Of a DNA stretch of 64,000 nucleotides, positions 1 to 64,000 are shown one piece after another. The stretch comes from Asticcacaulis benevestitus DSM 16100 = ATCC BAA-896 (GTDB lineage Bacteria; Pseudomonadota; Alphaproteobacteria; Caulobacterales; Caulobacteraceae): positions 372,001 to 436,000 of the forward strand of contig NZ_AQWM01000001.1 of assembly GCF_000376105.1 (NCBI RefSeq). The letters are read 5' to 3'. The notes beneath the pieces were generated by a model that searched no databases, was not told the DNA's origin, and saw only the letters and a program-made list of their open reading frames with translations. Numbering within the stretch: the stretch's first letter is position 1; each line of letters begins with the position of its first letter. Position numbers and translations under genes: made by a program.

Positions 1-2
1 GC

Positions 3-1487
3 TTAATAGGTGATGATATTCAGATTGAGCTTCATTGCCTGAGACAGCGATCTTGCGCGCCGGCGGGTTTGTTCGCCTAGCAACAGGTCTTCCCATCCCG
101 ATTTGGCGCTCAGGATCAGTTGCAAATCCTGCTGTCGGATATGGGCATAGCTCAACAGTTTGGCTGACTTGGCCGAGAGGTCGCAACCAAGGCGCAGCAG
201 TAGGCCCAGTTGTGTGGCCTGTAGGTGCATCTCCTCGCCTAGAATGCGGCTGATCAGCACGGGTTCTTTGGTGTAGGCATCGCCGCTGTAACGGGTGTAA
301 ATCGTACAGGCGAGAAAGACGCGCTCTTGGTGGTTTTGGCCTGGAATAGGTGCGCGCAAAACCTGATCGCAGGCCAGATCGGCACGATGGTCCGGATGTA
401 AACGGGCGCCGATATCGGAGAGCTTGGCGGCGGCGCGGATCAACTTTTCTGCCGGGCGCTCGATCAGCACGGTATCGGTGCTATCGTAAAATTCCTTCGC
501 CCAATCCGCCAACGCGACACCCAGATCGTCATTGATCCCCAAGCGGTGGCCAAGTGCAGCGCAGCCAGCGATCAGAGGATCTTCGATTTTCAGCTTGTCA
601 TCCAGCGCTTCAAAAAGCAGGCCTTCGCGCAGGCCAAAGGCCGAAAAGCATAGCGTGTCGAACTTGAGCACCTCGATCAGGCCCTGCAAAACGAGGGCAG
701 CATACGAGATGTTTTCCAGACGGCGCTTGGAAACGCCGGGCACGCGCTCAAGTGACGAAGGCGATTGCGTGGCGATCAGGCGGGCGATGGATAAGGCCTC
801 ACGGGCCGGCAGCTCAAATTGCTGAATGACATGAAGCGGATAGTTCTGCTTTTGCATCCATATAAGCGCCAGATTGCGCCAGGCACCACCGACAGCGTGG
901 AACTGACCACCGGAAAAACGGCCGACCAAGGGCTCCAGACGGTCACGGACGATTTTATAGGTGACATCCGGCTCAACGGGCCTTGGCGCGCCGAGTGCGA
1001 AGGGGCCAAGCGGAAGGGTGACGCCGCGTCGCCCCTGTTCGTCATTATCGCTTAGATTGACCAGTTCGAGGCTGGAGCCACCGAGATCGCCAACGACGCC
1101 CTGGGCATCGAGATGGCCGCATTTCACGCCCATGGCAGAATAGTGCGCTTCCTCGGCGCCGCTCAAAACACGGACGCGGAAGCCGGTCTGCTGGAGGATG
1201 GAATCGACGAAATCCGGCCCATCCACAGCGTCACGGATCGCAGCCGTGGCAACGACATGAATATTCTTCAGATCGTAGGTTTCGAGAATCGCCTTGAAGC
1301 GCCGCAGCGCGATCAGGCTCTCACGCATCCCGCCCTTGTGAAGGCTGCCGGTGACCTTAAGCTCGCGGCCAAGGCCTGCCAGCACTTTTTCATTGAAGAG
1401 CGGCCAGATGGACCGGCCTTCGATGCGGTAAATCACCAGACGGACGGAATTCGAGCCGATATCGATGACAGCGGTATTATAATTCAA
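3..1487 (-). CDS. ppx: Exopolyphosphatase / Ppx-GppA family phosphatase
   Basis: This 494-residue protein should hydrolyse terminal phosphates from polyphosphate (or pppGpp) in the cytoplasm. The N-terminus has the ASKHA phosphate-1 motif (AVIDIGSNSVRLVIY, residues 6-20) and a second glycine-rich phosphate motif VVGDLGGSSLELV near residue 131, both diagnostic of Ppx/GppA. The C-terminal half (about 300-494) fits the helical HD-like domain of the longer Ppx forms. The apparent start is TTG at 1487, with a GGGAAG Shine-Dalgarno-like stretch upstream on the minus strand; no better ATG precedes the motif. It lies about 110 bp downstream of ppk on the same strand, so synthesis and breakdown of polyphosphate are probably co-transcribed. 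Ppx versus GppA substrate preference cannot be read from sequence. Confidence 0.93.
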   Translation of the reverse strand: MNYNTAVIDIGSNSVRLVIYRIEGRSIWPLFNEKVLAGLGRELKVTGSLHKGGMRESLIALRRFKAILETYDLKNIHVVATAAIRDAVDGPDFVDSILQQTGFRVRVLSGAEEAHYSAMGVKCGHLDAQGVVGDLGGSSLELVNLSDNDEQGRRGVTLPLGPFALGAPRPVEPDVTYKIVRDRLEPLVGRFSGGQFHAVGGAWRNLALIWMQKQNYPLHVIQQFELPAREALSIARLIATQSPSSLERVPGVSKRRLENISYAALVLQGLIEVLKFDTLCFSAFGLREGLLFEALDDKLKIEDPLIAGCAALGHRLGINDDLGVALADWAKEFYDSTDTVLIERPAEKLIRAAAKLSDIGARLHPDHRADLACDQVLRAPIPGQNHQERVFLACTIYTRYSGDAYTKEPVLISRILGEEMHLQATQLGLLLRLGCDLSAKSAKLLSYAHIRQQDLQLILSAKSGWEDLLLGEQTRRRARSLSQAMKLNLNIITY

Positions 1488-1596
1488 GATGATCAGCTTC
1501 CCGCAATCTACGCCCGAGAGATACCTTCGCTAACGCTTTTGGCCGAGTTTGGCCAGTCTTTTAAGCGTCTGTTGGCTGACTTCCTCGTGAGCGGTT

Positions 1597-3834
1597 TTAC
1601 TTGCGCGCGCCCACGTGATCGAATGCCTGCGGCAGATCCTTCACACCACGACCGCGGCCGGAAAGCGACGGGTTGGTCATGAAGTAATCGTGGGCCGAGA
1701 AGGGCTCTTCAAGATGGCTGACATCGATACGATGATAGCTGCCGTCTTTATTGAGATACCAGGTCTGGGCCTCGTCATTGAGGTTGGCCACCATGATCTG
1801 ATCGAGCACCTGACGGTGGACGGTCGGATTTTCGATCGGTATCAGGGTTTCGACGCGACGATCAAGGTTGCGGCTCATCCAGTCGGCGCTGGAGATAAAG
1901 ACGCGCGCCTGATCTGACGGCAGGGCATGGCCATTGGCGAAGCAGACGATGCGCGAATGTTCGAGGAAACGACCGACGATCGACTTGACCCGGATGTTTT
2001 CCGATACGCCGGGCAGGCCCGGACGCAGGCAGCAGATGCCGCGAATGACGAGATCGATCTGAACGCCTGCCTGAGACGCCTGATAGAGTTTCTTGATGAT
2101 GGGCGGGTCGACCAGGGCATTGAGCTTGGCCCAGATCTGCGCTGGCTTGCCGGCCTTGGCGTTGATAATTTCCTGATCAATCAGATGGATAAGGCCTGGT
2201 TTTAAGGTAACGGGCGAGAAGTAGAGCTTCTCCATCATATCTGGGCGGGCATAGCCTGTGATGAAGTTGAATACGCGCATGGCGTCGCGGCCCAGTTCCG
2301 GATTGGCGGTAAAGAGCGACAGGTCGGTATAAACCTTGGCGGTGATCGGGTGATAGTTGCCGGTGCCAAAGTGGCAATAGGTGCGCAAGGACTCTCCTTC
2401 GCGTCGCACGACGACCGACAGCTTGGCGTGGGTCTTGTATTCGACGAAACCGTAGACGACGTGGACGCCGGCGCGTTCCATGGCACGAGCCCAGCGCAGG
2501 TTGGCTTCTTCGTCGAAGCGCGCCTTGATTTCGACAAGCGCGGTGACATTCTTGCCCTGTTCGGCGGCTTCGATCAGCGCCGCGACGATGGGGCTGTCCT
2601 TCGAGGTGCGGTAAAGGGTCTGTTTGATGGCGATGACGTTGGGATCGCGCGCCGATTGCTTCAGGAATTGCACCACCGCATCGAAGCTCTCGAAGGGGTG
2701 GTGAACCAGAATGTCCTTCTCGCGGATGGCGCCGAACACATCGCCGCCGTTATCGCGGATGCGCTCGGGGAAGCGTGGTTCGAAGGGTTTGAATTTCAGG
2801 TCGTTGCGGTCACGCGGGATCAGTTGCGACACCTCGGCCATTCCGAGAATGCCGGTGATATTGACGACGTCTTCGGCGGCGGCGTGCAGGTGGCCTACGA
2901 TAAAGGCGCGCAGGTCATCCGGCATGGTCGAGTCGATCTCGACGCGCACGACAGAGCCGAGACGGCGCTGCTTAATGAGAGCCTCGAACTCACGCACTAG
3001 ATCTTCGGCTTCTTCTTCCATTTCGATATCGGAATCGCGCAGGATGCGGAACAGACCGCGTGAAATGATATCGAAGCCGGGGAAAAGCTGGTGCAGGAAC
3101 AGCGAGACGAAATTCTCAAGCGAGATAAACTTGCGGCGTGTGTCACCCGCCTTGCGCGCGGCCGATTCGACTTCCCAGAAGCGCTTTACGCCAGTCGGGA
3201 TCGGCACAAGCGCATACATGGTTTTGTTGTCCTTGCGGCGCACCAGCTTGAGGACGATCGAGAAGCCCAGGTTGGGAATAAACGGGAAGGGGTGAGCCGG
3301 GTCGATCGCCATCGGTGTCAGAACCGGGAAAAGCTGGCTTTCGTATAGCTTTTCCAGCCAGGCCATATCGGTCTTGTTGACGTCCTTGGTGGACAGCAGG
3401 TTAAGGCCATTCTCGTGCAACTGGTTACGGATATGCGACCAGATTGCCTGCTGCTTGCTCATCAGGTTGCCGGCTGCGCTATTGACCATCTCCAACTGCT
3501 CGTGCGGCGTGTGTCCGTCGACGCTGAGCACGCGGACACCTTCACGCACCTGGCCTTGCAAACCGGCCACGCGCACCATGTAGAATTCATCGAGGTTGTT
3601 GGCGGAGATCGACAGGAAGCGCAGGCGTTCCAGCAGAGGATGGCGTGGGTTCTTCGCTTCTTCGATGACGCGCTGATTGAAGGCCAGCCAGCTCAGTTCA
3701 CGATTGATATAGAGCGACGGATCGAGTGTCGCGTCATTGCTGAAGTCAAAAGCTGGCGTCGTGGCATGGCTGCTGTCCTCTGGCGCTGATGACGCATCGG
3801 AAGACATTTGCACAGCCATATTCGAATCAATCAT
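1597..3834 (-). CDS. ppk: Polyphosphate kinase 1
   Basis: PPK1 reversibly transfers the gamma-phosphate of ATP to polyphosphate. The protein (about 745 residues from the ATG chosen here) begins its recognisable domain with [16 protein letters not shown], the classic PPK N domain, followed by the [14 protein letters not shown] segment. The catalytic PLD-like part contains [14 protein letters not shown] and [11 protein letters not shown], where the His is the expected phosphohistidine. The segment before the PPK N domain is about 40 residues rich in Ser, Asp and Ala and looks disordered. The start is uncertain: in-frame TTG at 3864, ATG at 3834 or ATG at 3819. It lies between hdaA and ppx on the same strand, giving a probable hdaA-ppk-ppx operon. 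Confidence 0.95.
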
Positions 3835-3924
3835 ATCGGAATCACTTTTGCTCAATTTTTGCAATTTATAGCGCTCAACCCTTAAAAACTACCCAAAAAA
3901 ACCGTTGAGGTTACTGCGATTTCA

Positions 3925-4599
3925 TCAGGGCGCACCGGTTTCCGGTTCGAAAAAGTCGCCATTCTGATCGAAGAAGGATTTGGCCAGGGCGCGGTTGAAC
4001 GCACGTCCATTGGCATAATGCTCCAGTTCTGTGACAATTTTTTGTGCAGCCCCGACCGAACGGTCCATGCGCCGGGCAATATAGTCGATAAAGTCGGGGG
4101 AGGGCGAGATCGCACGCTGAGCGAACAGCTTGTTGAGGATGGCGATGAGGAGGTCTTCGTCGGGTTCGGGCAGGCTCAGAATGCGCATGGCATTGAGCCG
4201 GCTACTCAGGTCGGGTAGCTTGACATTCCAGGCAATCGGTTGGTTTTCGGTTAGTAAAACAAGTTGCTGCCCGAATTTTTGAACGTGATTGCACAGGTGG
4301 AACAAGGCCTCCTCGGAAGCGTCTTCGGCATCATCGACTACGTAGGCGGTGCTGGCGAGTTCATCTAGGCTATACGTTTGCATTGCGCTCAGGAAGCGGC
4401 CGCCTGTATGGTCGGCAAAGATATGGCCGAGATGGGTTTTGCCGCTGCCTTTGGGCCCCATCAGGATCAGATGCGGACTCAACCATTGATCAGGATGCAT
4501 GAGCACGGCGAGTGAGGTCGTCAGCGCCGTATTGGCGATGAAGTTGTCGCGGCTGAAGCGATCCGGCGTCTCCAGGTCAAGGGGCAGTTGCAAGGACAT
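3925..4599 (-). CDS. hdaA: DnaA regulatory inactivator HdaA (Hda)
   Basis: Hda binds the DNA sliding clamp and stimulates ATP hydrolysis by DnaA, preventing re-initiation. The 224-residue protein starts with MSLQLPLDLE, which contains a QLPLDL clamp-binding motif at residues 4-9, followed by a DnaA-like AAA+ domain: Walker A GPKGSGKTHL near residue 49, a Walker B-like VVDDAED near 87, and an arginine-finger box LPDLSSRLNAM near 128. There is no DnaA domain IV (DNA-binding), as expected for Hda. In Caulobacter HdaA is part of cell-cycle control of replication (established knowledge). It heads the ppk-ppx gene row and is divergent from aspS. Confidence 0.92.
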   Translation of the reverse strand: MSLQLPLDLETPDRFSRDNFIANTALTTSLAVLMHPDQWLSPHLILMGPKGSGKTHLGHIFADHTGGRFLSAMQTYSLDELASTAYVVDDAEDASEEALFHLCNHVQKFGQQLVLLTENQPIAWNVKLPDLSSRLNAMRILSLPEPDEDLLIAILNKLFAQRAISPSPDFIDYIARRMDRSVGAAQKIVTELEHYANGRAFNRALAKSFFDQNGDFFEPETGAP

Positions 4600-4786
4600 G
4601 GCTCTAATGTAGAAGTCCCGCGCCGGAATAACAATGCGCCACCATCAGATAAAGCGTGGATGGCTGTCTGGAGATTGTGAGTAGAATCAAGGCCGCGACG
4701 CCATGATTCGCGGCAAAATGCTTGACAAGCCCGGCACATCATGTCCCTTACGGCGCAACAAATTTCCTTATCTTATTGGCTGTTTC

Positions 4787-6568
4787 ATGCATATCTATCG
4801 CTCCCATACCTGCGGTGCCCTGCGCGCCTCCGATGCCGGTTCGCAAACCCGCCTTTCGGGCTGGATTCATCGCAAGCGAGACCACGGCGGCCTGCTGTTC
4901 ATCGACTTGCGTGACCATTACGGCCTGACACAACTGGTCTTCGATCCGTCGTCGCCGGGTTTCGCAAAGGTCGAGCGTCTGCGCGCCGAAAGCGTCATCC
5001 GCGTCGATGGCAAGGTTGTGGCGCGTGACGGTGCCACCATCAACGCCAACCTGCCAACCGGCGAGGTCGAGGTCTATGTCGCTGAGGTCGAAGTGCTGTC
5101 GGAAGCCGCCGAACTGCCGCTGCCGGTCTTCGGTGAGCCTGACTATCCCGAAGAAATCCGCCTGAAGAACCGCTTCCTCGATCTGCGCCGTGAAACCCTG
5201 CACAAGAACATCGTGCTGCGTTCGCGGGTGATCCACTCGATCCGCCAGCGTATGGTTGATCAGGGCTTCCTTGAATACCAAACGCCTATCCTGACGGCCT
5301 CGTCGCCGGAAGGCGCGCGCGACTTCCTCGTGCCGTCGCGTCTCCATGCCGGCAAGTTCTACGCGTTGCCGCAGGCGCCGCAGCAGTTCAAGCAACTGTT
5401 GATGGTTTCGGGTTTCGATCGCTATTTCCAGATCGCGCCGTGTTTCCGGGACGAAGACCTGCGCGCGGATCGTTCGCTCGAATTCTACCAGCTCGACGTT
5501 GAAATGAGCTTTGTGACGCAGGAAGATGTGTTCGCGGCGATTGAGCCTCTCATGCACGGTCTGTTCACGGAATTCGGCGAAGGTAAGCGCGTCTCGTCCT
5601 ATCCGTTCGTGCGCATCCCTTACCGTGAATCGATCGCCAAGTACGGTTCGGACAAGCCCGACCTGCGCAATCCCATCGAGATGCAGGATGTCTCCGAGAC
5701 GTTCCGTGGCGGTGGTTTCGGCCTCTTCGCGCGTATCCTCGAAAATTCCGCCAATGCAGTCTGGGGTATTCCGGCGCCGAAGGGCGGATCGCGCGCCTTC
5801 TGCGATCGCATGAACTCGTGGGCGCAGGGTGAAGGTCAGCCCGGCCTTGGCTATATCTTTTGGTCGGAGGATCAGGGCGCCTGGGGTGGTCCTATCGCCA
5901 AGAACCTCGGTCAGGACGCTACCAACGCGCTTATGGCACAGCTTGGTCTTGGCCAGGGCGATTCCGCCTTCTTCGTGGCCGGTGATCCGAAGGTGTTCTA
6001 CAAGTTCGCCGGTTCTGCCCGCACCAAGGTCGGCACCGATCTTGGATTGGTCGATGAAGATCAGTTCAAGTTCTGCTGGATCGTCGATTTTCCGATGTTC
6101 GAATTCAATGATGAAGAAAAGAAGGTCGACTTCTCGCACAATCCGTTCTCGATGCCGCAAGGTGAGATGGAAGCACTGCAGACGAAAGATCCGCTCGATA
6201 TTCTGGCTTACCAGTACGACATCGTCTGCAACGGTTATGAGTTGTGCTCTGGTGCGATCCGGAACCACAAGCAGGATATCATGCTGAAGGCCTTCGAGAT
6301 CGCTGGCTATGACGAAGCGTTCGTTGAGTCGCAATTTGGCGGTATGCTCAACGCCTTCAAATACGGCGCACCGCCGCACGGTGGTCTTGCGCCAGGTATC
6401 GACCGTATTGTGATGCTGCTTGCTGGCCAGCAGGCCATCCGCGAGGTCATCGCCTTCCCGCTGAACCAACAGGGGCAGGATGTGATGATGAGTGCGCCTT
6501 CGGATGTGCTCGATAAGCAGTTGAAAGAACTGCATATCCGCACGCAGATGCCGATCAAGGTGTCCTGA
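4787..6568 (+). CDS. aspS: Aspartyl-tRNA synthetase
   Basis: This class II synthetase charges tRNA-Asp. The translation from ATG 4787 ([10 protein letters not shown]) gives 593 residues, the usual bacterial length. The N-terminal OB-fold anticodon-binding domain ([20 protein letters not shown]) is followed by class II motif 1, motif 2 ([18 protein letters not shown]) and motif 3 ([16 protein letters not shown] near the C-terminus). The bacterial GAD insertion lies between motifs 2 and 3. An upstream in-frame ATG at 4703 would add 28 residues with no family similarity, so the internal start is preferred. A strong hairpin terminator follows the stop. Whether it also charges tRNA-Asn cannot be decided from sequence alone. 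Confidence 0.97.
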
Positions 6569-6610
6569 TTTCTGGGGTTTTGGGGGCCGTGTCCCAAAAA
6601 CCTTGCCTTA

Positions 6611-6655
6611 TTCAAAGAAAAAGCCTCGCCGATCTGGCGAGGCTTTTTCTTTGAA
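6611..6655. terminator. Bidirectional intrinsic terminator after aspS
   Basis: A perfect 20-bp inverted repeat (arms TTCAAAGAAAAAGCCTCGCC and its complement) surrounds a 5-base loop GATCT. The arm flanks give a T-run on either strand, so it can end transcription of aspS (+) and of the pentapeptide-repeat gene arriving from the minus strand. Confidence 0.9.
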
Positions 6656-6705
6656 AGAGATAAGACTTGGGGCCATTGGCGCCAAACCCCAGAAATCAGC
6701 AGCTC

Positions 6706-7200
6706 TTATTGCACTGTGCAAACCGGAATGCGCAGACCGGCAGGCAGTTGCGTGGCGCGGTCGCCGCAGGTCTGGTCCATCTGGCGCTGCGTCAGGCCGG
6801 TCGCGGTGCGCATTTCCGCACCGGAGAAGTTGACGCCGGAGAGGATAGCACCTTTGAGGTTGGCGTGTTCGAGATAGGCGCCGACGAAATTGGCGTTGGT
6901 CAGGTTGGCACCGGCGAAGTTGGCACGGCCAAACAAGGCAGCGGAGCCATTAATGTCACGCAGATCAGCGCCAGCGAAGCTGGTGCCATTGAAAATGCCC
7001 AGACCCATATCGGCTTGACGCAGACGGGCACCGGCGAAGTTCTTGTTCTTAAGGGTGCGATTATTGAAATCGGCCTGGAAAAGATTGCACTTCGGGCAAT
7101 TGGCGCCATTTTGTGCCGCACTGACCTGAGAGGCATTCTGAGCCATAGCCGGTGCAGCCAGGAAAGAGGCGGCAAGAAAGACAAGCGCTATACGTTTCAT
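6706..7200 (-). CDS. Secreted pentapeptide-repeat protein
   Basis: The 164-residue product has a clear signal peptide (MKRIALVFLAASFLAAPAMA, likely cleaved before QNAS) and a central run of about 15 pentapeptide repeats of the A(D/N)LXX type (ANFAGANLTNANFVGAYLEHA and similar, residues about 50-130), which should form a right-handed quadrilateral beta-helix. A CPKC pair near residue 35 and two C-terminal cysteines (QTCGD, PVCTVQ) could form disulfides in the periplasm. The function is unknown; cytoplasmic DNA-mimic pentapeptide proteins such as Qnr lack signal peptides, so a gyrase role is unlikely. It lies about 60 bp downstream of the RNR-like gene on the same strand. Confidence 0.85.
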   Translation of the reverse strand: MKRIALVFLAASFLAAPAMAQNASQVSAAQNGANCPKCNLFQADFNNRTLKNKNFAGARLRQADMGLGIFNGTSFAGADLRDINGSAALFGRANFAGANLTNANFVGAYLEHANLKGAILSGVNFSGAEMRTATGLTQRQMDQTCGDRATQLPAGLRIPVCTVQ

Positions 7201-7260
7201 AAAAGGACACCTTCGCTAAGATTTGCAGGAACACCAGCAAGAGGCGGGCCAATACCGACA

Positions 7261-10050
7261 TTACCGATCCTCTACATCATCCTGGCTTACCAAGGCCTTA
7301 TCAGGTTCGGATTTTTTACGATTACCAAAAGGCACCACCACCAGATTATCGGTAGCTGTACCGCGTGCGAACCCCTTCGAAATCAGTTGCGACGCCGGCA
7401 TGGCGTTGCTGGGCGCATCGTCGGTCTCCGGCAGCGCATCGCCATGGAAATAGCCCTGGCCCAAACCATCGGCATTCAGTTCTGAAGGATCGGCGTTGGA
7501 AAGATCATCGCGTTCGAGATACGAAATGGCCAGTTCGCGGAAGATATAATCAAGGATCGAGGTCGCCGACTTGACGCGATCATTGCCGGTCACGGGGCCC
7601 GCTGGCTCGAAACGCGTGAAAACATAGGCCTCGACAAACTCTTCAAGTGGCACGCCGTATTGCAGACCGATCGAGATAGCGATGGCGAAATTGTTCATCA
7701 GCGAGCGGAAGGCGGCGCCTTCCTTGTGCATGTCGATGAAAATTTCGCCAAGTGTACCGTTTTCATACTCGCCGGTATGGATGTAGACCTTGTGGCCGCC
7801 CACGCCCGCCTTCTGGATATAGCCCTTGCGGCGATCCGGCAGCTTGGTGCGCGTCCGTTCGCGCTCTACGATTTTTTCAATGATACGTGCAGCGGTTTCC
7901 CTGGTGGGTGCGGGCTCGGAAGTGCGTTTTGGCGCTTCATCGACATCGGGAATATCGAGCGCGAAATCCAGTGGCGCCTCGGCGCGCACCACGGAAATGG
8001 CGCGCAGGCCGGAACTGGCCGCGAGGGAATAGAGTTTCATGACGTCTAGCACACCCTGATCCCAGGCCAAGGAAAACGGGGCTACGGCCGGCGCATCGAG
8101 CAAGGCTTCGATCTGTTGTCGCAACTGGATTTGCGCCTTGCGACCGACGGGTGCGAGCAGATGGTAGGTGGCGTCACTGACCAGTTTGAGGGCTTCGGGG
8201 TCTTTGTGGCCAAAAATATGGGCCTCGGCCATCACCACTTCTGTTGGCGAAAAGCCCATGATGTCCAGAAGGTTAAGTGACGGATCTGACAGATCGCTTT
8301 CGCTCAGGCCCCAAATGTCCTGGATAAAGGCGGCATCGATATGACGCACTGAAAACACCTCGGCGAGGCTGGAAGACGTGAGCAGGGCCGCTTCCAGCCG
8401 GTCGATCTCGAACTCGCTCAGGCCCTTTGTTTTCAAAGCGCTGACGTGGATATGCGGCGCATCGATCAGGCTGCGATGCCCCATAAGCACGCCGCGTACA
8501 TCCCCCCATGTCTGAGATATGGCCTGCAGGCCCTTGATAACGCAGGCTTTCACCGTGGGGACGAAAATACCGTCTTCAGTTTCCATGACCGTCAGCAGAT
8601 CGGTGACGCCGCGATCGCCGAGGCTAACGCCCAGGCGCAAGGCCAGTTCGGCATCATCGAACAGACCGGTGACCTGAGCATTGCGCAGGCCGGTTTTCTT
8701 GGCCAGTTTGAGCGCGGTCTGGATCAGGTCAAGCGCGTGTGATTTGAGCCCGGCATGGCCTTTGAGCGCTGTGATCTGATACAGGCGCTGACTAAGACGG
8801 TCGGTTTGCTCGGCCTTGTCACTGGCAAAATCGCCATAGGCGCCGATATGCGCGGCCAGGGTCGCCGAGGCATGGGCGGCGGCGGCTTCAAACAGGGCGA
8901 AGATATGGGTGGCGAGGCCTGTACCCGCCTTGTCATTCAGGCTCAGACCCTGACCCATAATCGCTTCGCCAAGGCCGGCAAGAGTCAGGCTCAAGGGGCG
9001 TATCGCGTGGCGGCGCTGGCTGTCTTCCAGGGTGGACGAGAACCCGATGGCGGCTTCTATATCGAGCGCTTGTGTCCACAGACCTATGGTTTCGATAAAA
9101 GCTTCGCTGGCGAAGTCGCCAAGATCATCGAAAAACCTATCAATATTGATGGCGGCGCTGGCGGCAGAATTGTGCGCTTCCACCACCTCGGCATCATGCG
9201 GATTAAAAACAATATGCATGGCGCCTGTTTCGAGCGCGGTTTCCGCCGCTAGAACCGATGATGGATCGCCGGCGCTTAAGAGGTCGCGCTCACCGATAAC
9301 GGCGCGAAGGCGCGGCTTGGCAGGCGAGGGCGAGGGCATTCGCGACCAGTCCGCAGGCACCATGCCCTGACTGATCTGGATCTGCCGTGCGATCAAGGTG
9401 TCCGAGGCGCCAAAGCGACGCGCCTTGCTGGCGGCGCGTGCAAGTGCAGGATTGTGTTTCAGGCTGGCGCGCTGGTCGCCTTCGGAACGATCGATGGCGT
9501 GGCTGATGTCATCGAGCGCCTGTGCCAGTCGTGTCTGGGCCGCTGATGCCAGAGTCGTGGTGCGCGCTTCGATCAACACTTGATTGAGCGATTGCCGGCC
9601 TGCCGGATCGTCGAGGAACAAGGACACGCTGTCAGCAAGAGGGGGCAGTACGTCACCGGCCGTTGGGTGCACACGATGGCCGGACGCCATTCCAAGGGCC
9701 GGTGCCGCCAGTCCGGACAGCAAGGTCATTTCGATGGCTTCAGCGAAATTTGCGGCCATGGCAGCATCCGCAAAGTGACCGAGGCGCAGGCCCCATTGCG
9801 CCAGACGATGCGCGAAGGTGGCAATCGCGCCATCAAAAACATTGGCTTGGGGATCGATGGCAAGCGACGCGGCGCCCGCCGGCAGGTCATTCGGCAGCGA
9901 ATCAGCCCAGTCCAGCCACGCTTCGACTTGGACCGATGTCAGGTCACGGGGGCACAAAACCTCGCTGAAAGCGACGGAGCGTTCGATCTCGCGCAGTTCC
10001 AGATCGTTCTCCCGGCCGAGCGCGCGCAAGGCGGATGACAGATAGGGCAT
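7261..10050 (-). CDS. B12-dependent ribonucleotide reductase-like protein (TSCPD-type C-terminus), probably non-catalytic
   Basis: This 929-residue protein has a C-terminal region (about 743-850) that closely resembles the tail of class II reductase NrdJ: GGHKVYIHTGEYENG, EIFIDMHKEGAAFRSLMNNF and RFEPAGPVTGNDR. Upstream, shorter stretches also recall NrdJ in the same order: LSLTLAGLGEAIMG (~353), GLRNAQVTGL (~454), LKTKGLSEFEIDRL (~539), and LYSLAASSGLRAISVVR (~673) against the NrdJ KLGLKANALYRD segment. Right after RNAQVT, where NrdJ has its APTGTIG loop, that motif is absent. The whole protein has only two cysteines (Cys33 and Cys503), too few for the radical cysteine, the redox pair and the C-terminal CxxC. 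I infer a diverged paralogue kept for a structural or regulatory role. The start is ATG 10050 with AGGA upstream. Confidence 0.8.
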   Translation of the reverse strand: MPYLSSALRALGRENDLELREIERSVAFSEVLCPRDLTSVQVEAWLDWADSLPNDLPAGAASLAIDPQANVFDGAIATFAHRLAQWGLRLGHFADAAMAANFAEAIEMTLLSGLAAPALGMASGHRVHPTAGDVLPPLADSVSLFLDDPAGRQSLNQVLIEARTTTLASAAQTRLAQALDDISHAIDRSEGDQRASLKHNPALARAASKARRFGASDTLIARQIQISQGMVPADWSRMPSPSPAKPRLRAVIGERDLLSAGDPSSVLAAETALETGAMHIVFNPHDAEVVEAHNSAASAAINIDRFFDDLGDFASEAFIETIGLWTQALDIEAAIGFSSTLEDSQRRHAIRPLSLTLAGLGEAIMGQGLSLNDKAGTGLATHIFALFEAAAAHASATLAAHIGAYGDFASDKAEQTDRLSQRLYQITALKGHAGLKSHALDLIQTALKLAKKTGLRNAQVTGLFDDAELALRLGVSLGDRGVTDLLTVMETEDGIFVPTVKACVIKGLQAISQTWGDVRGVLMGHRSLIDAPHIHVSALKTKGLSEFEIDRLEAALLTSSSLAEVFSVRHIDAAFIQDIWGLSESDLSDPSLNLLDIMGFSPTEVVMAEAHIFGHKDPEALKLVSDATYHLLAPVGRKAQIQLRQQIEALLDAPAVAPFSLAWDQGVLDVMKLYSLAASSGLRAISVVRAEAPLDFALDIPDVDEAPKRTSEPAPTRETAARIIEKIVERERTRTKLPDRRKGYIQKAGVGGHKVYIHTGEYENGTLGEIFIDMHKEGAAFRSLMNNFAIAISIGLQYGVPLEEFVEAYVFTRFEPAGPVTGNDRVKSATSILDYIFRELAISYLERDDLSNADPSELNADGLGQGYFHGDALPETDDAPSNAMPASQLISKGFARGTATDNLVVVPFGNRKKSEPDKALVSQDDVEDR

Positions 10051-10274
10051 GTGTAATCCTTAAATCTACCGGACATTATCCCCAGATGTAGCGTTAATTT
10101 TTACATACATCAATAAATCTGGTGTCCCTTTGCATATTCATCCACAATATGTTGATGTCGTGGTGGCTTTTTGCCGCGCACAATATTTTCCAGTCCGGCT
10201 TTACCTGCGCACGCGGGCTCTTTATAGTCGGGAGTTGAATTTCGGGGCGTGTGATGCGTCTCTGGTAAGGATAT

Positions 10275-10694
10275 ATGACGATGCGCTGGTTGCTTAATTT
10301 ACTCGCTCCTTCTTTTACCTGGTGGAATGGCGCCACGCTCGGCACGCTCTTTACCATTGGCAAGCATGGTCGCCAGGTCGGCACGGACGAGTTTGGCAAC
10401 CGCTATTTTGAAGGTCGCACCGCCAAGAACAGTTACGACACGGGCCGTAAGCGCCGCTGGGTACTGTACAACGGTTATGCCGACGCCTCGAAGATTCCGC
10501 CCGATTGGCATGGCTGGATGCATTACACCTATGACACGCCGCCTTCGGAAGAGCCTCTGCGTCGCAAGGCCTGGGAAAAGCCCCACATGCCGAATATGAG
10601 TGGCACTCCCTATGCGCAGTTCCCATCGGGTTCGCTCAATGCAGAGGCCGAACGCCAAAAGACGACCGGCGATTACGAAGCCTGGAAACCCTAA
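10275..10694 (+). CDS. NADH:ubiquinone oxidoreductase accessory subunit NDUFA12 family
   Basis: This 139-residue protein matches the NDUFA12/B17.2 family, an accessory subunit of alphaproteobacterial and mitochondrial complex I. Visible signatures are TWWNGATLGTLFTI, GTDEFGNRYFEGR, RRWVLYNGYADASKIPPDWHGWMHY and a proline-rich tail. It is expected at the membrane-matrix arm interface and is encoded away from the nuo operon, which is usual. AAGGA at 10267-10271 is better spaced for the second ATG (10281, MRWLLN) than for 10275, so the true product may be two residues shorter. It is followed after 15 bp by the DUF2155 gene, with which it is probably co-transcribed. Confidence 0.93.
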   Translation: MTMRWLLNLLAPSFTWWNGATLGTLFTIGKHGRQVGTDEFGNRYFEGRTAKNSYDTGRKRRWVLYNGYADASKIPPDWHGWMHYTYDTPPSEEPLRRKAWEKPHMPNMSGTPYAQFPSGSLNAEAERQKTTGDYEAWKP

Positions 10695-10709
10695 CCGGAG
10701 CGACCCCTT

Positions 10710-11447
10710 ATGAAGCGCGTCACCGTTTCCGGATGGGCTATGCTTGCGGCTGTGGCGGCGTGCGTGGTTATTCCGGCCTCCGCCCAGGTGCCACCGCCCG
10801 ATCGTGGCGGCAATGGTGGTGATGCGCCGCACTATGTCGATAGCGCGGATTACGATCCGCAGCCCTATTATGTCGATGGCGTGCAGTATAAGCCCTATGT
10901 GCCGGAAAACAAAAAAGCCAAGCCGGCGGCCGAAGCGGTCAAGCCTGCGCCCACTCCGGTAACACCAACCGATACGCCGGTGAGTGAACTCCATCCGTTT
11001 GTGCCGCAACAGACGCCGGCCAAGGTGGCGCAAGCCGAGGCAACCTCGAAATCAGCATCGTCTTCTGAGGCTAGCGCGTCATCCTATGCGCCGCAAAAAC
11101 GTGCCCGCTATGCCGTGGCAATAATTGAGGCGCTCGATAAGGTGACGGCGGAAAGCGTGCGTTTTGAGGCGCCGATCGGCAAGCCTATCCGCTACAAGGG
11201 CCTGATCTATACGGTCAAGGCCTGCGAGACAACGGCTGAAGACGAGCCGATGTCGGATGCCATGGCCTATGTACGCGTGCGCACAAATCCGACGGCGGCC
11301 ACCAATACGTCACCGGCGATCAAGTCCAAGGAAGTTTTCCGCGGCTGGACGTTTGCCTCGACTCCGAGCCTCAACCCTATCCAGCATCCGGTCTATGATG
11401 CCTGGGTGATCAGTTGCCGGCACCCCCTCGTCAGCACCACGAGCTAA
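10710..11447 (+). CDS. DUF2155 domain-containing exported protein
   Basis: The 245-residue product has a signal peptide ending near VVIPASA|Q, a long Pro/Ala-rich low-complexity linker (about 25-130) and a C-terminal DUF2155 domain of about 100 residues (ALDKVTAESVRFEAPIGKP, YKGLIYTVKACETTAEDEP, EVFRGWTFASTPSLNPIQHP, YDAWVISCRHP). Two conserved cysteines in the domain may pair in the periplasm. The family's function is unknown, but it commonly sits beside NDUFA12 and aat in Alphaproteobacteria (recalled synteny). SD is GGAG before ATG 10710. Its last four bases overlap the convergent aat stop. Confidence 0.88.
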   Translation: MKRVTVSGWAMLAAVAACVVIPASAQVPPPDRGGNGGDAPHYVDSADYDPQPYYVDGVQYKPYVPENKKAKPAAEAVKPAPTPVTPTDTPVSELHPFVPQQTPAKVAQAEATSKSASSSEASASSYAPQKRARYAVAIIEALDKVTAESVRFEAPIGKPIRYKGLIYTVKACETTAEDEPMSDAMAYVRVRTNPTAATNTSPAIKSKEVFRGWTFASTPSLNPIQHPVYDAWVISCRHPLVSTTS

Positions 11448-12097
11448 GACGTGAGGATATCCATGACATCGCGCCCAGAAGCCGTGCGCGGCAAATCATA
11501 AAAATCACCTTTCAGGTCGATAGCCTGCTCCAGCTTGACCAGGTAGTCGGCCTTCGGCAGTTCGATTACGCCGAACTGGCTCAAATGGTCAGTCTGGAAC
11601 TGGCAATCGAGCAGGCTGAACCCGCCGGCTTTCAGGCGTGCCACCAGATGCACAAGGGCGATCTTGGAGACGTCGCGTTCGCGCGACACCATGCTTTCAC
11701 CAAAGAAGGCGCCGCCGATAGAGACCCCGTACAGGCCGCCCAACAGTTGACTGTCATCGCCCTTGGACCACACCTCGACGCTGTGCGCCAGACCCCGCGC
11801 GAACAGCGCCTGATAGAGGGCCTGAATCGAGTAGCTGATCCAGGTCGAGGTGCGGTTCATGGCTTCCTCGGCGCAAAGTTCGATGATCTGGCTAAAGGCC
11901 GTGTCAATGCGGATGGTATAGGCATCCTTGCGCACCGTGCGGGCAAGTCGCGACGGTATGTGAAAGCCATCGAGCGGCATGACGCCCCGCATCGGCGGAT
12001 CAACGAGGAACAGATAGTCGTCATCGCGCGCATCCGACATCGGGAAGATGCCGGTGCGATAACAGTCGATCAGGTCATCAAGGGTGAAGTCAGCCAA
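11444..12097 (-). CDS. aat: Leucyl/phenylalanyl-tRNA--protein transferase
   Basis: Aat transfers Leu or Phe from tRNA to proteins with N-terminal Arg or Lys, creating N-degrons for ClpS/ClpAP. The 217-residue sequence has the family landmarks: AYRTGIFPM-like CYRTGIFPMSD near the N-terminus, DPPMRGVMPLDGFHIPSRL, EAMNRTSTWIS, HSVEVWSKGDDSQLLGGLYGVSIGGAFFGESM and LLDCQFQTDHLSQFG. It lies about 32 bp downstream of accC on the same strand, so it may be the last gene of the accB-accC row. The window also carries clpP, though not adjacent. Confidence 0.95.
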   Translation of the reverse strand: MADFTLDDLIDCYRTGIFPMSDARDDDYLFLVDPPMRGVMPLDGFHIPSRLARTVRKDAYTIRIDTAFSQIIELCAEEAMNRTSTWISYSIQALYQALFARGLAHSVEVWSKGDDSQLLGGLYGVSIGGAFFGESMVSRERDVSKIALVHLVARLKAGGFSLLDCQFQTDHLSQFGVIELPKADYLVKLEQAIDLKGDFYDLPRTASGRDVMDILTS

Positions 12098-12129
12098 GGC
12101 TTGCGCCGCCGTGTTGTGGGGCAGGGACG

Positions 12130-13506
12130 TTACGCCCCTGCTTCTTGCGCCTTGATCCAGTTTTCCAGCCAGTGGATGTTGTAGTCACCTGACTGGACGT
12201 CCTTTTCCTGCAGCAGGTCGAGGAAGAGCGGGATGGTCGTGTCGATACCCGTCACCACCGTTTCACCGAGCGCACGCTTGAGGCGGGCAAGGGCTTCCGG
12301 ACGGTCGCGGCCGTGCACGATCAGTTTGCCAACCAGCGAGTCGTAATAGGGCGGGATGGCGTAACCGTTATAGATCGCCGAATCCAGGCGCACACCGAGA
12401 CCGCCGGGCGCGTGGAAATCAGTGACCGTTCCGGGGGAGGGCACGAAGGTGCGGGCGTTTTCAGCATTGATGCGGACTTCGATCGCATGGCCCTTGAGCT
12501 TGATATCGTCCTGGGTGAACGACAGCGGTAGGCCTTCGGCGATACGGATTTGTTCGCGCACCAGATCGATATCGGTGACATACTCGGTCACCGGATGTTC
12601 GACCTGAAGGCGGGTGTTCATCTCGATGAAGAAGAACTCACCGTCCTCAAACAGGAACTCGATTGTGCCGACGCCGAGATAGCCGATCTTCTTGATGGCG
12701 TTCACGACGATCATGCCGATCTTGTCGCGTGCGGCGTCATCGATAGCCGGCGAAGGCGCTTCTTCGAGCACCTTCTGGTGGCGGCGCTGCAAGGAGCAGT
12801 CGCGCTCGCCGAGGTGGACGACATTACCGTGGCTGTCGGCGATCACCTGGATCTCGATGTGGCGCGGCTTTTGGAGATAGCGTTCCATATAGACCGTCCC
12901 GTCACCAAAGGCGGCGGCGGCTTCGGTCTGGGCACTGAGCACGGCTTCGGCGAGAGACTCCGGGTCCTTGGCGACCTTCATGCCACGTCCACCACCGCCG
13001 GCAGCGGCCTTGATGATCAGCGGGAAGCCGATCGTTTCAGCGGCTTCCATGGCTTCCTCAACGGTCGAAACGCCGCCATCGGAACCTGGAACAACCGGGA
13101 TGCCGGCGTCCTTAGCGGCTTGCTTGGCGGTGATCTTGTCGCCCATCATGCGGATATGTTCGGGCTTCGGACCGATGAAGGTCATGCCGTGGGCGCCGAC
13201 GATCTCGGCGAAACGGGCGTTTTCCGATAGGAAGCCGTAGCCCGGGTGGATCGCCTGGGCACCGGTGATTTCGGCGGCGGCGATGATCGACGGGATATTG
13301 AGATACGACTTGGAGGCCGATGCAGGCCCGATGCAGACGGACTCGTCAGCCAGATGCACGTGCATGGCAGTGCGGTCGGCTTCGGAATGGACGGCCACGG
13401 TGGCGATGCCCATTTCCTTGGCGGCGCGGATGACCCGCAGGGCGATTTCACCACGATTGGCGATGAGAATCTTGTCGAAGGTTTTTACTGGGGAATCTTG
13501 AGTCAT
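12130..13506 (-). CDS. accC: Acetyl-CoA carboxylase, biotin carboxylase subunit
   Basis: AccC carboxylates the biotin on AccB in the first step of fatty acid synthesis. The 458-residue protein has the N-terminal Rossmann-like domain ([22 protein letters not shown]), the ATP-grasp glycine loop ([13 protein letters not shown]), the carboxylase signature ([19 protein letters not shown]) and the C-terminal segment with EVRINAENA. Its length is normal. The stop of accB lies only about 5 bp upstream, giving an accBC operon as in most proteobacteria; aat follows. Confidence 0.98.
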
Positions 13507-13511
13507 GTGTC

Positions 13512-13994
13512 TTACTCGAAGACGACGAGCGCTTCGCCGAATTCGACGGGTTGGGAATCGCTGACCAGAATCTGGGCCACAACGCCTTCACGCGGCGATG
13601 GAATAGGGTTCATCGTCTTCATGGCTTCGATGATCAGCAGGGTCTGGCCTTGCTTAACCTTATCACCTACCTTGATGAAGGCAGGCGTGCCGGGTTGGGC
13701 CTGCAGATAGACCGTGCCGACCATAGGCGATTTGATGGCGTCCTTGGCGACGGCGGCCGCTGCAGCGGGCGCGGGCGCGACATCGGCCGCAGCAACAGGT
13801 TCCGTGGGAGCCGGCGCATAGCTTTGCGCATAAGCAACGCTCGGTGCCGCCGTAAGCTGGCGCGCCACGCGGATCTTGAGATCGCCCTGTTCGACCTCGA
13901 TCTCGGTCAGCTCGGTTTCCTTCAGGATGTCGGCGAGCTTGCGGATCAGCTTGGGGTCGATCGGATCGGCGGCGGGAGCTTTGGGAGTCGTCAT
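13512..13994 (-). CDS. accB: Acetyl-CoA carboxylase biotin carboxyl carrier protein
   Basis: The 160-residue carrier carries biotin for AccC and the carboxyltransferase. The C-terminal biotinyl domain (about 85-160) includes the biotinylation site [12 protein letters not shown], where the Lys is modified; KTMN in place of the more common KMMN is usual in this lineage (recalled). The middle is an Ala/Pro-rich flexible linker ([21 protein letters not shown]). The N-terminus [29 protein letters not shown] is the standard AccB helix region. It is probably co-transcribed with accC, and sits about 37 bp after aroQ on the same strand. Confidence 0.97.
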
Positions 13995-14031
13995 GTGATA
14001 GCCTTGTACAAAGTCTTGAAAAATAAAGACT

Positions 14032-14472
14032 CTACTGTTTAACGAGGGTCAAAACGGCGCGAATGGCCAGTTCATAACCAATGGAACCAAATCCTGCAAC
14101 AATCCCTTTCGCCGCCAGCGACACATATGAGTGATGCCGGAAGCTTTCGCGGGCGTGGGGGTTGGAGAGGTGGCATTCGATGATGGGGATACTCAACGCC
14201 TTGCAAGCGTCATAGAGCGCCACCGAGGTGTGGGTGTAGGCTGCGGGATTGATGATCAGCGCGCTGGCCTCGGTGCGGGCCTCCTGAATCCAGTCAACCA
14301 ACTGACCTTCGTGATTGCTTTGCCGGAACACCAGACTGTGATCTGTGCCTTCAAGCAAGGCGGCGCAACGCGATTCAATATCGGCGAGGGTGTCGTAGCC
14401 ATAAATTTCCGGCTCTCTTACCCCAAGGAGGTTGAGGTTTGGGCCGTTGAGGACATATATGGGCTTGGACAT
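14032..14472 (-). CDS. aroQ: Type II 3-dehydroquinate dehydratase
   Basis: This enzyme converts 3-dehydroquinate to 3-dehydroshikimate in the shikimate pathway. The 146-residue product (from ATG 14472) has the hallmark N-terminus [20 protein letters not shown] with the catalytic Tyr, [29 protein letters not shown] and [18 protein letters not shown] with the catalytic His region. The start at 14472 has GAAGG eight bases upstream; an in-frame ATG at 14499 would add nine residues unlike the family. It is divergent from thiS and precedes accB-accC on the minus strand, a frequent arrangement. Confidence 0.96.
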
Positions 14473-14579
14473 GAAACCTTCGTAGAAGCAACGAAGCAAT
14501 TCTTCTAACGTGTCGGGAAGAGGCTCACAAGCCTAGTCTCGCATTGCAACAGGCCCTTCTTGGCAAAAATGGCGTAAAA

Positions 14580-14780
14580 ATGGTGAAAATACTGTTGAAC
14601 GGTGAGGAAAGGGAGGTTACGGCCACCACACTCACGGCTCTGATCGATGAAATCGGGCTAGAAGGTCGCAAGGTGGCCATCGAGAAGAATCTCGAAATCG
14701 TACCGCGTTCGACCTATCTGTCCACGGCGATCGCCGATGGCGACCGTGTGGAAATTGTACATTTTGTAGGAGGCGGCTAA
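14580..14780 (+). CDS. thiS: Sulfur carrier protein ThiS
   Basis: ThiS, when thiocarboxylated at its C-terminal Gly-Gly, supplies sulfur for the thiazole of thiamine. The product from ATG 14580 has 66 residues, with a beta-grasp N-terminus ([18 protein letters not shown]) and the obligatory C-terminus [11 protein letters not shown] longer frame from 14544 adds residues without similarity. Its TAA overlaps the thiG ATG by one base (TAATG), implying translational coupling. I looked for a TPP riboswitch in the 107 bp between aroQ and thiS and did not see one. Confidence 0.94.
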
Positions 14781-15580
14781 TGGACGACCAAGCTTTGAAA
14801 ACAGAAACATTGCCAGAGACCTGGAGTGTTGCGGGCCGCACCTTTACGTCGCGTCTGATTGTCGGTACCGGCAAGTACAAAGACTATGCCCAGAATGCCG
14901 CCGCCGCCAAGGCCTCCGGTGCCGAGATCGTGACGGTTGCCGTGCGTCGCGTCAACCTGACCGACCCAAATCAGCCCATGCTGATGGATTACGTTAAGCA
15001 GGACGAGTTCACCTATCTGCCCAATACGGCTGGTTGCTTCACCGGTGAGGATGCGGTGCGTACCCTGCGTTTGGCGCGGGAGGCTGGTGGCTGGAATCTG
15101 GTCAAGCTCGAAGTGCTCTCCGATCCCAAGACACTCTATCCGGACATGGAAGAGACGCTGCGCTCGCTCAAGCTGCTGGTGAAGGATGGCTTCGACGTCA
15201 TGGTCTATTGCAGCGACGACCCGGTCTATGCGCGCAAGCTGGAGGAGGCGGGTGCCGTCGCCATCATGCCGCTGGCTGCGCCGATCGGTTCCGGTCTGGG
15301 CATCCAGAACCCTGTCACCCTGCGCATTATCATTGAGAACGCCAAGGTGCCGGTGCTGGTCGATGCCGGGGTTGGCACAGCTTCAGAAGCAGCAGAAGCC
15401 ATGGAACTGGGATGCGACGCTGTGCTGATGAATACGGCTATTGCCGAGGCGAAAGACCCGATCCGCATGGCGCGCGCCATGAAGTATGCAGTCATGGCCG
15501 GTCGTGATGCCTATCTGGCTGGACGGATGCAGCGCAAGCTCTACGCCGATCCGTCCTCTCCGTTAGGTGGTCTGATCTAG
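14780..15580 (+). CDS. thiG: Thiazole synthase ThiG
   Basis: ThiG condenses deoxyxylulose phosphate, dehydroglycine or iminoglycine and ThiS-thiocarboxylate into thiamine thiazole phosphate. The 266-residue TIM-barrel protein shows [23 protein letters not shown] (with residues around the Schiff-base Lys later in VKLEVL), [39 protein letters not shown] and [22 protein letters not shown]. It is translationally coupled to thiS. Its 3' end overlaps the convergent DsbA-like gene by 4 bp. Other thi genes are not in the window. Confidence 0.97.
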
Positions 15581-16362
15581 GACTTATTCGCAGCTCTGGC
15601 GGCCTCTACGGCTTTTTTCAGAGCATCGATCTTGGCGCCATCGATGGCCTGATCACCGATGACGAAGGTCGGCGTGCCGGTGGCGCCGATGTCAGCGCCG
15701 AGCGCCACCACCTTGTCGATATGCGCCTGGATGTCGGGAGTGGCGGCGAGGGCTAGGATCTGCTTCGGATCAACACCGGCCTTGGTGAGCGCGGCATCGA
15801 GATCGGCTTCTGATTTGATGTCTTCGGTCATGAAGGCGTAATGCACAGCCTCATAATGACCCAGCCGGGCCGCCGCTAAGGCCCGTGCCGCCAGGGGGCG
15901 GGAGTTTTGGCCGATGACCGGGTATTCCTTGACGATGATGGCGACGTCGGGATTTTCGCCTAAAAAGTCCTTGAGCGCCGGTGTCGAAGCCCGGCAATAG
16001 CCGCAATAATAGTCAAGGAACTCGACGATCTTGATAGGCGCGTTCGGATTGCCAAGAATGGGGTCGGCCTTGTCGTTGAACAGCGAGTCGTGATGGCTCT
16101 TGATGCCGGCCTTCAGGGCCTGCGATCGTTCTTCATCTCTCTGGGCTGACAGTTTGTTGCTTGCGGTTTCCAGCATGGCCGGACGGTTCAGCATGCCGTG
16201 CTCGACAACGAAACTCTGTACCTGCGGTACGAGATAAGGGGCGCCAGCCAGGACAACGGCGAAGAGGGCAAGGCCGGTCGTGATATTAGCCTGCGAAAAG
16301 ACATCCTTCCAAAGATAGGGGCGGATGGGCGGGGCGGCTTGAGGCGTGTCGGGATCGGTCAC
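15577..16362 (-). CDS. Membrane-anchored DsbA-family thiol oxidoreductase
   Basis: The 261-residue protein has a cytoplasmic Pro-rich N-terminus, one transmembrane anchor (about residues 28-48) and a periplasmic thioredoxin-fold domain with the redox motif [10 protein letters not shown] near residue 118. A cis-Pro segment [10 protein letters not shown] lies near 229. This fits the Thioredoxin_4/DsbA (BdbD- or ScsC-like) group that oxidises or isomerises periplasmic disulfides. It is 11 bp downstream of the M48/TPR protease gene on the same strand, a pairing that suggests shared envelope quality control. Its direction of catalysis (oxidase or isomerase) cannot be read from sequence. Confidence 0.87.
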
Positions 16363-16373
16363 TTAAGAGCTTT

Positions 16374-17795
16374 CTAATTGCGACGGCGGCGCGTCGTTTC
16401 TTTTTCCACAGGCGCAATACCCATTTCGGAAGAGGCGGTCATAACGATATCGCGGGCGCGGCGATATTCGGGTGAGGTGGCGTCGAGATATTTTTGCGAC
16501 CACACCGCCGAGGTGCGGGCCGCCATATAGTCACCTTGGTAAAACTGGGCTTCAGCGGTGGACAGGCGTGCCAGACCCGGCTGATTCAGCCCGTCATAGG
16601 CCTGAGCCAGTTGCTCCCAGGCGAAGCTGTCGTCTTCCTCGTATTTGATTGACTGCTGGAGATGCTCCACGGCTTCATTCAGGCTGTCCTTGCCGCCGAC
16701 GGCAATCAGGGTCTGCCCCAGATTGAGTTGCAACAGCGGCGCCTGAGGCATCAGCGATACCGATTTTTCATGCGCTGGCTTGGCCAAAGCGGCGCGGCCG
16801 GTCTCGAAATAGATCTGGCCCTTCAGTTCCCACAGGTAGGGATTGTCAGGCTGCTCTTCCAGCATCTTATCGAGCAGCACGATGGCCTGATCCCAGTTGC
16901 CCATCTTGTAGGTAGCGATGACACGGGCATAGCGGGCCGGGTAGGAGGTGTTGTTTTCCGGATATTTCTGGAAGGTCTTGAGGGGGCTGTCGAGGAAGCC
17001 GGACAGCTTGGCCTTGACGATATCGAATTGTGCCAGGGTCTCAGGGCTATCGACCACGCCATAGTGCGGCTGACGTTCGGCGACGCCACGCAGAGCCTGG
17101 ATGCGTTCACGCGACAGGGGGTGGGTGCGGAAAAATTCGTAGCGATCGGCGTTGCTGAAGGTTTCGACATTGCGGAACTTGTAGAAGAAATCGACCAGGC
17201 CGCGCGACGACATGCCGGCCTTTTCCAGCGCCTTGACGCCAGCGGCGTCAGCGGCTGATTCCTCGGTCTGGATGTAATGCAGGGCGCCGAGCGTGCCGAA
17301 GGTGCTCGAACTGACCATCAGATTTGCGCCAGCATCGGGTGCGCCGGCAAGGGCTGCGATGACGCCAAGACCAAGCGAGACCGCCATGGGCATGCGGGCG
17401 GCGCGTTCGATCTCATCGGTGCGCATCATATGGCCGCCGCTTAAGTGGCCGGTTTCGTGGGCGATAACGCCGAAAAGCTGGTTGGGCGTATCGGCTTCCA
17501 TGATCAGGCCGGTGTTGAGACCGATGCGCAAACCGAAGGTGGCGAAGGCGTTGAGATCGTCACTGGCGATCAGCAAGTAATGTACGCGATCGGCGTCGAG
17601 ACCGGCAGCGCTCAGCACGGGCCGCGTCTGGCTTTTCAGGAAAGACTCGATCTCGGTGTCGCGGATAACGCTTTGCGCCTGGGCGATGCCAGGCAGAGAG
17701 AAGAGGCACAGGCCGATAAGCGCAGACAGCAGGGTGGTCAGGCACCTTATGGAGGCGCCCCCTATCCTTTTGGTCAGCTCAAAATAAGCCTGCAT
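16374..17795 (-). CDS. M48 family metalloprotease with TPR region (BepA/YfgC-like)
   Basis: The 473-residue protein has a signal sequence (hydrophobic stretch about 17-40, cleavage near AQAQS), an M48 zinc-protease domain with HExxH in IAHETGHLSGGH near residue 112 and the downstream zinc-ligand Glu in TEESAADAAGV, and a C-terminal TPR array (about 290-440). This matches BepA/YfgC, periplasmic proteases/chaperones that monitor outer-membrane beta-barrel assembly. The basic C-terminus KETTRRRRN is unusual for a periplasmic protein. It is followed by the DsbA-like gene. Confidence 0.88.
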   Translation of the reverse strand: MQAYFELTKRIGGASIRCLTTLLSALIGLCLFSLPGIAQAQSVIRDTEIESFLKSQTRPVLSAAGLDADRVHYLLIASDDLNAFATFGLRIGLNTGLIMEADTPNQLFGVIAHETGHLSGGHMMRTDEIERAARMPMAVSLGLGVIAALAGAPDAGANLMVSSSTFGTLGALHYIQTEESAADAAGVKALEKAGMSSRGLVDFFYKFRNVETFSNADRYEFFRTHPLSRERIQALRGVAERQPHYGVVDSPETLAQFDIVKAKLSGFLDSPLKTFQKYPENNTSYPARYARVIATYKMGNWDQAIVLLDKMLEEQPDNPYLWELKGQIYFETGRAALAKPAHEKSVSLMPQAPLLQLNLGQTLIAVGGKDSLNEAVEHLQQSIKYEEDDSFAWEQLAQAYDGLNQPGLARLSTAEAQFYQGDYMAARTSAVWSQKYLDATSPEYRRARDIVMTASSEMGIAPVEKETTRRRRN

Positions 17796-17913
17796 GGTCT
17801 AACCCCGCTGGTTTCCGCCTGTCATGAAATCTAGGCAGGAAGCGTGACAAATCTAAGGCGGGCACTGATGTGTATCAATGCCCGCCTATAAGATAGCTTA
17901 TACTTTTAAGTGA

Positions 17914-20658
17914 TTAGCGGCGCCACCAGCCACGCTTTGGCTTTTCAGGTGGGGCCGAAATCTCGTTCGGGTCTGGCTCGGCCGCGATTACCGGTGCGAC
18001 TGCCGCCGGCTCGGTGACGACAGGCTCGGGCGCTGCCGCGACGATCGTCTCGGTAACGACGACAGGTTCCACCACAGTAGCGGCCTCGACAACCTTCTTG
18101 GCGCGGCTGCGGCTGGCGCGGGCCGGCGCCTTGACAGGCTCGGCGACCACTTCGCCAACTGGCACTTCGGCAACAGGGGCCTCGACAGCGGCCGGGGCTT
18201 CGGCTTCCGCCTCGACCACCTTTTTGCGTGAGCGCGTTTTACGTGCCGGCGGAGCTATCTCCTCGACTGGCAGATGCGGCGGCTCGGAGGCGGCGAACGC
18301 GGCCTCGGGGTCGATATTGACATCCTTGGTCAAGGGCATAGGCGCGGTGTTGTTTTCCGCGGCGGCCTCATCGACCGACGATTCAACAACAGACCCGCCT
18401 CTGCGGCTACGACGCGGCGGACGCTGGCGCTTGGGCGCTGGCTGGTCGCGCAGCGCTTCCGGCACGAGTGAGATCGGTTGCGTGCTTTCAGCACCGAGGG
18501 CCAATTCCGCATTTACCGGCGCCGGGTTGCGTTGCGGACGCTCGGACGACTCCGATTGTTCGCGCCTTTGCTGCTCTTCAAACGGGTCGATCCAGACATA
18601 CGGCGCCTCAAGCGAAGGCGTGCGAGCACGCACCCAGCTATAGGTTTCGCGCGGACGGCTATCGAAGCCGGCACGGCGGCCACCCCGACGGCCACGACGG
18701 CGGCGGCCCTTGCGGAAGCCATCTTCGCCGATGCTGTCATCGTCTTCACCGTCGTCTTCACTTTCGGAAGCTTCCGTATTGGCGGCGACAGCAGGACGCT
18801 CATCACTGTCACGATCACGGCCGCCACGGCGACGACGACGACGTTTGCCGTTACGACCGCCCTCGCGGTCTTCGCGTTCCGGGCGCTCGGCGCGCTCACC
18901 ACGTTCCGGCCGCTTTTCGCCATCATCTTCCTCATCTTCGTCGGACTCGATGATTTCGTCATCGATCTCCTCGTCTTCTGCCACGTCGGGCGTGGTGTCG
19001 AAGGCGATGGGCTCGGGACGGACCGGAGCAACGAAATCGACCTCATCGGCATGGACCGTGCGGACGATCTGCGCGTCGGTGTGGCCAAGATCGGTGTCGA
19101 TTTCGACATTGACCTTCAGGCCCCATTCGAGGCGCAGCTTGGCGAGGTGAACCTGCTTTTCGTTGAGGATGTAGAGCGCCACATCCATCGGCAGCTTGAC
19201 CGTGATGGCGCCGGCGCCATTTTGCATGGCTTCCATGTCGATCTTGCGCATCGCCGAAAGGGCGGCGGAATCGACGGAGCGGATCCGGCCCTGACCTTCA
19301 CAGTGCGGGCAGACAATGGTGGTGCCTTCCAGGAAACCGGTGCGGCGGCGCTGGCGGCTGATTTCCATCAGGCCGAAGCCGGAAATCTTGCCCATCTGGA
19401 TACGGGCGCGGTCTTCGGCGAGCGCGTCCTTCAGCTTCTTTTCGACCGAGCGGTTGTTCTTCGATTCATCCATGTCGATGAAGTCGATGACGACCAAGCC
19501 GGCGAGATCGCGCAGGCGCATCTGGCGCGCCGATTCTTCGGCGGCTTCCATATTGGTCTTTAAGGCCGTGGCCTCGATATTGCGTTCCTTGGTCGACTTG
19601 CCGGAGTTGACGTCGATAGCGACGAGGGCTTCCGTCTGGTTGATGACCAGATAGCCGCCCGATTTCAACGGCACGACAGGCGAATAAATTTTCGAGATCA
19701 GGTCTTCGACGCCATAGCGCGCAAACAGCGGCGTGTTGGCCTTGTAGAGCTGGATTTTCTTGGCCTGTGAGGGCATGATCATCCGCATGAAGTCCTTGGC
19801 GGAGCGGTAACCGTCCTCGCCCTCGACCAGCACGCCGTCAAAATCCTTGTCAAACAAGTCGCGGATGGCGCGCTTGACGAGATCTTCTTCTTCATAGATC
19901 AGGGCGGGCGCGTTGGACTTCAGCGTCGTTTCGCGGATGGTTTCCCAGACCCGCAGTAGGTAATCATAGTCGCGCTTGATTTCCAGCTTGGTGCGCTTGG
20001 CGCCTGCCGTGCGGACAATCAGGCCCATACCATGCGGCACATCAAGGCTCTGCACCAGAGTCTTGAGGCGCTTGCGATCGGCGCTGTTGGTAATCTTGCG
20101 CGAAATGCCGCCACCACGCGCTGTGTTCGGCATCAGCACGCAATAGCGGCCGGCCAGCGACATATAGGTGGTGAGGGCAGCGCCCTTGTTGCCACGCTCT
20201 TCCTTGACGACCTGAACAAGCAGGATCTGGCGCCGCTTGATGACTTCCTGAATCTTGTAGCGGCGGATCAGGTGCTGGCGCAGGCGGCGCTCTTCATCGG
20301 GCAGATCGTCGCTGTCGTCATCGTGATCTTCGTCGTCGCCTTCGTCATCACCATGATTGTTGGCGTGGGCCGCCTGTTGCAACTCGGCAATCAGTTTCTC
20401 GCGGTCAGCGACCGGGATCTGATAGTAGTCAGGATGGATTTCGTTGAAGGCCAGAAAGCCATGACGATTGCCGCCGTATTCGACGAACGCTGCCTGCAGA
20501 CTGGGTTCTACGCGAGTGACCTTGGCGAGATAGATATTGCCGCGGAGTTGTTTTCTTGCGTGGCTTTCGAAATCGAACTCTTCAACCCGTGAGCCGTTCA
20601 TAACGACGACACGGGTCTCTTCCGTGTGCGTCGAGTCGATTAACATTGTTTTTGACAT
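17914..20658 (-). CDS. rne: Ribonuclease E
   Basis: RNase E is the main mRNA-decay and rRNA-processing endonuclease and the degradosome scaffold. From ATG 20658 (MSKTMLIDSTHTEETRV) the protein has 914 residues: an S1 domain (about 35-130) with an acidic insertion full of Asp/Glu (DDEGDDEDHDDDSDD), RNase H-like and 5'-sensor/DNase I-like regions (VAIDVNSGKSTKERNIE and VIDFIDMDESKN carry catalytic Asp residues), and the Zn-link VCPHCEGQG. The C-terminal ~350 residues are disordered with Arg-rich patches (KRRRRRRGGR, RRRGRRGGRR). The last residues, KPKRGWWRR, match the GWW PNPase-binding tail known in Caulobacter RNase E. A frame open to 20781 adds 41 unrelated residues; GGAG upstream supports 20658. 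Confidence 0.96.
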   Translation of the reverse strand: MSKTMLIDSTHTEETRVVVMNGSRVEEFDFESHARKQLRGNIYLAKVTRVEPSLQAAFVEYGGNRHGFLAFNEIHPDYYQIPVADREKLIAELQQAAHANNHGDDEGDDEDHDDDSDDLPDEERRLRQHLIRRYKIQEVIKRRQILLVQVVKEERGNKGAALTTYMSLAGRYCVLMPNTARGGGISRKITNSADRKRLKTLVQSLDVPHGMGLIVRTAGAKRTKLEIKRDYDYLLRVWETIRETTLKSNAPALIYEEEDLVKRAIRDLFDKDFDGVLVEGEDGYRSAKDFMRMIMPSQAKKIQLYKANTPLFARYGVEDLISKIYSPVVPLKSGGYLVINQTEALVAIDVNSGKSTKERNIEATALKTNMEAAEESARQMRLRDLAGLVVIDFIDMDESKNNRSVEKKLKDALAEDRARIQMGKISGFGLMEISRQRRRTGFLEGTTIVCPHCEGQGRIRSVDSAALSAMRKIDMEAMQNGAGAITVKLPMDVALYILNEKQVHLAKLRLEWGLKVNVEIDTDLGHTDAQIVRTVHADEVDFVAPVRPEPIAFDTTPDVAEDEEIDDEIIESDEDEEDDGEKRPERGERAERPEREDREGGRNGKRRRRRRGGRDRDSDERPAVAANTEASESEDDGEDDDSIGEDGFRKGRRRRGRRGGRRAGFDSRPRETYSWVRARTPSLEAPYVWIDPFEEQQRREQSESSERPQRNPAPVNAELALGAESTQPISLVPEALRDQPAPKRQRPPRRSRRGGSVVESSVDEAAAENNTAPMPLTKDVNIDPEAAFAASEPPHLPVEEIAPPARKTRSRKKVVEAEAEAPAAVEAPVAEVPVGEVVAEPVKAPARASRSRAKKVVEAATVVEPVVVTETIVAAAPEPVVTEPAAVAPVIAAEPDPNEISAPPEKPKRGWWRR

Positions 20659-21258
20659 TAAAGGTATCTCCGGAGCGCTCGGACGCATCCAACCGCGAAA
20701 GCCTCGGCTTTGCGGGGAAAAAGGCGTGGCGCTGATAGGGGGTGTGCAGGCGCGCGCAGGCGAAGATGACGTCTCTGACATCTGTCTTCGCTGAAAATCC
20801 GTTACGGAGGCTCAAGGCGCAGCCCATTTAAAGTATAGTTCCAAACTCGTGTCTGCGCGTAAAAAGCCGCGCAATTCTATAAGGCCGTGATGCTGGTTCC
20901 GGGCGAAAGGCGCTTTCAGCCTATCCGGCGGTAACCGCAGGACCGGCATGAGAGCGAGATGGTAGCGCATTCCCGTCATCACAAGGGTTCGTCATATAAG
21001 TCGGCGAAAAGTCTGCGCTTTGACCGGACTCATAAAGGGCGATACCCATTTGTCACATGTCCGCAAAATGGGGAATACGTCAATCTAATTCTTTGAGCGC
21101 GTTAAATCCGACACATCATTAATGAGTTGGAAACTAAAAATGTAAAAAGAACAGTAACCGTACCCTTTAATCGTATTTCTACATCCCTGTGGCATTGTGA
21201 TGGGAATAAGCAAATACCCTATGGGTTAAAAACACAGAATGTGGTGCGTAGAGTGATT
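20659..21258. other. Long rne-amiC divergent intergenic region, probable structured rne leader
   Basis: About 600 bp separate the rne and amiC starts. The part near rne is GC-rich with several potential stems, for example GGTTCCGG...CCGG..AACC around 20897-20938 enclosing GGC.AAAG/CTTT..GCC. The part near amiC (21050-21250) is AT-richer and should hold the amiC promoter. I recognise no known RNA family or riboswitch. In E. coli the rne leader is long and mediates autoregulation (established), so a similar role is plausible here but unproven. Confidence 0.4.
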
Positions 21259-22488
21259 ATGAAGCGACACAATATCTTCGCCGGTGCGAAAAGAGCCCTT
21301 AAGGCGATGACGCTGGCTGGTGTCCTATGCACGGGCGCGCTTGTTGTTCAGCCTGCCATGGCGGATGTGGCTCAAAGCGGCGATGTCGTCAAGGTTCGCA
21401 TGGGCGGTGACGCCTCGCAGACACGTATCGTCATCGAACTCGGCAAGAGCGTCGCTGGCCAGGTCGTGACGCGCGAAGGTGAAACGTCGCGTCAGGTTAT
21501 CGCCCTGCCCGATATTGACCTAGGCGATGCCATGAGCGGACAGGGGCAGGGGCTGGTCAAGGACTGGCGTATTGATAATGTCGCTGGCAGCACTCGCCTG
21601 AAGCTGAACTTCAAATCCGGCGCCAAGATCTATCGCCGTTTTCTTCTGCCGCCAGCCGATGGCATCAGCGTCTATCGTTATGTGATCGATGTGGTGCCGC
21701 AAAATACCGACATCTCGACGCCTAAGGTCGCACCCGTGCCGGTCATTCCTACGACTGTGCAAAGCCAGACGCAACTGGCCGCTACCAAGATGCGCACCAA
21801 GAAGATCGTCGTCATCGATGCCGGTCACGGCGGCAAGGATCCCGGCGCGCTCGGTGGCAATACCTATGAAAAGGACGTTAATCTGGCCGCCGCCAAGGCG
21901 CTGCGCGACGCGCTCACCAGGACTGGACGCTACACGGTGATCATGACGCGCGACACCGACAGCTTTGTCGATCTCGCTGCCCGCGTCCGCATCGCCCGCT
22001 CTGCTGACGCCGACCTGTTCATTTCGCTGCATTCCGATGCTGGCGGCAACGGCGACACTAGTGGCGCCTCGATCTACACCCTGTCGGATTCAGGCACTGA
22101 ACGCGCCGCCCGAAAAGCTTTGGTCAAGGGCGATTGGTCCCTGGCCGACGGCGCTTCGACCGATGCCATGGTCAACCGTATCCTGATCGATTTGACACAG
22201 CGCGCCACCAAGAACCGTTCGGCCACTTTTGCGCAACTGGTCATGGACAATATCAGCGAAAGCACGCCGTTGCTGAAGACCAATCTGCGCCAGGCCGGTT
22301 TGTTCGTCCTGCTGGCGCCCGATGTGCCGGCTGTGCTGCTGGAAATGGGCTTTGTGAACAATGCGAAGGATGAGGCCATGCTCAATGATTCGCGCCATCG
22401 CGCCATCATGATGGGGCAGGTGGCCAAGGCGATTGATCTGTATTTCGCCAATAATGTTCAGTATGCCTCCTTTGCGGGCCTGAATTAA
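21259..22488 (+). CDS. amiC: N-acetylmuramoyl-L-alanine amidase AmiC-like
   Basis: This periplasmic zinc amidase cleaves the stem peptide from MurNAc and is used in cell separation. From ATG 21259 (MKRHNIFAG) it has 409 residues: a signal peptide cleaved near QPAMA|DVAQ, an N-terminal AMIN domain (about 35-135) for septal or peptidoglycan targeting, and a C-terminal Amidase_3 domain with zinc ligands in VIDAGHGGKDPGA (His), YEKDVNLAAA (Glu) and SLHSDAG (His), plus LLEMGFVNNAKDEAML. An upstream in-frame ATG (21127) would give an unlikely 44-residue extension. A strong terminator follows, separating it from PBP1A. Confidence 0.95.
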   Translation: MKRHNIFAGAKRALKAMTLAGVLCTGALVVQPAMADVAQSGDVVKVRMGGDASQTRIVIELGKSVAGQVVTREGETSRQVIALPDIDLGDAMSGQGQGLVKDWRIDNVAGSTRLKLNFKSGAKIYRRFLLPPADGISVYRYVIDVVPQNTDISTPKVAPVPVIPTTVQSQTQLAATKMRTKKIVVIDAGHGGKDPGALGGNTYEKDVNLAAAKALRDALTRTGRYTVIMTRDTDSFVDLAARVRIARSADADLFISLHSDAGGNGDTSGASIYTLSDSGTERAARKALVKGDWSLADGASTDAMVNRILIDLTQRATKNRSATFAQLVMDNISESTPLLKTNLRQAGLFVLLAPDVPAVLLEMGFVNNAKDEAMLNDSRHRAIMMGQVAKAIDLYFANNVQYASFAGLN

Positions 22489-22516
22489 GTTTCAAGCTTA
22501 AGTCTCTGAAATATAT

Positions 22517-22549
22517 AAGGCCCTGTCGCTTTCGACAGGGCCTTTTCTT
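22517..22549 (+). terminator. Intrinsic terminator after amiC
   Basis: A perfect 12-bp stem (AAGGCCCTGTCG / CGACAGGGCCTT) with loop CTTT is followed by TTTTCTTT, about 30 bases after the amiC stop. PBP1A therefore probably has its own promoter between 22550 and 22728. Confidence 0.9.
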
Positions 22550-22728
22550 TGTTCTGAAATCCGCCGGGAGCAGCTTTTGGTCGTCGCTTGCTCCTGGTGA
22601 TGAAATTTATCCGAATGGCTTTGCCTAATGCCTGCGGTTTGCTAAGTGTAAGGGTAAACGTGTCTTGAGCCGCCCGTCGGGCGGCTATGTGGGGATGCGG
22701 GACGCACATCTGTTGTGTTGGAGGTCGC

Positions 22729-25143
22729 TTGCTAAGGTCGTCTGAGCGTTGGTTTGCCATGGCTGGTGTCGCCGTGATGACGGCTGTGGCCATTGCGGGC
22801 TTCGCGGTCGCGGTCTATGCCGCCTGGCTTTTCCATGACATGCCCGATGGCAGCGAACTGGCCGACTTCCACCCGGTGACCTCGGCACGCGTTTTTGCCT
22901 GGGACGGCACGCTGATCGGTGAATATGGCCAGGAACGCCGTATCTACGTGCCTTACAGCCGGATGCCGACGCGCGTGACGCAGGCCTTCCTTGCCGCCGA
23001 AGACCGCAATTTCTTCACTCACAATGGCGTTGATGTCAGCGGCGTATCGCGCGCCATGGCTAAGAACGTCTTCAACCTTTTGCGTGGCAAACGCTTTGAA
23101 GGTGGCTCGACCATCACCCAGCAGGTCGCCAAGAACCTGTTGCTGAACAATGAGCGCACGGTCGGCCGCAAGCTCAAGGAAGTCATTCTTGCGCGCCGGC
23201 TGGAAAACTCTCTGCCGAAAGAGCAGATTCTTGAGCTGTATCTCAATGACATCTACCTCGGTTATCGCTCTTATGGCGTTGGTGCCGCCGCGTTCAACTA
23301 TTTCGGCAAGTCGCTGGATGAGTTGTCCTTAAGCGAACTGGCGTTTCTTGGCGCCTTGCCCAAGGGGCCGGAAAACTATCGTCCCTCGACCCACAAGGCC
23401 GCTGCGATCGCGCGTCGCAACTGGGTGATCGGCGAAATGCTCAAGGCCGGTTGGGTCGGCCGTGCCGAAGCTGAAGCGGCGATGAAGGAAGATCTTGTCA
23501 TCCAGGACAAGCCGCGTCGCGCCAAGTACCAGGACGCCGACTATTTCGTCAGTGAAGTCGAACTGCGCGCCAAGCGGCTTTTCAACGACGCCATCTATAC
23601 CGACGGTTACTACGTCAAGACGACGCTTGATCCCAAGTTGCAGACTATGGCGCGTGAAGCCCTGATGACGGGGCTGGAAACCTATGATCGTCGCCATGGT
23701 TGGCGTGGCGCATGGTCCAATATTCCGGTCACGGACACATGGGAAGGCGAGGCCGAGGCGGCGGAAGACAAACTGCCGGAATCACGCCGCGCCCCTTCGG
23801 AGCGTCCGAACTGGCAGATTGGCCTGATCGAGAAAAGCTCCGGCGCCGTGCGCGCCATTGACGGTGGCCATGGCTCTATCCGCGGTGATGATTTGGCGTG
23901 GGCGCAGGCGACACGCGGCCTGAAAGCCGGCGATCTGGTTTATGTCTCCGAAGACACCAAGGGTGTTTATCGCCTGCGTCAGGTTCCGAAGGTCAATGGT
24001 TCTCTGGTCGCGGTCGATCCCTATTCGGGTCGCATCGTGGCGATGGTCGGCGGTTATTCCTATTCGCTGTCGAAGTTCAATCGCGCCACCATGGCGCAAC
24101 GTCAGCCGGGCTCTTCGATCAAGCCGTTCGTCTATGCTGTGGCTCTCTCTAAGGATTTCACGCCTGCCTCCCTGGTCGATGACGGTCCGATCAGCATGAT
24201 GGGCGGGGATGGCAAGCAATGGTCGCCCGAGAACTATGAGCACGACTATCTGGGCATGCAGCCGATCCGTCGCGGACTTGAGCTGTCGCGCAACCTGATG
24301 ACCGTGCGCCTAGCGCAAAAGGTTGGCATCAAGCCGGTGACGCAGGGCATCGTCAATTTCGGCGTGCTCGACAAGATGCCGAACGAAATGTCGATGGTTT
24401 TGGGGGCTGGCGAAGTCAATCCATACCGCCTGACCAATGCCTACTCGATCTTCGTCAACGGGGGTCGCAAGGTGAAGCCGCATTTGATCGACGAGGTGCA
24501 GGATCGTAACGGTAAGGTGGTCTATAAGGCCGATGAGCGCGTCTGTCCTTCAGCCTGTACAGCGGATTTCGACGGACTTGAGAGTCCGCGTCTCCAGCCG
24601 CAAGGGGACGTCGTGCTCGATCCGATCACGGCTTACGAAGTCAATTCGATGTTGCAGGGCGTGATCCAGCGCGGCACGGGTGCGGCGGCGCGTTCGCTCG
24701 GCATCCCGATGGGCGGCAAGACTGGCACGACCAACGACTATCGCAGCGCGTGGTTCGTCGGCTATACGGCGGAACTGGTGGTCGGCGTCTTTGTTGGCTT
24801 CGACGACAACAGTTCGCTTGGCAACCATGAGACAGGTGCTGTCGCGGCCTTGCCGATCTGGATGGACTTCATGAAGAATGCCAATGCGGGCAAGCCGATC
24901 CGCCAGTTCAATAAGCCAAAAGACGCGGTCTATATGTCGGTGCGCGGTATGGAAGAGGCTTTCAAGCCGGGTACGGAGCCTAAATATAATGCGGCGCCGG
25001 AGAGCGATGACGGTCCCAAGCCCTATCTCGACACCTGGACGGATGATGGCGATAACGGTGGGCCTGTAACGGTTGTGCCGGCCGAGGAACCGCCACCGCC
25101 GCCGAAGAAGCGGCAGGCCGAGGACGCCACGCCGCTTTACTAG
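22729..25143 (+). CDS. mrcA: Penicillin-binding protein 1A, bifunctional transglycosylase/transpeptidase
   Basis: This class A PBP polymerises and crosslinks peptidoglycan. Order: short N-terminus, one transmembrane helix (VAVMTAVAIAGFAVAVYAAW), GT51 domain with EDRNFFTHNGVDVSGV and GGSTITQQVAKNLLL, an OB-like insertion of MrcA type, and a transpeptidase domain with GSSIKPFVYA (SxxK), LSRNLM (SxN) and GGKTGTTNDY (KTG). The tail is Pro-rich (EEPPPPPKKRQ). The start is uncertain: TTG 22729 has GGAGG four bases upstream, ATG 22759 would shorten it, and an ATG at 22687 gives a Cys-rich unlikely extension. It is followed after 78 bp by prfB. Confidence 0.95.
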   Translation: MLRSSERWFAMAGVAVMTAVAIAGFAVAVYAAWLFHDMPDGSELADFHPVTSARVFAWDGTLIGEYGQERRIYVPYSRMPTRVTQAFLAAEDRNFFTHNGVDVSGVSRAMAKNVFNLLRGKRFEGGSTITQQVAKNLLLNNERTVGRKLKEVILARRLENSLPKEQILELYLNDIYLGYRSYGVGAAAFNYFGKSLDELSLSELAFLGALPKGPENYRPSTHKAAAIARRNWVIGEMLKAGWVGRAEAEAAMKEDLVIQDKPRRAKYQDADYFVSEVELRAKRLFNDAIYTDGYYVKTTLDPKLQTMAREALMTGLETYDRRHGWRGAWSNIPVTDTWEGEAEAAEDKLPESRRAPSERPNWQIGLIEKSSGAVRAIDGGHGSIRGDDLAWAQATRGLKAGDLVYVSEDTKGVYRLRQVPKVNGSLVAVDPYSGRIVAMVGGYSYSLSKFNRATMAQRQPGSSIKPFVYAVALSKDFTPASLVDDGPISMMGGDGKQWSPENYEHDYLGMQPIRRGLELSRNLMTVRLAQKVGIKPVTQGIVNFGVLDKMPNEMSMVLGAGEVNPYRLTNAYSIFVNGGRKVKPHLIDEVQDRNGKVVYKADERVCPSACTADFDGLESPRLQPQGDVVLDPITAYEVNSMLQGVIQRGTGAAARSLGIPMGGKTGTTNDYRSAWFVGYTAELVVGVFVGFDDNSSLGNHETGAVAALPIWMDFMKNANAGKPIRQFNKPKDAVYMSVRGMEEAFKPGTEPKYNAAPESDDGPKPYLDTWTDDGDNGGPVTVVPAEEPPPPPKKRQAEDATPLY

Positions 25144-25221
25144 AGGCGTTCTTTACGGCTTGTCTTTTAAGGCGACGCTCTGTAAACCCGCCCGACAAAT
25201 CTGATCATTCAGGAACAAATT

Positions 25222-26335
25222 ATGCGTTTGGATATCGAAGCGTCCGCTTCCGAGATCGAGCAGTCCATCGGACTGCTCAGGAGGCGTCTTTGACTGGGAT
25301 GTCGCGCTGCGTCGTCTCGACGAATTAAATGCCAAGTCGGAAGATCCGACCCTGTGGGACAAGCCTGAAGCCGCGCAGACCCTCATGCGCGAACGCAACA
25401 AGCTGGCGGCCTCGGTCCAGTCGGTTTTGTCGATTGAAAAAGAGCTGAAAGACGCCATCGAATTCGCTGAACTGGGCGATATGGAAGGCGATGAAAGCTT
25501 GATCGAGGAGGCGCGCAGCCTGCTTAAGGACATCAAGTCCCGCACCGCGCGCGCCGAACTCGAAGCCCTGCTGTCCGGCGAAGCCGACGGCAATGACGCC
25601 TATCTCGAAATCAATTCCGGCGCCGGCGGCACCGAATCCAACGACTGGGCCGGCATCCTGCTGCGCATGTACAGCCGCTGGGCCACGGCGCACGGCATGA
25701 CGATCGAGGTCGAGGAAGAAACGCAGGGCGAGCAGGCCGGCATCAAGTCGATCACCTTGCAGATCAAGGGCGAGAATGCTTATGGGTGGTTGAAGACGGA
25801 AGCCGGCGTCCACCGGCTTGTGCGTATTTCGCCGTTCGATTCCAACGCCAAGCGCCACACCTCGTTTGCTTCGGTCTGGGTCTATCCGGTGGTTGACGAT
25901 ACCATCGTCATTGACATCAATCCGGCCGACGTCCGCACCGATACCTACCGCGCATCGGGTTCCGGTGGCCAGCACATCAACAAGACCGACTCGGCCGTGC
26001 GCCTGACGCACATTCCGACAGGGATCGCCGTCGCCTGTCAGGCCGGTCGTTCGCAACACGCCAACCGTGATGAAGCGTGGAAGATGTTGCGCGCCCGTCT
26101 TTACGAGCAGGAACTGCAAAAACGTGAAGCGGCGCAACAGGCACTGGAAGATTCCAAGACCGATATCGGCTGGGGGCACCAGATCCGATCCTACGTGTTG
26201 CAGCCCTACCAGATGGTCAAGGATCTGCGCACCAACGTCGAAACCTCGGATACGCAGGGCGTGCTCGATGGTGATCTCGATGCCTTTATGGGTGCTTCTC
26301 TGGCGCAGCGGGTCGGCGTTACGCGCGACGCTTGA
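25222..26335 (+). CDS. prfB: Peptide chain release factor 2, with +1 programmed frameshift
   Basis: RF2 recognises UGA and UAA. The first 23 codons (ATG 25222, [17 protein letters not shown]...) end at an in-frame UGA (25291-25293). Shifting +1 by skipping T25291 continues as [19 protein letters not shown] and the rest of RF2, for about 370 residues in total. The tripeptide SPF that reads UGA lies in [12 protein letters not shown], and the catalytic GGQ in [14 protein letters not shown]. The site has AGGAGG, three bases, then CTT TGA C, the same spacing as in E. coli prfB. Naive gene calling would start at ATG 25385 and lose about 54 residues. SD AGGA precedes ATG 25222. Confidence 0.96.
25279..25294 (+). 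promoter_or_regulatory. prfB programmed +1 frameshift site
   Basis: Internal Shine-Dalgarno AGGAGG (25279-25284), codon CGT, slippery CTT (25288-25290) and stop TGA followed by C (25291-25294). By the known mechanism, low RF2 activity leaves UGA unread and the ribosome slips +1, so RF2 controls its own synthesis. Confidence 0.94.
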
Positions 26336-26413
26336 TTCCAAAGTTTCTATAGCTTCGGCAAGCGCGAAGCGCGCCCGAGCTTACGCGAGGAGCCATGCGG
26401 CCCTTGAGCTGAA

Positions 26414-27415
26414 CTAAAGCTCTGGCGTTGCCGTTTCCGCGCCGTTAGGCGTCTTGGCGACATTGACCACATCGGTCTTGTCTGCGGCGGCGCTGACGTT
26501 TGCGGCCAGATGTGCAGGCGCCTTGCGGCGACCTTTCTTGATGATGATTTGCGCGCCCATGTAACGCGAATAGACCTGGGTAAATTCTGCGCCAAGAAAG
26601 AAAATCTGTGTCGAATAATAGATCCAGATCAGCACCACAATCAGTGAACCGGCCGCGCCGTAGGCCGAACTGAAGGCGCTCTGGCCCAGATAGATGCCGA
26701 TCAAAAGCTTGCCGACCGAGAAGAGCAGCGCGGTGATGGCAGCCCCAATCCATACGTCTCGCCATTTGATATGCACATCCGGCAAGACCTTGAAGATCAT
26801 CGCGAACAGCACGGTAATGACGGCGAACGAGATCAACAGGTTGAGGCCGTGGAGCAGGAGGGCGATCGGGACAAGGCCCGCGAAAAAAGCGCTGATAGCC
26901 GACAGCGCGGCCGAGATGATCAGAGCGATCAACAACAGAAAGCCTATGCCGATAATCATGGCGAAGGACAGAAGGCGCTTCTTGATAAACCAGGTCCAAT
27001 GGCCGTTTTCGCGTTCCTCAACGTTCCAGATGGTGTTAAGGGCATCCTGAAGCTGGGCGAAAAAGCTGGTGGCCGAGATGATCAGCGTCACGATGCCGAT
27101 GACGCTGGCGATGTAGCTGGCCTTGGGGTTGCTTGTGCTGACCAGCATGGATTGAATGGCGCTTGCGCCCTGATCGCCAATCAGGCCACGAATCTCATCG
27201 AAGATATAGCTGCTGGTGGCATCGCGCCCGAAGGCCAGACCGGCCATGGCGATGACGATCAGCAGCAGCGGCCCGATCGACAACATACTGTAAAAAGCAA
27301 GGGCAGCGCCCAGGCGCGGCACCTTGTCGTCATTCCACTCGCGGATCGTTTCCTTGAAAATGAACCAGAATGCCGCGGGGGTGAGAGGCGGTCGCTTGCG
27401 AGGTTTATCCGTCAT
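26414..27415 (-). CDS. YihY/BrkB family inner membrane protein
   Basis: The 333-residue protein has about six transmembrane helices and the family's hallmark N-terminus: FKETIREWNDDKVPRLGAALAFYSMLSIGPLLLIVIAMAG, followed by the RGLIGDQGA segment and the C-terminal IYYSTQIFFLGAEFTQVYSRY. The family was once misassigned as RNase BN; its role (possibly transport or envelope permeability) is not established. The last ~55 residues are cytoplasmic and Lys/Ala-rich (KKGRRKAPAHLAANV). It is convergent with prfB and lies downstream of the bactofilin terminator, so it likely has its own promoter. Confidence 0.92.
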   Translation of the reverse strand: MTDKPRKRPPLTPAAFWFIFKETIREWNDDKVPRLGAALAFYSMLSIGPLLLIVIAMAGLAFGRDATSSYIFDEIRGLIGDQGASAIQSMLVSTSNPKASYIASVIGIVTLIISATSFFAQLQDALNTIWNVEERENGHWTWFIKKRLLSFAMIIGIGFLLLIALIISAALSAISAFFAGLVPIALLLHGLNLLISFAVITVLFAMIFKVLPDVHIKWRDVWIGAAITALLFSVGKLLIGIYLGQSAFSSAYGAAGSLIVVLIWIYYSTQIFFLGAEFTQVYSRYMGAQIIIKKGRRKAPAHLAANVSAAADKTDVVNVAKTPNGAETATPEL

Positions 27416-27470
27416 CTGTTTCCGCCGGGAAAGAATCTACAAACGCGGATAAAAGCACAAAGGATATAAA

Positions 27471-27505
27471 GAAAAAAGCCGGAGACAGTGAATGACGTCT
27501 CCGGC
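27471..27505 (-). terminator. Intrinsic terminator after bactofilin gene
   Basis: On the minus strand a 9-bp stem GCCGGAGAC / GTCTCCGGC with a 10-base loop is followed by a T-run (TTTTTTC). It lies 35 bp after the bactofilin stop and ends the M23-bactofilin operon. Confidence 0.85.
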
Positions 27506-27539
27506 CTTCAAAGGCTGTGTTCGGTAAGCGCGTCTATTC

Positions 27540-28082
27540 CTACTTCAGGTCAGACAGGGCATTCATATCGTATGCGTTCAGCGATGGGGTGCCGAAATCC
27601 GCGGCGGCAGGCGTTGCGATGGGCGATGCCGCAACCGACGGTGCGGGTTCAGGGCGGCGGCTTTGCAGGCAACGGCCCTGGAAGAAGGCGCCGACATCGA
27701 TTGCCAGCTGATCGTGTGTGATGTCGCCCTCGACATAGGCGGTGGCTTGGAGCTTTATCTGTTTGCCCGTGATCGAGCCAACGACGCGGCCACGTACTTC
27801 GATGGTTTCGGCCTCGACCTTGCCTTCGATATTGCCGGATTCGCCAACGATCAGATGACCAACCTTGACGTCGCCGCGCACGGTGCCATCGAGATGCAGG
27901 TCGCCGTTGCCGGTGATGTTGCCTTCGATCAGCAGGCCGGTGCCGAAGCTCGACAGGCGGGCGCCAGTGGCGACCGGTGACGCCGGTTTAGTGCGGTTCA
28001 TGTTGATATTGGGCGTTTCAAGCGGCGGTACCGGAACAGGTTGCGGCTTGGGCGGGGTCGGTTTGCTAGTTTTGTTGAACAT
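27540..28082 (-). CDS. bacA: Bactofilin (BacA-like)
   Basis: Bactofilins are polymerising cytoskeletal proteins; in stalked Caulobacterales BacA organises stalk-base peptidoglycan synthesis (established knowledge). The 180-residue protein has a Pro/Lys-rich N-terminal tail (KPTPPKPQPVPVPPLE), the beta-helical DUF583 core (about 50-145: LIEGNITGNGDLHLDGTVRGDVKVGHLIVGESGNIEG..., EVRGRVVGSITGKQIKL, AYVEGDITHDQLAIDVGAFFQGRC) and a disordered C-terminal tail. Its start lies inside the 3' end of the M23 peptidase gene with a 17-bp overlap, so the two are translationally coupled and probably work together. The symbol is by family resemblance. Confidence 0.93.
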   Translation of the reverse strand: MFNKTSKPTPPKPQPVPVPPLETPNINMNRTKPASPVATGARLSSFGTGLLIEGNITGNGDLHLDGTVRGDVKVGHLIVGESGNIEGKVEAETIEVRGRVVGSITGKQIKLQATAYVEGDITHDQLAIDVGAFFQGRCLQSRRPEPAPSVAASPIATPAAADFGTPSLNAYDMNALSDLK

Positions 28083-29208
28083 AATCTCCAGCCTTTAAGA
28101 AACGTGCGGGGTTTTGAGGACGACCGTTTTGCCAGACTTCGTAATGAAGGTGGGTGCCGGTCGAGCGGCCTGTGTTGCCCATGGAGGCGATGCGCTGATC
28201 GACAGCGACACGTTGTCCGGATCGAACGGCAGCGGATGCCAGATGGGCGTAGCGGGTCTTGAAGCCATTGCCGTGGTCAATTTCGACAACATTGCCGTAG
28301 CCGGTTCGAACACCGACATAGGATATGATGCCCGGCGCGGTGGAATAGATCGGCGTCAGGTAAGCGCCGGAAAAGTCCTGGCCACTGTGCATCTTCGGAC
28401 GGTGGTTAAACGGATCGAAGCGTACACCAAAACCGCTGGTCTCACGTGTGCCCACGGTCGGACGACCGAAAGGAATGCGCTCGGCGTTATTTTGCAAGCC
28501 GCGCATATCGCTCAGATCCATCGCGGCGTTGCGAATGCGTTCAGCGAAGTCTTCATCGACGCCCAGGAAGCTTGCCAGCACCTTGTTGTCTTTGGAACTG
28601 GTCAGCGGGCTGCCGGTGCCGCTACCCGCGAAGGCCTGCGGGTTGAGGCCGGCCAGTCGGTAGGCAAGGCGCAGCTTTTCAGCGCGGGTCTTGGCGAAGA
28701 CTTCGGCCTGGGCCACCATGCGTTCCTGTTCGGCGCGTACCGAATAAATGCGCTCGACAGGCGGAAGGCTGTCATCGATAGGTGTCGGGGCAAGGGCAGC
28801 CATAGCGCCGGGCACGCCCTTGAAGTCTTTTAGAAGCGTGACCAGGCCCTGATGGCGGTTTTCGACAGTCTTGGCCAGTTGCTCCAGCGAACCGGAATTG
28901 GCGGTGGCCTGATTGGTGGCCATGTCGAGACGGGCCTGACGGTCGGCGATCCAGCGCTCGGACTGTGCCTTCATCATGCGCATCTGGTTCTCAGAGCCGG
29001 CACCGTGATTTGCAGCGAAAAAGAGGGTGAAACCGGTGGAGATGGCTAGCCAGGTGATCAACGCCGACACCAAAACCATCAGGACAAGTTGTTTGCCCGG
29101 ACTTAAAACATAACCGTGAGTTTCCGTGCCTGAACGGATGTAAAGCTGACGTTCCGGAAATATAGATTCCATCCAGCCGCCCAGGCGTCCCAAGCTTGTC
29201 TTACTCAT
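28066..29208 (-). CDS. M23 family metallopeptidase, bactofilin partner (LmdC-like)
   Basis: The protein (380 residues from ATG 29208, MSKTSLGRLGGW; GTG 29220 is also possible) has one N-terminal transmembrane helix (about residues 37-60, LVLMVLVSALITWLAI), a periplasmic coiled-coil region (about 75-150) and a C-terminal LytM/M23 domain. Zinc and catalytic residues are visible in HSGQDFSGA, and in GTHLHYEVWQNG (HxH). Such bitopic LytM peptidases encoded next to bactofilins (LmdC in Hyphomonas and Rhodospirillum, recalled) cut peptidoglycan at sites set by the bactofilin. A perfect CtrA-type box lies about 290 bp upstream. Confidence 0.91.
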   Translation of the reverse strand: MSKTSLGRLGGWMESIFPERQLYIRSGTETHGYVLSPGKQLVLMVLVSALITWLAISTGFTLFFAANHGAGSENQMRMMKAQSERWIADRQARLDMATNQATANSGSLEQLAKTVENRHQGLVTLLKDFKGVPGAMAALAPTPIDDSLPPVERIYSVRAEQERMVAQAEVFAKTRAEKLRLAYRLAGLNPQAFAGSGTGSPLTSSKDNKVLASFLGVDEDFAERIRNAAMDLSDMRGLQNNAERIPFGRPTVGTRETSGFGVRFDPFNHRPKMHSGQDFSGAYLTPIYSTAPGIISYVGVRTGYGNVVEIDHGNGFKTRYAHLASAAVRSGQRVAVDQRIASMGNTGRSTGTHLHYEVWQNGRPQNPARFLKAGDYVQQN

Positions 29209-29495
29209 CACCGCCGCCACCTAAACCTTCTGTTAATTATGCCTTCGTGGCGATAGTTGCGCAAGGTATATATCGCTGATGCCCCTTAACGGCGGCGGCG
29301 ATGGACACAAAACTTATAATAAACAGAGTGTTCGGTTGATCGCTCATGTCCTGTGTCCCAATATGAATGCTCTGGTCAGAACTGTTTCAAGATTGATGCC
29401 GCTGGACACTGCCGTAAAATTCGCCTCCTGGGATATGTAGCCACATTTGCTTCCGGGACCTTGTTCTCAAGGGCTGTGGCGTCACGGAATGTTTA

Positions 29496-29510
29496 TTAAA
29501 CTGGCATTAA
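29496..29510. promoter_or_regulatory. Candidate CtrA-binding box TTAA-N7-TTAA
   Basis: The 15-mer TTAAACTGGCATTAA matches the full Caulobacter CtrA consensus TTAA-N7-TTAA exactly. It sits in the 300-bp gap upstream of the M23-bactofilin operon and just beyond the bcp stop. It is the only perfect copy I found in the intergenic regions of this window. CtrA control of this operon is inference. Confidence 0.55.
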
Positions 29511-29516
29511 TATGAC

Positions 29517-30011
29517 TTATTTTGACATCAATGCCTTGGTTGCCGCCAAAACATCGTCGATATGGCCTTTAATCTTGACCTTGTGCCAGTCTTGCCTGAT
29601 CAAACCTTGAGGGTCGATAATAAAGGTCGAGCGATCCGTGCCCATATAGACGCGTCCGTAGAGCGTTTTCTCGCCCCAGGCGCCAAATCCGTCGATGGTT
29701 GTTGTCTCCGGATCGGACAGAAGCGGCATTTTCAGGCCGTACTTGGTAATGAACTTGGCGTGGTCCTTCAGACTGTCCTTTGACAGGCCGAACAATTTGA
29801 CTCCGAGTGTTTCAAATTCGGGCAGGGCGGCGGAAAAGTCGCATGCCTCCTGCGTACAGGTCGGTGTGTTGTCCGTGGGGTAGATGAACAGCACGGTCCA
29901 GTCACCTTTTAGACCTGAAAGGCTGACATTTTCACCATCGCTGGAGGCCAGGTTAAAGTCTGGCGCGGGATAGGGCGTAAAAGAAGTTACAGTTTTTGGT
30001 GATTTCGCCAT
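29517..30011 (-). CDS. bcp: Thioredoxin-dependent thiol peroxidase (Bcp/PrxQ)
   Basis: This peroxiredoxin reduces H2O2 and organic peroxides. The 164-residue sequence contains the peroxidatic site YPTDNTPTCTQEACDFSAAL; the second Cys five residues after the first is the resolving Cys of the atypical 2-Cys PrxQ type. Conserved FGLSKDS, ERVYMG-like YGRVYMGTDRSTFIID and KVKIKGHID-type tail follow. SD AAGG is seven bases upstream of ATG 30011. It is divergent from the large AsmA-like gene. Confidence 0.95.
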   Translation of the reverse strand: MAKSPKTVTSFTPYPAPDFNLASSDGENVSLSGLKGDWTVLFIYPTDNTPTCTQEACDFSAALPEFETLGVKLFGLSKDSLKDHAKFITKYGLKMPLLSDPETTTIDGFGAWGEKTLYGRVYMGTDRSTFIIDPQGLIRQDWHKVKIKGHIDDVLAATKALMSK

Positions 30012-30148
30012 GACATAGCCTTGCTCAGTATTTAAAGATGAAGACAGGGGTAAGATGGTGCGCGTTAACGCTCTTTTGTCGCAACCCGTCTATAGATTTC
30101 CACCCGCCCTGCTTTACAGCCTTAATTGATGAACCCGTCCAGACATAA

Positions 30149-33100
30149 GTGAAGAATTATTTCGACATCATAAGGAAGCGTTTGCGCCTTTTCGTGTTCG
30201 GATGGGTCGTGTTCATGGTCGTCATTCTGGGAGTGCGGCTGGGGCAGGGGCCTATACGCGTCGACGCCATCAAGTCGATTATCATTTCGCGCTTGGAGAC
30301 GCAGTTACCGCGCACGGATGCCACCATCAAACATCTGGACCTGGTGTGGTTTGGTGATGCCCGCGCGCTCGGGTTTCGTATTGAAGAGCTGATCATTACC
30401 GATCGCAAAAACCGCATTATCGCCCGAGCCGGCAAGCTGGAAGCGGCTCTGGCGGCCGATAGTCTCATTGTGGCGCACCTGGCGCCGGCGCGTCTGACCG
30501 CCGAGGATTTTTTTGTTGCGGCTTCAATCTCGAAAGAAGGTCGCTATGATCTGGGCTATGAGGCTCAGGGCAAGCCGGGGCATGCGTCTGGCTTGTCGAA
30601 GTTTTTCTATGACCTGACCGGACCGGAAAAATTAGGCAGCCCCGCCAGCTTCACGCGCCAGCTCAGCCTTAGAAATGGCCAGATACGTATGATCCAGCAG
30701 GGTGCGCCCCTCGACTGGACGGCCAATGTCTCGACCATCGATTTCTCGAAGTTGCACGGCAAGATGAATGGCCACGTCGATCTGGCGATTCAGGGGCTTG
30801 GCATGGATGCCGCGACACCTGCGACTCTCAAAATGGAAGCCTCCGGCGTGGTGGGGCTGAACAAGGCGACGATCACCGCCAATCTCCACCATTTGACACC
30901 GAGCCGGGTTTTCCCGTCAATCGGCCTGAGCCGCGCCCTGGCGGGCGTCAATGCGCCCGTCGATGGTGTGGCACGTATTGATTACAGCAAAAAAAATGGC
31001 TTTGAGGGGGCTGCTTTCGATATCAGCGCCGGTGCGGGGCGGGTGGATATCGGCGATTTCCACCAGACCTTTTCCGAAGCGCGCATCCGGGCCAACTATA
31101 CTTCAGCCAACCATACGGCTTTGTTCCAGACCTTCCACGTCAAGTCGTCCCTGCTGGATACGGACCTCAAGGGGCGCGTCGTCTTCCAGCCACAGGATAA
31201 AAAGCTCAAGCGTGATCTGACCCTGGCCTTTGATTTCAACGGGCCTCGCGTCACCGGGCGCCTGGCCGATGACTTCGCCATGCAGACGCTGACCAAGGTG
31301 AAAATCAAAGGCTACTATATTCCGAAGCAGAATCGCTTGCGTTATGAAAGCGTTACGGGTCTTTTGAATGGTGCGCCGCTGCAAAGCCAGGGCACGGTCT
31401 ATACGGACGATCAGGGCCAACTGGGCGCAGATCTGACGGCGCAGATCAAGGGGCGCTTTACCAAGGAAGAGGTGTTCGCCTTCTGGCCGGAAGATCTGTC
31501 CCCCGGTACGCGCGGTACGCTGATCGAGCGCATCAAGGGGGGGGATTTCGCCAATGCTGATTTTGTGCTCAAGGCGGCGCCGGGTGATTTCCATAATCTG
31601 GAAAATGAAAATTTGCGCCTCGACTTCGATTTCCAGAATCTTGAAGTCTATCTCGAAGATCGTCTGAAAAATGCTACCGAACTGTCAGGCCACGGGCAAT
31701 TGTTCGGCAACAGCTTCTTCATGGACGTAGACAGCGGTCGCCTGGTCGATGTCAGACTTACCAAGGGCAGGCTGAGCGTGCCCGATTTTCGCGACCGCCA
31801 GGCGGATATGCGCATTGCTATTGATAGTGAGGCCGACGTGCCGAGCGTTATCGAAGCCATTGATCCGGTGACGGGCCACCAACTAAGCAAAAACGGCCTG
31901 ACGCGTGAGCGCCTGAGTGGCGCGGCCCAGGCCCATGTTGAAATCTATTTCCCCATCTACGGCCATATCACCAATAACAATTTCGGCCTGACCTTCAAAG
32001 CCAATGTTGCCAATGGTGCCTTCAAGCAGGCAGCGCTCGGCTGGGACATGACCGAAGGCACATTGGTCGTCGAGGGGGACCTGCTGGCCAATACCTTATC
32101 CGTTAGTGGTCCCGCGAACCTCGGCCCCTATTATGGTGATGTCACCTATCGCACGCAGATGGAGCCCAAGACTCAGCTCATCGATTTCAAAGGTCATTTC
32201 AACGCCGCGCAGTTTGGTGGATCGCCTCGCGTGCCCGTGGCGATTAAGGGCAACTTTACCGTCGCTAACCGCAAGGGGCAAGGCAAGATCGACTCCGATA
32301 TCTTCCGGGGGGATGTCAGTTGGCAGGGCAATCCGGAAGGCGCGGAAGAGCGTCCTTCGGAAATGCTGATCGAAGGCGTGACGCTGGGCGAAGGCATGGA
32401 AGCGCAAGGGCTGCCCATCTTCGAGCATCTCAAGCGCGAACTGCCGACCCGTGTGTCCCTTTTGCGCTCCGGCGATATCTGGAGTGGCGAACTGGAAGCC
32501 GAAAGCCTGTCGGGCGATATCGCTTATATTCAGGGCACGCGCCCACGGCTGGTCTACAAGTCTGTGATCACCCCGGAAGAGGCGGAAGACCTGGGTTACG
32601 GCGCCTTGCCGATGTTCAGCGAAGCGCGCCACCTGACGGTCAATATTTCGCTCGATGGTCAATCGAAAGAAGCTCTGCTTAAGCTCGACCAGATGAACGC
32701 CACGCTCGGCTGGTCTGAAATTCCGGGCAGTGACGAGGTCCAGCGTCGCCTCTCCATGAAGGTGATGCCGGATGACTGGTACACGCTGGGTTTGCCGAAA
32801 GCATTTTTCACACCGCCGTCGCCGCTCGATGTCACGGCATTCTGGCAACAGACTGACACGCTTCTGACCGGGCAGGTCCGGCTGCTTGATCAGACGATTG
32901 ATTTCGACATGCCGCTGAAAGGCAAAAATAACCCGCCGCCGATCATGCTGCCCAATACCAGCTTTCCTTATGAATTACAGGTGCGCGGCACAGCCAATGA
33001 CGCTGTCCTTGCGGGGCTGGGTTACTCTCAGGATCCGGTGCATATCAGCGGCAAGGTGGGGCTGATCTTCAGTCTCTACGATACACCGGGACAGCCGGCG

Positions 33101-34333
33101 GCCGTGCTTAATCTTGATGCTACCCAGGCGCAACTAGGCGTCCGCGCCACGGACTGGGTCAAGCCTGTCGGTGAAGCGGCGGCGTTCGCGGTCAGCCTTG
33201 ATGATCGGGGCGAGGGCGGCGGCACCAACCTGTCACGTATCTATGGTGAGGGCGAGCATGTCGGGATCGATGGCCGCGCTTCGTTCTCCAAAGGTGGCGT
33301 TCTGGAATTTGCCGATTTCTCAAAGCTCCACTTGAAGGATTTTATCGACGTCGCCTTCAAATATTATGCTGTGCCTGACCAGAACACCAATGTGATGTCG
33401 GTGAGCGGCCAGCAGCTTGATCTGCGGCCATGGCTGGACGCCACGCACGAACGCACGGTGAGCAAGATCGTGCCTGCCAAGCCCGCGGACATGATCGCCG
33501 GTGAGGCGTCGCCTGTACCCGCCACCCATCTTGTCGTGGATCTGGCACAATTACGCATGGCCAGGGACGGCGCTTTCGGCGACGTCAATCTCGACCTGAC
33601 CTGGGATGGCGCTAATGGTCTGGCCGGCACAGGTTCAGGCCTGACCATGGATGGCAGCCCGTTGTCGCTCACCGTCAGCAATGAGAGCGCGTACAGCCTG
33701 TTCACTCTGAAGACCGGCAATCTCGGCAATGTCATCGAAACCGGGTCGGGTAATCGCAACGTCAAGGGCGGTGTGGCGGTTTTTGACGGTGTCTATGCCA
33801 ATGGGCAGGTCGATGCGTCCCTGCGTGGTCATGATATCCGCGTCAAGCAGATACCGGTTCTGGCGCAATTGCTGACGGTTGCCTCCTTGCAGGGCCTGAA
33901 CGACACGCTGGTGGGGGATGGTATCCTGTTCCGCGACTTCGATTTTCCTATCCGCTACAAGGACAATGTGTTGTTCATCCGAAACGGTTATGCCAAGGGC
34001 GAAGCGCTCGGTATTAATGCCTGGGGTACCACCGATCTCGATTCAAAAGCGCTTAATATGAGCGGCACGATCATTCCGGCCTATAGCGTCAACGCCATCT
34101 TCGGCGATATGAAATCGAACGGACTGGGGCTGGTCGGTATAAAGTACAGCCTGCGTGGCACGCAAAAAGCCCCCGAAGCGAAGGTCAATCCGCTGTCGGT
34201 TATTCTGCCGGGCTTTATGAAGGTGTGGTTCGAAGCTGGCCGTCAGGACGCGTTCCCGGCGCTGGACCTGCCCACGCTGGAAGACAAGCTGGAAGACCTG
34301 CGCGAAGAGAACGACAAGAAGCCGAAGAAGTAG
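30149..34333 (+). CDS. Giant AsmA/YhdP-like envelope protein (DUF3971 / AsmA-like C-terminal)
   Basis: The 1394-residue protein has a short cytoplasmic N-terminus, one transmembrane helix (about 12-32, LFVFGWVVFMVVILGV) and a very long periplasmic region rich in beta-strand-like alternation, typical of the AsmA/TamB/YhdP repeating-beta-groove proteins. The C-terminus carries an AsmA-like module: GDGILFRDFDFPIRYKDNVLFI, KGEALGINAWGTTDLD, GTIIPAYSVNAIFGDM and GLGLVGIKYSLRGT. By analogy with YhdP it may carry phospholipid between membranes. It starts with GTG at 30149 with weak SD. It ends 3 bp from the convergent tyrS stop. Confidence 0.85.
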   Translation: MKNYFDIIRKRLRLFVFGWVVFMVVILGVRLGQGPIRVDAIKSIIISRLETQLPRTDATIKHLDLVWFGDARALGFRIEELIITDRKNRIIARAGKLEAALAADSLIVAHLAPARLTAEDFFVAASISKEGRYDLGYEAQGKPGHASGLSKFFYDLTGPEKLGSPASFTRQLSLRNGQIRMIQQGAPLDWTANVSTIDFSKLHGKMNGHVDLAIQGLGMDAATPATLKMEASGVVGLNKATITANLHHLTPSRVFPSIGLSRALAGVNAPVDGVARIDYSKKNGFEGAAFDISAGAGRVDIGDFHQTFSEARIRANYTSANHTALFQTFHVKSSLLDTDLKGRVVFQPQDKKLKRDLTLAFDFNGPRVTGRLADDFAMQTLTKVKIKGYYIPKQNRLRYESVTGLLNGAPLQSQGTVYTDDQGQLGADLTAQIKGRFTKEEVFAFWPEDLSPGTRGTLIERIKGGDFANADFVLKAAPGDFHNLENENLRLDFDFQNLEVYLEDRLKNATELSGHGQLFGNSFFMDVDSGRLVDVRLTKGRLSVPDFRDRQADMRIAIDSEADVPSVIEAIDPVTGHQLSKNGLTRERLSGAAQAHVEIYFPIYGHITNNNFGLTFKANVANGAFKQAALGWDMTEGTLVVEGDLLANTLSVSGPANLGPYYGDVTYRTQMEPKTQLIDFKGHFNAAQFGGSPRVPVAIKGNFTVANRKGQGKIDSDIFRGDVSWQGNPEGAEERPSEMLIEGVTLGEGMEAQGLPIFEHLKRELPTRVSLLRSGDIWSGELEAESLSGDIAYIQGTRPRLVYKSVITPEEAEDLGYGALPMFSEARHLTVNISLDGQSKEALLKLDQMNATLGWSEIPGSDEVQRRLSMKVMPDDWYTLGLPKAFFTPPSPLDVTAFWQQTDTLLTGQVRLLDQTIDFDMPLKGKNNPPPIMLPNTSFPYELQVRGTANDAVLAGLGYSQDPVHISGKVGLIFSLYDTPGQPAAVLNLDATQAQLGVRATDWVKPVGEAAAFAVSLDDRGEGGGTNLSRIYGEGEHVGIDGRASFSKGGVLEFADFSKLHLKDFIDVAFKYYAVPDQNTNVMSVSGQQLDLRPWLDATHERTVSKIVPAKPADMIAGEASPVPATHLVVDLAQLRMARDGAFGDVNLDLTWDGANGLAGTGSGLTMDGSPLSLTVSNESAYSLFTLKTGNLGNVIETGSGNRNVKGGVAVFDGVYANGQVDASLRGHDIRVKQIPVLAQLLTVASLQGLNDTLVGDGILFRDFDFPIRYKDNVLFIRNGYAKGEALGINAWGTTDLDSKALNMSGTIIPAYSVNAIFGDMKSNGLGLVGIKYSLRGTQKAPEAKVNPLSVILPGFMKVWFEAGRQDAFPALDLPTLEDKLEDLREENDKKPKK

Positions 34334-34336
34334 ATC

Positions 34337-35596
34337 TTAGACGGGCTTGACGAGAACGATCTTCTTCTTGCCCTGAGACAGCTTGATCACGCCATCAGCG
34401 TTCAGATCGGCTCCGGTCACCAACTGATTGCCGTCATTGATCGCCACGTCGTTAACGCGCAATCCGCCGCCCTGCGCCAGACGACGGGCCTCGCCATTGG
34501 AGGCGGTCAGGCCGATGCGGGTAGCAAGTGCCGCCAGCATGATGCCTTCTTCCAGTGCCGAGGCTTCGATCTCGATCGTAGGCAGGTCGGCGGACAGGAT
34601 ACCCTGCTCGAAGGCCTTCTGGGCGGTGTCGCGCGCGGTGGCGGCGGCGTCTGCGCCATGCACCATGCGGGTGGCGGCATCGGCCAGGATCTTCTTGGCG
34701 TCGTTGATTTCGGCGCCTTCGAGCTTTTCCAGACGCGCGATCTCGTCCATCGGCAAATCGGTGAACAGGCGCAGGAACTTGCCGACATCGGCGTCTTCGG
34801 CATTGCGCCAGTATTGCCAGTAATCGTAAGGCGACAGGGCATCGGCATTGAGCCACACCGCGCCGCCGACCGTCTTGCCCATCTTGGCACCGGAAGCGGT
34901 TGTGAGCAAAGGCGTGGTCAGTCCGAAGGCGGCCTTGCTATTGATGCGGCGCGTCAGTTCAACACCGTTGATGATGTTGCCCCATTGGTCCGAACCGCCC
35001 ATTTGCAGCACGCAGTCATACTTGCTGTTGAGTTCGCGGAAATCGACCGCCTGCATGAGCATGTAGTTGAATTCAAGGAAGGTCATCGGCTGTTCACGTT
35101 CAAGGCGGAGCTTGACCGAATCGAAGGTCAACATACGGTTGATGGTGAAATGCGTGCCGAAATTGCGCAGGAATTCGATATAGCCAAAACCCGATAGCCA
35201 GTCGTCATTATTGACCATGACCGCATCGGTCTTGCCGTCGCCAAAGGTCAGGAAGTTGTTGAAGACATTCTTGATGCCATTCATGTTGGACTGGATTTGC
35301 TCATCGGTCAGAAGCGGGCGTTGCGTGTCCTTGAAGGTCGGGTCGCCGACCTTGGTGGTGCCGCCGCCCATGAGTACTATCGGCTTGTTGCCGGTCTTTT
35401 GCAGCCAGTAGAGCATCATGATCTGAACGAGGTGACCGGCGTGCAGTGAAGACGCCGTGGCGTCATATCCGATATAGGCCGTGATCGGGCCGGCCGCCGC
35501 CAGGGTGTCGAGCGCTTCGGCGTCGGTGCACTGATGGATAAAGCCGCGCTCCTGAAGGGTGCGCAGAAATTCGGATTTGAAGCTGTGTTCGGTCAT
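34337..35596 (-). CDS. tyrS: Tyrosyl-tRNA synthetase
   Basis: A class I synthetase charging tRNA-Tyr. From ATG 35596 ([19 protein letters not shown]) the product has 419 residues. The HIGH-type motif is in [15 protein letters not shown], the tyrosine-binding region in [22 protein letters not shown], and the KMSKS-type loop in [11 protein letters not shown]. The C-terminal S4 domain ([18 protein letters not shown]) binds the tRNA. An ATG at 35650 would add 18 residues overlapping the divergent anmK promoter, so the shorter form is preferred. Neighbouring divergent anmK is typical of Alphaproteobacteria. Confidence 0.97.
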
Positions 35597-35674
35597 GATA
35601 GCTATAGGGGCTAGGAGTTGGGCCGCTTGTGTGGCCTGATATATAGCCAAACGTCAAGATATAAGAGGCCGTCC

Positions 35675-36811
35675 ATGATGAAAGTGCTGGGTTTTATGAC
35701 CGGAACCTCGCTGGATGGCGTCGATATGGCCGTGCTCGATACCGATGGCGAGACCCAGGTGACGTTTGGGCCGTGGTCGGAAAGTCCGATGCCAGCAGAA
35801 ACGCGCAAAATTTTGGAGGCGACTATCCAGGCCGCCCTGGTCTGGCCGCGAGGAGCGGCGGAACCGGCGATTTTTGGCGACGCGCGCCAAGCAATAGTGG
35901 CATGCCATCTTGATGCCGCCCGAGAATTTCTCGATCACAACGGGCTGGCATTCTCTGATTTCGATGTTCTGGCGGTACATGGCCAGACCGTGCTGCACGA
36001 GCGTCCGAAAAACGGACTCAAAGGCCGGACGGTCCAGCTTTTCGATGGTCGGAGCTTTGCCGACGCAACGGGTGTGCCGGTGGTTTGTGATTTCCGCCAG
36101 GCTGATATCGAGGCCGGCGGCGAGGCAGCACCCTTGATGCCGGTTTATCATCGAGCCCTGGCGCAGAACGCTGGCCTTGAACTGCCGCTGTTGGTGGTCA
36201 ACCTCGGCGGGGTCGCCAACATCACCGCCATCGATGCGCGTGGCCTGACCGCGCTTGATACGGGGCCAGCCAATGGCCTTATGGATCAATGGATGCGTCG
36301 CCATGATCGCGGCGACTTTGATCATGAAGGACGAATCGCTGCCACCGGCAAGGTTCATGCCGATAAGGTGGCCGCCTATATGGCGCACGATTACTTCAAG
36401 GCAGCGGCGCCGAAGTCGCTCGATCGCTATGATTTCAATTTGCAAGCGATTGAGGGTTTGAGTTTTGAGGACGGCCTCGCCACCTTAAGCGCCTTCACCC
36501 TGCAAAGTCTGCTGGCGGGTATTGAGCTGGTCAACGCCAAGCCTAAAACAATCGTCCTGGCGGGTGGCGGGCGTCACAATCTTCATCTTGTGAATCAGAT
36601 CACGGCAGCGCTTTCGCCGGCCAGGGTGGTGCTGGCCGAGGATCTGGGCTGGCGCGGCGGGGCGCTCGAAGCGGAAGGTTTCGCCTATATGGCGGTGAGA
36701 TCGCTAAAAGGCCTGCCGATTTCCTTTCCCGGCACAACGGGCGTCAAAATGCCATTGCCCGGCGGCAAGATCAGTTATCCCAAAAATTGGCCGCAATCGC
36801 TGCCGAGCTAG
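35675..36811 (+). CDS. anmK: Anhydro-N-acetylmuramic acid kinase
   Basis: AnmK phosphorylates and opens 1,6-anhydroMurNAc for cell-wall recycling. The 378-residue product begins MMKVLGFMTGTSLDGVDMAVLDTDG, with the ATP-binding phosphate loop, followed by AVHGQTVLHER, VVCDFRQADIEAGGEAAPLMP, VVNLGGVANIT and ALDTGPANGLMD, and the C-terminal LAGGGRHN. AAGAGG lies seven bases before ATG 35675; a frame open from 35618 adds unrelated residues. It is divergent from tyrS and 9 bp upstream of a lipoprotein gene. Confidence 0.96.
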   Translation: MMKVLGFMTGTSLDGVDMAVLDTDGETQVTFGPWSESPMPAETRKILEATIQAALVWPRGAAEPAIFGDARQAIVACHLDAAREFLDHNGLAFSDFDVLAVHGQTVLHERPKNGLKGRTVQLFDGRSFADATGVPVVCDFRQADIEAGGEAAPLMPVYHRALAQNAGLELPLLVVNLGGVANITAIDARGLTALDTGPANGLMDQWMRRHDRGDFDHEGRIAATGKVHADKVAAYMAHDYFKAAAPKSLDRYDFNLQAIEGLSFEDGLATLSAFTLQSLLAGIELVNAKPKTIVLAGGGRHNLHLVNQITAALSPARVVLAEDLGWRGGALEAEGFAYMAVRSLKGLPISFPGTTGVKMPLPGGKISYPKNWPQSLPS

Positions 36812-36820
36812 GAGAGCGCC

Positions 36821-37231
36821 ATGAAATTGCCCTTGATGATAACCTTGTCGCTTTGCCTGATTGCCTGTGCACCGCCGCCATCAACGGCAGAGGCCTCTCA
36901 AAGCACATCATCCGATTCGGTGTCCACGTTGGCGCCGACGTCCATACGTCTGCCCGAGCCTTTTATCGGCCGTTGGGACGCCAGTCCTGAGGCCTGCAAA
37001 GCGACCAGCGAGATGAGGCTGATCATCACGCAGACCGGACTGACCTTTTGGGAAAGCGCCGGACGTATCAGTGCCGTGACGATTACCAGGCCTGACGACG
37101 TTACGGTACAGGCCGATTTTTCCGGCGAAGGCGAGCAATGGCAAAGACGCCTGCACCTTGTGCTGAGTGCCGACAACCAGACCCTGACCATCGATGATGG
37201 CAAGGGCGGTGTTCGCAAGCGGTGTCCATAG
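36821..37231 (+). CDS. Small predicted lipoprotein of unknown function
   Basis: The 136-residue product has a lipoprotein signal peptide with lipobox LIAC (Cys16), a Ser/Pro-rich linker (about 17-48) and a compact domain of about 85 residues beginning FIGRWDASPEACKAT and containing LTFWESAGRISAV, plus a Cys pair (EAC and KRC) likely to form a disulfide. The WESxGR motif recurs in small uncharacterised alphaproteobacterial lipoproteins (recalled). GGAG lies before ATG 36821. It directly follows anmK and may be co-transcribed. Confidence 0.8.
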   Translation: MKLPLMITLSLCLIACAPPPSTAEASQSTSSDSVSTLAPTSIRLPEPFIGRWDASPEACKATSEMRLIITQTGLTFWESAGRISAVTITRPDDVTVQADFSGEGEQWQRRLHLVLSADNQTLTIDDGKGGVRKRCP

Positions 37232-37261
37232 GCCGGACGTCTGAACGCCCGACCCCGGATA

Positions 37262-37909
37262 TTAGCCGCGTTCGGCCATCCGCATGTCGATATAGTCGCC
37301 GACGCGGGTTTCGACTTCCTTCAACTGGTCATTCCAGAAGTGGTTGGCTTCCGGCACGACTTCGGAAGCAATCACAATGCCTTTTTGCGAACGCAGCTTG
37401 GTGACGACGCGATCGACTTCGGCGGTCGGCACGATCGAATCATTACCACCGTGCAGGAACATGCCCGAAGCGGGGCAGGGCGCCAGGAAGCTGAAATCAT
37501 AGGCATTGGTTGGCGGCGATACCGAGATAAATCCATCGGTTTCAGGGCGGCGCATCAGCAACTGCATGCCGATATAGGCGCCGAAATCATAGCCGGCGAC
37601 CCAGAATTGCGAAGCGGTCGGGTTCTTGGCCTGCAGCCAGTCGAGCGCCGTGGCGGCGTCCGCCAGTTCGCCGATGCCGGAATCGAACTCGCCCTGGCTC
37701 TTTTGCACGCCGCGGAAGTTGAAGCGCAGGACGGAGAAGCCGCGCGTCATAAACAGGTGGAACAACTGGACGGTGACCGGATTGTTCATATGGCCGCCCG
37801 CCTTGGGGTGCGGATGCAGAATCAACGCGATCGGCGCATTCTCGGTTTTGCCTGCGCTATAACGGGCTTCGATGCGTCCGGCAGCTCCGGCCAGAATGAC
37901 TTCGGGCAT
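37262..37909 (-). CDS. Alpha/beta hydrolase (COG2945-like) with Asp at the nucleophile elbow
   Basis: The 215-residue protein has the small alpha/beta-hydrolase fold of the COG2945 group: LILHPHPKAGGHMNNPV near residue 29, VLRFNFRGVQKSQGEFD near 60, the elbow VAGYDFGAYIGMQ (104-116), LHGGNDSIVP with the acid near 157 and EANHFW with His190. The elbow residue is Asp108 (codon GAT), where relatives normally have Ser (GYSFGA). Asp nucleophiles occur in haloalkane dehalogenases and epoxide hydrolases, so a changed chemistry or loss of esterase activity is possible. It is divergent from iscR, separated by about 190 bp. Confidence 0.85.
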   Translation of the reverse strand: MPEVILAGAAGRIEARYSAGKTENAPIALILHPHPKAGGHMNNPVTVQLFHLFMTRGFSVLRFNFRGVQKSQGEFDSGIGELADAATALDWLQAKNPTASQFWVAGYDFGAYIGMQLLMRRPETDGFISVSPPTNAYDFSFLAPCPASGMFLHGGNDSIVPTAEVDRVVTKLRSQKGIVIASEVVPEANHFWNDQLKEVETRVGDYIDMRMAERG

Positions 37910-37958
37910 TCAATCACCTTGTAAAATCATAAATATGTCATGCGAGCCGCCATAATAC

Positions 37959-37987
37959 TTGACTGCGTTAGTCGGAATTATTACATT
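37959..37987 (+). promoter_or_regulatory. Candidate iscR/suf promoter with IscR-type operator
   Basis: TTGACT (37959) and TACATT (37982) are spaced 17 bp apart as -35 and -10. The -35 overlaps an inverted repeat GACT-GCGTT-AGTC (37961-37973), suitable for a dimeric repressor such as IscR. It lies 110-140 bp before the iscR start. Confidence 0.4.
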
Positions 37988-38099
37988 CAGGCTCACACCT
38001 TCAAAGGCAGCAATTGCGCCTCTTAGCACAAAGATTTGTCTTTGCGCAGGTTTTTGCACCACTTCTGCCTTTAAACTGCAGGCAAACCAAGGAAACCAC

Positions 38100-38657
38100 A
38101 TGCGCTTATCGACCAAAGGACGTTACGCGGTCATGGCCATGACCGATCTGGCGCTCAATGCCCAGGCGGATGACAAGGCTGCCGGTGGCGGCCATCGTCC
38201 CATTTCGCTATCGGAAATTTCCGAGCGCCAGCAGATTTCCCTGTCCTATCTGGAGCAGCTTTTTGCCCGTCTGCGCAAGGCTGGCCTGGTGAAAAGCGCA
38301 CGCGGTCCAGGCGGTGGTTATACCCTGGCACGCGAACCGGGACGCCTGTTCGTGTCTGAAATCGTGCTGGCGGTCGATGAGCCGATCAAGGCCACGCGTT
38401 GTGAGATGACCTCCAACAAGCTTGGCGCTAACAAGCGCCTCAATGCGAGCATGTCGAAGGATCAGGCGGTGCGCGAAATCGGCTGTATGCCGGGCGGGCA
38501 GCGTTGCCTGACGCACAATCTCTGGGAGGACCTGGGCGTCGCTATCCATGATTACCTGTCGCAGGTGTCGCTGGAAGATGTGTTGCGCAAGCGCACACGC
38601 AAGAAGGTTCAAATCACTGCCGCTGAGCCGTCGCGCTCCGTGATGATGGAGGCCTAG
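38100..38657 (+). CDS. iscR: Rrf2-family iron-sulfur regulator IscR
   Basis: IscR senses Fe-S cluster status and controls cluster biogenesis genes. From ATG 38100 (MRLSTKGRYAVMAMTDLALNAQ; AAGGA seven bases upstream) the protein has 185 residues with the winged-helix Rrf2 domain (LSEISERQQISLSYLEQLFARLRKAGLVKSARGPGGGY) and cluster ligands in ATRCEM and GCMPGGQRCLTHNLW. The gap between the first and second Cys is 27 residues, against about five in E. coli IscR, because of an insertion (SNKLGANKRLNASMSKDQ). It heads the suf operon and likely autoregulates it. Confidence 0.94.
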   Translation: MRLSTKGRYAVMAMTDLALNAQADDKAAGGGHRPISLSEISERQQISLSYLEQLFARLRKAGLVKSARGPGGGYTLAREPGRLFVSEIVLAVDEPIKATRCEMTSNKLGANKRLNASMSKDQAVREIGCMPGGQRCLTHNLWEDLGVAIHDYLSQVSLEDVLRKRTRKKVQITAAEPSRSVMMEA

Positions 38658-38661
38658 GTCT

Positions 38662-39771
38662 TTGGCCGATATTTTGTATCTCGATCATGCCGCGACCTCG
38701 CCGCTTCGACCTGAAGCGCGCGATGCCTTTTTGCGTACGGCGGATCTGGGGGGCAACGCGTCTTCGGTGCATAGTTTGGGGCGCAAGGCCAAACTGACCC
38801 TGGAAGAGGCGCGCAGCGATATCGTAAGCGCGGTGGGCGCTGTCGGTATCGGCGGTCTCGTCTTTACCTCCGGCGGGACCGAGGCCAATGCTTTGGCGCT
38901 GCATCAGGCGCAGAATTACGATCATGTGCTGATGTCAGCTGGCGAACATGACAGCATCTATGGCGCGGTTTCCGACGCGAACATCGTGCCGCTTAAGGCA
39001 ACGGGTGACGTCGATCTTGTGGCATTGGAGGCCTGGCTGGCTAAGCCGGGGCGTCCGTTCGTCGCCCTCATGCTGGCCAATAACGAAACCGGCGTCATCA
39101 ACGCTGTCGCGATGGCGGCGGTGTTAGTGCATGCCAAAGGCGGCTGGCTTCATGTCGATGCCGTTCAGGCGCTCGGCAAGATCCATATTGATTTTGCTGC
39201 CCTCGGTGCGGATTCCCTTTCGCTCAGCGCGCATAAGGTTGGTGGCGGGCAGGGCACGGGCGCGCTGATCTATAACCGCGATCACACGCCCAAAGCCTTG
39301 ATCACCGGCAGTGGTCAGGAACTTGGCTTGCGCGCCGGCACAGAGAATATCGCTGGAATCGCCGCCTTCGCGGCGGCACTCAAGGCTTGCCATGGGGGGG
39401 CGGACGCTCTAAGCAGCGCACAAAAATCGACGGAATCCGCTCTCAAAGCGCTGGGTGTTACCATTCTGGGTGAAGAGGCGGCGCGTGTGCCAGGCATCCT
39501 CTATATCGCACAAGCGGACTGGGCCTCAAATCTGCAACTGATCCACATGGATATGGCTGGCATTTGCGTCAGTTCGGGGTCGGCCTGTTCGTCCGGGAAG
39601 GTCAAGGCCAGTCGCGTTGTTGCCGCCATGGGACGTCCTGATCTGGCCGACAAAGTTTTGCGGATATCGGGCGGCTGGACAACAACAGCGGAAGACTGGC
39701 AGCGTTTTTATGATGTCTGGTCAAAAGGTTATGAAGTGTATTTGAAGCGTCACGCGAAAGAATTGGTGTAA
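38662..39771 (+). CDS. Cysteine desulfurase, IscS/NifS-like (class V aminotransferase)
   Basis: This PLP enzyme releases sulfur from cysteine as a persulfide. The 369-residue sequence has [15 protein letters not shown] at the N-terminus, [12 protein letters not shown], the cofactor His and Asp region ([10 protein letters not shown]), the PLP lysine in [16 protein letters not shown] and the active Cys in [15 protein letters not shown] on a long loop (group I, IscS-like). The start is TTG 38662 preceded by GGAGG. It is shorter than IscS (about 404). It lies 4 bp after iscR and overlaps sufB by one base, so it is firmly in the operon, which also encodes a second desulfurase, SufS. Confidence 0.93.
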
Positions 39772-41237
39772 TGGCTGCGGTTAAGGAAACCATCGAGACG
39801 GTCGCCGGGCTGGAAACCTATGAGCACGGCTTTGTCACCGATATCGAAATGGAGTTCGCGCCCAAGGGCCTGAACGCCGATGTAGTGCGCTTTATATCTG
39901 CCAAAAAGAATGAGCCCGAATGGATGCTTGAGATGCGTCTGGCCGCTTATGAGCGCTGGCTGACCATGGAAGAGCCGGATTGGGCCAAGGTGGATTATCA
40001 GAAGGTCGATTATCAGGACCTCTATTATTATGCGGCGCCGAAGAAGAAGGACGGTCCGAAATCGCTCGACGAGATCGATCCGGAACTGCTGAAAACCTAT
40101 GCCAAGCTCGGCATTCCTCTGCGTGAGCAGGAAGTGCTGGCCGGCGTTGTGGGCGCGCCGCGTTATGCGGTGGATGCGGTGTTTGACTCGGTCTCGGTCG
40201 TTACCACCTTCAAGGACGAGCTGAAAAAATCAGGCGTCATTTTCTGTGCAATTTCAGAAGCCTTGCGCGAATACCCTGATCTGGTGCGTCAATATTTAGG
40301 TTCCGTCGTGCCGGTATCGGACAACTATTTCGCAGCGCTGAATGCGGCGGTTTTCTCGGATGGCTCGTTCGTCTATGTGCCGCCGGGCGTGCGGTGTCCG
40401 ATGGAGCTTTCGACCTATTTCCGCATCAATGCCGAAAATACCGGCCAGTTCGAGCGCACCCTGATTATCGCCGACAAGGGCGCCTACGTTTCCTATCTCG
40501 AAGGCTGCACGGCGCCGCAACGCGACGAAAACCAGCTTCACGCCGCCGTGGTCGAACTGGTGGCGCTTGATGACGCCGAAATCAAATATTCGACCGTGCA
40601 GAACTGGTATCCCGGCGATGCCGAGGGCAAGGGCGGGATCTATAATTTCGTCACCAAGCGCGCCGATTGCCGTGGCGCGCGCTCAAAAGTATCGTGGACA
40701 CAGGTTGAAACCGGTTCTGCGGTAACCTGGAAATACCCATCCTGCATCCTGCGCGGTGATGACAGCGTCGGTGAGTTCTACTCGATCGCCGTCACCAATG
40801 GCGCGCAGCAGGCCGATACCGGCACCAAGATGATCCATCTTGGCAAGAACACGAAGTCTCGCATTATCTCGAAGGGCATTTCAGCGGGTCGTTCCAGCGC
40901 CACCTATCGCGGTCTGGTCTCGGCCCATGCCAAGGCGACCGGCGCACGTAATTTTACCCAGTGCGACAGCCTGCTGATCGGCAAGACCTGCGCGTCGCAC
41001 ACGGTGCCCTATATCGAATCCGATACCGCCAAGGCTCAGTTCGAGCATGAGGCGACGACGACGCGACTGAGCGAGGATCAACTGTTCTACGCCATGCAGC
41101 GCGGGTTATCCCAGGAAGAAGCCGTGGCCTTGCTGGTCAACGGTTTCGTGCGCGATGTGTTGCAGAAATTGCCGATGGAATTTGCCGTTGAGGCACAGAA
41201 GTTGGTGGCTATCTCCCTTGAGGGGAGTGTCGGGTGA
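39771..41237 (+). CDS. sufB: Fe-S cluster scaffold subunit SufB
   Basis: SufB is the core of the SufBCD scaffold that assembles Fe-S clusters. The 488-residue protein has the expected N-terminal helix region ([26 protein letters not shown]), the middle beta-helix and the cluster/sulfur-acceptor Cys in [22 protein letters not shown], with C-terminal [18 protein letters not shown] for SufC binding. Its ATG shares the last A of the preceding TAA. The stop TGA at 41235-41237 overlaps the start of an orphan membrane ORF. Confidence 0.98.
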
Positions 41238-41539
41238 TGGATTATATCTTGAAGCGACACGTCGTTCTTTTCAGTTACGTTCCTATAGCCTTGGTTTCTG
41301 CTTTTTACATTTATGCTTCAACGCTTTATTCCAGTTATGGATTGGGGCGACGAGATTATAATTTTGCAATCACTCTGGCGAATTTTATCTTGGCCAGCCT
41401 TATTATTCCTTGGATTGGGTTGGTGTTTTTTTCGTTTAAAAAGAAGCCATTGTACGGAATAGCAGCGCTTTCAGGTTCGCTAATTCTCGGATTAATTGGC
41501 TCTTTCGCCATCGCTATGACTGGCTGGAGCCAGATGTGA
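41237..41539 (+). CDS. AT-rich orphan membrane protein inside the suf operon
   Basis: The 100-residue product (ATG 41237, sharing TGATG with the sufB stop; GGGGAG upstream) has three predicted transmembrane helices (about 10-30, 43-65 and 73-95) separated by short Lys/Arg-containing loops (KKKPL). I recognise no family. By hand count over 240 bases it is about 40% G+C, far below its neighbours, and its codon use (TTT, ATT, TTA-rich) differs too. Good coupling to sufB and a clean reading frame argue that it is expressed. It may be a recently acquired gene or a fast-evolving membrane factor. Confidence 0.65.
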   Translation: MDYILKRHVVLFSYVPIALVSAFYIYASTLYSSYGLGRRDYNFAITLANFILASLIIPWIGLVFFSFKKKPLYGIAALSGSLILGLIGSFAIAMTGWSQM

Positions 41540-41547
41540 GAAATATT

Positions 41548-42297
41548 ATGCTTTCAATCAAAGATTTATCCGTCGCTGTTGACGCCAAGCAAATCCTGAA
41601 AGGCCTGTCTCTGGACGTGCCGGCGGGTGAAGTACACGCCATTATGGGGCCCAATGGTGCCGGTAAATCGACGCTTGGCTACGCTCTGGCCGGTCGCCCG
41701 AATTACCAGATCAAATCCGGCAGCGTCACTTTCAACGGCGAAGACCTGTTCGAGAAGGACGTGCACGAGCGCGCCGCCGCGGGTCTCTATCTGTCGTTCC
41801 AGTATCCGCTTGAAATCCCCGGCGTCCCGGCCCTGACCTTCCTGCGCACGGCGCTCAACGCGCAAAAGAAGCTGCGCGGCGAGGACGAGATCTCGGCGCC
41901 GGATTTCCTCAAGCGTGTGCGCGAACTCGCCAAGACGCTCAAGATTGACATGGACATGCTCAAGCGTCCGCTCAATGTCGGCTTTTCCGGCGGTGAGAAG
42001 AAGCGCATGGAAGTGCTGCAAATGGCGCTGCTGGAACCGAAGTTCCTGATCCTCGACGAGACCGATTCCGGCCTCGATATCGATGCGCTGAAGGTGGTCT
42101 CGGACGGCGTGAATGCCTTGCGCGCGCCCGATCGCGGTATGCTGGTCATCACCCACTATCAACGATTGCTCGATCATATCAAACCGGACCGCGTACATGT
42201 GCTGGTCGCCGGCAGGATCGTCCGTTCGGGCGGTCCTGAACTGGCGCTCGAACTGGAAGCCCACGGCTACGATCAGTATCTGGGGGAAGCGGCGTGA
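41548..42297 (+). CDS. sufC: Fe-S cluster assembly ATPase SufC
   Basis: SufC is the ABC-type ATPase of the SufBCD complex. From ATG 41548 (MLSIKDLSVAVDAKQILKGLSLD) it has 249 residues, with Walker A GPNGAGKSTLGYAL, Q-loop LSFQYPLEIPGVP, signature FSGGEKKRMEVLQMALL, Walker B FLILDETDSGLDIDALK and H-loop VITHYQRLL. A GTG four codons upstream overlaps the preceding stop (GTGA) and is an alternative start. The sufD GTG overlaps its TGA. Confidence 0.97.
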   Translation: MLSIKDLSVAVDAKQILKGLSLDVPAGEVHAIMGPNGAGKSTLGYALAGRPNYQIKSGSVTFNGEDLFEKDVHERAAAGLYLSFQYPLEIPGVPALTFLRTALNAQKKLRGEDEISAPDFLKRVRELAKTLKIDMDMLKRPLNVGFSGGEKKRMEVLQMALLEPKFLILDETDSGLDIDALKVVSDGVNALRAPDRGMLVITHYQRLLDHIKPDRVHVLVAGRIVRSGGPELALELEAHGYDQYLGEAA

Positions 42298-43349
42298 CCT
42301 TATCCGCGCTCGACATCTTTGATCCGTCGTCCTACCCGACGCGCCGCGACGAGGAATGGAAATATTCCGACTTGTCGCGTGTGTTGCGTGAGGCGCCGAA
42401 GAAGCCGCTGGTGGTGCGTACCCTGTCTGAACTGGATTCGGAGCCGGACGGATTTGTTTATTTTTCGGCCGATGAAGCGGGTTTTGATGGCCTGCAAGCT
42501 GCCGCCGATCACGCCATGCAAAAGGGGCATGGCCGGCTCTATATCGACGGCAACGACTTCGGCGACGAGGATGGTTATCTCGGCTATCAGGGCCATGGTG
42601 AGATCAATGTGGCCGCCGGTCAGGCGTTGGTGGTTTTTGAAGATTACACCGGTGCGTTCGATTACGCCGTCCATAGCCACCTGCGCTTTAAGCTGGGCGA
42701 TGGCGCGAAGCTGACCCGGGTGGTTATACTGGATGAGCCGGAAACAGCCGTCTCGGTGCGCCAGTCAACAGTTGAGACTGCGCCCGATAGTGTTTTCAAG
42801 CAATATGTCTTTTCGACTGGCGCGAAATTCCAGCGTTTTGAAACTCACGTCCGTCATGCCGGCCACGGCGCCATCGTTGAGATGAATGGCGCCTACCTGG
42901 TCAAGGACAAGCGCCACTTCGACCTGACGACGCGTGTGTCGCATGGCGAGATCAATGGGGTCACCGATCAGACGATCAAGGGCCTGGTGAAGGATAGCGC
43001 CACCGCCGTCTTCCAGGGGCGTATTATCGTTGAAAAGGGTGCGGATGGCACGGATGCGCGGATGCGCCACCAGGCCCTGATCCTCAATGATGGCGCCCAT
43101 ATCCGTGCCAAGCCGGAACTTGAGATCTACGCTGACGATGTGCAGTGCGCGCACGGCAATACGATTGGCGCGCTCGACGAAGACGCCATGTTCTTCGCCA
43201 TGAGCCGAGGCATCCCCGAAGAGGCGGCGCGCGCTATGCTGACTCATGCCTTTGTCCTGCCGGTGGCTGATGCCATCGAGGATGATGTGCTGCGCGAAAC
43301 CGTATTGAATTTCCTCGAAAATGTGTCGGAGGATTTTTATGCCGTTTGA
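42294..43349 (+). CDS. sufD: Fe-S cluster assembly protein SufD
   Basis: SufD pairs with SufB in the scaffold complex and helps iron acquisition. The 351-residue product starts at GTG 42294 (overlapping the sufC TGA, with GGGGGAAG upstream). Family features include SSYPTRRDEEWKYSDLSRVL near the N-terminus, the beta-helix middle, HQALILNDGAHIRAKPELEIYADDVQCAHGNTIG with the conserved His, and the C-terminal AMSRGIPEEAARAMLTHAFV. It is overlapped at its 3' end by sufS for 11 bp. Confidence 0.97.
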   Translation: MTLSALDIFDPSSYPTRRDEEWKYSDLSRVLREAPKKPLVVRTLSELDSEPDGFVYFSADEAGFDGLQAAADHAMQKGHGRLYIDGNDFGDEDGYLGYQGHGEINVAAGQALVVFEDYTGAFDYAVHSHLRFKLGDGAKLTRVVILDEPETAVSVRQSTVETAPDSVFKQYVFSTGAKFQRFETHVRHAGHGAIVEMNGAYLVKDKRHFDLTTRVSHGEINGVTDQTIKGLVKDSATAVFQGRIIVEKGADGTDARMRHQALILNDGAHIRAKPELEIYADDVQCAHGNTIGALDEDAMFFAMSRGIPEEAARAMLTHAFVLPVADAIEDDVLRETVLNFLENVSEDFYAV

Positions 43350-44553
43350 CGTTGAAAAGGCGCGCGCCGATTTTCCGATCCTGTCGCGCGAGATCAAGGG
43401 CAAGCCTCTGGTCTATCTCGATAGCGGCGCCTCCGCGCAAAAGCCCACGGCCGTCATCGACGCTATGAGCCATGCCATGCGCCATAGCTATGCCAATGTG
43501 CACCGTGGCCTGCATATGCTGGCCAATGAGACGACCGACGCCTATGAGGCCGGCCGTGAGTCCGTGGCGCGCTTTATCGGCGCCCAGACCGACGAGATCG
43601 TCTTCACCAAGTCGGCGACCGAGGCGATCAATCTGGTCGCTTATAGCTGGGGCGAAAGCCTGCAGGCCGGTGATGAAATCCTGACGACCGAGATGGAGCA
43701 CCACGCCAATATTGTGCCGTGGTACATGTTGGCTGAGCGCAAGGGGCTTAAGCTCACCTATGTGCCGATCCTCGATGATGGCACGCTCGATATGGCGGCA
43801 TTCGATCAACTGTTGACGCCGAAGGTCAAGCTGGTCTGCGTCACCCATATGTCGAATGTGCTCGGCACTATTAATCCGGTGGCTGAGATCATCGTCAAGG
43901 CACACAGCCTTGGTGCGAAAGTCATGGTCGATGGCTGCCAGGGCGTCGTCCATTTGCCGGTTGATGTGAAGGCGCTCGACGCCGACTTTTACGCCTTCTC
44001 GGCGCACAAGCTCTATGGCCCCACAGGGCTCGGCGTGCTCTACGGCAAAAAGGAACTTCTGGAAGCCATGCCACCCTGGCAGGGCGGCGGCGAGATGATC
44101 GCGCACGTCACCAAGGAAAAGATCACCTGGAATGAGCCGCCGCATCGCTTTGAAGCCGGCACGCCGGCTATTCTCGAAGTCATCGGCCTCAAGGCGGCGA
44201 TCGACTGGCTGTCGCAGTTCGACCGCGCCGAGATCGACGCGCATGAGCACGCCCTCTATCAACGTGCCCATGATAGTCTGAGTTCAATCAACTCGCTGCG
44301 TATCCATGGCGAAGCCAAGGGGAAGGGCGCGATCCTGACCTTTTCGCTGGGTCAGGCGCATGCCCACGATGTGGCGCAGATCCTCGATCGGTATAATGTC
44401 GCCGTCCGCGCCGGCACGCATTGTGCCGAACCTTTGATGACACGCCTGGGTGTGACCTCTACCGTTCGCGCCTCCATAGCCCTATATAACACGGAAGCTG
44501 AGATCGATATCCTGGCCGAGGCTGTCTCCAAAGCGCAGTCCTTTTTTGGATAG
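43339..44553 (+). CDS. sufS: Cysteine desulfurase SufS
   Basis: SufS mobilises sulfur from cysteine for the SufBCD scaffold. From ATG 43339 (MPFDVEKARADFPIL; GGAGG six bases upstream) it has 404 residues, with VYLDSGASAQKPTAVIDAM, NVHRGLHMLANETTDAYE, FTKSATEAINLVAYSWG, the PLP lysine in AFSAHKLYGPTGLGVLYG and the active Cys in AVRAGTHCAEPLM, the group II loop. No sufE gene lies in the operon; SufE or SufU must be elsewhere. Confidence 0.97.
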   Translation: MPFDVEKARADFPILSREIKGKPLVYLDSGASAQKPTAVIDAMSHAMRHSYANVHRGLHMLANETTDAYEAGRESVARFIGAQTDEIVFTKSATEAINLVAYSWGESLQAGDEILTTEMEHHANIVPWYMLAERKGLKLTYVPILDDGTLDMAAFDQLLTPKVKLVCVTHMSNVLGTINPVAEIIVKAHSLGAKVMVDGCQGVVHLPVDVKALDADFYAFSAHKLYGPTGLGVLYGKKELLEAMPPWQGGGEMIAHVTKEKITWNEPPHRFEAGTPAILEVIGLKAAIDWLSQFDRAEIDAHEHALYQRAHDSLSSINSLRIHGEAKGKGAILTFSLGQAHAHDVAQILDRYNVAVRAGTHCAEPLMTRLGVTSTVRASIALYNTEAEIDILAEAVSKAQSFFG

Positions 44554-44585
44554 TATTGGCCTTCTTTGCGTAGAATGTGAACCTG

Positions 44586-44978
44586 ATGACCGAAACCGTT
44601 GAAACTCAAGAGTCGTTGTTTAGCCTGGATGATATGGGCGCCAATCAGCCTTCCGCGCTTGCGCAGGAGGAACTGACACGTCTGACGGACGAGCTGATCG
44701 CCGCCTTCAAGACCGTCTACGATCCGGAGATTCCGGTTGATATCTATGAGCTGGGGCTGATCTACCGCGTCGATGTATCGGATGACCGCGACGTGGTGGT
44801 CGATATGACCCTGACGGCGCCAGGTTGCCCGGTGGCGGGTGAAATGCCCGGCTGGGTCAAGGAGGCCGTGTTGACCGTTAAAGGGGTGCGCGATTGCGAT
44901 GTTAATCTGGTGTTCGAGCCGCCTTGGGAATCGTCCAAGATGAGTGATGAGGCCAAGCTGCAACTGAATATGTTTTGA
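44586..44978 (+). CDS. sufT: SUF-associated DUF59 (MIP18-type) protein SufT
   Basis: The 130-residue protein (ATG 44586; GTG 44577 also possible) consists of an acidic N-terminus (TETVETQESLFSLDDMG) and a MIP18/DUF59 domain (ELIAAFKTVYDPEIPVDIYELGLIYRVDV, MTLTAPGCPVAGEMPGWV, GVRDCDVNLVFEPPW). SufT proteins support Fe-S protein maturation; the conserved Cys is in TAPGCPV. It is the usual next-to-last gene of alphaproteobacterial suf operons and is followed directly by the A-type carrier. Confidence 0.93.
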   Translation: MTETVETQESLFSLDDMGANQPSALAQEELTRLTDELIAAFKTVYDPEIPVDIYELGLIYRVDVSDDRDVVVDMTLTAPGCPVAGEMPGWVKEAVLTVKGVRDCDVNLVFEPPWESSKMSDEAKLQLNMF

Positions 44979-44980
44979 CC

Positions 44981-45373
44981 ATGGACATTCAACCCACCAT
45001 CACACCGCGTGTCCGTCGTCCGCGCCCAGCCGTGGTCAGTCTGACGGAGGCCGCCGCTGTGCAGGTCAAGGCCATCATGTCGCGTGCTGAGAAACCGTAT
45101 GCGGGCTTGCGCGTCGGTGTGAAGCAGGGCGGCTGTGCCGGTCAGGAATATGTGCTGTCCTACGCGGAGGAGATCGGACCAATTGATGAGGTGGTGACCG
45201 ACAAGGGGGTGACCATCCTGATCGAGCCCAAGGCAGTGCTCTATCTCGTCGGCACCATCATCGATTACGAGACGACCAAGCTGGCGTCGAAGTTCGTTTT
45301 CAAGAATCCGAATGAAACAGATGCGTGTGGCTGCGGCGAGAGCGTAACGATTATACCTGTGAAGCCTGACTAA
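44981..45373 (+). CDS. sufA: A-type Fe-S carrier (SufA/IscA, HesB family)
   Basis: A-type carriers transfer clusters from the scaffold to apoproteins. The 130-residue sequence has a basic N-terminal extension (TPRVRRPRPAVV), LTEAAAVQVKAIM, VGVKQGGCAGQEYVLSY with the first Cys and the C-terminal ACGCGESVTI with the CxC pair, giving the three conserved ligands. The start ATG 44981 lies 2 bp after the sufT stop; a TTG at 44975 is less likely. Its 3' end overlaps a convergent ORF by 23 bp, closing the operon. Confidence 0.94.
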   Translation: MDIQPTITPRVRRPRPAVVSLTEAAAVQVKAIMSRAEKPYAGLRVGVKQGGCAGQEYVLSYAEEIGPIDEVVTDKGVTILIEPKAVLYLVGTIIDYETTKLASKFVFKNPNETDACGCGESVTIIPVKPD

Positions 45374-45755
45374 CAGGCATAGCCAGCAGCCAATCTAGGG
45401 CGTCATGCAGCTCCGTGAAGGTGTGGATGTCCTGATTAGGAAAGAGATGGCTGTAGGTTGATGTTCGCGCCCGTGTCAGGGCGTCGGTCGCAAGAATGGC
45501 CACATAGTGAAGGCTATTCTGTCCGCGTGTGAGGTCTGCCCAGTATACGGCCATTCTTTCTACATCCGGAAAGCTCATGCTGGTCTCACAATTGCGATAA
45601 TCCATAAGACGACGGTAGAGCCACGGGCGATCAATCAAGCCATAGGCATTGATGATGCGCTCGGTATAATATTGGCTGCTTTGCGCCCCTTTAAAACGCA
45701 TCGTGACCAATTTTTGTGGCTCGTCCACGGTCAGTTTGAAATATGGATCGATCAT
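45351..45755 (-). CDS. Small conserved-looking protein, possibly SpoIIAA/STAS-like
   Basis: The 134-residue cytoplasmic protein has no signal peptide or membrane helix. Its pattern, an N-terminal beta-strand pair (LVTMRFKGAQSSQYY), the DYRNCETSM segment and a C-terminal LHDALDWLL helix, recalls the SpoIIAA/SEC14-like or STAS-like small domain family, but I cannot assign it confidently. It overlaps the convergent sufA 3' end by 23 bp and is upstream of no obvious partner. Confidence 0.6.
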   Translation of the reverse strand: MIDPYFKLTVDEPQKLVTMRFKGAQSSQYYTERIINAYGLIDRPWLYRRLMDYRNCETSMSFPDVERMAVYWADLTRGQNSLHYVAILATDALTRARTSTYSHLFPNQDIHTFTELHDALDWLLAMPVSQASQV

Positions 45756-45826
45756 CCCTGCGCGTCCCTGTTTTTTTATGTTAGTTAGCCACGGGATCGC
45801 TGAATTTTCGTTAATGACGTTTGGGA

Positions 45827-46570
45827 CTAATCGTTGACCAGAACGGAAGGCTGGAAAGGCTGGCCGGTAGCTTCGCTGATCAGTTCCTGCGAGCGCTGCT
45901 CAATACGATCACGCAGGGTGTTCAGGAATTCATCCTTGGACATGCCAGGGGCAATCGGTTCCATAAACTCCAGAACGGCGGTGCCGGACTTCTTTTTGTA
46001 ACGCGTTTCCTGCCAGAACAGGCCCAGATTGGTGGCCACCGGCACAACGGGCATATTGAAATTGTTGGCCATGTGCCAGACGCCCGAGCGGTAACGGCGA
46101 TAGGTACCCGGCGAGTTAAGGTGACCTTCGGGATAGATGAGAATACTGCGGCCGTCCTTGGCGGCATCGGCCGAGCGGCTGGCCAGGTTCTTGCGCGCTT
46201 CGATGCCGCCGCAGTTGTTGACCACGATGGCCCCGAGCTTGGAGAGAAGGGTGCTCATCATTGGGTATTTTTCGAGGTGGTCGCCGGTGACGAAAGCGAG
46301 GTCATCGAACTGGGAATAGATGCAGAAACCATCGCCCCAGCTATGGTGTTTGCACGCGAATATAACCGGCACATCGGGGATGTTTTCTCGGCCTCGGAGC
46401 TCAAGCTTGATGCCTGCGAAGATATGCATGGCCTGAATCATGCGACGGGTATAGCGCTGGATGATCCATTTCACTGGCTTTCGGCCGGGAATGAGCGTCA
46501 GGATCAAGGCCATCAGACTGTAGAAGATCGACAAAAACCAGTAGGCGATGGCGAACATGAAGCTGCGCAT
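45827..46570 (-). CDS. plsC: 1-acyl-sn-glycerol-3-phosphate acyltransferase (PlsC family)
   Basis: PlsC-type enzymes add the second acyl chain to make phosphatidic acid at the inner membrane. From ATG 46570 (MRSFMFAIAYWFLSIFYSLM; GGGGGA eight bases upstream) it has 247 residues: an N-terminal membrane segment (about 5-30), the HX4D motif in ACKHHSWGDGF, and the substrate-binding EGHLNSPGTYRRYRSG (EGTR-like). The residue after the EG pair is His instead of Thr. It is downstream of the GGDEF gene but in a separate gap, so its promoter is unclear. Confidence 0.9.
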   Translation of the reverse strand: MRSFMFAIAYWFLSIFYSLMALILTLIPGRKPVKWIIQRYTRRMIQAMHIFAGIKLELRGRENIPDVPVIFACKHHSWGDGFCIYSQFDDLAFVTGDHLEKYPMMSTLLSKLGAIVVNNCGGIEARKNLASRSADAAKDGRSILIYPEGHLNSPGTYRRYRSGVWHMANNFNMPVVPVATNLGLFWQETRYKKKSGTAVLEFMEPIAPGMSKDEFLNTLRDRIEQRSQELISEATGQPFQPSVLVND

Positions 46571-46645
46571 ATGATATCCCCCAAATGAACAAAAACGAGT
46601 TGAACATTGTTCAAGCCGTTTTGTCAATCCCATTCAGGATGTGGC

Positions 46646-47707
46646 TCAGGCGGCGTTTGAGTCGGTTTTGTTGATATCTTCGGCCACGGTCACCTTGTTG
46701 CGGCCGTTGTTCTTGGAGAGGTACAGCGCCTTGTCGGCACGATCGAGCAGATCGAAGGAATCTTCGCCATATTCGCGTTGCGCGACGCCGGCCGAAATCG
46801 TGACGGTGCCGAGATCTTCGTTGGTGGAGCGGCGCTTGAGTACGCGTGAGGCGATTTCAGTGCGCGCTTCGTTGAGCAGGCGCTCGACATTGTCACAGGT
46901 TTCACCGGGGAACAGGAGGCCGAATTCCTCGCCGCCGTAACGGGCTGCCAGACGCGGCGGACGACCGATACGGGCCAGAACAGAGGCCACATAGCGCAGA
47001 ACTTGGTCGCCGGTCTGATGGCCCCAGGTGTCGTTGAAACGCTTGAAATGGTCGATATCGATGACCGCCAGGGTCAGGGGCTTGGTGACATCGTCGCCTT
47101 CACAATGGGCATCGAGTGCCTCATCGAAGGATTTACGGTTGGCCAGGTTGGTCAGGGCGTCGGTCATCGCTTCCATGCGCACCTGATCGAGATGCTTGCG
47201 CAGACGATTGACTTCGCGTGAAGATTCCGTCAGGCGGCCTTCGAGAACCGTATGATGATCCAGAACGGTATTGGTGGCTTCGGTAAGGCTGTCGATCAGG
47301 CCCTTGAGCGCGAGCGTGTCGACATCGCTCATCGACTTCTTGGCGCCTGCGAGCGTTTCGGAATAGGTTTTCTGCGTCTTTTGGGCATCGACGATAACTT
47401 CGGTGATCGAGGCCAGTTCGCGGGTCAGCTTCAGGCCGGCATCGCGCACTTCATCGTTCAGCTTCATACGGGCGATGAACTTGCTGGCCAGGCTTTCCGA
47501 CACGTCTTCGGTGATGGTTTCGCCGGCGGCGACGAGGCGGTGAATTTCCTGAGCAAGCGGACATTCAGGATCGCCGGCGACATAGAGCCAGAGCTCGTAA
47601 TTGAGCGGGGTTGGCCAGACACCGTGGTCCTGCATCAAACGCAAGGCTTCTCCGGCCAAGGCATAGGCGGCGGGACTTCTTACGCTGATCTCTATGTCGT
47701 TGTTCAT
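46646..47707 (-). CDS. GGDEF-domain diguanylate cyclase
   Basis: The 353-residue cytoplasmic protein synthesises or senses cyclic di-GMP. It has an N-terminal all-helical region (about 1-180: ALRLMQDHGVWPTPLNYELWL at the start, then a long coiled coil ending NRLRKHLDQVRMEAMTDALTNLANRKSFDEAL) and a C-terminal GGDEF domain with active-site ARYGGEEFGLLFPGE. In place of the allosteric RxxD inhibitory site just before the GGEEF it has RPPR, so product inhibition is probably lost or altered. There is no transmembrane or PAS domain. Such helix-plus-GGDEF proteins are common in Caulobacteraceae (recalled). Confidence 0.93.
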   Translation of the reverse strand: MNNDIEISVRSPAAYALAGEALRLMQDHGVWPTPLNYELWLYVAGDPECPLAQEIHRLVAAGETITEDVSESLASKFIARMKLNDEVRDAGLKLTRELASITEVIVDAQKTQKTYSETLAGAKKSMSDVDTLALKGLIDSLTEATNTVLDHHTVLEGRLTESSREVNRLRKHLDQVRMEAMTDALTNLANRKSFDEALDAHCEGDDVTKPLTLAVIDIDHFKRFNDTWGHQTGDQVLRYVASVLARIGRPPRLAARYGGEEFGLLFPGETCDNVERLLNEARTEIASRVLKRRSTNEDLGTVTISAGVAQREYGEDSFDLLDRADKALYLSKNNGRNKVTVAEDINKTDSNAA

Positions 47708-47836
47708 TCGTTTTCTGGCCCCCTCTTCAGGGACCTTCCCTGGCGGTCTTTTGCTACCTGATTCTTCGGGTAGCGGGCACAGGTTAGACGAACTTCTCTG
47801 ACAGGCGGTTAACGCGATCTCAAAAAAATAAGCGCG

Positions 47837-49303
47837 TTATACCTTTACGGGCGTCGGGCGCATCATGAAGGCAGGCACATGCTCACCAAAGGGGGTATCT
47901 TCCTGCGGCTGCTGCTTTGTTTTTGCTGCGTTTTTTGGCTTGCGTTCTTCGCGGCGCGGACGCTTTTCCATCACCGCTTCGACGATCACTTTTTCAGCAA
48001 TTATTTCTGCGACCTCAGGCTTTTTTTCTTCCTTGAAAACTTCCACAGATGCGGAATGTTCCCGCGCCCGTGGCGCGGGCTTGTGATCACGCTCTGGTCG
48101 GCCTCTGGACTTGCCTGATTCGCGGCGAGGTTGACGCGACGATTCGCGCGGCGCATCGCTCAGTTGCGAATAATCGACCTCAAGTTCGAGTGTCGCCGGC
48201 TCTTTTTTGATGAGCTTGACGACCTTATCGTAGTTCTTCTCATCATTTGGCGACAGAAGCAGATAGGTTTCACCGGTGCGGCCAGCGCGACCGGTGCGGC
48301 CGATGCGGTGCACGTAGTCGTCAGCATGGATAGGCGCATCGAAATTGAAAACGTGGCCAACGGCCGGAATATCCAGACCACGGGCGGCGACATCGGAAGC
48401 CACCAGCAGAGTCAGTTCGCCCTTGCGGAAGGCGTCGAGTGTCTTCATGCGCAGGGACTGATCGAGGTCACCATGGATTGGCGCGGCATTAAAACCGTGG
48501 ACGCTCAGAGATTTTGCTACAATATCGACGTCGGTCTTGCGGTTGCAGAATACGATGCCGTTCTTGATGTCCAGGGTCTTGAGCAGGGTGCGCAGAGCGA
48601 TCCGTTTGGCGCGCACATCCTTGTGCGGCACGCGCAGCACATACTGGGTAATGTTTTCGCCGGTTGTGGCCGGGCGCGATACTTCGATGCGGACAGGGTT
48701 TTTCAGGAAGGCCTCGGTCAGGCGAGTAATTTCGGGCGGCATGGTGGCCGAGAAAAACAGGGTCTGACGCGTCGGCGGCGTCATCTTGAAGATGCGTTCG
48801 ATGTCAGGGATGAAGCCCATGTCGAGCATACGGTCGGCTTCATCAACCACCATCATGGTCACGCCGTTCAGCATCACCTTCGAACGCTCGAACAGATCAA
48901 GTAGACGGCCAGGCGTGGCGATCAGCACGTCAACGCCCTTATCCAGCTTGGCGACCTGATCCGCCATGGACACGCCGCCGATGAGCAGGGCCCAGTTTAG
49001 TTTGTGGTACTTGGCATATTTTTCAAAGGCTTCTGCGACCTGATCGGCCAGTTCGCGGGTGGGCTCCAGCACAATGGCGCGCGGCATCCGCGCACGCGAA
49101 CGACCGGCGGCCAATTTTTCAATCATCGGCAGGGTGAAGGCGGCGGTCTTGCCGGTGCCGGTTTGGGCAATGCCCAGTACGTCCAAGCCGGTCATGGCAA
49201 CAGGAATCGCCTGTTCCTGGATGGGGGTAGGGGTATCGTAGCCTGTTTCAGCGACAGCTCTGAGAACTTGCTCGCTCAGACCGAGATCGGTAAATTTCGT
49301 CAT
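47837..49303 (-). CDS. DEAD-box RNA helicase, RhlE/RhlB-like
   Basis: The 488-residue helicase (ATG 49303, MTKFTDLGLSEQVLRAVAETGY) has a Q motif (TPTPIQEQAI), motif I AQTGTGKTAA, Ia PTRELADQ, II VVDEADRMLDMGF, III SATMP, IV IVFCNRKT, V DVAARGLDIP and VI HRIGRTGRAG. The C-terminal ~110 residues are Lys/Arg-rich and disordered, typical of RhlE. It closely resembles the Caulobacter RhlB degradosome helicase in its core by recall, so it may partner the RNase E encoded 28 kb away. An intrinsic hairpin lies in its leader. Confidence 0.9.
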   Translation of the reverse strand: MTKFTDLGLSEQVLRAVAETGYDTPTPIQEQAIPVAMTGLDVLGIAQTGTGKTAAFTLPMIEKLAAGRSRARMPRAIVLEPTRELADQVAEAFEKYAKYHKLNWALLIGGVSMADQVAKLDKGVDVLIATPGRLLDLFERSKVMLNGVTMMVVDEADRMLDMGFIPDIERIFKMTPPTRQTLFFSATMPPEITRLTEAFLKNPVRIEVSRPATTGENITQYVLRVPHKDVRAKRIALRTLLKTLDIKNGIVFCNRKTDVDIVAKSLSVHGFNAAPIHGDLDQSLRMKTLDAFRKGELTLLVASDVAARGLDIPAVGHVFNFDAPIHADDYVHRIGRTGRAGRTGETYLLLSPNDEKNYDKVVKLIKKEPATLELEVDYSQLSDAPRESSRQPRRESGKSRGRPERDHKPAPRAREHSASVEVFKEEKKPEVAEIIAEKVIVEAVMEKRPRREERKPKNAAKTKQQPQEDTPFGEHVPAFMMRPTPVKV

Positions 49304-49356
49304 GACACTCTTCAAATCGTTCCACGTCCTGACAAGCCTTCTTGGGAGGAATGGAA

Positions 49357-49380
49357 TAAAAGGGCGCCAATCTGAGCGCC
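49357..49380 (-). terminator. Hairpin plus T-run in the helicase leader (possible attenuator)
   Basis: On the minus strand GGCGCT-CAGATT-GGCGCC followed by CTTTT forms a 6-bp stem with a T-tail, about 55 bases upstream of the helicase ATG. It may be an attenuator of the helicase, or a second terminator for parE read-through. Confidence 0.4.
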
Positions 49381-49439
49381 GGGGATGGGCAGCCGTCGTT
49401 TATGCCGGCGGGCGTGAAGCCACGGGACGCATAAACGAA

Positions 49440-49462
49440 CACGCGCCAGATTGCGGCGCGTG
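49440..49462 (-). terminator. Probable terminator after parE
   Basis: A stem CACGCGCC / GGCGCGTG (8 bp) with loop GCAATCT on the minus strand is followed by TTCGTTT, about 55 bp after the parE stop. The T-run is weak. Confidence 0.5.
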
Positions 49463-49514
49463 CGTGTCTGATAACAGAATTTCCAGTAATTAACAGGCTT
49501 TTCTTGAGGCGCGC

Positions 49515-51599
49515 CTAGACATCGAGATCATCGGTGACGAATTCAGCGTGGTCCTGAATATAGCGGAAGCGCAGTTCCGGCTTACGCCCCATCAAAGTCT
49601 CGACCAGATCTTGCACGTCTTCTTCATCGTGCGGCAGGGTTACGCGAGCCAGCGTCCGCGTCTTCGGGTCCATGGTGGTTTCCTTGAGCTGGGACGCCAT
49701 CATTTCACCGAGGCCCTTAAAACGGCCGATTTCAGGCTTCTTACCCTTGAATTCCTTGGCGATGAGCTCGGCACGGTGGGCATCATCACGCGCATAGAAG
49801 GTCTTGCCGCCATGGCTCAAACGATACAGCGGCGGCATGGCAAGGAACAGATTACCGTTACGGATAATACCTGGCATGGTGCGATAGAAGAAGGTGATGA
49901 GCAGCGAAGCGATGTGCGCACCGTCGACGTCAGCATCCGTCATGATGATGATGCGCTCATACCGCAGATCGGTGTCCTTGAACTTGGCGCCAGGTTGCAC
50001 GCCAAGAGCCAGGCCAAGATCGGACAGTTCGGCATTCTGGCGGGCTTTATCGCCAGTCGCTGAGGCCACGTTAAGGATCTTGCCGCGCAAGGGCAGGATG
50101 GCTTGGGTGTTGCGGTTGCGGCCCTGCTTGGCGGAACCGCCGGCCGAATCGCCTTCGACGATGAACAGTTCGGTGCCTATGGCGTCCTGACGGGCGCAAT
50201 CTGACAGTTTGCCCGGCAGACGGAGCTTGCGTGTGGCGGAGGCGCGTTGGACTTCCTTGTCCTTGCGGCGTTTCAGACGCTCCTCAGCGCGTTCGACGAT
50301 GAACTGGAGGATGCGGTCGGCCTGCTTGGGGGCTGAGGTCAGCCAGTGATCGAACGGATCGGCCAGCGCCTTCTCCACCAGTCTCTGCGCATCGCTTGAT
50401 GACAGGCGGTCCTTGGTCTGCCCCTGGAATTCCGGGTTGCGAATGAAGACCGAGATGACAATGCCGGCATAGGCGGCGACGTCTTCGGCGGTGATCAGGC
50501 CGCCGCGCTTGTCGCCGGTCATTTCGGCGTAGCCTTTAAGCGATCTCGTCAGGGCAGCACGCAAGCCGGCTTCGTGAGTGCCGCCATCGGGTGTCGGGAT
50601 GGTATTACAATAGCTCTGGCAAAAACCATCATGCTCGCCAAAACCGGCGCCCGACCACACTACGGCCCATTCGACCGCGCCGGCCTCGCCTTTACGTTCC
50701 ACACGACCCGAGAAGATGTCGCCCAGGGTTTCGGTATCCTTGACGCGCTCAGCCAGGTAATCGGCAAGGCCATTGGGGAAGTAGAACTTGTCCTCGGCCG
50801 GGGTTTGATCCTGTATAAGTTCTGCTGCGCACTTCCAGAAGATCTGCACGCCCCGGAACAAGTACGCCTTCGCCTTGGCCATACGGTAAAGACGTGCGGG
50901 CTTGAAGCGGGCCTCGGCACCGAAGATTTCTGGGTCGGGCAGGAAGCGTTCGAGCGTGCCTTTTTTCTTTGACGGGCCGACCTGCTCTACATCTGTCAGC
51001 TTGTGACCTTTTGAAAAGCTCTGGCGCCATTCAAAACCATCGCGCCATACTGTGACTTCGAGTTTTTCGGACAGGGCATTGACGACCGAAATGCCGACCC
51101 CATGGAGGCCGCCTGAGGTTTCATAGGCCTTGCCGGAGAACTTGCCTCCGGAATGCAGCATGGTCATGACGACTTCGAGCGCCGATTTGCCGGGATATTT
51201 GGGGTGGGGATCTACCGGGATGCCGCGGCCATCGTCGCGTACGCTCAGGTAGCCGTCCTTGTCGAGCTCGACCCAGATTGCCTTGGCATGACCGGCCACG
51301 GCTTCGTCCATGGCATTGTCGAGCACCTCGGCGAAGAGATGGTGCAGGGCTTTTTCATCGGTGCCGCCGATGTACATACCGGGGCGTTTACGCACAGGCT
51401 CCAGACCTTCCAGCACCTCAATGCTGGAGGCGCCATAACCGGCGTCAACGATAGACGGCTCGTGTGGCCTGGCGGGTTCGGGCGCTTTCAGGGCCTTTTC
51501 AGGCGCGGAAGCCGGCACAGCAGGAGGCGATGCGGCTTCAGAAGCAGCAGGCTTTTCGGGCTCATCGCCAAAAAGAGAGGGCAGGGTACTGGAAGTCAT
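49515..51599 (-). CDS. parE: DNA topoisomerase IV subunit B
   Basis: ParE is the ATPase subunit of topoisomerase IV, which decatenates chromosomes. The 694-residue protein has a Pro/Ala/Glu-rich N-terminal extension (about 1-50), the GHKL ATPase domain ([62 protein letters not shown]), the transducer domain and the Toprim part with [30 protein letters not shown] and [10 protein letters not shown]. The absence of a GyrB-type insertion and the length favour ParE. A short terminator separates it from the upstream TorF gene; parC is not in the window. Confidence 0.95.
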
Positions 51600-51660
51600 A
51601 AGGTCAACATGTAGTGATTCGGCCTTCCCTCATAAAGATGCAAGAGGCGACCCACAATAA

Positions 51661-51693
51661 AAAAAAAGGCCGCGAACCCGAAGGTTCGCGGCC
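51661..51693 (-). terminator. Intrinsic terminator after first TorF gene
   Basis: On the minus strand an 11-bp perfect stem (GGCCGCGAACC / GGTTCGCGGCC) with a four-base loop is followed by a run of more than six T (TTTTTTTTTATT). It lies about 30 bp after the TorF stop and before parE. Confidence 0.92.
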
Positions 51694-51725
51694 AGCTATT
51701 TCTTTGCCCTTGGTCAGGCTTAGAA

Positions 51726-52373
51726 TTAGAAAGCGGCCTTAAGCGTGGCGGCGAAGGTCGAAGGTTGCTTCGACGCATCAGCCCAACGCAGGTCAAGACC
51801 CAACGTGCTGTTGATAGCGTAGGTAACACCGATGTTCTTCGTGGTGTAGCCGTAGGCTTCGTATTGACCCAGGGCGCCCGAAACCGACCACTTGTCGGAA
51901 ATCGGGTACGAAGCGTTCACTTCGTAATAAGGCTCTTCGAGGGTTTCGGTGTCGAGATAAATGGCAGCGCCGATAGCGCCCTTGCCCATCGAGTGGCTGA
52001 CGGCCGCCTTCAGTTCGCTGATCGTGTCACCGCCCGAGCTTGGGTAGGTATAGGCGATAGCACCGAAATCGAAATTGAAATCGCCGACCGAAGGGGTCAG
52101 GCCCATGTACAGGTCAACTTCAGTCGAAGCCTTGCCGTCGCCGTAAGGAAAATCAACGTTCGAACCCCAGACGCCTGCATAGAAGGTGCCCTTCTTGTAA
52201 TCAACGCCGCCCTGCAAGGCTGCGTTGTCGTCGGTTTGAGTGACGCCGCGCCAAACGTAGTTGCTCGTGACAGCCAGGTTATAGCTGAGCTTGCCGGCTT
52301 CCTGAGCCGATGCAGCTCCGCCGGCGAAAAGTGCGCTGATGGCGACAGCGGCGACAAGAAGAGTCTTTTTCAT
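51726..52373 (-). CDS. TorF-family putative outer-membrane protein (first copy)
   Basis: The 215-residue product (ATG 52373, MKKTLLVAAVAISALFAGGAASA) has a signal peptide cleaved near SAQ|EAGK and then the CHP02001/Gcw family beta-barrel pattern: LSYNLAVTSNYVWRGVTQTDD, GGVDYKKGTFYAGVWGSNVDF, alternating strands and a C-terminal aromatic residue (TLKAAF) suited to BAM recognition. The substrate is unknown; TorF proteins are seen with amtB-like nitrogen genes or tmaO systems. A paralogue lies immediately upstream (52754-53416) with about 45-50% similar residues by eye. Confidence 0.88.
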   Translation of the reverse strand: MKKTLLVAAVAISALFAGGAASAQEAGKLSYNLAVTSNYVWRGVTQTDDNAALQGGVDYKKGTFYAGVWGSNVDFPYGDGKASTEVDLYMGLTPSVGDFNFDFGAIAYTYPSSGGDTISELKAAVSHSMGKGAIGAAIYLDTETLEEPYYEVNASYPISDKWSVSGALGQYEAYGYTTKNIGVTYAINSTLGLDLRWADASKQPSTFAATLKAAF

Positions 52374-52619
52374 GATTATATCCCAGTTCAGTTGTTGTGC
52401 CGGAGAAACGACGTCCGGCCAGCGTGGTGTTTGAAGTGTGTCGGTAAAACCTGAGTTAATGTAGCAAGTTTTTAGGGTGAGCAAAGTCCCCTATGTCACT
52501 TAGCAACGCTTTGATGTATATTTGCCACGTCATTTGCGAGGCCGAAAGACCGTCGGCGCCAACCGTGTGCGTAGGCCTAAGCACTTTAAGCGTAAGTGTT
52601 TTTATCAAATTTCAGGCCG

Positions 52620-52639
52620 GATGTCATATTTATGCAATC
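52620..52639 (-). promoter_or_regulatory. Shared 20-bp element, copy upstream of first TorF gene
   Basis: On the minus strand this reads GATTGCATAAATATGACATC. It matches 17 of 20 bases with the copy at 53509-53528 (GATTACATATTTATGACATC, plus strand). The core CATAWWTATG is palindromic, as expected for a dimeric regulator. Position is about 245 bp upstream of the TorF start. Confidence 0.5.
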
Positions 52640-52700
52640 AAAAAGTTCAAAGAAATCAGGTAGTCCTCAGTGTAACTTAATTGCATGCAGAAAAGAGGTA

Positions 52701-52728
52701 GGGCCGTGCGTTAAACAACGCACGGCCC
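52701..52728 (-). terminator. Terminator after second TorF gene
   Basis: A perfect 12-bp stem GGGCCGTGCGTT / AACGCACGGCCC with loop AAAC lies 25 bp after the stop of the second TorF gene; on the minus strand the tail is CCTACCTCTTTT, a weak T-run. Confidence 0.7.
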
Positions 52729-52753
52729 ATATCCGTTCAGTTGAAAGATTCGC

Positions 52754-53416
52754 TTAGAAAGCGGCCTTCACACTGACGATGAAGCGCGACTTAGCGGCTT
52801 CAGAGGAAGCTTCGGGAATATTGGTGTCGGAGAATCGACCGTCGATAGCAAACACTGGCGTGATCGCATAGGTCAGGCCGATATTGCCGGTCGTGTACTT
52901 GGAGCCCGTCGCTTTTTGTTCACCCAGTGCGCCCGAGACGCTAAGCTTCGATGTCAGAGGATAAGAGGCGTTGATTTCGTAATAGTTGGTGTCATCGAAA
53001 TCGACATTGTGGAAGTAGGCAGCGCCGATAGTACCCTTGTAGAGCGGGTGGCTGACGGCAGCCTTCAGTTCAGTCGAATCGAGGGCCTTGTCATTGTAAT
53101 TGTAGTAGATGGCGCCGAGATCGAACGTGAAGTCCTTATAGGTCGGCTTGACGCCGGCATAGAGGTCGAGTTCGTAATCAGCGAAATCAACGTTCGAGGC
53201 CCAGCCGCCCACGTAGAACATGCCGTGGCTGTAGTCGACGCCGCCTTGGATGGCCGGGTCGCCGTCGGTTTGGGTGAAGCCGCGGAAGACGTAATCGCTG
53301 GTGGCGGAAACGTTGTAGCTGATTGTACCGCCGGCGAATTCAGTGGTGGCGGAAGCCGAACCGGCAAAAGCGGTGGCGGCGATAAGGGCCGTAGCGGCCA
53401 GGAGCATTTTTTTCAT
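52754..53416 (-). CDS. TorF-family putative outer-membrane protein (second copy)
   Basis: The 220-residue product (ATG 53416, MKKMLLAATALIAATAFAGSASA) has a signal peptide cleaved near ASA|TTE, then the same family pattern as its neighbour: ISYNVSATSDYVFRGFTQTDGDPAIQGGVDY, GMFYVGGWASNVDF, LDLYAGVKPTYKDF, and a C-terminal VSVKAAF. The pair probably arose by tandem duplication. Each gene has its own terminator, so expression is separate. Its position next to amtB-glnA-glnB suggests a link to nitrogen-compound uptake, without direct evidence. Confidence 0.88.
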   Translation of the reverse strand: MKKMLLAATALIAATAFAGSASATTEFAGGTISYNVSATSDYVFRGFTQTDGDPAIQGGVDYSHGMFYVGGWASNVDFADYELDLYAGVKPTYKDFTFDLGAIYYNYNDKALDSTELKAAVSHPLYKGTIGAAYFHNVDFDDTNYYEINASYPLTSKLSVSGALGEQKATGSKYTTGNIGLTYAITPVFAIDGRFSDTNIPEASSEAAKSRFIVSVKAAF

Positions 53417-53508
53417 TATTGTGTCCTCAGATAGAGTTTGTGTGCCAAACCCCGTCCGAAGCGTTTCCCGCGCCAATTATGGTAAAAATTTATTATGACG
53501 CAGGGTTA

Positions 53509-53528
53509 GATTACATATTTATGACATC
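53509..53528 (+). promoter_or_regulatory. Shared 20-bp element, copy upstream of second TorF gene
   Basis: GATTACATATTTATGACATC (plus strand), about 93 bp upstream of the second TorF start and matching 17/20 bases of the element at 52620-52639 in inverted orientation. Its location fits an operator. Confidence 0.5.
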
Positions 53529-53609
53529 CCTCCAAGGGGTGTGGCCGCAAAACACAACTGTGTGCTAAAAATACACTGACTGTGTTCGGAACATGGCGTA
53601 ATCCTAAAC

Positions 53610-53640
53610 AAAAACGGGACATCCGTTAAGGATGTCCCGT
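53610..53640 (-). terminator. Intrinsic terminator after amtB
   Basis: An 11-bp stem ACGGGACATCC / GGATGTCCCGT with loop GTTAA is followed on the minus strand by TTTTTGTTT, about 33 bp after the amtB stop. Confidence 0.9.
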
Positions 53641-53673
53641 CTCTGTTTGTGCAACTGTTAAAGTTTTTTAGTT

Positions 53674-55125
53674 TTAGTGATCCATCACTTCGTCATGAAG
53701 CGATGAGTCGAGGCCGGCTTCTTCCTGCTCTGCCGTCACGCGGAGACCCGTCGTGAATTTGCAGATGACCAGGATGATGAAGGTGCCAACAGCCGACCAG
53801 ACGATCGTCAGGGCGAGGCCCTTCAGTTGGACCAGAACGTCGTGGTTTGCACCCAGAGCGTTGATCTTGGGGTCAGCCAGCCAACCGGTCAGAACGGCGC
53901 CGAGGAAGCCACCGGCACCATGGATGCCGAAAGCGTCGAGGGAGTCGTCGTAGCCGAGCAGCTTCTTGATCCAGACCGCCGACAGATAGCAGACCGGGCC
54001 AGCGAAGAGACCGCAGATCATAGCGCCCGTCGGATTGACGAAGCCGCAAGCCGGGGTGATGACGACGAGGCCGGCAACCATACCCGACAGAATACCGATC
54101 AGCGAAGGCTTGCCGCGGAAGATCCACTCAACGATCTTCCAGGACACGCCACCAACGCAGGTAGCCAGGATGGTGTTGAGCAGAGCGGCCGAAGCGATCG
54201 CGTCGCCTGACCATTCCGAACCGGCGTTGAAGCCGATCCAGCCCACGAACAGCAGCGAAGCGCCGATCATGATGTAGATGGGGTTGTTGGCAGGCATGGA
54301 ATCCGTACCGTAGCCCTTGCGGCGCCCCAGGAAGATGGCGGCGACGAGGCCGGCAACACCGGAGTTACAGTGAACGACAGCGCCACCGGCGAAATCGAGC
54401 ACGCCCCACTGGGACATGATGCCGCCAGCCCAGACCATGTGACAGATCGGGGCGTAGACAAAGATGCTCCACAGGACCATGAACAGCAGCAGGCCGGAGA
54501 ACTTCACGCGCTCAGCAAACGCACCCGTGATCAGGGCGGGCGTGATGATGGCGAAGGTCATCTGGTAGGAAATCCAGGTGAATTCCGGAACCTTTGCCGT
54601 CGCGGCATAGGCCGTTTCCGGTGTGACCGCTTTCAGCATGATGTTGTCGAAACCGCCGAAGAACAGGTTCAAGGTTTCGGCAGGAATGCCGAACATAGCT
54701 GTTGAAACTGTTCCGAACGCCATCGAATAGGAGACCACCCACCAGACGATAGCGACCACGCAGGTCACGGCGACGGATTGTGTAACCGTGGCGATGACGT
54801 TCTTACGGCGTACCATACCGCCGTAGAAGAGCGCCAGACCCGGCAGGGTCATCATCAGCACCATGGCGGTACAGAAGATAAGGTAGGTTGTGTCAGCGCC
54901 GTCCAGTGCCAGAACCTTTTGTGAGGCCAGGAGGGTCGGGGCGGGCGCTTCCGCAGCTGCTACGGGTGCAGCGGCCGATTCTTCAACAGAAGCGGCTGCC
55001 GAGGTTACAGCTTCAGCCGACGCCGGAGCGGCGTCCTGAGCCAGGGCGAGACCGGCGGCGGGTGCCACCAGCATGAGAGTTGCCGCCGCAGCGATGGCTC
55101 TCGAGAGTTTGATCCACGTTTTCAA
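53674..55125 (-). CDS. amtB: Ammonium transporter AmtB
   Basis: AmtB conducts ammonium across the inner membrane. From TTG 55125 (LKTWIKLSRAIAAAATLML; AAGGGGGAT upstream) it has 483 residues: a cleavable signal (A-rich, to about ALAQ|DAAP), an Ala/Glu-rich linker, and the eleven-helix Amt domain starting GADTTYLIFCTAMVLMMTLPGLALFYGG. The pore twin histidines lie in FAGGAVVHCNSGVAG and DAFGIHGAGGFLG. An ATG at 55179 would add a His/Cys-rich 18-residue extension. Its stop precedes a clear terminator. It is near glnB-glnA, and PII would gate it. Confidence 0.95.
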   Translation of the reverse strand: MKTWIKLSRAIAAAATLMLVAPAAGLALAQDAAPASAEAVTSAAASVEESAAAPVAAAEAPAPTLLASQKVLALDGADTTYLIFCTAMVLMMTLPGLALFYGGMVRRKNVIATVTQSVAVTCVVAIVWWVVSYSMAFGTVSTAMFGIPAETLNLFFGGFDNIMLKAVTPETAYAATAKVPEFTWISYQMTFAIITPALITGAFAERVKFSGLLLFMVLWSIFVYAPICHMVWAGGIMSQWGVLDFAGGAVVHCNSGVAGLVAAIFLGRRKGYGTDSMPANNPIYIMIGASLLFVGWIGFNAGSEWSGDAIASAALLNTILATCVGGVSWKIVEWIFRGKPSLIGILSGMVAGLVVITPACGFVNPTGAMICGLFAGPVCYLSAVWIKKLLGYDDSLDAFGIHGAGGFLGAVLTGWLADPKINALGANHDVLVQLKGLALTIVWSAVGTFIILVICKFTTGLRVTAEQEEAGLDSSLHDEVMDH

Positions 55126-55458
55126 AGTATCCCCCTTGGATAGCGGATATTGCACATGCTCACAGTGCAGCGACTTCAAGGCATCGCAAAGAGGATTGTG
55201 AGGTTAACGAAGCGTCAACGGGGCTTGCTGGCCGGTTTGCGTCATTTATGTGTCGGAATGGCGGGAAACAACCGAAAATGGGCGCGTTTTTAATTCATTG
55301 CGATTGAAACTATAATTGTATCAATTGAAATTAAAATAAATCAAACAAATTATGAAATTTGCCGTCCGGAATGAACGCCATGTCACGCTAACGAAATAGG
55401 CCGCCCCATCAAGGGCGGCCTATAACAGAATCTGATGTCGTGCGACAGGAGTTTCAGA
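55126..55458. other. Gap between glnA and amtB
   Basis: This 333-bp gap contains the glnA terminator (55396-55423) and an AT-rich block around 55290-55360, which on the minus strand includes a TATAGT-like -10. It should drive amtB from its own promoter. I see no convincing sigma-54 promoter (TGGCAC-N5-TTGC) here. Confidence 0.45.
55396..55423 (-). terminator. Hairpin terminator after glnA
   Basis: An 11-bp perfect stem ATAGGCCGCCC / GGGCGGCCTAT with loop CATCAA lies about 36 bp after the glnA stop. The minus-strand tail TATTTCG is a weak T-run, so read-through to amtB is possible. Confidence 0.7.
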
Positions 55459-56865
55459 TTAGCACTTGTAATACATCTCGAATTCGATCGGGTGAGGACG
55501 CAGTTCGAGGTTCATCACTTCTTCCATCTTCAGTTCGATGTAGGAGTCGATGAAATCGTCGTCCATCACGCCGCCCTTCTTGAGGAAGGCACGATCCTTG
55601 TCGAGGTTTTCCAGAGCTTCACGGAGCGAACCGCAGACTTCCGGGATGTTCTTTTGCTCTTGGGGCGGCAGATCATACAGGTTCTTGTCGGCGGGTGCGC
55701 CCGGATCAAGACGGTTCTCGATACCATCGAGACCAGCCATCAGCAGGGCGGTGAAGGTCAGGTAAGGGTTACCCATCGGATCGGGGAAGCGGGCTTCGAG
55801 GCGCTTGCCCTTCGGCGACGACACCCACGGAATACGGATCGAAGCGGAGCGGTTGCGGGCCGAATAGGCCAGCTTGACCGGAGCTTCATAACCCGGAACC
55901 AAGCGCTTGTAGCTGTTGGTCGTCGAGTTCGAGAAGGCGTTGATGGCCTTGGCGTGCTTGATAATACCGCCAATGTACCACAGGCAGAGGTCCGACAGAC
56001 CGGCGTACTTGTCGCCGGCGAAGAGCGGCTTGCCGTCCTTCCAGATCGACTGGTGAACGTGCATGCCCGAACCGTTGTCGCCGAACATCGGCTTCGCCAT
56101 GAAGGTCACGGTCTTGCCGTAGGCGTGAGCCACGTTCTGAACGACGTACTTGTAGAGCTGCGTGCGGTCGGCCATGGTCAGCATGTCCGAGAACTTCAGG
56201 CCCAGTTCGTGTTGGGCCGGCGCCACTTCGTGGTGGTGCTTTTCGGGTTCCATGCCCAGTTCGCCCATGACGGAGAGCATTTCGCCACGGATGTCTTGCG
56301 CCGAGTCGATCGGGTTGACGGGGAAGTAGCCGCCTTTAGGACCAGGGCGGTGGCCCATATTGCCTTCGGCGTAAACCTTGGCGGAGTTGTGCGGCAGTTC
56401 GACCGAGTCGAAGGCGTAGCCGGTGTTGTCCGGCGAGATCGACCAGCGCACGTCGTCAAACATGAAGAATTCAGCTTCGGGACCGAAGTAAACCGTATCG
56501 CCCACACCGGCCGATTGCGTATAGGCGAGGGCCTTCTTGGCGATCGAACGCGGGTCGCGGTTGTAAGGCTCGTTGGTGTCGGGGTTCACGACATCGCAGA
56601 ACATGAACAGCGTGGTTTGCTGATAGAAGGGGTCGATATAGGCCGTCTTCAGATCAGGGCGAAGCTTCATGTCGGATTCGTTGATGGCCTTCCAGCCGGC
56701 GATCGACGAACCATCGAACATGGTGCCGTCATCGAGAAATTCTTCATCGACCAAGTCGATGTCGAAGGTCACGTGCTGGAGTTTGCCCTTAACGTCGGAG
56801 AAGCGAACGTCAACATACTTGACGTCCTTTTCCTTGATGAGCTTGAGAATGTCTGCTGCGGTCAT
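55459..56865 (-). CDS. glnA: Glutamine synthetase, type I
   Basis: GlnA makes glutamine from glutamate, ammonium and ATP. The 468-residue protein has the GSI N-terminal domain ([17 protein letters not shown]), [22 protein letters not shown], the metal-site [38 protein letters not shown] and the adenylylation-site segment [10 protein letters not shown] (Tyr modified by GlnE when nitrogen is ample). Length is typical. The gene lies 64 bp downstream of glnB, a glnBA operon. SD is GGGGCG before ATG 56865. Confidence 0.98.
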
Positions 56866-56929
56866 ATTTGACGCCCCATTTAAGCCTGTAGATTAAAAAG
56901 TATGGGAGAGGCGAAACGCCGGTGGTCGA

Positions 56930-57271
<342 letters not shown>

Positions 57272-57312
57272 CTATCCATAAAACTAGCAGACCGTTCAGT
57301 CCCGTAACTTGT

Positions 57313-57333
57313 TTGCATTGCGCAAGAATGCAA
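57313..57333. promoter_or_regulatory. Inverted repeat upstream of glnB
   Basis: TTGCAT - 9 bp - ATGCAA is a perfect 6-bp inverted repeat about 45-65 bp upstream of the glnB start. It may be an NtrC- or other dimeric-regulator site; it is not a canonical NtrC box. Confidence 0.4.
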
Positions 57334-57747
57334 GCTCATTTCCAGCGCGTGATCTCACATGGCTGTAAAATTTGATTACGATGCGTGAACGTCAGGTATT
57401 GCGCCTTTAGCGCTTGGCTGCGGCAAATTCAAAAAGAAAATGTGTTTTAGCGCGATTTGGCCACATATAAAGAGAAAATTTACCCGACTCGGCAGGAGAG
57501 CTATCTCAAAGCGCGAAATGCCGTTACATTTGCAATTAAATGGCCGTCCATCGCGCGAAAGTGCGCGAAAAATATGCATGCTTGTTGCCGTGCAGCATTA
57601 GGTACGGTTCATGACAATCGTATGACCCTGATCTCGGACTTTTTCACACCTTCCGCCATCACCGTGCTTGACGCCGCCCGATCTTTGCTTCAGACAGCGC
57701 CCCCTCAGGCCTGCGTCCTCAGGTGCCTGACCAATAGAAGCTGATAT
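57334..57747. other. Gap between glnB operon and tRNA-Leu
   Basis: This 414-bp stretch has no convincing gene. Short open frames on both strands lack family features and good SDs. A TTGACG about 80 bp upstream of the tRNA could be its -35. Confidence 0.4.
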
Positions 57748-57832
57748 GCGGATGTGGCGGAACTGGTAGACGCACTGGGTTTAGGTTCCAGCGCTGCAAG
57801 GCGTGGAGGTTCGAGTCCTCTCATCCGCACCA
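57748..57832 (+). tRNA. tRNA-Leu (anticodon UAG)
   Basis: An 85-nt sequence with acceptor stem GCGGATG / CATCCGC, anticodon stem CTGGG / TCCAG with loop TTTAGGT giving anticodon TAG (reads CUA/CUN), a long variable arm, a T-arm with GTTCGAGTCC and an encoded CCA end. The long variable arm and GGCGGAACTGG D-arm fit a class II Leu tRNA. Confidence 0.95.
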
Positions 57833-57840
57833 GCTATTTC

Positions 57841-58080
57841 TCATGATTTTATCGAATATGCGGCGCTGTGGCTTCGATAGCGGCCTGGTTTTGCATGACC
57901 CAATCGAACAATGAGGGCGGGGCACAGACTCTCGCCGAGCGACATCCGTTCATAGTCGACGCGCGGCGGGATCGTCGGAAAACGATTCGTGTCAGCCGTC
58001 CAGCGGCTTGCAGCGATTTCAGAGTCAAGGTCAGCATGCGTTGCGAAATGCCATCAATGCGGTGATGGATTTTCTTGTAG
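57841..58080 (-). pseudogene. Remnant of an HxlR-family transcriptional regulator
   Basis: Reading the minus strand, HRIDGISQRMLTLTLKSLQAAGRLTRIVF is in one frame, TIPPRVDYERMSLGESL in the next, and LFDWVMQNQAAIEA back in the first. Together these give the last two thirds of an HxlR-type winged-helix protein. The N-terminal part with the usual conserved Cys and ILGGKW motif is missing and two frameshifts interrupt the rest. It begins 9 bp after a tRNA-Leu end, a common spot for gene gain and loss. I infer decay of a once complete regulator. Confidence 0.75.
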
Positions 58081-58224
58081 CGCCGATGGCCTGCTGCTCG
58101 GTCCTGACCAGAAACAAGCGTTGATTGATGGCGCCCTGGCTGAAGTCGCCGCGCTTTAGGTGTTGCGTATCTGACGGCGGGCGTTCAATAGTCGCGGCCT
58201 GAATCTGCTATGGGGCCTGCCGTC

Positions 58225-59463
58225 ATGAAGTCTAAGTTTGCGTTATTCATTCTCTTCGCCATGGTTGCGGGCGTCGCAGCGGGCTGGGCCAGCAACGAAT
58301 ATCTGAGCCCGGAAAACCTCAAGACCGCGACCATGATCTATGGTTTGTTGACCAAGATTTTCATCACCCTGATCAAGATGATCATTGCACCTCTGGTGCT
58401 TTTCACACTGATCGCCGGCATCGGCCACATGGAAGACGCCGCCTCGGTCGGCCGCGTCGGTCTGAAGTCTTTGGGCTGGTTTCTGCTCATGTCGTTGGTG
58501 TCGCTCGGGATTGGTATTATGATGGTCGAATGGCTCAAGCCCGGCGTCGGCATGAATCTTCAGGTCGTGGGCGAAGCGATTAAGGTGCCGTCGACCGAAG
58601 GCTTCACGCTGGAGAAATTCGTTGAGCACCTGATCCCGTCCTCGATCATCAAGGCTATGGCCGACAACGAAATCCTGCAGATTGTGGTCTTCGCGGTCTT
58701 CGTCGGTACGGCGATCTCGATGCTGGAAAAGAAATCCCCGCGGGTTATGGAACTGGCGGAAGAGGCTTCGGCCATCATGCTCAAGGTCACCGAAGTGGTG
58801 ATGAAATTTGCACCGTTCGCTATTTTCGGTGCACTGGCCAAGACAGTCAGCGAACAGGGGCTGCCTATTCTGGTCACCTACGCCAAATTCATGGCGGGCT
58901 TCTATGGCGCCATGGGTGTTCTGTGGGCGCTGCTGATCGTGCTGGGCTTCCTGTTCCTCGGCGGCCGTATGCTGCGGGTGCTGGGCGTTATCCGCGAGCC
59001 GACCCTGCTGGCTTTCTCGACCGCCAGTTCGGAAGCGGCTTACCCTAAGCTGCTGGCAGGTCTGCCGACCGTCGGCATTTCGCGCAAGATCGTGTCGTTC
59101 GTGCTGCCGCTAGGCTATTCGTTCAATCTCGATGGTTCGATGATCTACTGCACCTTCGCAACTTTGTTTATCGCGCAGGCCTATGGCGTGGTGTTCACCA
59201 CCGCTCAGATCATCATGATGCTGTTCCTTCTTTTGATCACTTCCAAGGGCATCGCCGGTGTGCCGCGCGCCTCGCTGGTCGTTATCATGGCGACCCTGGC
59301 CTATTTTGGCCTGCCGGCGGAATGGATCGCCCTTGTGCTGGGTGTCGATCACCTGCTCGACATGGGACGCTCGGCTACCAACGTGCTTGGCAACAGCGTC
59401 GCATCGGCCGTCATCGCCAAGTGGGAAGGCCAGCTTGACGTGGAAGAGCCGGTAAAGCTCTAG
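58225..59463 (+). CDS. Dicarboxylate/amino acid:cation symporter (DAACS family)
   Basis: This inner-membrane symporter takes up C4-dicarboxylates or acidic amino acids with Na+ or H+. The 412-residue protein from ATG 58225 has about eight helices and the family's motifs: FITLIKMIIAPLVLFTLIAGI, TASSEAAYPKLLAGL (SS hairpin), LPLGYSFNLDGSMIYCTFATLFIAQ (NLDG) and GVDHLLDMGRSATNVLGNSVAS (TNVxGN). The GltP-versus-DctA substrate is undecided. Six upstream residues from ATG 58210 are an alternative. It overlaps the convergent lipoprotein gene by 4 bp. Confidence 0.93.
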   Translation: MKSKFALFILFAMVAGVAAGWASNEYLSPENLKTATMIYGLLTKIFITLIKMIIAPLVLFTLIAGIGHMEDAASVGRVGLKSLGWFLLMSLVSLGIGIMMVEWLKPGVGMNLQVVGEAIKVPSTEGFTLEKFVEHLIPSSIIKAMADNEILQIVVFAVFVGTAISMLEKKSPRVMELAEEASAIMLKVTEVVMKFAPFAIFGALAKTVSEQGLPILVTYAKFMAGFYGAMGVLWALLIVLGFLFLGGRMLRVLGVIREPTLLAFSTASSEAAYPKLLAGLPTVGISRKIVSFVLPLGYSFNLDGSMIYCTFATLFIAQAYGVVFTTAQIIMMLFLLLITSKGIAGVPRASLVVIMATLAYFGLPAEWIALVLGVDHLLDMGRSATNVLGNSVASAVIAKWEGQLDVEEPVKL

Positions 59464-60242
59464 CTTTCTTTTTCGAAATGTGGTGCCGGCGGGGGCTCCG
59501 CCGTGAAGTGGTAATTCGGTTTGTTGACGGCCTTGGGCGCCAGGGTATCGCGGTCCACCCATTGCGTCGCCCGCATTTGCCATTTCCCCGTGGCGTCCTT
59601 TTCGATACGCGCGGTGAAATAATAGGCGAAGCTGTCGTAAGGGTTTGAGCTGTTAGGCCCTTCATTGTGCCAGCAGGTCGCGGTAAAGTGGGTGTCGTCC
59701 TGCCAGGCCATGCCTTTGCAGTGCGCTGGGAAGATCACCACGTCCCGGATTTTGGGCCAGTTGGCCAGGGCGAGCGAGCCTTGCGTCTCGTCGGCGCGGT
59801 CAAAGCCGGAAGCAAGGATGCGGCCATCTGGCGAGACCGAAGCCTCTTCGCGCACCAGATATTTATCGCTGTTGGGTAAGACGAGGTAGGTATTTTCGGC
59901 ATTGGCGAAATGGCAGGTCACGCCGGCGACCGGATAAAGCTCGCCATCCTTGCCGCGCAGCTTGAGCACGCCAGTCAGGAAATAGCGCTCGCAGCCCTTG
60001 GGATCGTTGATGTAGCTGGTGACCGCCTCTTCCTTGTGCATGATGATTAGTTCACGATCCTTGCGCACGGCGAGGCCGGGATTGGCGGCGATCAGGGCCG
60101 CTTCGACCGCCATGGTGCGCTTCTCGTTGTCCGAGCCTTCAAAGGTCGGATCTATGCCTTCCTGGCGCTTGGGCGCTGCTTTCTCACATCCGGCCAGACT
60201 GCAGGAAGCTAGGGCGAAAAACAGGATCAGGGTGTTACGCAC
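59460..60242 (-). CDS. Predicted lipoprotein of unknown function
   Basis: The 260-residue product has a lipoprotein signal MRNTLILFFALASCSLAGC with Cys19 as the modified residue, then a soluble domain of about 240 residues with several Cys (GCERYF, VTCHFAN, AHCKGM, ATCWH) that could form disulfides. The C-terminus is Pro-rich (EPPPAPHFEKES). I do not recognise the family. It is divergent from tig and convergent with the symporter. Confidence 0.8.
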   Translation of the reverse strand: MRNTLILFFALASCSLAGCEKAAPKRQEGIDPTFEGSDNEKRTMAVEAALIAANPGLAVRKDRELIIMHKEEAVTSYINDPKGCERYFLTGVLKLRGKDGELYPVAGVTCHFANAENTYLVLPNSDKYLVREEASVSPDGRILASGFDRADETQGSLALANWPKIRDVVIFPAHCKGMAWQDDTHFTATCWHNEGPNSSNPYDSFAYYFTARIEKDATGKWQMRATQWVDRDTLAPKAVNKPNYHFTAEPPPAPHFEKES

Positions 60243-60410
60243 GTGCAGATCTCCGAAGGTCAGTCAGCCAAGCTATCCGCGAACTTGTAAAAATTCACTG
60301 AGGCTCAGTGAGTATGGGCTTGCAAGCATGAAATTTCCGACAAACCCACCTGAACGCCTTACATAACCGTTGACCTGACCCGCAATCATGCCATAAGGGC
60401 TCATCTTTTG

Positions 60411-60480
60411 GCGCCCGTGCCTCCGCAGGGGCGCTTGTTTCTATTTTTAACCGCCCGTGCGGGCCTGACGCAAGGTCAGG
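60411..60480 (+). promoter_or_regulatory. Hairpin series in the tig leader
   Basis: Three potential stems in a row: GCGCCC / GGGCGC (60411-60434) followed by TTGTTTCTATTTTT, then GCCC / GGGC (60453-60464) and CCTGAC / GTCAGG (60464-60480), just upstream of tig. The first resembles a terminator or attenuator. Confidence 0.4.
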
Positions 60481-60507
60481 GACCAATCGGCATAAGGTAA
60501 CTGATCG

Positions 60508-61860
60508 ATGCAAGTCGTTGAAAAACTGAATGAAGGCCTGAGCCGCGTCCTCGAAGTCACCATCGCCAAGGGCGAGTTGACCCAAAAACTGGACGCCAAG
60601 ATCGCGGAAATCGCGCCCAAGATGAACATCAAGGGCTTCCGCCCTGGCAAGGTGCCGCAAAATCACGTTCGCAAGCTGTACGGCAAGGAACTGATGGGCG
60701 AAATCATTCAGGAAACGCTGAATGCCACGACCGAGCAGGCGATGAAGGATGCCAACATCCGTCCCGCCAGCCAGCCCGAACTGAAGCCGATCGGCGACAT
60801 CGAAGGCGTGATCGAAGGCAAGGCTGACCTGGCCTATGAAATCGCTGTCGAAATGATGCCGATCTTCACGCCGGTTGAGCCTGCCTCGCTCGAACTGACC
60901 CGTCCGGTCTACGAGCCGACCGAAGCCGATATCGACGAAGCCCTCAAGACCGTCACCGCGCAATCGAAGCAATTCGAAGCCAAGACGGGCAAGGGCAAGG
61001 CCGCCCCGAAAGCGGAAGATGGCGACAAGCTGATCATCGATTTCGTTGGCAAGCTGGGCGACGAACTGTTTGAAGGTGGTTCGGCCGAAGGCGCCGAGCT
61101 GATCATCGGTTCGGGCCAGTTTATCCCGGGTTTTGAAGAACAACTGATCGGCGCCAAGAAGGGCGAAGTGAAGACGCTCAACGTCACCTTCCCGGAAAAC
61201 TACGGCGCCGCCAACTTGGCAGGCAAGGCCGCGACCTTCGAGACGACCGTTCAGGACATCCTTTCGCCGAAGGAAGGCGAAGCCGATGACGAACTCGCCA
61301 AGAGCCTTGGTCTGGAAAGCCTGCAAGCCCTGAAGGACATCCTGAAGACGCAACTGCAACAGCAGTTCGGTCAGGCTTCGCGTTTCAAGATGAAGCGCGC
61401 CCTTCTGGATATCCTTGACGAGAAGCACAGCTTCGAACTGCCCAAGCGTATGCTGGAAGCTGAGTTCCAGGGCATCTGGCAACAGGTTGAGCAGGACAAG
61501 GCCAATGGCCAGCTTGCCGAAGAAGACGCCAGCAAGTCGGAAGCCGAACTGAAGGACGAGTACATGAAGATCGCTGAGCGCCGCGTGCGCCTCGGTCTGG
61601 TGCTCGCCGAAATCGGCACCCGCCAGAACGTCCAGGTCACCGATCAGGAAGTCAATCAGGCCATCATGCAGGAAGCCCGCAACTATCCGGGCCAGGAGCG
61701 TCAGGTCTTTGAATTCTATACGAAGAACCCCGGCGCCGCCGCTCAGATCCGCGCGCCGATCTACGAAGAAAAGGTCTGCGATCTGATCTTCTCGCTCGCT
61801 ACCGTGAAGGAAGAGCCGATCAGCAAGGAAGACCTGCTTAAAGAAGAGGAAGAAGCGTAA
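60508..61860 (+). CDS. tig: Trigger factor
   Basis: Trigger factor is the ribosome-bound chaperone and prolyl isomerase. The 450-residue protein begins MQVVEKLNEGLSRVLEVTI and contains the ribosome-docking GFRPGKVPQNHV (about 47-58), the FKBP-type PPIase domain (GDKLIIDFVGKLGDELFEGGSAEG, IIGSGQFIPGFEEQLIGAKKGE) and the helical C-terminal domain ending EDLLKEEEEA. Length is normal. It is about 1.1 kb upstream of clpP, a familiar tig-clpP neighbourhood, though two other genes intervene. Confidence 0.98.
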   Translation: MQVVEKLNEGLSRVLEVTIAKGELTQKLDAKIAEIAPKMNIKGFRPGKVPQNHVRKLYGKELMGEIIQETLNATTEQAMKDANIRPASQPELKPIGDIEGVIEGKADLAYEIAVEMMPIFTPVEPASLELTRPVYEPTEADIDEALKTVTAQSKQFEAKTGKGKAAPKAEDGDKLIIDFVGKLGDELFEGGSAEGAELIIGSGQFIPGFEEQLIGAKKGEVKTLNVTFPENYGAANLAGKAATFETTVQDILSPKEGEADDELAKSLGLESLQALKDILKTQLQQQFGQASRFKMKRALLDILDEKHSFELPKRMLEAEFQGIWQQVEQDKANGQLAEEDASKSEAELKDEYMKIAERRVRLGLVLAEIGTRQNVQVTDQEVNQAIMQEARNYPGQERQVFEFYTKNPGAAAQIRAPIYEEKVCDLIFSLATVKEEPISKEDLLKEEEEA

Positions 61861-61883
61861 GCTTTCGAATCAAAAGTTACATG

Positions 61884-61914
61884 AAAGAGGCTCCGAAAGG
61901 GGCCTCTTTTTTTA
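61884..61914 (+). terminator. Intrinsic terminator after tig
   Basis: Stem AAAGAGGCTCC / GGGGCCTCTTT (11 bp with one G.U) and loop GAAA, followed by TTTTTTTATT, 24 bp after the tig stop. Confidence 0.92.
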
Positions 61915-61973
61915 TTGCCACCTTAAGTGGATCGAGCTACCACAGGTGGCGTTCATCAAGAGGGGGAAACCTA

Positions 61974-62498
61974 ATGCGTAAATTCGTGATTTGTCTGGCA
62001 AGCGTGTCTTTTCTGGCGGTTATGCCTGTCGCCGCCATGGCGCAAAATCCTGCCACGCCCGCCGTGGAAGACGCGGTGACGGCCCGCAAGGTTGTGCTGA
62101 TCAAGCGCTATTTCAAATCCATCGAGATGGATAAGCTGATCGGCAGCATGATGCAGTCGATGCTGCCGGCGCTTGCCGAGCAACAACGCGCAAACTCGGG
62201 CCTGACCTCTGAACAAAGTAAGATGGCGACGGATGCCGCTGTCGAGACGATGGCGGAAATTACGCCTATCTATATCGACAAACTCTCTGTGATCTATGCC
62301 GACGCCTTTACCGAGGATGAGCTGATCCAGATGGTCGCTTTCTATGAAAGCCCGGTCGGGCAGTCGATCACCAAAAAGACTCCCTTACTCATTCCGAAGA
62401 CGACGCAAGTCATGATGGAATTGATGCCAGAGATCCAGAACCGGATGCAGACGAAGATGTGCAATAAGATCGACTGCAGTACCGGTCAGGCAAAATAG
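61974..62498 (+). CDS. DUF2059 domain-containing exported protein
   Basis: The product from ATG 61974 (MRKFVICLASVSFLAVMPVAAMA; GGGGGAAA upstream) has 174 residues: a signal peptide cleaved near MAQ, then the helical DUF2059 domain with FTEDELIQMVAFYESPVGQSITKKTPLL near residue 120, the family's hallmark. Its function is unknown. The mature C-terminus has CNKIDCSTG, two Cys that might form a disulfide. It lies between tig and clpP. Confidence 0.92.
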   Translation: MRKFVICLASVSFLAVMPVAAMAQNPATPAVEDAVTARKVVLIKRYFKSIEMDKLIGSMMQSMLPALAEQQRANSGLTSEQSKMATDAAVETMAEITPIYIDKLSVIYADAFTEDELIQMVAFYESPVGQSITKKTPLLIPKTTQVMMELMPEIQNRMQTKMCNKIDCSTGQAK

Positions 62499-62564
62499 CA
62501 TTCCGTATTTCATTTTGACACGATGACGGTGCCTCCTTGCCTGACAAGCAAAGAGGAACTCACC

Positions 62565-62780
62565 ATGTCGACATCCAAGCAGGTTTCCGGGAAGAACCCG
62601 TCGGCGCATCGCAGTGCGCCGACGGATACGGCCCATCCTTCGCAACGCGAAGACTCGTCCGAAGGTAATAATGTTCAGGAGGGGCGTCTGCCGAAAGGTC
62701 AGACCGGCAGCGGCGACACCCACGGCAAGGGCGTTGACGAAACCGGCCGTGATTCGAAGGCGCCGCACGTTTCTAAATAG
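62565..62780 (+). CDS. Small disordered protein of unknown function
   Basis: The 71-residue product (ATG 62565; GAGGA upstream) is hydrophilic, rich in Ser, Gly, Lys, Asp and Thr, with no hydrophobic segment (MSTSKQVSGKNPSAHRS..., GDTHGKGVDETGRDSKAPH). Its composition resembles small stress-related disordered proteins, but I can name no family. The good SD and clean frame suggest a real gene. It precedes clpP by about 200 bp. Confidence 0.55.
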   Translation: MSTSKQVSGKNPSAHRSAPTDTAHPSQREDSSEGNNVQEGRLPKGQTGSGDTHGKGVDETGRDSKAPHVSK

Positions 62781-62977
62781 TTTGGGCTAATCCGGCGCAA
62801 TCTAATCGCCACTTGAAATCCTGTGGGTAACTTGCCAAGTTGAGCGCGTTGCCGCTATTGTTTTGATGACAATGGTGAATACATAAGACAAGGCTGGGAC
62901 GCATCCACTTACGGTTAAGATATTTAGCCCTATATCTGCGGCCAGGCTTTGATATTTTTTCCAGATAAGGATTCGTG

Positions 62978-63616
62978 ATGCGCGACCCTATAGACCATCT
63001 GACCATGAACCTCGTGCCCATGGTTGTGGAGCAATCCAGCCGCGGAGAACGCTCATACGACATCTTCTCCCGTATGCTGAAAGAACGCATCATCTTCCTG
63101 ACCGGTCCGTTTGAAGACGGTATGGCCAGCCTGATTTGCGCCCAGCTTCTGTTCCTTGAGTCGGAAAACCCGAAGAAGGAAATCTCGATGTACATCAATT
63201 CGCCCGGCGGTCAGGTGACCTCCGCCCTGGCGATCTACGATACGATGCAATACATCAAATCGCCCGTTTCGACCGTTTGCATGGGCATGGCCGCTTCGGC
63301 TGGTTCGCTTATCCTGCAAGCCGGTGAGGCCGGTCAGCGTATCTCTCTGCCGAATTCCAAGATCATGGTGCACCAGCCCTCGGGTGGCGCGCGTGGTATG
63401 GCCTCGGATATCGAGATCCAGGCTGAGGATATGCGCAAGACCAAGAAGCTGCTCAACGAAATCTACGTCAAGCACACCGGTCAGACCTACGAAACCATCG
63501 AAAAGACCCTGGACCGCGACCGTTACCTGACGGCGGCGGAAGCCAAAGAATTTGGTCTGATCGACCACGTTTACGAAAAGCGTTCCGATGCCGAGAGCGG
63601 CAAGGAAGCTTCCTAA
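62978..63616 (+). CDS. clpP: ATP-dependent Clp protease proteolytic subunit
   Basis: ClpP is the serine peptidase chamber used with ClpA/ClpX, and in Caulobacter is needed for CtrA removal. The 212-residue protein has [65 protein letters not shown], active Ser in [11 protein letters not shown] and active His in [18 protein letters not shown] 62978 follows AAGGA; a GTG three bases earlier is possible. A terminator follows. clpX is probably just beyond the window, unless the HAD gene intervenes as seen here. Confidence 0.98.
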
Positions 63617-63638
63617 GCTTTCAATCCCAATTAAAATC

Positions 63639-63671
63639 AGAGCGGCGCGGGTGACTGCGCCGCTCTTTTTT
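63639..63671 (+). terminator. Intrinsic terminator after clpP
   Basis: Stem AGAGCGGCGC / GCGCCGCTCT (10 bp) with loop GGGTGACT, followed by TTTTTT, 22 bp after the clpP stop. It overlaps the stop of the convergent HAD gene. Confidence 0.9.
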
Positions 63672-64000
63672 ATGGCTTCTGCGTGAAGACGCGATAGTGG
63701 CCTTGGGTGGCGGCGGCCAGCATTTCGGTATCGCCGGCGGTGTCGCCATAAGCCGAATCGAGATCGAACGACTCACCGAAGGTGGCGCGTAGGCGGCACA
63801 TCTTTTCTTCGCCGCGGCAATTCAGGCCATCGAGTTCGGGTAATAATGTTCCGGCGGCGGAAAACTTGAGGCGCGTACCGATCACGCGATCAGCGCCGAT
63901 CAGTTTGCCGAAAGGGCGCACCAGGATGTCGGGCGAGGCGGTGACGATGACGCGCGTGCGGTCCGGCAGGTCGTGATGCTCCCAGGCCTTGAGCGCATCG
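63670..64000 (-). CDS. HAD-family phosphatase (SerB/HAD-IB-like), partial at window end
   Basis: The C-terminal ~110 residues of a HAD-IB type hydrolase are present; the N-terminus lies beyond position 64000. Readable motifs are VIVTASPDILVRPFGKLIGADRVIGTRL (motif II and core) and the metal-binding motif IV YGDTAGDTEMLAAA. The tail is RVFTQKP. Such enzymes dephosphorylate small sugar or amino-acid phosphates; the substrate is unknown. It is convergent with clpP. Confidence 0.85.
   Translation of the reverse strand, partial: DALKAWEHHDLPDRTRVIVTASPDILVRPFGKLIGADRVIGTRLKFSAAGTLLPELDGLNCRGEEKMCRLRATFGESFDLDSAYGDTAGDTEMLAAATQGHYRVFTQKP

Follow-up and report, generated by a model that had tools for sequence, protein, structure and literature searches.

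The Trypanosoma prozyme is reportedly a dead AdoMetDC paralog that tunes the live enzyme. Among ribonucleotide reductases (RNRs), betaherpesviruses encode enzymatically dead R1 homologs, in which an RNR large subunit has lost its activity and acts on host innate immunity instead (PMC11772975). Pseudomonas aeruginosa has a split class II RNR, whose NrdJb carries an IscU-like domain apart from the active barrel, harbors redox cysteines, and serves NrdJa (PMC4520616, PMC9669993). The IscU-like nature of the class II RNR tail domain is described in PMC9669993, which states that the domain has no reported role.

The protein considered here, pseudo-NrdJ, is encoded in a 64-kb stretch of the Asticcacaulis benevestitus genome (the window, Table 1). 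It resembles alphaproteobacterial NrdJ (NF005736; 7b9p) in gene neighborhood, domain order, the TSCPD domain (78-89% identity to four aligned true NrdJs), and NrdR-like promoter boxes. It differs by the absence of the catalytic cysteines, the PTGTIG loop, the Zn-ribbon, and the redox tail, and by an unrecognizable first half-barrel. With NrdJb it shares a domain, described as IscU-like, that stands apart from an active barrel. The redox pair of NrdJb is lost, however, and the genome search found no second NrdJ, for which reasons a split-RNR accessory subunit of the NrdJb type was set aside. Like the betaherpesvirus R1 homologs, pseudo-NrdJ derives from an RNR large subunit, lost its activity, and presumably has another job; unlike them, it is a cellular class II protein, is predicted to be NrdR-regulated, and belongs to a group in which catalysis was lost more than once. 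Prozyme, whose partner is known, may serve as a model of how it works.

Table 1. Features of the pseudo-nrdJ locus (positions in the window).
Feature	Residues	Positions	Strand	Remarks
Pseudo-NrdJ (non-catalytic NrdJ homolog)	1-929	7261..10050	-	929 aa, ATG start, intact frame
N-terminal region	1-297	9160..10050	-	replaces NrdJ first half-barrel; sequence mostly unrecognizable
AWLDWA	44-49	9904..9921	-	new-invariant cluster
Barrel-derived body	298-690	7981..9159	-	21-27% identity to true NrdJ; radical Cys and PTGTIG absent
TSCPD (IscU-like) domain	737-850	7501..7842	-	89% identity to same-order true NrdJ (L046)
C-terminal tail	851-929	7264..7500	-	NrdJ Zn-ribbon and redox cysteines missing
Predicted NrdR-like box, proximal		10110..10125	.	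~60 bp upstream of pseudo-nrdJ ATG
Predicted NrdR-like box, distal		10142..10157	.	start-to-start 32 bp; pair scores best in the 64-kb window
NDUFA12 gene		10275..10691	+	divergent syntenic neighbor; PF05071 2e-25
Pentapeptide-repeat protein		6706..7200	-	downstream syntenic neighbor; PF00805 1.8e-18

Sequence and profile comparison identifies pseudo-NrdJ as a descendant of alphaproteobacterial class II RNR. The kinship had been proposed in the original prediction, which gave no strand for the frame, and the profile search returned matches far beyond chance. The barrel profile PF02867 matches residues 299-495 (2.3e-13), the TSCPD profile PF12637 residues 748-841 (3.1e-10), and NF005736 residues 298-915 (1.3e-109), the latter with 367 bits versus the 1737 required by its equivalog cut-off. 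Horizontal gain was rejected because the gene neighborhood is common to pseudo-NrdJ and true NrdJ loci.

We take the NPC.E motif of the finger loop to be the site of the radical cysteine and two other barrel cysteines to be the active-site pair; the C-terminal redox cysteines were presumptively assigned in the same way. The radical cysteine and the presumed active-site pair are kept by 0/20 aligned pseudo forms and by 11/11 true NrdJs. In the alignment with true NrdJs, pseudo-NrdJ also lacks the PTGTIG loop and the C-terminal redox cysteines. The translation contains only two cysteines (33 and 503) and the motif RNAQVT with no PTGT after it, as first described, and the missing cysteines and loop bear out the loss of catalysis predicted from them. 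The claim that the scaffold was kept finds no support in the form given: the N-terminal region retains 9-22% of the NrdJ invariants and is 42-58% gapped, the remaining body is as divergent as given in Table 1, and only TSCPD is truly kept. The whole body shows 15-27% identity to true NrdJ, and its three regions retain 9-30% of the residues that are invariant there. One Brevundimonas metagenome-assembled locus in alignment A1 (L065, 5.2-kb contig) joins a true-type barrel to a Caulobacteraceae-type tail and is probably an assembly chimera.

The AlphaFold2 model of the whole protein reaches a mean pLDDT of 78.6 and a pTM of 0.70, with pLDDT mostly above 85 in residues 298-690. Its best PDB match is the Rhodobacter sphaeroides RNR 7b9p (E 3e-21), with a TM of 0.52 over 919 columns and an rmsd of 9.5. 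A confidently folded body under purifying selection would also suit an enzyme that performs new chemistry on the RNR fold, and of the 45 body positions that do not vary among 13 aligned Caulobacteraceae pseudo forms, 18 are unlike the commonest NrdJ residue. These include a cluster at AWLDWA, where A44, W45, D47, W48, and A49 are all new. Such an enzyme is nevertheless very improbable: the 18 new invariants include neither cysteine nor histidine, the finger and the PTGTIG loop are gone, and all 20 pseudo forms together share 4 invariant body positions versus 73 in TSCPD.

TSCPD is conserved as in a working reductase. Its identity between pseudo-NrdJ and true NrdJ is 82-84%, compared to 84% among true NrdJs themselves, and 96-98% of the true-NrdJ TSCPD invariants are retained in pseudo forms. 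The well-preserved C-terminal region that had been placed from residue 743 onward corresponds to the 114-residue TSCPD, whereas the tail beyond it is poorly conserved. The Zn-ribbon is kept in 15/15 aligned Caulobacterales forms outside the genus and missing in 5/5 aligned genus forms. An AlphaFold2 model of the TSCPD segment is poor (pLDDT 62.4, pTM 0.42; element order β-β-β-α-α-α), and a PDB search with it gave no match at E 0.001 or better, so the IscU-like label rests on the description in PMC9669993. A role of the tail as Fe-S scaffold was rejected because the TSCPD domain of pseudo-NrdJ contains no cysteine.

The gene is found in 25/25 genus genomes searched (split by contig ends in two), all without an internal stop within the match; a sequencing artifact was rejected on account of this distribution. 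A search of the genus turned up no form with catalytic motifs, and all 24 listed genus loci lack them. In the 12 closest genus pairs, ω is 0.058-0.138 overall, 0-0.042 in TSCPD, and at most 0.24 in every region. The original prediction had read the intact frame as evidence against decay, and this dN/dS check agrees. A slowly dying relic could account for the clean absence of the gene from some genomes (G041, G056, G076, and the g10 genomes G039 and G048), for the G248 frame of 432 aa, whose N-terminus is garbled, and for a partial TSCPD match (G061); it is very improbable given the low ω and the 25 stop-free genomes. The clean absences imply that pseudo-nrdJ is not needed everywhere. With its catalytic residues lost, its frame intact, and purifying selection acting on it, pseudo-NrdJ is a pseudoenzyme.

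Of the Caulobacterales families sampled, 4/5 have motif-less NrdJ forms, as do five further families, which retain TSCPD, and NrdJ catalysis has been lost more than once. Most of the examined relatives of A. benevestitus also carry a broken NrdJ form. An NrdA-type RNR is present in 60/60 Caulobacterales genomes tested. In three genomes (families f64 and f96), the same locus is reduced essentially to the TSCPD part, encoding proteins of 278, 280, and 301 aa with no PF02867 match. The reverse is seen in three degenerate homologs from other orders (L133, L134, L135), where TSCPD is gone and a worn body remains. For the NrdA tree, frames were chosen by homology; three genomes whose state was merely assumed (G044, G066, G057) were excluded, and nine other rows checked by motif all agreed with their labels. 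A clade of f2 and f4-pseudo forms vanished once these three were removed and was dropped.

PMC12051234 gives a spacing rule for NrdR sites, namely a pair of palindromic boxes ahead of the gene with 15-16 bp between them. The predicted boxes of pseudo-nrdJ are 16 bp long and start 32 bp apart, which leaves a 16-bp spacer that satisfies this spacing. They are imperfect and match 10 and 12 of 14 positions of a consensus read by eye from the true nrdJ promoters of this set. Such tandem pairs precede 24/24 genus loci and 22/26 other same-family loci against an expected 0.0035 per region, counts that are partly circular because the consensus comes from the same promoter set. The background holds 9 pairs in 1.40 Mb. 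A general NrdR box found no match in the window at up to 3 mismatches; a general consensus matches genus promoters at 11-13 of 16 positions and alone does not discriminate. No GANTC site common to the compared promoters was seen. The genome encodes NrdR, and its own nrdA and nrdB carry score-20 pairs that precede their first ATG by 68 and 44 bp, respectively. Since the 224-bp intergenic region is shared, with the boxes 118 bp from the NDUFA12 ATG, the pair might instead serve this divergent gene; that is quite improbable, as true nrdJ loci bear pairs too (36/62), many in other gene neighborhoods, and so do nrdA and nrdB. Judged from these sites, pseudo-nrdJ probably shares NrdR control with nrdA and nrdB. 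Because its promoter keeps the predicted pair, a role in regulation or assembly, part of the original prediction, is favored.

On balance, pseudo-NrdJ appears to be a non-catalytic, probably NrdR-controlled factor that assists or regulates dNTP supply, with TSCPD as its working part. The gene would descend in place from the ancestral alphaproteobacterial class II RNR gene. With dNTP synthesis covered by the class I (NrdA-type) RNR, the catalytic residues would have been lost and the non-catalytic protein retained, still repressed by NrdR along with nrdA and nrdB. TSCPD would dock on a conserved partner, either RNR itself or a different factor in DNA-precursor metabolism, and the worn barrel would act as its scaffold. 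The protein, most of all its TSCPD tail domain, is conserved and seemingly switched together with the working enzyme, so this domain probably has a function of its own. Against this reading count the clean absences, the three homologs that lost TSCPD instead, and the scarcity of box pairs elsewhere, at 0/12 f2-f4 pseudo loci and at 1/7 loci from other orders with a degenerate TSCPD form.

A rather unlikely alternative is that TSCPD function was never tied to ribonucleotide reduction (it might bind a conserved macromolecule, for example), so that pseudo-NrdJ is a mere carrier with inherited boxes. Even true NrdJ conserves TSCPD better than its remainder (84% versus 63-65%), TSCPD-only proteins exist, and f2-f4 pseudo forms retain the domain without box pairs. 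Against this stand the pairs kept at 46/50 loci of the pseudo-nrdJ family and those at the gene starts of L133 and L134, which lack TSCPD. An extension of the accessory-factor reading is put forward tentatively: TSCPD may be an independent module of dNTP or DNA-replication control, able to outlast the reductase. In several lineages, nrdJ would separately have become non-catalytic, at first as an NrdR-controlled regulator and at the extreme as a TSCPD protein of 280 aa encoded at the same locus, and the annotated Caulobacter NrdJ would be such a regulator rather than a reductase.

According to PMC6538847, Caulobacter CCNA_01966 is annotated as NrdJ and assigned to nucleotide reduction, and dNTP production is named as a use of B12 in this organism. 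Evolution has performed a separation-of-function experiment more than once, in which the reductase was lost and the tail kept at full conservation, and the role of the tail domain is therefore directly testable in Caulobacter. If the proposal is true, the NrdJ annotation of CCNA_01966 is probably wrong, and a model organism of bacterial cell-cycle research would possess an unknown layer of dNTP control.

The frame of the pseudo-nrdJ gene is intact and encodes 929 amino acids. The profile searches called for by the original prediction recover the RNR barrel (E = 2.3e-13) and the TSCPD domain (3.1e-10) from Pfam, and NF005736 ("vitamin B12-dependent RNR") at residues 298-915 (1.3e-109), where 367 bits lie below a cut-off of 1737. 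By sequence, 7b9p and 7b9q are the sole relatives among solved structures within an E limit of 1. The AlphaFold2 model (pLDDT 78.6, pTM 0.70) has 7b9p, an RNR of R. sphaeroides, as its top Foldseek match (E = 3e-21, TM 0.52, rmsd 9.5), and this low TM would fit a worn scaffold.

Twenty short forms (five from the genus, eight from the rest of its family f1, seven from the other Caulobacterales families f2-f4) were aligned with 11 full-length NrdJs. The radical cysteine, the tail pair, and two further barrel cysteines, which we take to be the active-site pair, are kept in all 11 true NrdJs, and no short form keeps any of them. The PTGTIG loop is missing in all 20. Cysteine occurs at one additional, non-catalytic column in an f2 short form (L034), and the four Zn-ribbon cysteines are present in 15 of 15 short forms outside the genus and in 0 of 5 within it. 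Judged from the alignment, the catalytic residues of pseudo-NrdJ have been lost; the predicted NrdJ-like protein without catalytic cysteines was right, if understated. Among 175 TSCPD-bearing frames of the loci then in the set, a count that takes in duplicate and end-cut loci, 76 carry both NPC.E and PTGT, 97 neither, and two only one. One of these two (L185) is cut ahead of the radical site; the other (L065, Brevundimonas MAG UBA2388, 5.2-kb contig) fuses a true-NrdJ barrel to a Caulobacteraceae-type tail and is a probable assembly chimera.

The three regions of the body, which precedes the TSCPD domain (residues 737-850), share 15-27% identity with true NrdJ, compared with 63-65% between true NrdJs. 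For the TSCPD the values are 82-84% and 84%, and pseudo forms retain 96-98% of its invariant residues. Mean identity within the genus is 92% in the TSCPD and 52-62% elsewhere, and all 20 pseudo forms share 73 invariant positions in the TSCPD versus four in the body. By these comparisons the TSCPD is the best conserved part of pseudo-NrdJ. In the proposed dN/dS analysis of 23 genus sequences, the 12 closest pairs had omega values of 0.058-0.138 over the whole gene and 0-0.042 in the TSCPD, with no region of any pair above 0.24. The body is therefore constrained and the TSCPD far more so, and the substitution pattern places the gene under selection. The 13 aligned f1 forms have 45 invariant body positions; at 18 of these, which include a cluster, AWLDWA, at residues 44-49, the residue differs from the one most frequent in NrdJ. 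Thus f1 has also acquired constraints of its own. Of the interpretation offered earlier, lost catalysis in a selected gene stands, but the comparisons do not bear out a kept scaffold: the body is worn and the TSCPD alone was spared.

The gene was found in 25 of 25 genus genomes searched, its own included, and is split by contig ends in two (G004, G023). Frames in records named as Caulobacter, Phenylobacterium, and Brevundimonas span 790-960 aa unless cut by contig ends. Among the matches listed, 285 of 298 Caulobacterales genomes have a TSCPD match, counting a short second NrdJ type. This type, whose frames span 740-785 aa and whose full barrel match covers 2-523, is scattered in the order (for example G041, G045, G051, G077), was probably gained separately, and occurs in G041 without pseudo-NrdJ. 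All checked forms of this locus in f1, f2, and f3 are without the motifs, those examined from f5 (L045, L046, L145, L241, L242) are true NrdJ, and f4 holds both kinds as well as genomes with neither. The proposed co-occurrence survey found NrdA-type matches (frames of about 620-750 aa), presumed class I, in 60 of 60 Caulobacterales genomes tested. The own genome encodes NrdA, NrdB, and NrdR, and its search gave no PF02867 protein besides NrdA and pseudo-NrdJ.

On the NrdA tree, used as a proxy for the species tree, f1 (pseudo or none) and f5 (true) form a sister pair, with support of 99/96; without three rows of assumed state, support is 100/96 for f1+f5, 100/97 for f1, and 100/98 for f5, the rest of the backbone being poorly supported. 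Because of this sister relationship, catalysis would have been lost in f1 separately from f2, f3, and f4, unless NrdJ was regained. The TSCPD occurs in 105 of 163 alphaproteobacterial genomes, at least nine of which hold degenerate forms: G000 and G025 in Caulobacterales and seven in families of other orders (f64, f96, f19, f65, f29). Nine is a lower bound, the remaining long frames being covered only by NF005736 scores, whose cut-off is passed by 71 of 114 class genomes. Two more short frames, in G444 and G455, begin at a contig end and keep NPC.E and PTGT, and G380 (f65) is tabulated with 10% contamination. TSCPD-only proteins have 278 and 280 aa in f64 and 301 aa in f96, the last retaining the Zn-ribbon; PF02867 has no match at the f64 and f96 loci, and Pfam gives the TSCPD alone for L155 and L156. 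Another PF02867 RNR is encoded in all seven genomes of other orders with degenerate forms, and we infer that these losses, coming from differing families, were mutually independent. A partial TSCPD match in G061 (L151) and a 432-aa frame with a garbled N-terminus in G248 (L136) reflect local decay or sequencing error.

Members of the block aroQ-accB-accC-aat-DUF2155-NDUFA12-[nrdJ]-pentapeptide-aspS (four neighbours with Pfam names, the others presumptively named by us) recur at pseudo, several true, and TSCPD-only loci. True loci of other orders with block genes include L071, L085, L092, L097, L101, and L107; aspS, accC, accB, and aroQ lie at L128, L155 is flanked by NDUFA12 and aspS, and L156 adjoins NDUFA12. 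Since block genes are common to all three kinds of loci, nrdJ most likely decayed in place. The two long antisense frames near pseudo-nrdJ are most likely chance frames.

Features at the pseudo-nrdJ locus (window coordinates)
Feature	Position	Strand	Remark
Pseudo-nrdJ	7261-10050	-	single frame
NrdR-like box	10110-10125		16-bp palindrome-like; upstream of pseudo-nrdJ
NrdR-like box	10142-10157		as above; 32 bp start to start, 16-bp spacer
AGGTAAAG	10199-10206	-	third conserved genus-promoter block, intergenic, upstream of boxes
Antisense frame	4748-6535	-	over aspS
Antisense frame	6667-7485	+	over pentapeptide gene

NrdR sites are mostly spaced 15-16 bp (PMC12051234), and a bound NrdR tetramer covers two boxes separated by about three turns (PMC9110341). 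Scored against a consensus derived by eye, using promoters in this same set, the pseudo-nrdJ pair is the best in the 64-kb window (22 of 28, runner-up 19), and 100 shuffled windows preserving base composition only held no pair of 22 or more. Pairs of at least 20 occur at all 24 loci of the genus, at 22 of 26 in the rest of f1, at 36 of 62 with true nrdJ, at none of 12 pseudo loci from f2-f4, and at one of seven degenerate loci elsewhere, against a background of nine in 1,396,710 nt of flanking DNA (0.0035 per 540-nt region). Four f1 loci are thus without such a pair, although in L141 one scoring 24 lies farther inside an over-long frame. Across 20 genus promoters, no conserved block is longer than the two boxes; AGGTAAAG may belong to the promoter of the divergent NDUFA12 gene. 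The own nrdA and nrdB, located on different contigs, have score-20 pairs (L044:5990-6036 and L233:2417-2463, spacing 31) that precede the first ATG by 68 and 44 bp, respectively. From these promoter sequences, pseudo-nrdJ is predicted to be under NrdR control. The gene may already have a predicted site in PMC5343134, where 186 NrdR regulons of Proteobacteria were reconstructed.

Pseudo-NrdJ is a class II RNR pseudoenzyme with a predicted link to NrdR and with more than one origin. Three sets of cases count against reading it as an NrdR-controlled factor of dNTP supply that acts through its TSCPD: the gene is cleanly missing beside NDUFA12 in some genomes (G041, G056, G076, and, in g10, G039 and G048); the degenerate nrdJ-like genes L133, L134, and L135 of other orders met the reverse fate, losing the TSCPD and keeping a worn body, with box pairs at the gene start of L133 (24) and L134 (23) despite this loss; and f2-f4 pseudo forms keep the TSCPD without recognisable boxes. 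Literature searches on dead or pseudo NrdJ, the TSCPD, and NrdR with Caulobacter nrdJ, mostly covering the best 10-20 matches with subscription papers outside their scope, gave no title or abstract describing such a protein. In C. crescentus the gene is annotated as NrdJ (CCNA_01966; PMC6538847), and its mRNA is among the RNAs tabulated as co-purifying with GsrN (PMC5869019). Profile searches of the C. vibrioides control genome matched the TSCPD, and NF005736 only below its cut-off, as would be expected of a degenerate form.

According to PMC9669993, the tail domain of class II RNRs is IscU-like and has no reported role. NrdJb of P. aeruginosa illustrates that a class II tail can work on RNR as a separate chain, but its main role is thiol exchange via redox cysteines that pseudo-NrdJ is missing (PMC4520616). 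In betaherpesviruses, a dead RNR subunit is known to have taken on another function (PMC11772975). We infer that pseudo-NrdJ would help tune dNTP supply, with its TSCPD docking on a conserved partner.
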